33,074 nucleotides of DNA from Saprospiraceae bacterium (lineage in GTDB: Bacteria > Bacteroidota > Bacteroidia > Chitinophagales > Saprospiraceae): NCBI GenBank assembly GCA_013214355.1, contig JABSSL010000119.1, forward strand, positions 1 through 33,074. Direction: 5' to 3'. The notes under the pieces are model-generated. The model saw only the letters and a program-made list of their open reading frames with translations. It ran no database searches and was not told where the DNA came from. This document shows, piece after piece, positions 1 through 33,074 of the stretch (positions are counted from its first letter, which is position 1; each line of letters opens with the position of its first letter). The position numbers and the translations under genes were made by a program.

Positions 1-359
1 CTTTGCATTTGATACTTCAATAGTTATAGTTTAGCACATTCAATTACTTATACATCAGCCCTTTATTGATCCACAAACCCTTTTTGAGGACGCCCTATTT
101 AAATTCCGGAATCCGGATCCTGCAGAATTAATAAAAAATTGACGGAAAGCCAAATATCGGACGGTCGATCGGTGACATGAAAAAGTGGCTGGACAAATGC
201 ATTTCAAAGACTTTAATGCTTTATTTGTCCAACCACTTTTGAACCGTTCAATTATAGATTGTCTGGAAAGACTGGTGAGTGTAGACTTATCGTTTAGATC
301 TTGTTGAGCACCTTATTGGCCAAAAGATCTGCTGTAGCCATATTCCATCTCATCAAGTG
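1..359. other. Noncoding left edge
   Basis: No convincing gene was seen here. The stretch lies downstream of the minus-strand azurin gene. Its only clear structure is the long hairpin listed separately at 181-241. The rest is AT-rich without a recognisable open frame or RNA gene. Confidence 0.6.
181..241. terminator. Long near-perfect hairpin, probable bidirectional terminator
   Basis: The arms AAAAGTGG-C-TGGACAAAT and ATTTGTCCA-A-CCACTTTT pair over 17 positions with one mismatch. An inner GCATT/AATGC pairing extends the stem. A-rich and T-rich flanks on both sides fit an intrinsic terminator working in both directions. It lies about 120 bases past the azurin stop codon and could end the azurin transcript. 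A structured repeat is the alternative. Confidence 0.6.
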
Positions 360-896
360 CTATTCCACTACAAATTTCCCTTTCATAACACCGTAGTGCC
401 CTGGGAAGCTACAAAGGTAATCGTAGGTTCCTTTTTCAGGTGCAACAAATTCAATGGTTGCTTCTTCACCTCCACCTAGCATTTTGGTGCTGGCAATTAC
501 GGCATCAGTACCTTCTGGGATATAGTCATTATCTTTCGCAGCTACCGCTTCTTGTGCAAAAGTAGCCATGTTTGTTCCTTTTGCTAGCAAAACGAAGTTG
601 TGGCCCATCACGGTTTTAGCCATTGATCCTACGTGCTTTAGCGTTAATTTTACAGTAGATCCAGCCTTCACCTTCAGGTAAACTTGATCGTACTGCATCT
701 GATCGTTTCCAGTTAGCGTAATTTCAACCACTTCTCCAGTGCTAGCCGGTGCAGCCGTTTCTTTAGGTGCTTCGGTAGCAGCTTCTGTTTTAGCCTCTGA
801 TGAAGAAGTAGATTCCGCGTCACTTGAAGATTGTTCGGCACCGCCACAAGCGACGACGAAAAGAGCAATAAGGAGGAAAAAGATGGAATGTTTCAT
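360..896 (-). CDS. azu: Azurin-like blue copper lipoprotein
   Basis: Small type-1 copper protein, expected to carry electrons in the periplasm or on the cell surface. The start was set at the ATG giving MKHSIFFLLIALFVVAC, a lipoprotein signal whose cysteine is followed by GG. A Ser/Glu/Ala-rich linker separates this from the cupredoxin domain. The copper ligands of azurins are visible: a histidine in the MGHNF motif, and the Cys-His-Met cluster in LCSFPGHYGVMKGKF near the C-terminus. At 178 residues it has the normal length of an azurin with a lipoprotein linker. It lies 114 bases downstream of the DUF5916 gene on the same strand, so the two may share a transcript. The longer open frame upstream of this ATG lacks a signal peptide at its start and was not used. 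Confidence 0.92.
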   Translation of the reverse strand: MKHSIFFLLIALFVVACGGAEQSSSDAESTSSSEAKTEAATEAPKETAAPASTGEVVEITLTGNDQMQYDQVYLKVKAGSTVKLTLKHVGSMAKTVMGHNFVLLAKGTNMATFAQEAVAAKDNDYIPEGTDAVIASTKMLGGGEEATIEFVAPEKGTYDYLCSFPGHYGVMKGKFVVE

Positions 897-1010
897 TTCT
901 AATAAGTTTGTTTGCATAAAAATACTAAAGTGCAATTCATTTGTTTGTAAAAAATGCGCATAGTTCCAGCGCTGTGGTGGTAAGTAAGATGGTTGTAATT
1001 CGGCGGGCAA

Positions 1011-3221
1011 CTACAAAACTAACCAATAATTTACTTTTAGAACCATCGCTCGGTTCTTTGGCCCGAAAAATTCCACCGCATAGTTTTCCGTATAAACGAT
1101 GAATAGGTCCGACATGGGAGCGAAACGCCATTGTAAACGACTGTTAATATTGAAGTTATCTGCTTGCGTGTTGTATTGTAAAAAGGTGGTCCAGAATAAA
1201 TTGCGATGGAAGTTGATTTCAATCCGAGGACTGAAAGCCCAGATTTCCTCCTCTCCGAATTCGTCTGGAAAGCGCAGGCGATTATATTCCACTTCCAAAC
1301 TAAAGTTACCCCAGGGCTGTGCGCGATATAAGGCAAAAGCCCCAAGGCGCGTGATATTGCCACTATAAAACGTACCAGAGGAAAGAATACCTCCATATTG
1401 GAAGAACTTGCGCTCATCCGAAGAATATTCCACCCCGAAATCATTATATACATATCTGCCTGCTGCCAGCGGAACACCGTCGGTAAAAGAAAAGGGGAAG
1501 CGCAGATCCGTTTCATTGAAGTTGGCAGAGACCGAAAATTCGCTACTGTTTTTAAACTCAAATTGATACTCTAATTCATGGCTGCGTTCTACAAAATGGT
1601 ACGTATTATCCAGTGTGAGGACGTTTTCAATGCCAAAGGAATGCTGATTTAGAATTTGGGAGTTTTTCGGTACAAAAGTCCACTCCACAGGAAAAAATAG
1701 TAAACGATAACCAAGGCGAACACTGGTATCTCGAATTGCATCATAATTCTCTAAGCGATTCACGAAACCAACATCAGCGGTGTAATTTGTACCAACATTT
1801 ACCCAATCCACAGTGGTGGAAAATACCGAACCTGTGTAAGAGCCACCTACTGTCCAAAAGTTCTGTTCATCTTGGAACTCCGGTTTAAAGGCTTGGTGAT
1901 AAGTGCCCCAACCTTGCCAGGCTCCATCCAGGCTTTGATACTCGAATTCTAGTCCTGCATTGCGCCCATAATCTCCTTTCACCTGCTCGCCTTCGTCAAA
2001 ACTCTGCCGATTGGTAAAAGTCCCCTTCAAGGTAGATCGTTGAAATACCCTTTGGTTAAAAGAAAGTGCAGTGTAGTTCTGAGCGAGCTGGTCAGTAGTA
2101 GCACGCGTCTGTGCATTCAATAAGCCGATACGGGTACTCCCCGTGATGTTACCCGTCAAGCGAGCACCAAAATCAATTGGTACCGCCCTGCCGCCTTCAT
2201 CGAGTCCAATTCGTCGAGAGAAGAAGGGGCGGAGGAGCGGATTACCGAAGTTGGTAAAAATGTCGCTGTTTTCCAGGAAGAAGGTCCGACGCTCAGGCAG
2301 GAAAATACTAAAACGCGTTAAGTTCGTCACCTGTTGATCGACCTCCACTTGTGAAAAATCCGGATTGATCGTCAGGTCCAGATTCAAAGCGGGGGTCAAG
2401 GCAATCTTGGCATCCATACCCGCAGCTAGGCTATTATTCGCCGGCTCTCCCGCCTCAAAATCTTTGTTCTGCTGCACATTCACATAGGGAATAGCCGCAA
2501 TGTTGCTAGTGAGCTTTTTCGGTGCCTCATCCCAGATCATTTTTCCAGTGTACCCCAGGTCAATCACCCAAAACTGGCGCGGCACTGGCGCCCAAGTATC
2601 TAGCCGGTTATTTTTCTTATCGTTTCGGGTGAAGTTGATCCCCCAGCTGGTCTTACCTGCCTCATACCGCAAGGTTTTGAAAGGAATTGCCATTTCTACC
2701 GTCCAGCGATCCAAGTATCGTTGCACCTCTACATACCATCGATTGTCCCATTCCCGAGAGTAATTCTCCGGCCCACTACCGCCGCCCAGCAGCACCTCGG
2801 TTTGTACTCCATACGGGCTCGCCCCAAACATAAATCCGGTAGTCGCCTCATTCAAGGGGTCCAATACTACTGCCACCGCATCCCCATCCCAAAAGCCGAT
2901 ATCTCGTTTCAAAGTCGCCACCACATGATTTGTGCTATCAAAGCAAGTAGCAGCTACATACAAGAATTGATCATCATAAGTAACCCGCATCTCTGTTCGC
3001 AATCCCGCTTTGATATCATCCCGTGGCTGTTTCTGCCAGAAATCCGTGGCTACATCAGCCTTTCTCCACACCTCCTCCTCCAGTTTCCCATCCAAAATAA
3101 TGGGGCTAGAAGTCCGCTGGATACGGATCTGATGCGATTCTTGATTTGGATTATTGTTTTGGGCGTGTGCTAAGCCAGCACAGGCAAGCCAGAGCGCCAA
3201 TATCGGTAGGGCAATTTTCAT
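1011..3221 (-). CDS. DUF5916 protein with N-terminal CBM9-like domain
   Basis: Secreted or outer-membrane protein of 736 residues. The start chosen gives a clear signal peptide (MKIALPILALWLACAGLAHAQ). After the signal, roughly residues 30-230 resemble the carbohydrate-binding family 9-like domain (ILDGKLEEEVW, then WTVEMAIPFKTLR). The rest resembles the DUF5916 beta-strand-rich region, with the family phrases NPDFSQVEVDQQ and FFLENSDIF and an aromatic, strand-alternating C-terminus ending in YWLVL, as in outer-membrane barrels. Such proteins are common in Bacteroidota. Their role is not established, although sugar or polymer handling at the cell surface is often assumed. It looks like ordinary chromosomal background outside the island. 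The family assignment is from memory of motifs. Confidence 0.85.
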   Translation of the reverse strand: MKIALPILALWLACAGLAHAQNNNPNQESHQIRIQRTSSPIILDGKLEEEVWRKADVATDFWQKQPRDDIKAGLRTEMRVTYDDQFLYVAATCFDSTNHVVATLKRDIGFWDGDAVAVVLDPLNEATTGFMFGASPYGVQTEVLLGGGSGPENYSREWDNRWYVEVQRYLDRWTVEMAIPFKTLRYEAGKTSWGINFTRNDKKNNRLDTWAPVPRQFWVIDLGYTGKMIWDEAPKKLTSNIAAIPYVNVQQNKDFEAGEPANNSLAAGMDAKIALTPALNLDLTINPDFSQVEVDQQVTNLTRFSIFLPERRTFFLENSDIFTNFGNPLLRPFFSRRIGLDEGGRAVPIDFGARLTGNITGSTRIGLLNAQTRATTDQLAQNYTALSFNQRVFQRSTLKGTFTNRQSFDEGEQVKGDYGRNAGLEFEYQSLDGAWQGWGTYHQAFKPEFQDEQNFWTVGGSYTGSVFSTTVDWVNVGTNYTADVGFVNRLENYDAIRDTSVRLGYRLLFFPVEWTFVPKNSQILNQHSFGIENVLTLDNTYHFVERSHELEYQFEFKNSSEFSVSANFNETDLRFPFSFTDGVPLAAGRYVYNDFGVEYSSDERKFFQYGGILSSGTFYSGNITRLGAFALYRAQPWGNFSLEVEYNRLRFPDEFGEEEIWAFSPRIEINFHRNLFWTTFLQYNTQADNFNINSRLQWRFAPMSDLFIVYTENYAVEFFGPKNRAMVLKVNYWLVL

Positions 3222-3501
3222 GATCGAGGTGACTAGTTCAATGTTAATCGGGTGCACTAAATTCGGCTGCAAGTATAGCACTTTTTACCAAAAGAAAAAG
3301 GGTAAATATTGCCGAATCTACCACCCTCCGCCGAAGCTAACAGCTTGGAGTCTAATTGGTTCACTGTCAATGCAGAAGACACCTAAGTGCTACAGATAAA
3401 AAACATTTGAACTACCCAAATGTAGGCAAAAGGAACTATTCCCTAGCAAAGTCTGTAGTACAAGCGAAGTAAAATTTGATTTCATTTTTTCTGGCCATTA
3501 T

Positions 3502-3532
3502 TTTGTGTGCCTGCAAAAATGAAGTATTTTTG
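3502..3532 (+). promoter_or_regulatory. Bacteroidota-type promoter for the tRNA-Arg/GIY-YIG unit
   Basis: TTTG at 3502-3505 is followed by exactly 19 bases and then TATTTTTG at 3525-3532. This matches the Bacteroidota sigma-factor consensus TTTG-N19-TAnnTTTG. Transcription would begin near 3539, about 10 bases before the truncated tRNA copy. It is therefore the natural tRNA promoter, now separated from the intact tRNA by the GIY-YIG gene. No other good promoter was seen in front of the intact tRNA. Confidence 0.75.
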
Positions 3533-3549
3533 CCTCGCTTTAGTAAAAT

Positions 3550-3598
3550 GGTCCCGTAGCTCAGCTGCCTGTCTACCGACAGGTAGAGATAGAGCAAC
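3550..3598 (+). pseudogene. Truncated 5' copy of tRNA-Arg with palindrome insertion
   Basis: Positions 3550-3567 are identical to the first 18 bases of the intact tRNA-Arg at 3862, and the identity reaches five bases further upstream. Positions 3589-3598 match the next part (ATAGAGCAAC). Between them, a 21-base insert at 3568-3588 replaces a single G and contains a perfect hairpin, CCTGTC-TACC-GACAGG. Similarity stops just before the anticodon stem. The anticodon, T arm and 3' acceptor strand are absent, so it cannot be a working tRNA. Confidence 0.85.
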
Positions 3599-3629
3599 GG
3601 TCCATCCTGATCAAAAGAGATCATAAGTT

Positions 3630-3884
3630 ATGTACTACGTCTATGTTCTTAAGAGCCAACATCACTGGCGATTTTACGTCGGAATGACTAGCAATATAGC
3701 CCGTAGATTAAATGAACATAACAAGGGACGAACCAGATCAACAAAAGGATACCGTCCTTGGATTTTATTCTTTTCGGAATCCTATCCAAGTCGAGCAGAA
3801 GCGAGGAGTCGTGAGGTATATCTTAAGTCTGGTTCAGGCAAGGAATTCATAAAAGAAAAATGGTCCCGTAGCTCAGCTGGATAG
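3630..3884 (+). CDS. Small GIY-YIG nuclease ending inside the tRNA-Arg gene
   Basis: A single-domain GIY-YIG endonuclease of 84 residues. The motif is visible as YVYVLKS...FYVGMT, followed by the conserved arginine (ARRLNEHN) and a glutamate-containing helix (EARSREVYLKSGSGKEFI). This is the short UvrC/YhbQ-like type abundant in Bacteroidota. Its last residues, WSRSSAG, are encoded by the 5' end of tRNA-Arg, and its TAG stop lies in the tRNA D loop, so gene and tRNA overlap by 23 bases. A truncated copy of the same tRNA lies 312 bases upstream. The arrangement suggests a minimal element that inserts into tRNA genes and rebuilds the target, by analogy with homing endonucleases. That role is inferred, not shown. 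Confidence 0.88.
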   Translation: MYYVYVLKSQHHWRFYVGMTSNIARRLNEHNKGRTRSTKGYRPWILFFSESYPSRAEARSREVYLKSGSGKEFIKEKWSRSSAG

Positions 3885-3935
3885 AGCAACTGACTTCTAA
3901 TCAGTAGGTCACAGGTTCGAATCCTGTCGGGATCA
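3862..3935 (+). tRNA. tRNA-Arg (anticodon TCT)
   Basis: A full cloverleaf can be drawn. The acceptor GGTCCCG pairs with CGGGATC, including one G-T pair. The anticodon stem ACTGA/TCAGT closes the loop CTTCTAA, giving anticodon TCT. The T stem ACAGG/CCTGT closes TTCGAAT, and the discriminator base is A. CCA is not encoded. The 5' end overlaps the GIY-YIG gene and the 3' end is followed by a strong terminator and an integrase gene, so this tRNA is probably the insertion point of two different mobile units, one on each side. Confidence 0.95.
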
Positions 3936-3943
3936 CTAAAGGC

Positions 3944-3987
3944 AAAAGCCGTAAATCACTCAGAGAGAGTGATTTGCGGCTTTTTTT
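3944..3987 (+). terminator. Intrinsic terminator after tRNA-Arg
   Basis: AAAAGCCGTAAATCACTC at 3944-3961 pairs with GAGTGATTTGCGGCTTTT starting at 3967, leaving a five-base loop (AGAGA). One G-T pair is the only imperfection. A run of seven T follows. It ends the tRNA transcript and shields the integrase gene from read-through. Confidence 0.9.
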
Positions 3988-4024
3988 GTTTGTAAATCAG
4001 TGAGTTGTGAAGTGTTACGGCGGC

Positions 4025-4054
4025 TTTGATCTCTCCGTTTTTTTTCGTATTTTG
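4025..4054 (+). promoter_or_regulatory. Possible integrase promoter
   Basis: TTTG at 4025-4028 is followed by 19 bases and TATTTTG at 4048-4054. The spacing is exactly that of Bacteroidota promoters, but the downstream box is one T short of TAnnTTTG. It lies 60 bases before the integrase ATG. Confidence 0.45.
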
Positions 4055-4113
4055 ACATAAATCAACGCGTTTTTTCTAAGTTCTCTCTAAGTTTTTTTCA
4101 AATTTCTAAGATT

Positions 4114-5280
4114 ATGAAATTAAAGGCAATTCTCTGGAAGTACGAGCCACGGAAAGATGGTACTTGTAATATTAAGATCTATGCAAGTATTGAAGGAAAG
4201 AAGAAATACTTCAAAACGAAGCTATCTGTTTTACCGGCGGATTTTGATGAAGCTAGGGGAGAGGTGAAGCGGTCGCATCCTTCCTATAAGTTGTATAACG
4301 CTACGATTCGTAGTAAGATTCGGGAGTTGGAGGACCATCTGCTGGAAGGAGGAAGAATTCAGGATATCGGAAAGGAAAAGATAACGGAGATCATTCCGTT
4401 CTTGCAGCAGTTTATTGCGGCTACGACTGCTGGGACTACAGGAGTATCCATGACCACTATTAAGAATTACAAATCATTGCTAACTCGCTTGGAGCAATAT
4501 AGTACTACTAGAGGTGTGAAGCTGACTTTCGAAAACATTGATCTTGACTTCTATGATGACTTTAAGGCTTTCCTATTTGAAGGTGGCAAGTGTGGAATGG
4601 CAGGCTTTGGCAAGCATATCAAGATATTGAAAGCGCTCATGCGGTTGGCAATGGATAAAGGGCTGCATAATAACACCATCTTTCAGCACAAGCTATTTAA
4701 GAAGGTGACGGTCAAGACCAACAAGATTTATCTGACTAAGGAAGAAATACAGCAAATGGAGGAGTTGGACTTGTCTGATGATCCCAGTCTCGCCGCTGAG
4801 CGGGATCGATTTTTGATCAGTTACTATTTCTTGACCCGGTATAGCGATAGTGTGAAGATTCGGAAGAAAGACTTCTTTGAGAAGGGAGGTAGAACCTATT
4901 TACGATACTTCCAAGTGAAGACCGGTAAGGAATGCGTGATACCCGCTAGAGATGCAGCGCTGGCCATCCTGGAGAAACGGGATTACAATCTATCCGGAGA
5001 TACAAACCAAGAGGCCAATCGTAAGCTAAAGACGATATCAGCCATGGCCGGGATCAATACCGTGGTACAAGAGGGCGATCGTACGGGGCCTAAGTGGAAA
5101 TTTGTTACGACGCATACGGCACGGAGAAGTGCAGCTACGCACCTCGCCCTACAGGGAGTTAATTTAAAGATCATAGCTGATTTAGGGGGATGGGAGAAGG
5201 TGGAGACATTGCGGACGTATCTGCGGTCTTCAGGATTGGATAGTGCGGAGGTGGCGAAGGATTTGGCGTTTTTTAAGTAG
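4114..5280 (+). CDS. int: Tyrosine recombinase (integrase)
   Basis: Site-specific recombinase of 388 residues, of the Bacteroidota phage/ICE integrase type. The N-terminus (LWKYEPRKDGTCNIKIYA) is the Arm DNA-binding domain. A SAM-like core-binding domain follows at about 90-200. The catalytic domain shows the first arginine in SYYFLTRYSDSVKI, the HTARR box (His334, Arg337/338), a GGW motif, and the nucleophile tyrosine in RTYLRSS (Tyr369). It starts 178 bases past the 3' end of tRNA-Arg, the classic position for an enzyme that integrates into that tRNA. All catalytic residues are present, so it is probably active. No repeat of the tRNA 3' end was found further right, so the far end of the island is likely outside the window. 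Confidence 0.95.
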   Translation: MKLKAILWKYEPRKDGTCNIKIYASIEGKKKYFKTKLSVLPADFDEARGEVKRSHPSYKLYNATIRSKIRELEDHLLEGGRIQDIGKEKITEIIPFLQQFIAATTAGTTGVSMTTIKNYKSLLTRLEQYSTTRGVKLTFENIDLDFYDDFKAFLFEGGKCGMAGFGKHIKILKALMRLAMDKGLHNNTIFQHKLFKKVTVKTNKIYLTKEEIQQMEELDLSDDPSLAAERDRFLISYYFLTRYSDSVKIRKKDFFEKGGRTYLRYFQVKTGKECVIPARDAALAILEKRDYNLSGDTNQEANRKLKTISAMAGINTVVQEGDRTGPKWKFVTTHTARRSAATHLALQGVNLKIIADLGGWEKVETLRTYLRSSGLDSAEVAKDLAFFK

Positions 5281-5542
5281 ACCTAGGTAGATTGATTTAC
5301 CCCGTTAATTTTGATTGGGCCATTATGATAGCACGAACAATCTATTTGATTTTAAGAGACATGACTGCAAGCGGAAGTTTTCTGTACCTCTTGCTTCTAT
5401 ACTTATCAGGTTAAATTATCTTGTCGTGAGCAGGAAGTCACTTTTTTCATCGGGCTCAGGCTAACCTTTACTCAGGAGCCTCTTTCCATCCGATCAGTGT
5501 GATCTTTCCGAGCTTTTTTACTGGAAACTTTCCATACTAATA
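5281..5542. other. Noncoding stretch between integrase and IS remnant
   Basis: No open frame, tRNA or repeat was recognised. With the IS remnant it forms a gene-poor junction between the integrase and the DUF4407 operon. Confidence 0.5.
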
Positions 5543-5884
5543 GGCGTTGTTGCATAAAGATGCAAGAGGAGAAATAGGCCAAGGTTTGTATTTTTGAATT
5601 ACGACAAACAAACCTACAATCCTCGACCTATGGCAAAAGTAATATCAAAAGGGCCCAAAAATCAAGAGTCGGCAGAAAAAAAGCAGTACCGAGTAAAGAA
5701 CTGGAATAGCTATAACCAAGCATTAGTAGGTCGAGGTGACAGTACGCTCTGGTTCGATGAGGGTTTAGCCGACGTATGGCATCATGATGGACCAGATCAA
5801 CAAGGAGCTCAATTTGTGTACTCAGATGAATGTATCTTGGGCCAGTCAGTATCTGTTGTAAAAATAGCAATGGGCAACAGTTGA
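5543..5884 (+). mobile_element. Remnant of an IS5-family (IS903-like) insertion sequence
   Basis: The sequence GGCGTTGTTGCATAAA at 5543 resembles the terminal inverted repeat of IS903-type elements (GGCTTTGTTGnATAAA). It is followed by the N-terminal part of an IS5-type transposase. No right-hand inverted repeat and no catalytic part were found, so the element is truncated. The exact right boundary is unknown. The left-end match is from memory of the family. Confidence 0.6.
5630..5884 (+). pseudogene. Truncated IS5-family transposase, N-terminal fragment
   Basis: The fragment starts at ATG 5630 (MAKVISKGPKN) and runs 84 residues. A TTG in the same frame at 5594 is possible but less likely. 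The segment YRVKNWNSYNQALVGRGD, then WFDEGL and FVYSDECI, follows the N-terminal pattern of IS5/IS903 transposases (NWxxYNxALxxRGS...W...YSDxAI). After YSDECI the similarity fades and the frame ends. The DDE catalytic core is missing, so it cannot transpose. Confidence 0.65.
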
Positions 5885-6083
5885 GATATAGTGGAGCTAC
5901 CCCATTTATATTGATAGGGTCACAACTCGAGGTGTTAGGTGCACTAATACCACGGATTCTTCTGAAGGAGGCTTTGATTTGAGGGGTTTGGTCTTCAGAA
6001 GGTTTTATCACCTGCATTTTTGACAATACTTCCTTGTATGATTGTAGTGCGATTTTCCATCGCAGACTAAAATACCATAAAGA

Positions 6084-6731
6084 TCATTTCGCAACCAACC
6101 TGGAAATCCAGATGAAGCCGATGATACCTAGGAGTATAAGTGTAATCAAAGGGTGTACAGCATGGAAAAAGGTATAAGTAAAGATAAAAACTAGGACAAT
6201 AACGAGGAGTAGGAGAAGAAGTTCTACGGTTTCCCAAAAGTCAAGGATGGTTTTGTTCTTCTGAGTGGATTTGGGCGAGGGAGGAGCGTCTTGGTATCCA
6301 GGAAATGCTCCGTTAATTTTTTGTAGCGGGATGGATATCGGGTTGAAGGAAAATGATTTAGATTTTACAGGTAGGGTACAGAATCCTGTCAACGTACCAT
6401 TGACTTCACCGCCTTGCCCGGATACGTTACTGACTCGTGGCTGGTAGATCTTGAGATTGGCTTCTTGATAAGGTTGGTAGATTTCCGTGCTATTTTGTGG
6501 GTATATGATGACTTCGCACGAAAGCTGTACTTCCTGAAAATCCTGGAGATTAGTATCGCAAAATAAAGAAGACTTGTCGATGACCTTAGCTTGATGGAGA
6601 GCGGCTTCATATACATTGATCTGATAATCAGTTAATCTATGATTATTGGCATTTTCTATTTTACTCCCGTGGTACTTGGCATCGAGATGGCCAATCAATA
6701 GATAAGTTCGTTCACGGACAGGGCTTTTCAT
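6084..6731 (-). CDS. Unknown protein with C-terminal membrane hairpin
   Basis: 215 residues, family not recognised. The first 165 residues are soluble and beta-rich in appearance. They are followed by a short polar linker (DAPPSPKSTQKNKT) and two hydrophobic segments (about 170-191 and 193-212) that should form a membrane hairpin ending in SRLVAK. No signal peptide is seen, so the large domain should face the cytoplasm. The gene is last in the minus-strand operon; its ATG lies three bases past the stop codon of the second DUF4407 gene. The position suggests that it works with the DUF4407 proteins at the membrane. Confidence 0.75.
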   Translation of the reverse strand: MKSPVRERTYLLIGHLDAKYHGSKIENANNHRLTDYQINVYEAALHQAKVIDKSSLFCDTNLQDFQEVQLSCEVIIYPQNSTEIYQPYQEANLKIYQPRVSNVSGQGGEVNGTLTGFCTLPVKSKSFSFNPISIPLQKINGAFPGYQDAPPSPKSTQKNKTILDFWETVELLLLLLVIVLVFIFTYTFFHAVHPLITLILLGIIGFIWISRLVAK

Positions 6732-6734
6732 GCA

Positions 6735-7772
6735 TTAGAGGAATTTTGAGACCCAGTTTTGGAATTCCTTGTGGTCTCGCAAGTTATTTGGACCATCTTT
6801 AGGCTTTGTGTTGAAGGGAGGATCCGTATATCTTTCATAGTATTGTATCTCATCTCCGCCAAATTGTGTGAAGGTTAGCTGATATGATTCTTTGAAAACA
6901 TGGTATTCACTGATGATTAGGTTTTTTGCTTTCTCTTTTTCCCTTTTATAGTATTCGAGTTCCTGCACCGCTCTGATCTTGATCAAGATCGGGAAAAGAA
7001 AGATGGCTCCCAAGACAAGGGTGATCATCCATGATTCTGGGAATTTGCTGAAAAGGATCTTGAATCTATCAATTACGTGAGTTGAAGATTGGCTGAGCTC
7101 TTGGAACTCTGCTTGATATTCCTCCTTGGTAGCAGTAGACCAAGCTATGATTTCTTCTGTGGCAGAAATTAGGCTATCCAGCGAGGCAATTTTGTGCCTG
7201 ATCATTCCGATTTCGTTATCTGAAAAGGTATTATCATGTGAGTCTAAGAACTGGATCTCCCTTTGTTTCTCCGCTTCCAGTTCTTGGGTTTCATTACCGT
7301 ATCGGGATATTCTATCGTCCAGAAACTGGAGCCATTCTCCATTCATTTGCCTTTGCTTTGCTGCCACCACTGTTTCAAGTTCTTTGTCAATAGCTGTATG
7401 GAAGTATAATAGCTCACAGGGTTTGATGATAATCAGAAAGAACAGTACTAAACTGATACCTCGGAGCAGATAGGAAAAAGACGTGCCGACAGCTGTATTG
7501 CTTTTATTCGACGCTGGTAGGTCAAATGTAATGAGGAGAAGGCGATATAAATTCAAGAAGTTCCAACCTAGGAGAATTCCTAGGACAGCAGATAATCCGT
7601 AGTTCTCGGTGAGTAGGAAGCATAGATAGCCTCCTGATATAATGGCAAAGCCCGTTATTGCAAGTGTGAGCAACCCCAGCATGGCCAAGCGGCTTTTTTC
7701 CGCCAGGGAACAAGATTGTAGGATCGAAGGATCAATATTGTATAGTAGCCATAAAGGCCTCGCGCATCTCAT
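6735..7772 (-). CDS. Second DUF4407-like membrane protein, diverged paralogue
   Basis: 345 residues. The layout matches the neighbouring DUF4407 protein: a start resembling its 'D-SSILQKC' segment (here DPSILQSCSLAEKSR), two N-terminal membrane segments, a third near 110-127 (SLVLFFLIIIKPCELLYF), a long charged coiled-coil region (about 130-220), a fourth membrane segment (WMITLVLGAIFLFPILIK), then a charged tail. The FNIDRF motif of the paralogue is NLYRLL here, so the aspartate is lost. Its ATG overlaps the stop codon of the upstream paralogue by one base, so translation is likely coupled. The pair may form a hetero-oligomer (inference). Confidence 0.75.
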   Translation of the reverse strand: MRCARPLWLLYNIDPSILQSCSLAEKSRLAMLGLLTLAITGFAIISGGYLCFLLTENYGLSAVLGILLGWNFLNLYRLLLITFDLPASNKSNTAVGTSFSYLLRGISLVLFFLIIIKPCELLYFHTAIDKELETVVAAKQRQMNGEWLQFLDDRISRYGNETQELEAEKQREIQFLDSHDNTFSDNEIGMIRHKIASLDSLISATEEIIAWSTATKEEYQAEFQELSQSSTHVIDRFKILFSKFPESWMITLVLGAIFLFPILIKIRAVQELEYYKREKEKAKNLIISEYHVFKESYQLTFTQFGGDEIQYYERYTDPPFNTKPKDGPNNLRDHKEFQNWVSKFL

Positions 7773-9007
7773 TATGTGCGGTCATTTAGGGTTTCAATAT
7801 ACCGATAAGGGTCTTGATCAATTTTCTCCTTTTCTTTTTCCTTCCATTTTTCTATGATATAATTCTTAATTTCTTCATGTGCTTCTGTCAGCTTAGCTTG
7901 TTCACCCATTTGACGTCTGGCTTGATGATAGATGACCAGGTCGCGTTGTTTTCCGGTTTTGTCCTGATAGTAGTCATGTCGGACCTCGATGCCTTCGGCG
8001 GCCTTAATCATTTCCTTATGGTTGTCACTCAGATAATCATAGGGGCTTTTGATTAACATTAGTTTGAAGAAAATGGGGGTAAGTTCTATGGCTACAAAAA
8101 GTAGGGTGATAAAGAAGGTGATCCAAAATCCGGCAATTTTGTGGACCAGCTTTAGTCGTTCGAGTAAACCATCTAGACCATCCGCAATTTCCTTTGAGTC
8201 TTCTGTTCTTTTTTTCCTTTCATTTTCAACTTGCAGGATCTGTGTTTCAGTCGAGTCTATAAGTGGTTGATTCTTTTGAATAGCGGAATTTAAATCTACC
8301 CTCGCAAGGTCTGCTCGATCCTTGATGGCTTTGGCAATAGGACCTACTCCCCGATTATTTCCCCTTTCCCCCTGGGTTTCATCAATAAACTCTTGTTCCA
8401 ATTCTGTGAATCGATCTCTTTTATCTTCAATCTCTCCCTTCCATACTGCTATCTTACTTTTCAAGGTATTAATACGGGGTTCATAAATACTATCCAGGCT
8501 AGTAATGAAACGTGTTTGCTCCACCAGTTGTGCCTGTTCGAGTTCCACGTCAATCTCTGATTTGAATATTCGAATTTCAAGTGGCTTTGATATGGTAATC
8601 GCAATTATGATCCCCATCAGGATTCTAGGCAGGGCTCCGATCAACTCTTCGCGGGTAATAGCCTCTGTGCCATCTCCTTGTCCCGTACTGGTGACAATAA
8701 ACCGATCAATATTGAAGATGATCGTTCCCCAGATCATACCAAAAAGGATTGAAAGGAGTAGTGTCGTCGTATCTGTGCCAGCTTCGATGGCAGATCCTTT
8801 GGGCTCAAAGATGGTGTAGAAGGCATAGCCTCCAGCCAGACCTGCCAGCAAACCTGTGGCAACCACAATGCCGCCAAGACAGGCGTATTTGACATGTTCA
8901 CGATAATCGCATTTTTGTAGGATGCTGCTATCCGCTCCGCAGGCTTTCCAAAATAGTTTTAGAAGAGGACCAGGTTTAGGTGGCTTGTAGTAGTTTTGAC
9001 TTTCCAT
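7772..9007 (-). CDS. DUF4407 membrane/coiled-coil protein
   Basis: 411 residues, recognised as DUF4407 by its architecture and the FNIDRFIV motif (about 98-105). Membrane segments are predicted near 41-66, 82-101, 126-143 and 300-320. A long charged coiled coil of about 150 residues (SEIDVELEQ to about 290) lies between the third and fourth segments. The C-terminus is cytoplasmic and highly charged (EKWKEKEKEKIDQD). The function of DUF4407 is not established. Family members often sit in variable gene neighbourhoods. Here the gene heads the conserved-looking part of a four-gene operon that diverges from an EEP-nuclease gene. The 12-base gap from the upstream small gene supports co-transcription. 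Confidence 0.88.
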   Translation of the reverse strand: MESQNYYKPPKPGPLLKLFWKACGADSSILQKCDYREHVKYACLGGIVVATGLLAGLAGGYAFYTIFEPKGSAIEAGTDTTTLLLSILFGMIWGTIIFNIDRFIVTSTGQGDGTEAITREELIGALPRILMGIIIAITISKPLEIRIFKSEIDVELEQAQLVEQTRFITSLDSIYEPRINTLKSKIAVWKGEIEDKRDRFTELEQEFIDETQGERGNNRGVGPIAKAIKDRADLARVDLNSAIQKNQPLIDSTETQILQVENERKKRTEDSKEIADGLDGLLERLKLVHKIAGFWITFFITLLFVAIELTPIFFKLMLIKSPYDYLSDNHKEMIKAAEGIEVRHDYYQDKTGKQRDLVIYHQARRQMGEQAKLTEAHEEIKNYIIEKWKEKEKEKIDQDPYRYIETLNDRT

Positions 9008-9018
9008 TTTGATAGTTT

Positions 9019-9522
9019 TTACTCATAGATGTTGATAAGTGGAAGCTTTAATTTAATTCGTGTCGTATGTATTGACTTTCCAATTGGCAGTGGTGCTAAA
9101 GGCTGGTTAGTTATATTTCGTCGCTGGTGAATAGATGGGTAGTGAAAATCTAATGTTATATCGACATTAGTTCTGATCGGAAACCTGTGATCAACTGCAA
9201 GTCGATTTTTCGGGAGTCTCAGACCCAGAGGGAGGGGGATAGGCTTGAGTATGGAAGAAAATGCTGACTTGCTGAGAGAGAGTATGGCAGTGCTGCTTCC
9301 AAATAGGCTTACGGCCGTTAGGACTATCTGCTGGATCTCCTCCTCGGGGCTGAGGAATATGATCTTTCTAGATCTATGAATCTTCTTATTCAGGCTTGTT
9401 TTTACATACAGGGCGTGCCTGACCTCCCATCTAATGAGGATAACATCCTTCGGAAGATGGTAGCTTGTACTACTGGAGAAGAGTACAGTAAATTTCGGTT
9501 TTGGGAAGGAGATTCGTCGCAT
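9019..9522 (-). CDS. Unknown small protein, first gene of the DUF4407 operon
   Basis: 167 residues from ATG at 9522; a TTG codon directly before it could also serve. No family was recognised. The protein is basic, rich in Ile, Leu, Ser and Pro, has no membrane segment or signal peptide, and contains beta-like alternation (TNVDITLDFHYPS, TRIKLKLPLINIY). It ends 12 bases before the DUF4407 start, which supports it being a real first gene. It faces away from the EEP-nuclease gene across about 115 bases that must hold both promoters. The absence of known motifs lowers confidence. Confidence 0.6.
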   Translation of the reverse strand: MRRISFPKPKFTVLFSSSTSYHLPKDVILIRWEVRHALYVKTSLNKKIHRSRKIIFLSPEEEIQQIVLTAVSLFGSSTAILSLSKSAFSSILKPIPLPLGLRLPKNRLAVDHRFPIRTNVDITLDFHYPSIHQRRNITNQPLAPLPIGKSIHTTRIKLKLPLINIYE

Positions 9523-9638
9523 CAATCTCTTTTTCGGTACGTGTACGAAAAGAATGTATTAATATTAGAAAAGCTTACTTTAATGAATCCCTGAACGCTA
9601 ACAAAGCGTATCCATAGGTATCTACGATTTATTGGCCT

Positions 9639-12293
9639 ATGAGTTACATAAACCCAATCGCTTTGCTTGGTAAGGAAGAAATAACTTTTCCTCTACGGGA
9701 AGAAGAGTTACAACGCATTGGGGAATTGGTGCGGGCTAGTAGGTTGGGGACTGCGAGCTCGAAAGTGGATCAAGCGGAATTAGCTTCCATTTTATTTCGC
9801 ATGCAAATCCCGTCTTATCAGAGATTGTATAATCGTTTATGGAGGGATCGCCCGCTTCATAACTTTTTAGCTTCGGCACAATCAGCGATTATATCAAAAG
9901 ATAACCTTGAGGCCTCGAAGCTGCAGGCTTCTTATTATGACTTCTGGAGGCCGTTCTATCTACGGATGTATGGAGAAAGACTAGCCGATGCTTATTTTGA
10001 CAAGGACATCGCTAAGCTCAATGAGCTGAGTGGCGTTTTTATTGCCACTAATGAAGAAGAGCAGTCCGCTGTATTTGAACCATTAAACCTCCTAGTTAAG
10101 GGTGATCTTCGGCAAATCCATCAATTTGAGATAGAGGCTAGAGCTTTAGAGCTATCTGGTGATGAATTACTTAGTCAAGTAAAATCGGTGGTGCATCCAC
10201 CTATCCTGAATGAGCTCCCCAAGGCATATACCTATGCCAAGCTGGCCTTTGCACATCGTTTGCTAGAACTCTCCATTTTAGTTTACAACAAACAGAAGGA
10301 TTTTGATACTGCAATTGCACTCTTGGAAATGGCTTTACAGCTTGATCTGGACGAGCAAGATAGAAATGAGTTAGCTCTTTTTTCTAATCAATTGGCGGAA
10401 TACATAGAAACCTTTCAGCAACTCCAGATTTATGAGCAGGATATAAAGGCACATCTGGACAAATTAAAAAGGTATCAAGGCCTGATTGGGAAATTAGCCA
10501 ATAAAAAGCTCTCATTAGGGGATTTCACAAAGTTGATGAAGGCTGGGATTCATCCTACAGAGCTACACCGACTTCCCAAACGTTTTCATTTCTTTGCTGA
10601 AGAATATGCCAAAGCCCTACGAATTTTCTCTGCTCATTCCTGGAATCAATTTTGGGAGGCAGACCAAGCCCTTGATTGTCTTGAGACGGCTGAAAGTTTG
10701 CCGATCACGGCAGACCGCCAAGAACAGTTCGCTAAGGACAAGGCTGTCTTATTGCAGAAGATTCAACAACGGGAACAAGAGCGATTGGCCCACCAACGGA
10801 AGGAAGATGATCCAGTCCGAAGTAGTACCTTTTCTCCAGCCCTTTGGCGGAATGCAGTTTTCAGTAGCTTCGTCCTGGCTTTAATCCTGGCCTTAATTGG
10901 GAGTTGGCACAATATGGAGAGCTGGTGGGAATTGGGAAGTGGTGGCGGAGTCAAGAAAGACCAATCGACAGCCAATCGACAGGGGAATACCAATCGAGGA
11001 AAGCCAGGTACATCCGGGGGCAACTTACCAGAAAAAAGAGGAGTCACTCCATTGCCTGATTCCATACCTTTTATGGAGCTGCCATACCTACACTCCGAAA
11101 ATAGACTGAAGACGGGTGATTCGCCTTATGACCGTTTTTACGGTAGGGGCCGATGGAATGACGTGGCCCGCAGCAACATATTAGTTCGTAATAGCAGTGA
11201 TCTGGATGTCGTGGTCTGTTTAGAGGACAATAGGACAGGGAGGACTATACGGAATGAGTATGTACGAGAAGGTGACCAATTTAGACTATCCAACCTACCT
11301 GAAGGTTCCTATATGATCAAGACCTTTTATGGCAGAAACTGGAATCCGCAAATCACTCATCAGGATGGAGATACAGATCTCCGCGGAGCATTCGTAGAAA
11401 ACTTTTTCTTGAAGAAACCGGATGGTGGAAAAGCCGCTTGGGAAGTATACGACATTAACCAAGCATACACAAGCTATGAGGTTGACCTGAAATCTGTACA
11501 TCCTGAGCAGCTGGAAGCCTTGCAGCCTGTAGAGGGAGGCTTCCTTTCCTGGAACCTAAGGGATTTTGGTAAGACCAAGGACAAGGAAGAACTGGAGTTT
11601 ATCGCGGGCATTATGAAAAACTTTGATCTAGTGGGGATACAGGAGGTGGTATCTGGCCCCGGAGGTGCGCAGGCCGTGGCCGCCTTAGCAGATCTATTGA
11701 ATAGGAAGGGGGCGAAATGGGATTATGCCGTTAGTCTACCGACCAGAAGTCCTGCCTATAAGACTGAACGTTATGCCTTTTTATGGAAGACCAGTGAGGT
11801 TAGATTATCTGGCTCCGCTTGGCTGGAGAGTAGCCTAGCTACAAAGGTATATCGGGAGCCTTATCTAGCCCGGTTCATCATGGCGAATGATACCGTATTA
11901 ATGGTCAATTACCACGCGAGGAATTACCGGGAAAAGCCATCGGAAGAGCTTAGGTATCTCTTCCAACTGCCCGGTCTGTATCCAAAGGATGAATTGATTA
12001 TTTTTGGAGACTTCAACTTAGCAACTGATGCTCCAATATTTCGGAACCTGTACGCGGAAGGGTATAGATCTGCTCCGAACTATTTGAAGACAACGCTCAA
12101 GACTCAATGTCGTGAGGAGCAATATCTAAGTCAAGCGATAGATCATATCTTCTTCTCCTCTGCCATTGAAGTTCAACCTTCAAGTGGTGTCATTGACTTT
12201 GTTGGAGGATGTGAGGGCTTACCGGCGGCAAGAAGAATCTCGGACCATTTACCTGTGTGGATACAAATTGGTGATGCTGTCGCATTGCAGTAG
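9639..12293 (+). CDS. Membrane-anchored multi-domain protein with EEP nuclease domain
   Basis: 884 residues in four parts. Residues 1-395 are almost entirely helical and resemble TPR-like or other helical repeats without a clear signature. One membrane segment lies at about 404-422 (NAVFSSFVLALILALIGSW), followed by a Gly/Asn/Lys-rich linker. Residues 500-625 look like a beta-rich domain (NILVRNSSDLDVVVCLEDN, then GSYMIKTFYGR). From about 632 to the end is an endonuclease/exonuclease/phosphatase (DNase I-like) domain: SWNLRDFG, IQEVV with the metal-binding glutamate, FGDFNLATD, IDHIFF and ISDHLPVW with the catalytic Asp-His. All expected catalytic boxes are visible, so the nuclease or phosphatase should be active. 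With no signal peptide and a single span, the EEP domain would be placed across the membrane from the N-terminus. Diverges from the DUF4407 operon. Confidence 0.85.
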   Translation: MSYINPIALLGKEEITFPLREEELQRIGELVRASRLGTASSKVDQAELASILFRMQIPSYQRLYNRLWRDRPLHNFLASAQSAIISKDNLEASKLQASYYDFWRPFYLRMYGERLADAYFDKDIAKLNELSGVFIATNEEEQSAVFEPLNLLVKGDLRQIHQFEIEARALELSGDELLSQVKSVVHPPILNELPKAYTYAKLAFAHRLLELSILVYNKQKDFDTAIALLEMALQLDLDEQDRNELALFSNQLAEYIETFQQLQIYEQDIKAHLDKLKRYQGLIGKLANKKLSLGDFTKLMKAGIHPTELHRLPKRFHFFAEEYAKALRIFSAHSWNQFWEADQALDCLETAESLPITADRQEQFAKDKAVLLQKIQQREQERLAHQRKEDDPVRSSTFSPALWRNAVFSSFVLALILALIGSWHNMESWWELGSGGGVKKDQSTANRQGNTNRGKPGTSGGNLPEKRGVTPLPDSIPFMELPYLHSENRLKTGDSPYDRFYGRGRWNDVARSNILVRNSSDLDVVVCLEDNRTGRTIRNEYVREGDQFRLSNLPEGSYMIKTFYGRNWNPQITHQDGDTDLRGAFVENFFLKKPDGGKAAWEVYDINQAYTSYEVDLKSVHPEQLEALQPVEGGFLSWNLRDFGKTKDKEELEFIAGIMKNFDLVGIQEVVSGPGGAQAVAALADLLNRKGAKWDYAVSLPTRSPAYKTERYAFLWKTSEVRLSGSAWLESSLATKVYREPYLARFIMANDTVLMVNYHARNYREKPSEELRYLFQLPGLYPKDELIIFGDFNLATDAPIFRNLYAEGYRSAPNYLKTTLKTQCREEQYLSQAIDHIFFSSAIEVQPSSGVIDFVGGCEGLPAARRISDHLPVWIQIGDAVALQ

Positions 12294-12378
12294 CACTGAA
12301 CTAATTGATAATATAGATCCTATGACTCGAAAAAAGGCTTTTGCTTGAAAGGGGTAAACTTTAGCGCTATGAATTTAC

Positions 12379-14520
12379 TCACGGCGTGCTGTCAGGAAAA
12401 GATAACCGCAATTGCACTCCTCCCGGAAACCACTCCCGAAAGTACTTCCCAAGTGGATACTGGCAAGCAATTTGTTCTAATTTTCGGAGTAAGTCACTGG
12501 ACATGATCTTGGGAATTGGATTCTTCAAGATCTCTTTGAGTTCATAGGCATCCTCTATGACTTTCTTACTATTGGCTTCTATGAGGAATTGCGAAATGGG
12601 GTCGGTCTCCAAGTGAGATAGGTAGAGATTTTGCTTGGCGCGGGTGAGGCCGACATAGAAGAGTCTCCGCTCCGCCTCCAGGGAGGACAAGTCTGCCTCG
12701 CCTTCTCGGAGGTAAGGGAATACGCCTTGATTGCACCCAGGAATAAAGATGGTGTCCCACTCCAAGCCTTTGGCACGATAGACCGTCATGATCTTCAGCC
12801 AATTCTCCTCTGGTTCCTTTTCGAAGCTCTTGTAGCCTTGAGCTATTCGATAGATCAACTGCAGTAAATCTTTGGCGTTCTTAGCATGTTGGGTAAAGGC
12901 AATGAAGGACTGTACGGTCTCCCATTTCAGTTCACCCATTTCTGGAATGCCGTTGACTTGAATCAGATGACCCCGATAATCGATTCGATCAGTCAACCAC
13001 TTCAGGACGGCTGAGGCAGGTTGATCTATGATTTTTAGGAGGTGTTCCATGGTGGCCAGCAAAGTGTCTATGCGCCCCTGCACCCGTTCATGTAGCCTTT
13101 CGTATTGATTCATTAGCTCCTCTAAGACAGAGCTACGATTTTGTAAGGACTTGCGACATATTTCATCGGTGATGATACGAGATAGGTATTTCTGGGGGTT
13201 AAAGAGAATTGTCTTGAAATCATCAATGTAGCGATTTCGTTCTGTCAGTTTAGCCGGGTAAGGTTTACCAGATTGGATATCTCTTTCTACCAGGGCAAAG
13301 CGTAAGTATTTCAAAAGGCAGGTAACTTCATGCCGACGATAAAAGGGAAGGTTCCCTACGACATGGTATTTGATGCCTTGACGGATCATTTCGGCCTCTA
13401 TCATGGGCGTTTGGGCATAGAGACGGATTAAGATGGCGATATCTTTGCTTTGGGTCTTCTCCGCTAACATGGTCTTGATCTCTTGTACAATCAGGGTAGC
13501 TTCTTGGAGACTATTTTGTGCCTTCATAATGAAGCTATTGCCATCAAATCCTTTGGTTAGACTGAGTTTTTTAGCCTGTCGAACCGTATTGTGCTGGATA
13601 ATCTCGTTCGCCAAAAGTAGCTGCTGGCCGGTAGACCTGAAATTGTCATTGATATGGTAGACCTTGGCCCCATAGGTCTCCTCAAAGCTCAGAATATAGT
13701 CGGGCCGGGCTCCGCGCCATTCGTAAATACATTGATCATCATCCCCAATGGCCATGTAGTTACGATGTGGCTGTGTGATCAAGTCTACTAGGAGGTACTG
13801 CACCCGATTCACATCCTGAAACTCATCCACCAGGACGGTCTCAAATTGAGCTTGCGTTTCGATGAGCAGATCATCATGTTTCATCATCATTTCCCAAGCA
13901 CTAAGCAGCATATCATCGAAAGTGAGCCATTTGTTCTTGACTCTTTCCGATTCATATAGGGAGAATAGCGGCACATAATGTGGATTTGGATGCTCAGCTT
14001 CTTGAATCAACTTAGCAGCTTCAGAAGGTAAGTGGAGTTCTTCAATATTAGGGAAGACTAAGTTGCCTTTCCACGCCGAGATTTGGTTCTTAACATCCTC
14101 CAGGTCTAGGAGCAAGTCTTCTTTTTTCGTTCTAAGTTGCTGGGCTAGCTTTCCGACCGCCTTTCTTACTAGCGCTTCATTGAGGAACTCTGGACTACTC
14201 TCCATTTGCAGAAAGGCTGGATCAAAATAGCCCCGCTGCGCTGCCTTTTGCAGCACACGAAAGCCCAATCCATGTAAGGTCATGGTTTTAACCCCGCGGA
14301 TCCCAATCGCATGCAGATCACGCTTGATGTCATCCACAGTAGCCTTTCCAAAAGAAGTGGCCAAAATCTTATTGGGCTGATGGGCCTTTTCTTGTACTAG
14401 GCGCTCAATCCGATGAATCATAGAAGTGGTCTTACCTGAGCCTGCTACGGCAAAAACCAACGCAGGCCCCTTTTGGTGGGCGACGATAGCCTTTTGCTGG
14501 GATGTCAATTCGGGTCTCAT
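12379..14520 (-). CDS. UvrD/PcrA-like superfamily 1 DNA helicase
   Basis: 713 residues, ATP-dependent 3'-5' DNA helicase of the UvrD/Rep type. Motifs in order: Q motif (LTSQQKAIV), Walker A (AVAGSGKTTSMI), DEFQDVN, GDDDQCIYEWRGA, YRAKGLEWDTIFIPG and FYVGLTRAKQNLYLSH. The full motor is present. There is no added nuclease domain. It starts 40 bases past the hsdR stop codon on the same strand, so it belongs to the hsdM-hsdS-hsdR transcript. It may assist or replace a step of the restriction system, or may be an independent defence helicase. It meets the EEP-nuclease gene tail to tail with an 85-base gap. Confidence 0.93.
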   Translation of the reverse strand: MRPELTSQQKAIVAHQKGPALVFAVAGSGKTTSMIHRIERLVQEKAHQPNKILATSFGKATVDDIKRDLHAIGIRGVKTMTLHGLGFRVLQKAAQRGYFDPAFLQMESSPEFLNEALVRKAVGKLAQQLRTKKEDLLLDLEDVKNQISAWKGNLVFPNIEELHLPSEAAKLIQEAEHPNPHYVPLFSLYESERVKNKWLTFDDMLLSAWEMMMKHDDLLIETQAQFETVLVDEFQDVNRVQYLLVDLITQPHRNYMAIGDDDQCIYEWRGARPDYILSFEETYGAKVYHINDNFRSTGQQLLLANEIIQHNTVRQAKKLSLTKGFDGNSFIMKAQNSLQEATLIVQEIKTMLAEKTQSKDIAILIRLYAQTPMIEAEMIRQGIKYHVVGNLPFYRRHEVTCLLKYLRFALVERDIQSGKPYPAKLTERNRYIDDFKTILFNPQKYLSRIITDEICRKSLQNRSSVLEELMNQYERLHERVQGRIDTLLATMEHLLKIIDQPASAVLKWLTDRIDYRGHLIQVNGIPEMGELKWETVQSFIAFTQHAKNAKDLLQLIYRIAQGYKSFEKEPEENWLKIMTVYRAKGLEWDTIFIPGCNQGVFPYLREGEADLSSLEAERRLFYVGLTRAKQNLYLSHLETDPISQFLIEANSKKVIEDAYELKEILKNPIPKIMSSDLLRKLEQIACQYPLGKYFREWFPGGVQLRLSFPDSTP

Positions 14521-14559
14521 GGCTTCCTGCGATTTGGGTTCTTGAATTTAGGAGGCTGC

Positions 14560-17529
14560 TTAATAGTACTCTTTAATATAGGCGTAAGCTCGTTCAAATA
14601 GCGCCTGATCTTTATGCAGCTTGTATTTCAATAGGGCCTTTCTGAGGGACTTCTGTACTTCTCGTTCTCCGGCATTGGTGGTTTGCCATCCAGGGAAGCG
14701 GACTACTCTTACAATGGAATCGATATCGGTGACAATGCGTTCAACAACGGCTGGTGTCTTGTCGGTTTTTAGTTCCAAGAAGAGCTCGGTTAAGGCTGCT
14801 ACTGGCGTTTTCTCCTGGATTTCTACGACCAGTGCTTTCTCGGCTTGCACGGTTTCTTTGGCTATTTTGCAAAGCTCCTTTACAAATTCGATGGAAGTGA
14901 TGAGCCCACGTTCGGCTTTGTCTCGTAAGGCCTCCAGGCGGTCGCTAAGCTTGACAAAGCTTGGGTTGCCAGCATGCTTCTTGAAGCGCTTGATGAGTAT
15001 TTTCTCAAGCTGTTTGGTTTTCTTTGGATCTGGGTTATTGAAGATATCCTCGATCACATCGGCATCCAGGACGAACTCATCCAAATGATGTACTTCTCCT
15101 ACATGAATATGCTCGTGAATCAACTTGGTGGTTTGAGCGCCTAAGGAGAACCAAAGGAGCTTCCCGATGTTATCTGCGGCGGGGCGGACTGATTCGAAGA
15201 CCTGCGATAGCCATTTGTAATCCGCATTGTATTGATCTAGGATGCGATCTGGGGATAACGACTCCCAGATTTTCGATAGGTACTTGAAATCTTTGGCAAA
15301 GGTGTCTTTCTTATCGACTGTATTGATGGCTTCTTGAGCGGCTTCCAGGCCTTCAAAGCCTTCCAGGCTTCGATCCACGCCCTCGAAGTGTTGTAGGGCA
15401 TCAGTCATGGCCTCGGGCAGCTTATCTCGCAGTTCAGCTAGATTGGAGATGACACGTTGAATACTTTCCTCGTCAAATTGTAGCGCTTTGGCGGCATCAT
15501 CGAATACGCCGAAGTAATCGACCACCCGACCGAAGTGTTTATTAGGATACAAACGATTGGTACGGCAAACAGCCTGAAGTAGGGTGTGGTCCTTTAGGGA
15601 TTTGTCGAGGTACATGGTTTGCAGGATGGGCGCATCAAAGCCCGTCAGGAGCTTAGCCGTCACGATGATGAATTTGAGTTCGGAAGTGGCATCATTGAAT
15701 TCTTCCGTTATCTTTTCCTGCTTGCCTTTGTCAACCGCCCATTTGTTTTTAAAGTCTTTATTATCATTGGCGGTAGTAGAGATCACGACGGCGCTAGCTT
15801 CTTCTGGGAAATGTTTATCAAGTTCCTCCTTGTATTGCACACAGGCGTGCCGATCTGGCGTAACGATCATGGCTTTGAAGCCATGGGGTTCTACCTTTTC
15901 TTTATAATGAATGGCAATATCTTCCACTATCTTGGCGACACGCTCAGGGGCTTTGAGGAAAGCCGCCATTTTTGCTGATTTCCGGTTGAGCTTGTCGGCC
16001 TCCTCATCGGTTAAGGCAGCACTTTCCTTGAATTCGGCAAAGGCCTGATCAATGGTGTCTTTATCGACATGCACATCCACCAGACGAGGTTCGAAGTGCA
16101 AGGGGAGGGTGGCATTATCGCGAATGGAATCGTGGAAGGTGTAGCGAGACATATAACCTCCGCTATCTTCTTCAGCGCCAAAGGCCCAGAAGGTGTTCTT
16201 GTCTGCCTTATTGACCGGCGTGCCTGTGAGGCCGAACAGAAAGGCATTGGGCAAGGCAGCCCGCATTTGCCGCCCAAGATCACCCTCTTGGGTACGGTGG
16301 GCCTCATCTACCAAGACTATGATATTGTCCCGGATATTCATATTGGGACGAGCATCTCTGAACTTGTGGATCATGGAGATGATGATCTTACGGGTATCTC
16401 TTTCCAATAAGTGTTGCAATTCACTGATGCTATCGGTGGTTTCTACATTGGGTACATCGGCAGCATTAAAGGTACCGCTGATCTGCGTGTCCAAGTCGGT
16501 ACGATCCACCAGCACGATGACGGTGGGACTCTTCAAGGCTGCAGATTTGCGCAGCTTCTGTGCGGCAAAAACCATCAAGAGGGATTTGCCAGAGCCTTGG
16601 AAGTGCCAGATCAGGCCTTTCTTGATGCGCCCTTCTATGACCCGCTGCACAATTTTATTGGCCCCTTCGTATTGCTGAAAGCGGCAAATGATCTTGATCC
16701 GTTGCTTCTTTTTATTAGTGGTAAAGAGAGAAAAGTGCTGTAGAATATCCAACAAACGGGCAGGGTGTAACAAATCGGATAGTTCCTTGCCTACCTCAGA
16801 TAAGCCTAGTTGTTTGGCTAAAGCCGCATCGTCGGACTCTAGTCGCCAAGGGGACCAGAATTCTAAGGGTGTACGAATGGCACCATAAAATAACTCTTTA
16901 CCTTCTGTGGCGAAGGACAAAACGTTGGGCACAAATAAGGCCGGTACACTATTTTCATAGACATCCCTTATCTCATGCGCCCCATCTAACCAACTGATGG
17001 AAGGTCTAATTGGGGTCTTGGCTTCCCCAATAACTACTGGAATACCATTAATCAATAAAACAATATCGGGAATCTTGGTCTCTCGATGATGAATCCGAAA
17101 TTGATTGGTAATGGTATATTCATTGTTGGCATGGTCATCAAAATCAAGCAAGCGCACGGGAACGTGGCGATTGTTCTCCCCAAATGGCATGGTCTTCTCC
17201 CCGCTCAGCCATTTGAAAAACTCCTCATTGGCTCGAACTAGGCCTACTTGATTGACCGAAATCAGGATAGCCCGCAATTTATAGATGACTTCATCCGCCA
17301 ATTCTGGCCGATTAGCTACCTCGGGATTGAGGCGAATCAAAGCAGCCTGTAGCTCAGATTCCACCAGCACCTCATTGATACCTCTTTTGAGATCCTGAGG
17401 ACGTCGATATTTCCATTTGGTAGCGTATCCTCCATTCGACTCTTGCGTACCAGCAGGTGCATTCAAGTTCACGCCACTTAGTTGGTGAATGATGTAATGC
17501 TCTACGCTATTGAGTTCGGTGAAGGCCAT
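14560..17529 (-). CDS. hsdR: Type I restriction enzyme, R subunit
   Basis: 989 residues. It supplies DNA cleavage and ATP-driven translocation to the HsdRMS complex. The N-terminal nuclease site is visible as PDIVLLINGIPVVIGEAKTP (PD...ExK). The helicase motor shows WHFQGSGKSLLMVFAAQKL (Walker A), VDEAHRTQEGDLG (DEAH), LTGTPV, TAKLLTGFDAP and LLQAVCRTNR. The helical C-terminus binds the methylase. Size and motif order are those of a complete HsdR. It starts one base past the hsdS stop codon, so the two are translationally linked. Confidence 0.96.
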   Translation of the reverse strand: MAFTELNSVEHYIIHQLSGVNLNAPAGTQESNGGYATKWKYRRPQDLKRGINEVLVESELQAALIRLNPEVANRPELADEVIYKLRAILISVNQVGLVRANEEFFKWLSGEKTMPFGENNRHVPVRLLDFDDHANNEYTITNQFRIHHRETKIPDIVLLINGIPVVIGEAKTPIRPSISWLDGAHEIRDVYENSVPALFVPNVLSFATEGKELFYGAIRTPLEFWSPWRLESDDAALAKQLGLSEVGKELSDLLHPARLLDILQHFSLFTTNKKKQRIKIICRFQQYEGANKIVQRVIEGRIKKGLIWHFQGSGKSLLMVFAAQKLRKSAALKSPTVIVLVDRTDLDTQISGTFNAADVPNVETTDSISELQHLLERDTRKIIISMIHKFRDARPNMNIRDNIIVLVDEAHRTQEGDLGRQMRAALPNAFLFGLTGTPVNKADKNTFWAFGAEEDSGGYMSRYTFHDSIRDNATLPLHFEPRLVDVHVDKDTIDQAFAEFKESAALTDEEADKLNRKSAKMAAFLKAPERVAKIVEDIAIHYKEKVEPHGFKAMIVTPDRHACVQYKEELDKHFPEEASAVVISTTANDNKDFKNKWAVDKGKQEKITEEFNDATSELKFIIVTAKLLTGFDAPILQTMYLDKSLKDHTLLQAVCRTNRLYPNKHFGRVVDYFGVFDDAAKALQFDEESIQRVISNLAELRDKLPEAMTDALQHFEGVDRSLEGFEGLEAAQEAINTVDKKDTFAKDFKYLSKIWESLSPDRILDQYNADYKWLSQVFESVRPAADNIGKLLWFSLGAQTTKLIHEHIHVGEVHHLDEFVLDADVIEDIFNNPDPKKTKQLEKILIKRFKKHAGNPSFVKLSDRLEALRDKAERGLITSIEFVKELCKIAKETVQAEKALVVEIQEKTPVAALTELFLELKTDKTPAVVERIVTDIDSIVRVVRFPGWQTTNAGEREVQKSLRKALLKYKLHKDQALFERAYAYIKEYY

Positions 17530-17530
17530 G

Positions 17531-18772
17531 CTAGAAGATTTGGTTGATTAGGGATTTTTGGAGGGCTTTGGAGGAAGCGATCTTTGTTTTTATTGAATAA
17601 ATTGAATTTGATATCTTTTCTACAAATTTGACAATCAATTTCTGATAAGAAATAGGTGGAATTGCTAGTTTACTCTTTTTTATGTCAGCAAGATAAATGG
17701 CTTGCTGTGCTGTAGAGCCAGATATTGCCAATAGCCGATTTTGATATGATTTGCGTTTTACTAGTAGGCCTAGATAATCGCCCAGTATTGTAGACTTTGG
17801 CTTCAACAATATTACACTCCCCATTAGGGCAAAAGGCTCTGAGATTTTGTTAACTGTAGTTCTTCCTATTGTTGCACCTCTGCTCACGATAAGGACATCA
17901 TTATATTCAGGATTGCATCTTCTTCTGGAGAGCTGAAACGCCTCCTTAGCTATAAATTTTGCATTTTCCATTTGAACACCGTCATCCTGGATATCCTTCG
18001 CTGATAAAATTGGGTATCCTTCCCCGACAAAATTGGGTGAGAGATGTTCTCCATCAGTCACTTTCTCACAAAGTAGTTCTAGGCTTAATAGTTTCCATTT
18101 ATTAGTTGATTTTTTCGATTCGCTAAAAGTGAATTTTTCATCAGTGACATCTAGTGTTCTTTTTCCACTTACTAGTTCTTCAATTGTCACCTTCTCTTTT
18201 AGAATAAGTTTTCTCAATACTTCGATTTCATATTTCACCACCTCATCCATCGCCCAGAGCAGTTCGGCGAGTTGGGCTTGTTGGTCTTTGGGGGGGAGGA
18301 GGAATTCGTACTTGGCTAGATCTTTCCAATTGATATAAGGGTTAACAGAACCTTTTGAATTTCTAATTGAATGTTGCGTAAATCCCTCAGAAAGCATTAT
18401 GAACGGCAGCAGATTTTTATCGATTACCTCTTCGTTGGCTTTTATTACAAATGTAGTGTTAGAGGTTATTCCTTCAAAATGGGCAATAGCAACCTTTTTG
18501 AGATAAGTTCTTCTCGAACCATATAGTATGTCTCCTATTTCAAACCTTCTGACAAAGGCTGGACCTAGGTATTCGTCAGTTAAATCTCCCCAGTTGCGAA
18601 GGTGAAGATCTTCCGATTTCATGTGTTCCCCTTTGATATACCTGGTAATATTTGTGGTGTCGCGATCAACAGATTGTTTCTGTTGAATAGCAACTTCACC
18701 AAACCGGACAGGTTTCCAGGTGCTCTTATCTAAATTGAGTGTTCTAATATCGTTTACAACTATCTCATTCAT
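17531..18772 (-). CDS. hsdS: Type I restriction-modification specificity subunit
   Basis: 413 residues with two target-recognition domains, each followed by a helical spacer: TRD1 about 15-175, spacer with LPPKDQQAQLAELLWAMDEV, TRD2 about 225-370, and second spacer with IPPISYQKLIVKFVEKI. Sets the DNA sequence recognised by the HsdM and HsdR partners. It lies one base after hsdM and one base before hsdR, a fully coupled hsdM-hsdS-hsdR order. No inverted second hsdS or recombinase was found next to it, so there is no sign of shuffling of specificity here. Confidence 0.95.
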   Translation of the reverse strand: MNEIVVNDIRTLNLDKSTWKPVRFGEVAIQQKQSVDRDTTNITRYIKGEHMKSEDLHLRNWGDLTDEYLGPAFVRRFEIGDILYGSRRTYLKKVAIAHFEGITSNTTFVIKANEEVIDKNLLPFIMLSEGFTQHSIRNSKGSVNPYINWKDLAKYEFLLPPKDQQAQLAELLWAMDEVVKYEIEVLRKLILKEKVTIEELVSGKRTLDVTDEKFTFSESKKSTNKWKLLSLELLCEKVTDGEHLSPNFVGEGYPILSAKDIQDDGVQMENAKFIAKEAFQLSRRRCNPEYNDVLIVSRGATIGRTTVNKISEPFALMGSVILLKPKSTILGDYLGLLVKRKSYQNRLLAISGSTAQQAIYLADIKKSKLAIPPISYQKLIVKFVEKISNSIYSIKTKIASSKALQKSLINQIF

Positions 18773-18773
18773 A

Positions 18774-20231
18774 TTACTTCAATACTTCGAATAGATTTTC
18801 TATAGACACTTCTAATTCCCTACCAGCTAATTCCCAGTTCTTGTACACTTCGTCAAAAGGTAACTGATCTTCAGCAGTTTTCTTTTTTACATAAAAACTG
18901 ATATTCATATTTCCATCATTGGCCAGGATCTCATCCAGCGAAGCAACTTTTGAAAAATAGGGGGTGTCAATAAATTCTTGAAATGCCTTAAAGAGTTTAT
19001 TGATATGTTTCTCTGTTAGGTATGCTTGACCCTTATTTTCTACTACTTGATCCTTCCCATTCACAAAAAGAACTCTCCCTTTTCTTTCTTCCGATTTATT
19101 CGTATTCCCAATAAGGATCATGGCCTCCATGGGTGAGTTATAAAATAAATTAGGCCCTAACCCAATTACTGCTTCAATTTGATCTGATTCAACCATTTTT
19201 CGCCTCATTTTAGCTTCCATTTCTCTAAAGAGAATCCCATGGGGCCATAAAATGGCATAACGCCCATTCTCTGAGTCCATGCTCTGATGAATATGTTGCT
19301 GAAAAGCATAATCCGCGCAACCCTGCGGCGGCGTCCCCCAGATATTCCGCCCATACGGGTCATTGGCAAACCCCTTTTGGTCCCAGGCCTTAATGGAGTA
19401 GGGTGGATTGGCTAGGATGATGTTGAATTGCTTCAGTTCATCATTGTGCAGAAAAGCTGGACGTGCCAGCGTATCTCCACGCACCACGCTAAATTCCTCG
19501 ATACCGTGCATAAACATATTCATGCGGGCGATGGCAGAGGTGATGAGATTGATCTCTTGTCCGTATAGTTTTAGGGTGCGGTATTCCTTGCCTTCTTCTT
19601 TCAGATGAAGGGCGCAGTTGAGCAATAATCCGCCCGATCCGCAGGTAGGATCGTACACACTTTCACCAGGTTGCGGGTCCATGATCAGAGTCATAAGTTT
19701 GACTACAGTACGGTTAGTATAGAACTCGGCGGCGGTATGGCCACTGTCATCAGCAAATTGTTTGATCAGGTATTCGTAGGCATTACCGAGTTGATCGTCT
19801 GGTACATTGGCCTGATTGAGCTGGTGCTGAGAGAAGTGTTCGATGAGGTTGGTTAGGGTGGCATCGCTGAGTCGGTTCTTATTAGTCCAGCTGGCGTCGC
19901 CAAAGATTCCATAGAGGGTATCTGGGTTGGCTTTCTCGATAGCCCGCATCGCCTCCTGTATGGCCATGCCGATGTTGGTCGTCTTCTCTCGGACATCGTT
20001 CCAATGCGCCCCCTCTGGCACCTGAAAATGATGATGCTCGGCAAAAGCCGCGTACTCCATATCGCCATCACTTTCAGTCAGGGCGGCTTCGTATTCTTCA
20101 TCGTATACATCACAGATGCGTTTGAAGAAGAGTAGGGGGAAGATGTACTGCTTGTAATCTCCTGCGTCGATGGTGCCGCGCAGGGCGGTGGCGGCTCCCC
20201 AGAGGTATTTTTCGAGTTGTTGTTGGGTCAT
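18774..20231 (-). CDS. hsdM: Type I N6-adenine DNA methyltransferase
   Basis: 485 residues. The start at ATG 20231 gives MTQQQLEKYLWGAATALRG, the usual HsdM N-terminus; the longer frame adds only eight codons. An N-terminal helical domain contains FKRICDVYDEE, followed by the methylase domain with DPTCGSGGLLL (AdoMet binding) and NPPYSIKAW (catalytic). Nearly all of the protein aligns by eye with the second hsdM at 22716-24184. The REP-like inverted repeat starts 13 bases before the ATG, in the promoter or leader zone, so expression may depend on it or on read-through from upstream. Confidence 0.95.
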   Translation of the reverse strand: MTQQQLEKYLWGAATALRGTIDAGDYKQYIFPLLFFKRICDVYDEEYEAALTESDGDMEYAAFAEHHHFQVPEGAHWNDVREKTTNIGMAIQEAMRAIEKANPDTLYGIFGDASWTNKNRLSDATLTNLIEHFSQHQLNQANVPDDQLGNAYEYLIKQFADDSGHTAAEFYTNRTVVKLMTLIMDPQPGESVYDPTCGSGGLLLNCALHLKEEGKEYRTLKLYGQEINLITSAIARMNMFMHGIEEFSVVRGDTLARPAFLHNDELKQFNIILANPPYSIKAWDQKGFANDPYGRNIWGTPPQGCADYAFQQHIHQSMDSENGRYAILWPHGILFREMEAKMRRKMVESDQIEAVIGLGPNLFYNSPMEAMILIGNTNKSEERKGRVLFVNGKDQVVENKGQAYLTEKHINKLFKAFQEFIDTPYFSKVASLDEILANDGNMNISFYVKKKTAEDQLPFDEVYKNWELAGRELEVSIENLFEVLK

Positions 20232-20243
20232 ACAAGTGGTGGC

Positions 20244-20336
20244 GGTGCGCTGCACCTTTTTGGGTGGTTGTTGGTTGGGTTTTTGCTCTTCATATGTTGT
20301 AGATTTTCTTTTTTAAGCTTTTGGGTGCAGCGCACC
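20244..20336. repeat. Pair of inverted REP-like palindromes next to a RAYT gene
   Basis: GGTGCGCTGCACC at 20244-20256 and its reverse complement GGTGCAGCGCACC at 20324-20336 are 67 bases apart. Each is itself nearly palindromic. The second lies 9 bases past the transposase stop codon; the first lies 13 bases before the hsdM start codon. Such paired palindromes beside an IS200-like gene fit a REP/BIME unit mobilised by a RAYT. Confidence 0.7.
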
Positions 20337-20345
20337 GGTCCTCAC

Positions 20346-20810
20346 TCAGTAATCGATGAAATCAAATAAATACTGTTCGTCATACTCCTCCTCGAACTTT
20401 TCAAGAAACGCCAAATATTCGTCGCGAAAGCTCTTTTGCCTATGATGCTCTACCTGGTTTTGGATGTATTTGTATACTGCATCAATATGGGAGCGGGAGT
20501 ATGAAAACGCACCGAAGCCAATTTGCCAGGCAAAATCAGATAGCATCCAGGGCTGTTTTTTAATGAATTTTGTAGTAGCCGTTTTGACTTCTTCCACTAA
20601 TTTAGAAAGACTTTGAGCCGGATGCAAGCCGATAAAAATATGCACATGGTCAGGCATGCCATTGATAGAAATTACTTTGTGTTTCCGTTTTTGGATCAAG
20701 GCACTCATGTATTTATAGACTTCAGCTTTGTGTCTCTTGGGTATTAAGTTCTGTCGTCCTTTGACCACGAGAACCAATTGGATGTATAGTTGAGTGTAGG
20801 TGTTGGCCAT
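20346..20810 (-). CDS. IS200/IS605-like transposase, RAYT type
   Basis: 154 residues, Y1 HUH single-strand transposase. The HUH motif is HVHIF (His55, His57) and the nucleophile tyrosine is in the helix VYKYIQNQVEHH (Tyr115 most likely). The C-terminal tail is acidic (FEEEYDEQYLFDFIDY). Size and layout fit the short transposases of Bacteroidota. The nearby inverted palindromes without typical IS200 ends suggest a REP-associated transposase. It splits the restriction block between hsdM and the DUF262 gene on the same strand, so it probably does not stop transcription but marks a later insertion. Confidence 0.9.
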   Translation of the reverse strand: MANTYTQLYIQLVLVVKGRQNLIPKRHKAEVYKYMSALIQKRKHKVISINGMPDHVHIFIGLHPAQSLSKLVEEVKTATTKFIKKQPWMLSDFAWQIGFGAFSYSRSHIDAVYKYIQNQVEHHRQKSFRDEYLAFLEKFEEEYDEQYLFDFIDY

Positions 20811-20851
20811 GGATTGTCTTGAATTGAGCGCTTGGATAATTTACTTCCCGC

Positions 20852-22714
20852 CTATTTTATGCTTTCTAGTTCTATCTCAACCGAGTGAATAATTTCATTT
20901 GCTGAAATGTCTTGACCTTCCACGAGCAGATCAATAGCTTTTTTCACATAGCCTGCCCTTTTCTGGAGAAAAGCTTGGAAGTCAACTTTGATCTTTTCAA
21001 TTCGACCTTCGTCCGTAAGGCCTTCATAGCCGCCGTTTTTCAACTCTTTCGTTGGGATTAGGTGGGACTTCAGTCGATCATGAACCATCTCTTCACTTGT
21101 CCAATTGTAGCGCTCTGTTAGATATCTCAGCGGTTCTTTATTACTAATATTAAGATTCGTTTTGTCAGTAATCAGGGCACAGTTTAAGGCTAAAGAGCTT
21201 TCAATGCCAGCTTCTTTGATTAGGGCATCCGGGAAAACATGGTGATAATGCCGTTTAGAATGCGTTAATTGCTCTCTAGTCAAATCTAGACCATCAGCGA
21301 AGTCTTTTGCTCCCAATTTAGAAAAGACAGCTAATATCGCTCTGGCCCGAATATTTTGCTTTTTAGGCCAACCCACTCTAATCAATTCATCTTCATCAGA
21401 AATGGGGTGTTTTTCCCGATTCAACACAGGAATATCAACTTGATCTGTTGTGCTGATATCATTTCTAAAGCCTTGAAGGACCTTCTTCAGGGAAACGAAA
21501 TCATTATAGGCGTGTGTGGCAGCAGAATTTTCGTACCTATCGGTGAAAAAGGAAGACCATAAATACTTCCTCAACAGGATTTCAGCTGCACCTCTAGCAT
21601 CCAGGGTTTCTGGAATATAGGTATATAGAGCCGCAATTACAGCGAGCACAGCATTTGTAGGAAGCCTATTTCGATCATAAATTCCGTTCTGTTCTAAAAA
21701 ATCAGCCATATGTTTCAAGCCTATACTCATTGTTCCCCAATTATCCACTAGGATATCCTTTTTCATGTCCCACATTCCTCGCTGATTTGGAAGTTTGCCT
21801 TGCATTAAAGCTGAGGTGGCTAATATGAGAAAAGGTAGTTCCCAGTAGTGCGCAATTTTGGGGTGTTCTTTATCCAAACGTTGCTGATAATCATCTAGTG
21901 AAACTCCTTTGACACCTTCTATTTCTGCTCTGATGATATCATACTGGGATAGTGGCTTGCTATTAGTATTCATGTTGATGAATACCTGTAGAGCTGTTTC
22001 TTTTGAAGTAGCTGTTGGCAGTGCTAGATACGGTAAGTTGAAGTGAGTAATAGTTTCACGAACATCTCTTATATCACTTAGTAACCTATTCTTAAATTCC
22101 ATCCATTCCATCAAGGCTTTCTCATAGTCTTCTATCCCGACTTCCGGTTTATATTGTAGAACAGCTTCATTTACCCAACTCTCATATTCAGAAGAAATAT
22201 CACCTGGTCGGAATAATTCCATGGGAATAAGTCCTCTCAAGAAGGAATCAGCTGGGCTATCTGCCCATAATGGCATTTTGAACCCACGTTTGTTGGTCCA
22301 CCTAGAACGGCAAAAAACGTTTATTTCTTCTTCCGTAGGGGTTTCACCATATCTATCATACTTACTTATATACAAGAAGTATTTATCCCATTCGTAATTA
22401 TTATGAAGAGCTCTCCAAAGTGCTGTTAAGCGTTGTTGACCGTCTAATAAATGTTCAGTAACTCTTCCATTTGTTATTGGTGCAGTTGCAAGGTATCTCG
22501 AAACAAACTGTTCTTCGTCAACTTCCAATAGTAAGGTTACCCCCAATGGGAGATTTTGGGTAACCGTATTCAATAAGCTTGTGATTCTAGGTTTATCCCA
22601 GGATTGATGCCTTTGAAATCGTGGTAATTTGATCTCTCCATTTGCTAGTTTCTGAAACCAAATAGCTATTGGCCTATCCTTTGCACTGCTGGATGGCATT
22701 TTCTGAATACTCAT
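20852..22714 (-). CDS. DUF262/DUF1524 (GmrSD-like) restriction protein
   Basis: 620 residues. The N-terminal DUF262 domain shows LPRFQRHQSW (about 30-40) and the hallmark DGQQRLTAL (91-99), a ParB/Srx-like nucleotide-binding or nuclease motif. The C-terminal domain has HYHHVFPDALI (HVFP about 492-495) followed by an Asn-rich segment (TDKTNLNISNKEP), the HNH pattern of DUF1524. This pair of domains is that of GmrSD-type enzymes, which cut modified phage DNA, and of several other defence proteins. The start lies one base past the corrected stop codon of the second hsdM, so they form one operon. It could be a separate modification-dependent defence or an accessory to the type I system. Confidence 0.85.
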   Translation of the reverse strand: MSIQKMPSSSAKDRPIAIWFQKLANGEIKLPRFQRHQSWDKPRITSLLNTVTQNLPLGVTLLLEVDEEQFVSRYLATAPITNGRVTEHLLDGQQRLTALWRALHNNYEWDKYFLYISKYDRYGETPTEEEINVFCRSRWTNKRGFKMPLWADSPADSFLRGLIPMELFRPGDISSEYESWVNEAVLQYKPEVGIEDYEKALMEWMEFKNRLLSDIRDVRETITHFNLPYLALPTATSKETALQVFINMNTNSKPLSQYDIIRAEIEGVKGVSLDDYQQRLDKEHPKIAHYWELPFLILATSALMQGKLPNQRGMWDMKKDILVDNWGTMSIGLKHMADFLEQNGIYDRNRLPTNAVLAVIAALYTYIPETLDARGAAEILLRKYLWSSFFTDRYENSAATHAYNDFVSLKKVLQGFRNDISTTDQVDIPVLNREKHPISDEDELIRVGWPKKQNIRARAILAVFSKLGAKDFADGLDLTREQLTHSKRHYHHVFPDALIKEAGIESSLALNCALITDKTNLNISNKEPLRYLTERYNWTSEEMVHDRLKSHLIPTKELKNGGYEGLTDEGRIEKIKVDFQAFLQKRAGYVKKAIDLLVEGQDISANEIIHSVEIELESIK

Positions 22715-22715
22715 A

Positions 22716-24184
22716 TTACAGAAAGTTTTTTAGGATTTTCTTAAACTTTTCCTCTGCTGCTAGGCTCTCTTCCCAGGCTATTTTTAAATCTGCCAACGCT
22801 TCCTCGACAGTAGGTAAGTTATCTTCAATAATCTTCTCCACATACAGGGGAATATTGAGGTTAAAGTCATTCTCTTCCAGGTCTGTTATGGCGGCTACTT
22901 TGACATAATTCTCTACATCTTCATAGTCTTGGTACCATTGGTAGATTTGTTGGACGTGGTTGGGCTCTAGGAAGTTTTGTGCTCGACCTACGCGTATTTG
23001 ATCGGAGGCATCAATGAAGAGTACTTTCCCTTTCTTTGTTGCTTAAATACCATTACACAAGCTGCCAATTGGGTGCCATAGAAGATATTGGGCCCCAAAC
23101 CAATTACTGCCTCTAGGAGATCCTGTTCTAGCAAAGCCTTGCGAATTCGACCTTCTGCTCCTTTTCTAAATAGGGCCCCATGTGGTAATACTACGGTCAT
23201 TCTGCCCGTGCTATTTATGGATTTGATCATATGCTGTACCCAGGCCATATCCCCGTTTCCCTTAGGCGGTACACCCGCTAGATTGCGCCCGTAAGGATCA
23301 TTAGCCCAGTTTTCAGCACCCCAGGCTTTCAAGGAGAAAGGAGGATTGGCAATCACGCAGTCGAAAGTCTTAAGCCCATCGGCCTGGAAAAAGGCAGGGT
23401 TGCGTAGGGTATCCCCACGAATAATCTGGAAGTCTTCAATCCCGTGCAGGAACATATTCATACGGGCAATGGAACTGGAGGTCAGGTTTTTCTCTTGTCC
23501 GAACAGTTTCAAGGTGCGATAGTCCTCCCCACCTTCCTTGAGGTGGTCCACACATTCCAGCAGCATGCCTCCGGTGCCGCAGGCTGGGTCATAGATGGTC
23601 TCGCCTTCGTGTGGATCTAGAATTAAGCCCAGCAAATGTACCACCGAGCGGGGTGTATAGAATTCGCCCGCCTTTTTATTGGTCAGATCCGCAAAGTGCT
23701 TGATAAGATATTCGTAGGATTGACCAAGAAGATCAGGTTCTACAGCAGAATTGGATAGATTATATTGTGAAAAGTGTTCGACTAAATCAATGAGCAGTCG
23801 ATCGGAAAGCTTATTCTTATTGCTCCACTGCGCGTCTCCGAAGATGCCATACAAAAACTCCTGGTTGGCCTGTTCTATGCCTCTTAAGGCTTTTTCTATG
23901 GCCAAACCGACATTGGAAGTGGTCTCTCGCACATCCTTCCAATGGCACCCTTTCGGTATTTCAAAGCGATGGAACTCGGGTAAGCTGGCGTATTCCACAT
24001 CTCCATCCGACTCCTCCAAGGCTTGTTGGTACTCCTCATCGTAGACATCAGATATTCGCTTGAAAAAGAGCATAGGGAAGATGTATACCTTGAAGTCCGA
24101 AGCGTCGACGGGCCCTTTCAGGATCCAAGCCGCTTTGGCTAAGTACTGTTCAAGTTGGGAAAGGGAGATTTTGTTTTGACTCAT
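22716..24184 (-). pseudogene. hsdM: Second hsdM with a -1 frame change at a slippery site
   Basis: The first frame runs from ATG 24184 to a stop at 22988 and gives 398 residues with the HsdM helical domain, DPACGTGGMLL and NPPFSLKAW. It ends early in RKGKYSSLMPPIKYA. Reading on from 23024-23030 in the -1 frame gives VLFIDASDQIRVGRAQNFLE and then about 100 more HsdM-like residues, open up to TAA at 22716-22718. The paralogue at 18774 has KGRVLFVNGKDQ at the same place, confirming the true frame. The site is G_GGA_AAG in the zero frame, a canonical -1 slippery heptamer. It may be a one-base deletion, a sequencing error or a programmed frameshift. No hsdS or hsdR accompanies it. Confidence 0.85.
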
Positions 24185-24246
24185 TGAAAGTATCGATTAA
24201 GGTATCTAGGCTGTAAAATAGTTTTTTTCCACTTGTTTTTATTTAT

Positions 24247-24576
24247 TTAAAGTGTTCTAGGGTTCTCTTGTTCGTTCACTTCATATTTCTCTGTATATAA
24301 ACTTTGAATCAGCAGGATCGCCCAGATCACATCTACCGCATTCCAGATATCTCTGCCTAGCCCAATTTTGAAAAAAGGATTAATCAACAAAGCCGAAGCC
24401 AACCAAATAATGAAATAAGTTTGGTTCTTTTCCTGATACGCGCTAAAGGCCAGGATCCCAAAACCAACCATGCCCAGGAAGCGAACCAATTGATAATAAC
24501 CATAAGGCATATCTAAGAGGCAAACCAGGAACGCAATGGCCAGGATGAGCTTCAGTATTTTCAAGTTGTTGCGCAT
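24247..24576 (-). CDS. Small multi-pass membrane protein, DUF6804-like
   Basis: 109 residues with four predicted membrane segments (about 8-22, 28-45, 51-66 and 80-95). The phrase DMPYGYYQLVRFLGMVGFGILAF and the later NPFFKIGLGRDIWNAVD resemble the small family DUF6804 found in Bacteroidota and other phyla, a match made from memory. No function is known. It lies between the repeat lipoprotein and the second hsdM on the same strand. Confidence 0.7.
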   Translation of the reverse strand: MRNNLKILKLILAIAFLVCLLDMPYGYYQLVRFLGMVGFGILAFSAYQEKNQTYFIIWLASALLINPFFKIGLGRDIWNAVDVIWAILLIQSLYTEKYEVNEQENPRTL

Positions 24577-24607
24577 ATTCGTTTTGTAATAATGAATGAC
24601 TTCTGCT

Positions 24608-25983
24608 CTAAAACCGACGATACCCCGTTGAGGTTACGATGTAAAACTCGGAGCTGTATTCTCCGCCGATAAGATTTTCTTCACCAGCGTAATTTTGCAC
24701 ATTGGCGGCATTCACCGAGGCGGCAACCCGATAGCTCCCGTTTTTCAATGTAAATTTTCGACGTTGTTTGGCAGGTAGAACCACTTTTAGACTCTGCTCT
24801 CCACTATATCTTACCGTCAATGTAAACTTCGTGTTGTTAAAGATTTCAATATCATTAGTACTGCGATAGCGATTAGCAGAAGGCATTCTACTCATGGGAG
24901 GCAGCTTGCCATGATCTCCTTTAAATATCGCATCCACTTCCAAGTCGATAATCATCTTTTCCGCTTCTTCAGCATAAAGTCCATCCGGATAGGTTGCCAA
25001 GTAGCCTTTATACCCTCTGACAGAACCTCTTCTACCGGCGCGTTCCCAGGCTTTCTGCTCCAGTTCGACCAACTTTTCCTTTGCCCGCTCATAGTAAGAA
25101 CTTCCATAATGCTTATCCATGAATTGTTTGTAAGCGAGTGGCGTATTCTTTCGAAGCGCGCGCTTCCAAGCTGGAAGTACCACTTCCAATTCTCGAATAC
25201 TTTGCTGTGCCAAGGCGCGACTATTTCCGTTGGGGTAAGTGGCCAGGTATTTTTTGTAAGCACTCAGTGAGCCTATCTGGGAAGCCTCTTCCCAGGCTGC
25301 TTCGTCTTGCAGGGTGGCTATTCTCTTCCTAGCATCAACTATCTTGTCTGAGGTAGGATAATTGGCAATGAAGTTGTTGTAGGCAATAATGCTATTGATT
25401 TGCAGTGCTTTATTCCAAGTATCCAATTCTTCCAATTCTTGAATCCGTCTTTCAGCAGCGGTAATAAATTGACTTTGAGGGTGTTTCCTGATGAAAACCT
25501 GGAAAGCTGAAATCGTATCCCATCTTTTGGTCTTATCCCAATCTCTTGCTTCATACATGGGCTGCAGCTCACGTTCAGCAATAGGATTGTACTTACTCGT
25601 GGGATACTTCGCGATAAAATCTTCGAAGCCACCGATGGAATTGGCTGCTCGCGCTTTGGCCCAATCTCGCTCCTCATACAAGATGGCTAGTTCTTGCTCG
25701 GCAATAGGGACATACTTACTATTAGGGTAGTCGATGGCGAAATCTTCATAAGCCGCGATGGAATGGGTATATCTAGCTTCTTTCCAGACCTTTTCTTCAT
25801 ACAAGACGGCCAGTTCCTGTTGCGCTTGCGCAGCGTACTTACTTTTGGCGTGCTAGCTAAATAGGTCTCATAGGCCTCGATAGAATTGCTAGTTTTTGCG
25901 AATTCATATTGACGACTCGCACCGCAGCTGCCCAGCAGGAAGGCAATAGTCGTAATGATGAGTAGCTTTGTAGTAGTTCTCAT
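24608..25983 (-). pseudogene. Repeat-containing lipoprotein interrupted by one frameshift
   Basis: The N-terminal part, starting at ATG 25983, gives a lipoprotein signal (LLIITTIAFLLGSC) and the first repeat, then leaves frame near the TTTT run at 25844-25847. One added base in that A run (minus strand) restores TPKSKYAAQAQQELAVLYEE and joins the 398-residue downstream frame. The whole protein of about 458 residues has seven or eight repeats of roughly 38 residues with the pattern W..A...S..AY..F...YP.S.Y...A...I..L.E, similar to TPR-type outer-membrane lipoproteins. A C-terminal beta domain (NDIEIFNNTKFTLTVRYSG) follows. It may be a decayed gene or an error in a homopolymer. Confidence 0.8.
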
Positions 25984-26494
25984 AGACGGTCATTTTTTCG
26001 GGACTGTAGATAACCGGTAGCTATCGAGCTACGGTATAGGTCAAATGGTTAGCGAACGCGGAAGTACATGCCTATTATCGGGAGTTGATGAGCTCCAGGA
26101 ATATGACCAAGGCAATTTATTGGTGACTAGTAGAAAACTTGCGCTATAGAGAGGGAGAACACGCTGATTTACTGTGTAATTATCTTCTACGTTAATGGAA
26201 TAACAAGGTTGCGAAAATCAATATGAAAAAGGAATTCAGAACAAAGGTAAAGGGTAGATTTGGAGTAGGATATCTAGTTTTGGATCCATGTTTCATCTTG
26301 AATCTTCTGTAAGCTACTAAACGGGAACTTTCAATGGGATTCATGGAATTCAGCAGGTTCCTTCAATTCTTCTTTTTCAAAAAGGACCAAGTGAAAAGTA
26401 TCCTGGAAAAATGCCCTTTTCTGATAAGAATCCTTAGTCACATAAACCTGCCCATCTTACTCAGAAAAGTTGTATTTTTGGAGAAAGTAAGAAC
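25984..26494. other. Noncoding divergent region
   Basis: No gene was recognised. It separates the minus-strand lipoprotein from the plus-strand DUF4240 gene. A hairpin at 26014-26034 (TAGCT-ATCG-AGCTA within CCG/CGG) and TATTTTTG at 26473-26480, 14 bases before the DUF4240 ATG, are the only signals. The latter matches the Bacteroidota -7 box but no partner box was found at the right spacing. Confidence 0.45.
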
Positions 26495-27094
26495 ATGACC
26501 GTACATAAGATCAAACTGAGGGATTTAGACGAAAAGTTTATCCAGGACTTACGTGATAAGTTAGGAGACGAGGACATTGAGCTAGAGATTCGAGTTTCGG
26601 CTGGTCATGGAGAATGTGCTGGTCAGGAAATGAATGAAGACCTATTTTGGAAGACTATTGAAAAGTTTGATTGGGAAAAGGAAGGGGATGACAGAGCGGT
26701 CATGGAACCAGCTATTCGCTTTTTAAGTCAATGCTCTATCAAGAACATAAAGTTCTTTCACGATATCCTTTCAGAGAAATTATATGTCTTGGATGGAGAG
26801 CGATATGCGCGTCAAACCGGATCAAATGCATATAGTGAAAATGGATCTTTCTCCGTCGACGTGTTCTTGTATGCACGGTGCTGTGTGATTGCCAACGGCC
26901 GGGAGTACTACCAACATGTTTTGCAAGATCCCACAGAAATGCCCAAAGATCTGACTTTTGAGGCCATTCTTAACCTGCCAGCCTTTGCATTTGAGTTAAA
27001 GACGGGATTGGAGTTTGTGCATGTTCCATCCAAAAACTATGAAACCTTCTTCAATACAGAAGGTTGGAATGAACCCACTCCCCGTATCATATAG
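26495..27094 (+). CDS. DUF4240 domain protein
   Basis: 199 residues. The family signature is seen from about residue 45: MNEDLFWKTIEKFDWE, FLSQCSIKNIKFFHDIL, then FSVDVFLYARCCVIANGREYY and EMPKDLTFEAILNLP. The first 40 residues (LRDLDEKFIQDLRDKLGDED) are an extra N-terminal segment. DUF4240 proteins have no proven activity; several occur beside toxins and have been proposed as immunity-type proteins (general knowledge, not tested). The stop codon is 7 bases before the next gene's ATG, indicating an operon pair. Confidence 0.8.
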   Translation: MTVHKIKLRDLDEKFIQDLRDKLGDEDIELEIRVSAGHGECAGQEMNEDLFWKTIEKFDWEKEGDDRAVMEPAIRFLSQCSIKNIKFFHDILSEKLYVLDGERYARQTGSNAYSENGSFSVDVFLYARCCVIANGREYYQHVLQDPTEMPKDLTFEAILNLPAFAFELKTGLEFVHVPSKNYETFFNTEGWNEPTPRII

Positions 27095-27101
27095 GCTATT
27101 C

Positions 27102-27410
27102 ATGAGGAAACCACATGGCAATTCGAATGAGAATGAAAACGATCATCATCTCTACGAGATATGGGACTCAAAAGAGGAGGAAGTCTATAAATACGGAATT
27201 TCCGATGATCCGATTGATGAGGATGGCCTCTCGAGGCGCATTAGAAGTCAATTAGCCCTCTTTAATAACCTGGTCAACTGGGTTAGGTTTGTGGGCCGAG
27301 TACTGATCAAAAACATTCCCGGCAGAAAAAAGGCCAGAGAACTAGAGCAGGAGCATATTGAAGCGCATAAGGAAGAATTCGGCGAAAAGCCTAGAGGGAA
27401 TAGAAATTAA
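27102..27410 (+). CDS. Small GIY-YIG/URI-like nuclease-fold protein
   Basis: 102 residues from ATG 27102, the first start after the DUF4240 stop codon. The pattern LYEIWDSKEEEVYKYGISDD, an arginine in LSRRIRSQL, a glutamate in ARELEQEHIEAH and the ending EKPRGNRN resembles the compact URI (GIY-YIG-fold) domains at the C-termini of polymorphic toxins. Here the domain is free-standing, with no secretion or trafficking region. The pairing with DUF4240 suggests a toxin with its antidote, or an orphan toxin tip with an immunity gene. The assignment is by pattern only. Confidence 0.6.
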   Translation: MRKPHGNSNENENDHHLYEIWDSKEEEVYKYGISDDPIDEDGLSRRIRSQLALFNNLVNWVRFVGRVLIKNIPGRKKARELEQEHIEAHKEEFGEKPRGNRN

Positions 27411-27444
27411 TTGAGGACATATCCCAAGAAACAGGCTCCGAAGG

Positions 27445-27819
27445 TTACAACTCAAACCGCTCCGCCAATTCCTTACAATGCTTCTTCACCAAAAACTTTA
27501 GATAGCGAATCTCACCCTCTAATAGGCCAATCACTTTTGTTTTCAATTCCAATTCCTTAGTAAGGTCATTCTTTTGTTCCGTCAGCGGTTTTGCGGAGCG
27601 ATCCAACCCTGATTCTCCTTCACCGGTTAGGAACCAGCGCATGTTGAGTTCAGGATAGGCACGGGCGATGTTTTCGAGGGTATCACTGCGGATCATTCGG
27701 TCCTCGGAGATGGTTTTGCTGATGGCTTGAGGCGTAAGATCAATCTTCTGGGCTAATTTTATCTGCTTGACCTCATATTCAGCAAGAATCTTAAGTCGCT
27801 GAGCTATAGTTTGTTTCAT
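27445..27819 (-). CDS. Xre-family repressor with coiled-coil tail
   Basis: 124 residues. Residues 5-60 form an HTH of the Cro/CI type (RLKILAEYEVKQIKLAQKIDLTPQAISKTI), then a segment typical of Bacteroidota phage repressors (ARAYPELNMRWFLTGEGE), and a C-terminal coiled coil (LTKELELKTKVIGLLEGEIRYLK) for dimerisation. It diverges from the small HTH gene at 28170 across an AT-rich region with repeated TAGTTG boxes, which are likely its operators. It probably keeps the mobile element silent. Confidence 0.9.
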   Translation of the reverse strand: MKQTIAQRLKILAEYEVKQIKLAQKIDLTPQAISKTISEDRMIRSDTLENIARAYPELNMRWFLTGEGESGLDRSAKPLTEQKNDLTKELELKTKVIGLLEGEIRYLKFLVKKHCKELAERFEL

Positions 27820-27867
27820 ATCTCAAAAATAATAAAAATAAACTAAATTGCTATTTTTTTATCCAAT

Positions 27868-28014
27868 TAGTTGACAATAGTTGTTTTTTAACTTACTTTT
27901 GAATTGTGGTTAGCGACAAGATACTAGACAACTAATGAAGCGAAATGTAGTGAAAAGTATTGTTGTTTATCTAATAGAGGGAGATATTTTTTGCTTTTTA
28001 GTTGATTTTAGTTG
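27868..28014. promoter_or_regulatory. Candidate operators: TAGTTG-N4-TAGTTG repeats
   Basis: Two copies of a double box lie upstream of the repressor gene: TAGTTG at 27868-27873 and 27878-27883, and again at 27999-28004 and 28009-28014. In both, the boxes start exactly 10 bases apart, one helical turn. A single inverted box (CAACTA) lies at 27929-27934. They are located in the divergent control region, where an Xre repressor would act. Confidence 0.55.
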
Positions 28015-28169
28015 TAGTTTGTGTAGAACTGATAGCATTCATTAAAGACTTACATATTACTCTTTGTAATGCCCCTAGGGAGACCATCAAATTTGTTGTT
28101 AATAGGTCTCTGTAGTCCTAGGATAGGGTGATATAACAATCAAATTTCGATCATTTTATCTGATGTATT

Positions 28170-28469
28170 ATGAACTCTAATGTCTTACAAGCATTGTTGG
28201 AGAACACTGCTGCCATGCAAAAATTGATCGAGTTGATCGAAGCGAAGGAGACTCGCTCAGACTGGGTAGACCCTGAAGAGGCAGCCCGTATTCTTGGCCT
28301 TAATATCACGGCGGCAAATAACCATCGGAAGCAGTTGAATTGGTTGATTAATAAGGGATTTCTAAAGCAGTTTCGAATGGGACGACCGCCGGTTTATTAC
28401 CGATCAGAGTTGGAGAAGGTGTCTAAAAAGATTGCTTGTGGTGAGATTGGGTATGTGGGGAGGGCTTAA
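28170..28469 (+). CDS. Small helix-turn-helix protein
   Basis: 99 residues. A coiled-coil-like N-terminus (ENTAAMQKLIELIEAKE) leads into a DNA-binding domain (WVDPEEAARILGLNITAANNHRKQLNWLINKGFLKQFRMGR cut across two helices and a wing). The pattern is that of excisionase or MerR-like HTH_17 proteins of Bacteroidota mobile elements, although the ending FRMGRPPVYYRSELEKV also fits a winged helix. It diverges from the Xre repressor and precedes the structured noncoding tract, so it could be the early regulator or excision factor. Confidence 0.75.
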   Translation: MNSNVLQALLENTAAMQKLIELIEAKETRSDWVDPEEAARILGLNITAANNHRKQLNWLINKGFLKQFRMGRPPVYYRSELEKVSKKIACGEIGYVGRA

Positions 28470-28531
28470 GGTTTTTACTGCGTACCGCGTTCTGTTTTTT
28501 AGGTTTTTTTATACTCTTGTCGTGTTTCAAT

Positions 28532-28660
28532 CTGCTTTTGAATGCCTTCGGCGACCCACTTTTTCAGTCGAAAAAAAGTGGGCAAAATTCTTGACGAAAT
28601 TAACTCCTCCGTCGGTCAGAATTTCGTCGGCCACCCGCGTTTGGTGCTTGTTGGGTGGGA
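28532..28660 (+). ncRNA. Structured element, copy A (three hairpins)
   Basis: The element starts 63 bases after the HTH gene. Hairpin 1 at 28555-28582 pairs CCCACTTTTT with AAAAAAGTGGG. Hairpin 2 at 28593-28628 pairs GACGAAATT with AATTTCGTC. A third small stem pairs CACC with GGTG after 28632. The same order of hairpins with different stem sequences recurs at 30984-31113. The conserved linkers include CTTCGRCGAC and GGCCACCCGC...TTGGTGC. Whether it acts as RNA or as folded single-stranded DNA is not known. Confidence 0.65.
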
Positions 28661-28843
28661 ATCTAATGCTCTATGTAATAGTGAGTTGTGATAGGTTGTC
28701 GGTGTGTTTTTGTTGCTGATTGCTTTAGTGGATACTGGATTAGATTAGGCTTATTTCTTTGTTTGTGGCCATTGGCCGGACGCGCTCTTTATATGTTTTT
28801 TAATGCTTAGTTGAGGATTGTAGGTGCCTTTTGGTGCTGATTT

Positions 28844-28900
28844 CGCAGGAGCCTAGGTGGGTTACTCTTAGGGTAGTGTGGTTCGATTCCACGCCTTGCG
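28844..28900 (+). ncRNA. tRNA-like element 1
   Basis: CGCAGGA (28844-28850) pairs with CCTTGCG (28894-28900), six of seven pairs including one wobble. T stem TGTGG/CCACG closes the canonical T loop TTCGATT (28882-28888). A hairpin CCTAGG/CTTAGG with a nine-base loop replaces the D and anticodon arms. Outer bases CTGAT/ATCAG add a further stem. At 57 bases it lacks a normal D arm, so it is not a standard tRNA. Confidence 0.55.
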
Positions 28901-28931
28901 GCTGTATCAGTAAGCGATTCATTTTTCGGTA

Positions 28932-28970
28932 CTGAGGCCAGAGCGGTTAGATTAACCTTCTCTGGGTCAG
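28932..28970 (+). other. Strong hairpin H1
   Basis: CTGA, CCAGAG and GGTTA pair with TAACC, CTCTGG and TCAG in order, giving 15 pairs with small internal loops. The apical part (AGAGCGGTTAGA) resembles a tRNA D arm. Confidence 0.6.
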
Positions 28971-28974
28971 CAAC

Positions 28975-29001
28975 TATTGACCAAACTCGTTTGCGTCAAT
29001 A
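28975..29001 (+). other. Strong hairpin H2
   Basis: TATTGAC plus CAAA pairs with TTTG and GTCAATA, with one bulged C and a CTCG tetraloop, for eleven pairs in all. Confidence 0.6.
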
Positions 29002-29014
29002 AGGTCTTTTAGGG

Positions 29015-29032
29015 CCCGGCTATGGTGCCGGG
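29015..29032 (+). other. Perfect GC hairpin H3
   Basis: CCCGGC and GCCGGG pair perfectly around the loop TATGGT. It sits six bases before the second tRNA-like element. No T run follows, so it is not a standard terminator. Confidence 0.6.
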
Positions 29033-29037
29033 ACTTT

Positions 29038-29083
29038 GCAGAGGCCTGGTGGAGGATTTCGAGGTTCGATTCCTTGGCTCTGC
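29038..29083 (+). ncRNA. tRNA-like element 2
   Basis: GCAGAGG (29038-29044) pairs with GCTCTGC (29077-29083), six of seven. T stem CGAGG/CCTTG closes TTCGATT (29065-29071). Only a three-pair mini-hairpin (CCT/AGG) replaces the D and anticodon arms. At 46 bases it is an acceptor plus T-arm minihelix. The start GCAGAGGCCTGGTGGA faintly resembles a tRNA-Ser/Leu 5' end. Confidence 0.55.
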
Positions 29084-29132
29084 GCGATTAAGCGGCCTAT
29101 CATGGCATATGTGCTGGTGGGGTAGGGAAGTT

Positions 29133-29194
29133 GTTTTCTGCCCGCCAGTTTTTCCTGGGATGGCGTACTGAGGTTCGACTCCTCGGCAGGAAAC
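29133..29194 (+). ncRNA. tRNA-like element 3
   Basis: TTTCTGC (29135-29141) pairs with GCAGGAA (29186-29192), seven of seven with one wobble, and the helix extends by GT/AC. A CGCCA/TGGCG hairpin follows, then the T stem TGAGG/CCTCG closing TTCGACT (29174-29180). No encoded CCA. It is the best-formed of the three three-way junctions. Confidence 0.55.
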
Positions 29195-30018
29195 GAAACC
29201 GTCAGGCAGTTAGGGCTGACTGAGTGGCAGTGGCAAGCATGGTTCCATCAGTGAGTTTGATTTGTGGCTTGCCCTGCTACTTTTTATCTTCTAAAACTTA
29301 TTGCTATGTGTTTGAAGAATGTTGATGCTGACCAAAGCAGACCGGGAAGTTCAGGAACTCCTTTGCGTCGAGCATATCAGGTGAAGTGGGCCAAGTCCAA
29401 GAAGCTCTTGGATGGGTACATGGAGTGTTATAATGAGGGCTTACCATTGCGGAAGCAATTGCGTGCGAGTCATAAAGCGTTGGGACAGTATCTACTATTC
29501 CTGTACAGTAGGGTAGTAGCTAAGGAACAGGGCTATGGTGCTGGCGTGGAAGCTGGGCAGCCCTTACCAGTATTGCGGACGAACAATGTGCAGCTGAGTA
29601 AGGCGATGGGCTGCAGTGAACGGACGATTATCAATCTGCGGGAGCGATTGAAGGAAGCACAGATTATCGTGAGTGAACGATTCCGAGGATCTAATGCCTC
29701 TTATGAGCTAGAAATATCGGGAGCGGTGATCCATATCCAGGAGGTGGGAGAGCCAGGAAATGTAGTGCATTTATTTCCGAATACAGCGCAAAGTTTGCGT
29801 CATACAGTAACCAGAACTATACAGGATACAAATAAATTAATAGAATTAGACGGACCTGTTTTTCAACAAGCTGCTGATTATCAGGCTAATGAGTGGAAAA
29901 GCACTGTGGAAAACGCTTTGAATTCTTGTGGAAAGTGGAATAATGATGTTGAAAACCAGGAATTGAGCAGCATACTGGATACACAGGATACTAGGGCAGG
30001 TTACGAAACCGTCAGGCA
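29193..30018 (+). repeat. 16-base direct repeat, ends at 29193-29208 and 30003-30018
   Basis: ACGAAACCGTCAGGCA occurs at 29193-29208, overlapping the 3' end of tRNA-like element 3, and again at 30003-30018 inside the winged-helix-like gene at the start of its GC-rich linker. Sixteen identical bases 810 apart are unlikely by chance and may mark a duplicated end of an inserted sequence. The span given covers both copies and what lies between. Confidence 0.6.
29227..29270 (+). other. Long-range hairpin H4 near the next start codon
   Basis: GCAG-T-GGCAAGC at about 29227-29240 pairs with GCTTGCC-CTGC at about 29257-29268, eleven pairs with one bulge. It ends some 38 bases before the ATG at 29306 and could shape the leader of that gene. 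Confidence 0.5.
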
Positions 30019-30712
30019 CGAGCAAGGAACGCCCCCCGAGTTGCGCGGGACCCCCCAGGGGCAAATGCGAAATGGGAAGTTGGAAGGTGGGAGAGATCTT
30101 ACTGAGAAAGAGAACGGGCAAGGGGGAAGGGCGAAGCCGGAAATGAGAATAGTCCGAGATTATGCTCCTAGCAGGCTGGAAGATGTATTGGCTGGATTAA
30201 ACTCGGAGGATGCCAATGCGATTCGTCGGCATGTGACAGTCATTTGGACCTGTGCGCTGATGAACCTGTATCAAGACAAATGGATAGCTGATGAAGAAGT
30301 AGAACGAACCAAGGCCGTACTGGCTGAGTACTTGGTTTATGCCGACCCCAGTCGATATCAAGCAGGAACAGCGGAGATCTTGGAGCGAATCATCCTAGTA
30401 CGTAGATGGATAAAACGCGGGCAGAAACAAGGAATACGTAGATGGGTGCCATTGCCATCTCGCTACTTCGACTATCGGAATGAAAACGGCTTTACGAAAA
30501 CCAAAAAATGGTTCAAAGCCCATATCAAGGCCAAATCAGAGATCAAGGCCAAGGAACTGCTAACAAAGGCGATCAAGGAATACTTGAAATCCAAGACAGG
30601 AGGAGCAAAGATTGGTCCATCAGAGACCTATCGAAGGATTGCACAACGACTAGGCAAATATGATCAAGAACTTTTAAACCAATTCCATGAACAGATTGCA
30701 AAAGTCTCGTAG
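29306..30712 (+). CDS. Winged-helix-like protein of unknown role
   Basis: 468 residues from ATG 29306; an in-frame GTG at 29264 would add 14 poorly fitting residues inside hairpin H4. Residues about 20-150 look like a helical plus winged-helix DNA-binding region (LRASHKALGQYLLFLYSRVV, then QLSKAMGCSERTIINLRERLKEAQII). Residues about 228-280 form a polar low-complexity linker encoded by GC-rich sequence unlike the rest. The C-terminus is basic and helical. Not recognised as a known family. By its position after a structured noncoding tract it could be a replication or mobilisation initiator, which is inference only. It overlaps the next gene by 26 bases. Confidence 0.75.
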   Translation: MCLKNVDADQSRPGSSGTPLRRAYQVKWAKSKKLLDGYMECYNEGLPLRKQLRASHKALGQYLLFLYSRVVAKEQGYGAGVEAGQPLPVLRTNNVQLSKAMGCSERTIINLRERLKEAQIIVSERFRGSNASYELEISGAVIHIQEVGEPGNVVHLFPNTAQSLRHTVTRTIQDTNKLIELDGPVFQQAADYQANEWKSTVENALNSCGKWNNDVENQELSSILDTQDTRAGYETVRHEQGTPPELRGTPQGQMRNGKLEGGRDLTEKENGQGGRAKPEMRIVRDYAPSRLEDVLAGLNSEDANAIRRHVTVIWTCALMNLYQDKWIADEEVERTKAVLAEYLVYADPSRYQAGTAEILERIILVRRWIKRGQKQGIRRWVPLPSRYFDYRNENGFTKTKKWFKAHIKAKSEIKAKELLTKAIKEYLKSKTGGAKIGPSETYRRIAQRLGKYDQELLNQFHEQIAKVS

Positions 30713-30974
30713 TCGTGACAAGCGACCACGAAAGAAAGACATCCGGGGGAGGCACAAGTTGGCCGTATTCTTCTTAGATCACCGTCAGCCCAAAGGACAA
30801 GCCTATTACTTCTATAGCACCTTACGGCAGGACCAAAATCAGACCGCAAAGCAAAGGCTTCGATATCTGGTAAATAAAAAATGGCAGGGACTTGTGAGCT
30901 GGGCGGGGCTGTATTATTGTAATGTGTTGATTGCGGAATATAGTGTAAGTGACAACTGCTGGCGGCAGGTTTGA
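30687..30974 (+). CDS. Small basic protein of unknown function
   Basis: 95 residues. It begins inside the end of the upstream gene (26-base overlap in another frame), which suggests translational coupling. Lys/Arg-rich N-terminus (SRSRDKRPRKKDIRGRHK), then a compact part with many Tyr and Trp (GQAYYFYSTLRQDQ, WAGLYYCNVLIAEY). No known family. The charge suggests nucleic-acid binding. Structured copy B starts 10 bases after its stop codon. Confidence 0.65.
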   Translation: MNRLQKSRSRDKRPRKKDIRGRHKLAVFFLDHRQPKGQAYYFYSTLRQDQNQTAKQRLRYLVNKKWQGLVSWAGLYYCNVLIAEYSVSDNCWRQV

Positions 30975-30983
30975 TCTTTATTC

Positions 30984-31113
30984 CTGTCTTTGGATTGTCT
31001 TCGACGACATACTTTTTGGCATTGCCCCAAAAAGTATGCAAAAAGCGCTAGGCAAAACAAAACTCATCCTTCATACAATGTTTTGCCAGGCCACCCGCAA
31101 ATCTTGGTGCTGG
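30984..31113 (+). ncRNA. Structured element, copy B (three hairpins)
   Basis: Hairpin 1 at 31008-31038 pairs CATACTTTTTGG with CCAAAAAGTATG. Hairpin 2 at 31051-31087 pairs GGCAAAAC with GTTTTGCC. Hairpin 3 pairs TGCCAG and CACC with GGTG and CTGGCA (up to about 31115). The linkers CTTCGACGAC, GCAAAA and GGCCACCCGC...TTGGTGC are shared with copy A, while the stems differ in sequence but stay paired. As in copy A it follows the stop codon of a small gene. Confidence 0.65.
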
Positions 31114-31143
31114 CAGTTGGATAGAGGTAAGGTCTAAGGCAAG

Positions 31144-31515
31144 ATGCATATTAGTTCAATTGAAACTTCAATCAGGAAAAAATCAATGGCAAAGGTGCTC
31201 AAAGGAGGTAAAATAGCCGTCAAGATCGGTAAGGAGACAATGGAAGTGCTGCGACTTGCTGTGCAGCAGCGACTTCATTTTGAATCGCTACCGGATCACT
31301 TGCACTACCTACTAGAGGAAGCTTTGGAACGGCTAGAAGGTAAGACCTGCAAGCTACGAAAGAGTGAATTCTTTGCCGTTTTTCAGGAGGAGACGATGCA
31401 ATATGTGGATATACCGACGCAGCTTTTGATTAGGCAGGCAGTGGAACTGGAGCAAGAAACAAAGATGATTGCTATTCCATTAAGCCTGGAAGAGCAAAAA
31501 AGTATACCCATCTAG
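31144..31515 (+). CDS. Small protein of unknown function
   Basis: 123 residues from ATG 31144, or 109 from the ATG at 31186, which is preceded by AGGAAAA at good spacing and gives MAKVLKGGKIAVKIGKETME; the second start is at least as likely. Mostly helical and charged, with no membrane segment and no known family. The middle has ESLPDHLHYLLEEALERL. It opens a run of small plus-strand genes at the right of the window. Confidence 0.65.
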   Translation: MHISSIETSIRKKSMAKVLKGGKIAVKIGKETMEVLRLAVQQRLHFESLPDHLHYLLEEALERLEGKTCKLRKSEFFAVFQEETMQYVDIPTQLLIRQAVELEQETKMIAIPLSLEEQKSIPI

Positions 31516-31559
31516 TCTGGGACTTCAATGGTAATAGAACTAATCAGGAAAGTAAAAAG

Positions 31560-31607
31560 CAGTGGATACTGCATTGGTTTTATCACTCCACTGTATCATA
31601 AAAACCA
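31560..31607 (+). promoter_or_regulatory. Overlapping inverted repeats, possible pseudoknot leader
   Basis: CAGTGG (31560-31565) pairs with CCACTG (31588-31593), and TGGTTTTAT (31575-31583) pairs with ATAAAAACCA (31598-31607). The left arm of the second lies in the loop of the first, so the stems would form a pseudoknot or be mutually exclusive. They sit 19 bases before the ATG at 31626. Confidence 0.4.
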
Positions 31608-31625
31608 CTCAAATCCAAAATTATC

Positions 31626-31883
31626 ATGTTGAAAATCAAAGTAAGGAATGTTGAAAAAGACTTAGCCATTATCAAAGATGCCGAGCATTTCTTGGCTGAA
31701 GCCAATCAGGTAACAGAATGTGGAGGTTCCTTAAAGCAAGCCGTAGTAGTAGCCAAGTATTGGGCAGGAGTTGCCGAGGTGCTGATGACCCATGGATTCA
31801 TAGAGCAGATCGATGTATTTATGGCGGATCGATTTGCTACAGGTAGACGCCCAAAGATCAATGAATCTGTTGAGCGCAATTGA
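31626..31883 (+). CDS. Small unknown protein, paralogue of the 32238 gene
   Basis: 85 residues, helical, no signal peptide. The segment AVVVAKYWAGVAEVLMTHGF...DVFMADRFATGR aligns with AAQYWIEVGQQFLKHEF...DVYMAHRVARGK in the protein at 32238. The shared pattern is A.YW..V...L...F...DV.MA.R.A.G. No known family was recognised. Two copies within 700 bases indicate duplication and divergence. Confidence 0.65.
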   Translation: MLKIKVRNVEKDLAIIKDAEHFLAEANQVTECGGSLKQAVVVAKYWAGVAEVLMTHGFIEQIDVFMADRFATGRRPKINESVERN

Positions 31884-31920
31884 ATTGTGTCCAGTTCTTT
31901 AAACCGAAACCCAAATCGAT

Positions 31921-32241
31921 ATGAAATATCTACCGCTAGTTTTGTTGGGCTTTTTCCTTCTCTTAATGCTACTGCAAGTCAGCACAACTGCTGAAGCAGT
32001 AATAGAAATTATTCCAGCAACTAACCCTAGTACTTGTATATGCTTCGAGTATACCGTCTCCGGAGGAGACAACGAACCTATTATTTACCAAAGTTGTGAG
32101 CCATCAGTCTTGGATCAGGTAGGCTTAGCTGGAGTGGAGATGAGTGTTCTTGAAGTACCTTGTGATAGTGTATTTACAGGAACAAAAATAGTGGGGAAAA
32201 GCAGTGTTGACAGTACTCATCTAAATACCTCTAACCAATGA
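31921..32241 (+). CDS. Small exported or membrane-anchored protein
   Basis: 106 residues. The hydrophobic N-terminus (YLPLVLLGFFLLLMLLQVS) is a signal peptide or membrane anchor. The outer part has four cysteines (CICF, SCEP, PCDS), so disulphides are likely. No known family. Its stop codon overlaps the ATG of the next gene (ATGA), so the two are translationally coupled. It lies between the two paralogues. Confidence 0.65.
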   Translation: MKYLPLVLLGFFLLLMLLQVSTTAEAVIEIIPATNPSTCICFEYTVSGGDNEPIIYQSCEPSVLDQVGLAGVEMSVLEVPCDSVFTGTKIVGKSSVDSTHLNTSNQ

Positions 32242-32486
32242 ATATGCAGCAACCCACCGTAGCCATTCGTAATCCAGAAATGGATTTAGACCGGATCCAC
32301 CAGATCGAGCAACTATTGTTAGAGTTAGAGATCTTTCGTCCAGATCTGTACATTTTACCAGAAGTTTTATCTGCAGCTCAATACTGGATCGAGGTGGGCC
32401 AGCAGTTTTTAAAACATGAGTTTGTAGATATTCAGGATGTATATATGGCCCATCGAGTGGCGAGGGGGAAGGTGGTGAATTATTGA
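32238..32486 (+). CDS. Small unknown protein, paralogue of the 31626 gene
   Basis: 82 residues, helical and soluble. It shares the A.YW..V...F...DV.MA.R.A.G pattern with the protein at 31626. It starts within the stop codon of the exported-protein gene. Function unknown. The coupled exported protein and duplicated partner suggest a small functional unit. Confidence 0.65.
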   Translation: MNMQQPTVAIRNPEMDLDRIHQIEQLLLELEIFRPDLYILPEVLSAAQYWIEVGQQFLKHEFVDIQDVYMAHRVARGKVVNY

Positions 32487-33074
32487 GGGGCAAGTAGGCA
32501 TAGCTCAAGAAAAGAGTATAGTTCTGGCTTTATCTCAGCACGCTTCTTGTAAATTCAGTATCTTGAGTTGATGTTCTTTGAAAGGCTAATAAAACTCAAT
32601 TTTTCTTAAAAAAATGTTAAATTTTTGCACCCATTTTTTTAGACCCTTCTTAAGTAGCTGATAGTCAAGGTTAGTACACTTAAAGAAAATTCGTTTGACA
32701 AAAAAAGGCTCATTTTTGTTAAAATTCAATGTGTCGTTTTTTGGCATTTTGGACTTATATAATTGGTAGCGAATTAATTACATATGTAGGTAGCTTTTGG
32801 TTTGCCAAAAATACTCAAATCTGTGACAGCCAATTGAGTGTTAAAAAACAAATCAAAAACCCTTTAATACGTCTTTTCTGACACTCTCATGACAAATGTT
32901 AAAATTGTTATAGATTGATTTAGAAAGGGTTATCATTGATTTTGGAGGGGTAAGGGTAGGAGAGCACGTCCCTGAAGATTAGGATGAACTGTGTTCAAAA
33001 ACAAGAGCTATGCCCTATATTTTTGTTCATTTTGGAACTTGAGGTGGAACTCTCTTTCAAAAGGTTTTTGGGAG
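32487..33074. other. AT-rich noncoding right edge
   Basis: No gene was recognised in about 590 bases. The tract is AT-rich with many A and T runs. TTGACA followed after 18 bases by TTAAAA (near 32696) and the sequence TATAAT near 32757 could be promoters, but neither fits the Bacteroidota pattern. It may be an origin, a promoter region for a gene beyond the edge, or an island boundary. Confidence 0.45.

Follow-up and report, generated by a model that had tools for sequence, protein, structure and literature searches.

The window, as we term the whole 33,074-nucleotide stretch of contig JABSSL010000119.1 from a Saprospiraceae bacterium, codes towards one end for a putative replication initiator, whose leader contains an array of three tRNA-like elements (E1–E3). 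The last of these is followed by a short tail that recurs within the gene itself. The relevant features are listed below, with bit scores from R1, a model built from the curated elements described further on.

4114–5280, + strand: tyrosine integrase, adjoining tRNA-Arg (3862–3936)
28170–28469, + strand: 99-aa ORF upstream of the array, which we take to code for a DNA-binding protein; similar ORF (by eye) in locus L005; no Pfam match
28844–28900, + strand: E1, with acceptor, D-like loop, short extra hairpin and T arm; R1 31.8 bits; used to build R1
29038–29083, + strand: E2, tRNA-like module without an anticodon arm; R1 25.4 bits; used to build R1
29152–29192, + strand: E3, tRNA-like module without an anticodon arm, the last before the gene, its tail repeated in the gene; R1 27.0 bits; used to build R1
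29193–29208, + strand: tail ('guide'), ACGAAACCGTCAGGCA, directly 3' of E3 and identical to 30003–30018
29222–29285, + strand: strong hairpin followed by TTTTT, a putative terminator, between tail and gene
29306–30712, + strand: putative replication initiator gene, open frame from 29264; N-terminal winged helix, disordered linker and helical C-terminal domain
29999–30018, + strand: internal site, GGTT followed by ACGAAACCGTCAGGCA, in the linker-coding part of the gene; candidate origin site
30687–30974, + strand: small ORF that begins within the 3' end of the initiator gene and runs past it; in homologous loci the gene is followed by small ORFs that look similar by eye
31144–31515, + strand: second small ORF; similar one (by eye) in homologous loci; no Pfam match

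The position of the integrase beside tRNA-Arg suggests that the locus probably lies within an integrated element. The window additionally carries a gene of GmrSD type and genes for type I restriction. In L025 there is an integrase whose Pfam domains are those of the window integrase, and the flanks of L023 and L026 show matches to GmrSD, DUF3644 and an effector-associated domain in genes beside the initiator gene. An 18-bp copy of the 5' end of tRNA-Arg (3862–3879) is seen at 3550–3567, 312 bp upstream of the intact gene, and is perhaps the remnant of an earlier integration.

The genome has three copies of the initiator gene: that of the window, one on contig C84 (protein 90% identical to that of the window, with the 434-base array region 94% identical in DNA) and one on contig C191 (43% protein identity). 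Homologues were recovered from 18 of 398 genomes drawn from the family and from 13 of 396 drawn from the order, the latter set overlapping the former, and the named relatives comprise uncultured Lewinella, Lewinella sp. W8 and a Chitinophagales MAG. A genus-level search added nothing new, and no relatives of the protein were found in phage records or viral contigs. Homologues are also present on two plasmids of Haliscomenobacter hydrossis, pHALHY01 and pHALHY02, with defence-type genes nearby. As each of these plasmids has another annotated replication gene, the gene may there represent a second or formerly separate replicon; their cumulative GC skew (not detrended) was uninformative.

The predicted structure of the protein, of modest confidence (mean pLDDT 57.8, from seven sequences), has a winged helix-turn-helix (wHTH), a disordered linker and a helical C-terminus, with residues 152–283 modelled at a pLDDT below 50, as for a long linker. 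Among the phage-type initiator profiles considered (PHROG 270, 186 and 345), phrog_270, a replication initiation protein, matches five of eight members (best 4.7e-5); for the window protein only phrog_7874 was matched, at a non-significant 0.13. PF13730 is weakly matched in seven of the eight members; HTH_36 and HTH_29 are found in seven of eight, falling below the cut-off in the window protein. At E ≤ 1 the eight members match 11 families, of which the RepA_N domain (PF06970) is not one. In Foldseek searches against the PDB no match fell below E 0.001; the best were CodY (E 0.076) and regulators of the MarR type, and the matches also include RepE54 (0.27) and N-terminal domains of initiators (0.18–0.55). 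The viral structure models matched include several annotated replication initiators, the best match (E 0.003) being to an unnamed protein. Thus, the initiator signals from the protein itself are weak, and the predicted folds, led by CodY and the MarR-type proteins, would also be compatible with a regulator instead of an initiator. Nevertheless, we consider the product to be probably a plasmid-type replication initiator.

The elements of the leader had been noted in a first-pass annotation made from the letters alone, which described three T-loop/acceptor units interleaved with strong hairpins. All three are present on the forward strand. E1 pairs the acceptor strands CGCAGGA/CCTTGCG and has the T loop TTCGATT; E2 pairs GCAGAGG/GCTCTGC with the same T loop; and E3 pairs TTCCTGG/GCAGGAA with the T loop TTCGACT. 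Each acceptor stem has six pairs and then a mismatch where the T stem joins. The region from 28837 to 29290 is strongly structured (z −4.14, with none of 100 shuffles as stable), and the hairpins between the elements appear in that fold. By themselves the elements fold less impressively: E1 has moderate stability (z −2.11), its fold consisting of the acceptor and the T arm, E2 folds weakly (z −1.38), and for E3 (z 0.15) minimum free energy folding did not recover the module. Hence, the case for the modules rests on comparison. At a stringency of five T-stem and seven acceptor pairs (T5/A7), a pattern scanner gives three hits in the window leader and none on either strand of positions 1–28700.

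We scanned the leaders of 25 homologous loci, taking 600 nt from each. The strict pattern, a T loop with five T-stem pairs and seven acceptor pairs, gave 17 hits in 14,759 nt, distributed over 12 of the 25 loci, against 0.01 per shuffle, none on the antisense strand and none in 587,514 nt of plasmid strands, placing the elements beyond chance. A looser version hit 17 of 25 loci against 0.78 expected, yet it also produced 35 hits in the plasmid strands. The leader of L051 was measured from a match starting inside the gene, so that its module falls outside the scanned stretch. Nineteen curated elements were aligned (A3). As these were chosen because they pair, the proportion of paired cells (94.7% against 54.7% when shuffled) is biased, and the presence of the T loop TTCGA in all 19 is partly a product of the search pattern; more weight attaches to the scanner controls and to the covariation score, which is 1.052 against 0.221 in shuffles and at most 0.28 when the partner strand is slid by one to three columns. 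Of the five pair measures, two are less decisive: the pairs changed on both sides (11 against 9.4 in shuffles, reached by 11 of 500) and the number of further pair types (35, where shuffles average 30.3 and 31 of 500 do as well). The first-pass claim that the stems vary while pairing is kept therefore holds, the drift being compensated, and the alignments indicate that the modules are conserved as structures with compensatory changes in their stems.

The same annotation had suggested looking for the array upstream of homologues of the gene. R1 finds modules at E < 0.05 in 18 of the 25 loci, of which 13 had contributed to the model and five (L007, L025, L026, L039 and L042) had not. The association thus holds for most loci and is less than universal: L015 (pHALHY02) scores only E 0.39, and R1 gives no module in six loci, namely L017/L030 (pHALHY01), L032, L037, L049, L050 and L056. 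Elsewhere in the genome of the window R1 has two hits (E 0.4–0.6), both overlapping ordinary tRNAs in a tRNA array, and a search of 150 genomes of the family gave ten weak hits (E 0.008–0.02) outside the known loci, eight of them in loci with an ARAGORN tRNA or tmRNA and two (L078 and L083) without. The tRNA array just mentioned, L071 (contig C171, 1–3062), comprises 10 tRNA genes called by ARAGORN, all on the same strand and some separated by non-tRNA stretches; two of its tRNAs are overlapped by the weak R1 hits.

The absence of a cloverleaf, another first-pass claim, is right insofar as neither ARAGORN nor Rfam (RF00005, gathering threshold) calls a tRNA at E1–E3, the only tRNA of the window being tRNA-Arg at 3862. 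The linker that joins the 5' acceptor strand to the T stem is, however, not empty: it contains GG in all 20 hand-split elements, and a small hairpin with GG in its loop, resembling the D arm of a tRNA, is possible in 13 of the 20 (200 shuffles: mean 5.8, maximum 11). We therefore regard tRNA-like modules that lack an anticodon arm as the best description of these elements. We also observed more tRNA-like units upstream of modules in two loci: in L009, the C191 copy, ARAGORN calls a 71-nt tRNA-Tyr (GTA) with a very small D loop at 3221–3291 on the minus strand, and L027 has, at about 7538–7642 on the plus strand, an element whose D and T arms look normal and whose anticodon region is enlarged and disrupted.

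An unexpected feature of the locus, which is absent from the first-pass annotation, is the tail of E3. The 16 bases that follow the module recur exactly, on the same strand, at 30003–30018 within the gene, after a GGTTA motif. A 13-mer shared by the two copies occurs, in the whole genome, twice in each of two near-identical loci and nowhere else. In other loci the leader and gene copies are unlike those of the window, yet they resemble each other. When the whole leader was searched, the leader/gene match was significant at p ≤ 0.05 in 20 of 25 loci and at p ≤ 0.01 in 16; those falling short were L015 (0.095), L054 (0.067), L049 (0.072), L050 (0.065) and L030x (L016), whose copy at −794 lies beyond the 700 nt searched and is visible in a separate alignment. 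In 20 of the 25 loci a Gly-Tyr codon motif defined the site (for L025 and L026, whichever copy of this motif gave the match). For L009, L043 and L032 we used a relaxed motif, picked once the match was known, and in L042 and L044 the site is simply where the match fell; with the plain Gly-Tyr motif, p ≤ 0.05 was reached in 15 of 20 loci. L053 (gene cut off ahead of the linker), L008 and L024 (no leader) and L088 (no match ≥ 7.5) were dropped from this test. The counts are not independent, since the loci are related: near-duplicates were kept (window/L007, L015/L030x (L016), L025/L026 and L049/L050), and L035, L036 and L051 are related to one another.

The sense match exceeds the antisense match in 23 of the 25 loci, and hence complementary rather than direct repeats are not favoured. 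When tails were swapped among genes, 10 of 19 loci had a tail (that following the last module) which fitted its own gene, at the internal site, better than it fitted any of the 18 others. The remaining nine are L004, L015, L030x, L053, L054, L039, L025, L026 and L051, the best match of L051 being located elsewhere. The tails of E1 and E2 in the window, L004 and L005 have no gene partner above background. In 13 of the 19 swap-test loci, and in L051 too, the start of the matching tail and the end of a module are no more than 2 nt apart. The leader copy does not abut the module in L025, L026, L039 and L054, where it lies 78–95 nt before the gene; in L095 it is at −60, and in L037 and L056 the repeat is present and the module absent. 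The repeat pair is therefore the more constant part of the system and the module the less constant one. The gene copy lies about 700–1500 nt downstream of its leader counterpart. As for the contig start of L034, which we considered as a recombination product, that contig does not start at the site.

Constraint on the internal site acts at the nucleotide level: where the site has glycine, the codon is GGT in 18 of 20 cases, against 22% of the glycine codons in these genes, and the following codon ends in AC in 20 of 20, even where the residue changes (22 genes were looked at for codons, near-duplicates included). GGTTA stands directly before the gene copy, exactly in 15 of 22 genes and as variants in most others, and in none of the aligned leader copies. 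The array first noticed from the letters is genuine: it forms a conserved leader of tRNA-like character that belongs to a probable replication gene and is coupled to a site within it.

The differences between the two copies are themselves informative. In cores of 21 loci, typed by hand from local alignments, there are 30 mismatches, comprising 13 transversions and 17 transitions; in nine of the latter the leader has G and the gene A, in eight the leader has T and the gene C, and the reverse never occurs (17 to 0). Base composition leads one to expect 55% in the favoured direction, and if only eight of the 17 were independent, p would still be about 0.009. Just outside the counted cores we saw a leader C against a gene T (L007) and a leader G against a gene A (L049/L050). 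With all transitions in one direction, pairing of a leader RNA with the bottom strand of the gene copy would survive them through G–U wobbles. The mismatches are mostly mid-site, as judged by eye. Folding did not support the notion that the tail is presented single-stranded: it is predicted to be more unpaired than its region in only five of 14 loci.

What the comparisons show is the modules with their covarying stems, the repeat shared by leader and gene, a constraint on nucleotides and transitions of wobble type in one direction. A role in replication is likely, though an inference. Our preferred reading, which we hold tentatively, is that the locus is the control region of a mobile replicon, a plasmid or an integrative element, in which the tail of a leader RNA pairs with an origin strand. 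The leader would be transcribed into a structured RNA with one to three anticodon-less tRNA-like modules, a 12–20 nt tail and a terminator-like hairpin. The internal site following GGTTA in the linker-coding part of the gene is, by analogy with RepA_N plasmids, probably the origin; the tail may pair there with the bottom strand, forming an R-loop that serves as primer or copy-number regulator. Since GGTTA is found on the gene copy alone and the co-varying part on both, one would expect the former to be read by a protein, presumably Rep, and the latter by base pairing. Host RNase P, RNase Z and CCA-adding enzyme may trim or stabilise the RNA via its tRNA-like modules. Several observations speak against this reading: wobble offers no excuse for the 13 transversions, the C/T difference beside the L007 core runs opposite to the counted transitions, the predicted folds seldom leave the tail open and do not recover E3, six of 25 loci give no R1 module, the leader copy stands apart from the module in four loci, and pHALHY01 and pHALHY02 have other annotated replication genes. 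A more specific version, RNA-guided origin use, in which the 12–20 nt guide tail of the leader RNA pairs with the origin strand within the initiator gene, beside a GGTTA motif that the initiator reads, and primes or licenses replication of the element, strikes us as rather unlikely, if worth stating.

A plausible though doubtful alternative is that both copies are DNA sites for Rep, the internal one being an origin within rep and the leader one an operator for autoregulation or handcuffing, with the modules serving separately in leader processing or stability. A winged helix is predicted in Rep, plasmids commonly have iteron/operator pairs, the repeat occurs without the module (L037 and L056) or away from it (L025, L026, L039 and L054), and the mid-site position of most mismatches is what two half-sites would give. 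Against this, GGTTA is missing from the aligned leader copies, the sense orientation scores higher in nearly all loci, the transitions run one way and the tail mostly begins right at the module. The wobble asymmetry, along with the presence of the motif on a single copy and of the co-varying stretch on both, favours pairing between the leader RNA and the origin strand; we regard such pairing, from sequence comparison, as the better of two live mechanisms, with the Rep-site explanation staying close. The same asymmetry fits pairing of the leader RNA with a bottom strand of either RNA or DNA, and so would agree with bottom-strand transcription within rep, yielding an antisense RNA that pairs with the leader tail and represses rep, as in other plasmids. 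Antisense control is known for the staphylococcal RepA_N plasmids, according to the passages of PMC5703833 consulted. However, such an RNA would pair with the rep mRNA as well, and no promoter-like sequence was seen by eye on the bottom strand just downstream of the internal site, leaving this explanation improbable.

That the elements are degenerate tRNA genes or attachment-site remnants left by integration appears very improbable. An integrase is found in the window and near L025, and a tRNA-Tyr gene is called in L009; on the other hand, the 5' strands are matched and both stems show compensatory changes, so that the covariation disfavours decay, and the two other R1 hits in the genome overlap ordinary tRNAs. 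Of the first-pass readings, the data are compatible with four: an RNA that mimics tRNA, a leader that is processed, a domain like that of tmRNA and a fold linked to an origin. The annotation had also listed decoys for tRNA-targeting enzymes, and restriction and other defence genes do lie near these loci; but the anticodon arm, the usual target of tRNA-cleaving enzymes, is missing, the constant partner gene is initiator-like rather than an effector, and the tail matches that partner, so that decoys or a defence-related small RNA seem the least probable explanation of all. As regards a rolling-circle origin or an origin of transfer, no relaxase or HUH Rep was seen among the ORFs scanned.

Several known systems resemble parts of this locus. 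In the passages of PMC5703833 consulted, the RepA_N theta plasmids pSK41 and pPR9 have an initiator with a wHTH N-terminus (pfam13730 in the pPR9 Rep), a conserved C-terminal domain and RNA control in the leader, and in pSK41-type plasmids the origin lies centrally in rep, its product being a dispensable linker. The predicted wHTH, a linker coded at the candidate origin, the predicted C-terminal domain and a putative leader RNA would be the counterparts here, and pfam13730 is weakly matched. The RepA_N plasmids differ in their antisense RNA control and four Rep boxes in the gene, and tRNA-like modules do not figure in those passages; conversely, the proteins studied here lack the RepA_N Pfam match, unlike RepA_N initiators. 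The tRNA-like domain of tmRNA likewise combines acceptor and T arm in an elbow without an anticodon arm, and R1 also picks up a tmRNA (L077). A tmRNA has a tag-peptide ORF, however, and here there are several short modules in a row, with neither a tmRNA nor a tag-peptide reading frame called in the window (ARAGORN/Rfam for the former).

The phage P4 CI and P1 c4 RNAs are small structured leader RNAs (of the replication operon in P4) that are processed by RNase P and act by complementary stretches. A leader-derived structured RNA would be common to both cases, whereas the stretches here are direct repeats, with the sense match exceeding the antisense one instead of P4 CI-type complementarity. 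Primer RNAs such as ColE1 RNA II pair with the template strand at the origin in cis, at the site of their transcription; the proposed pairing with an origin strand is alike, the match here lying about 700–1500 nt downstream. OMEGA RNAs of TnpB are structured RNAs with a 3' guide-like tail and a target beside a constant motif. These last two traits recur here, but no gene for a TnpB-like or other RNA-guided nuclease was seen among the ORFs scanned, and the 13-mer is limited in its own genome to the leader/gene pairs of this locus type.

In the portions of the literature searched, on tRNA-like structures in plasmid replication, primers, copy number, rep leaders and RNA-guided origins, and on Haliscomenobacter or Saprospiraceae plasmid replication, no such system is described. 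If the tail acts by pairing, the choice of origin in this replicon would fall to an RNA with an architecture borrowed from tRNA. It is an old idea that tRNA-like structures tag genomes for replication, and pairing by the tail would offer a testable link to it. These loci hint at an unrecognised RNA-based way to control or start DNA replication in Lewinella-like bacteria. Even if the copies are protein sites, these loci define a family of replicons in Saprospiria whose RNA leader we did not find described in the part of the literature searched. The module, tail and GGTTA site together provide a signature by which the family can be recognised.

L025 (Lewinella sp. W8) has three module-like hits between −741 and −180 of the gene, two of them followed by CCA, unlike the tRNA-Arg of the window, which has no encoded CCA. 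The two Haliscomenobacter plasmids share a nearly identical stretch immediately before the gene, at about 5789–5880 in L015 (pHALHY02) and about 262–342 in L016 (pHALHY01).
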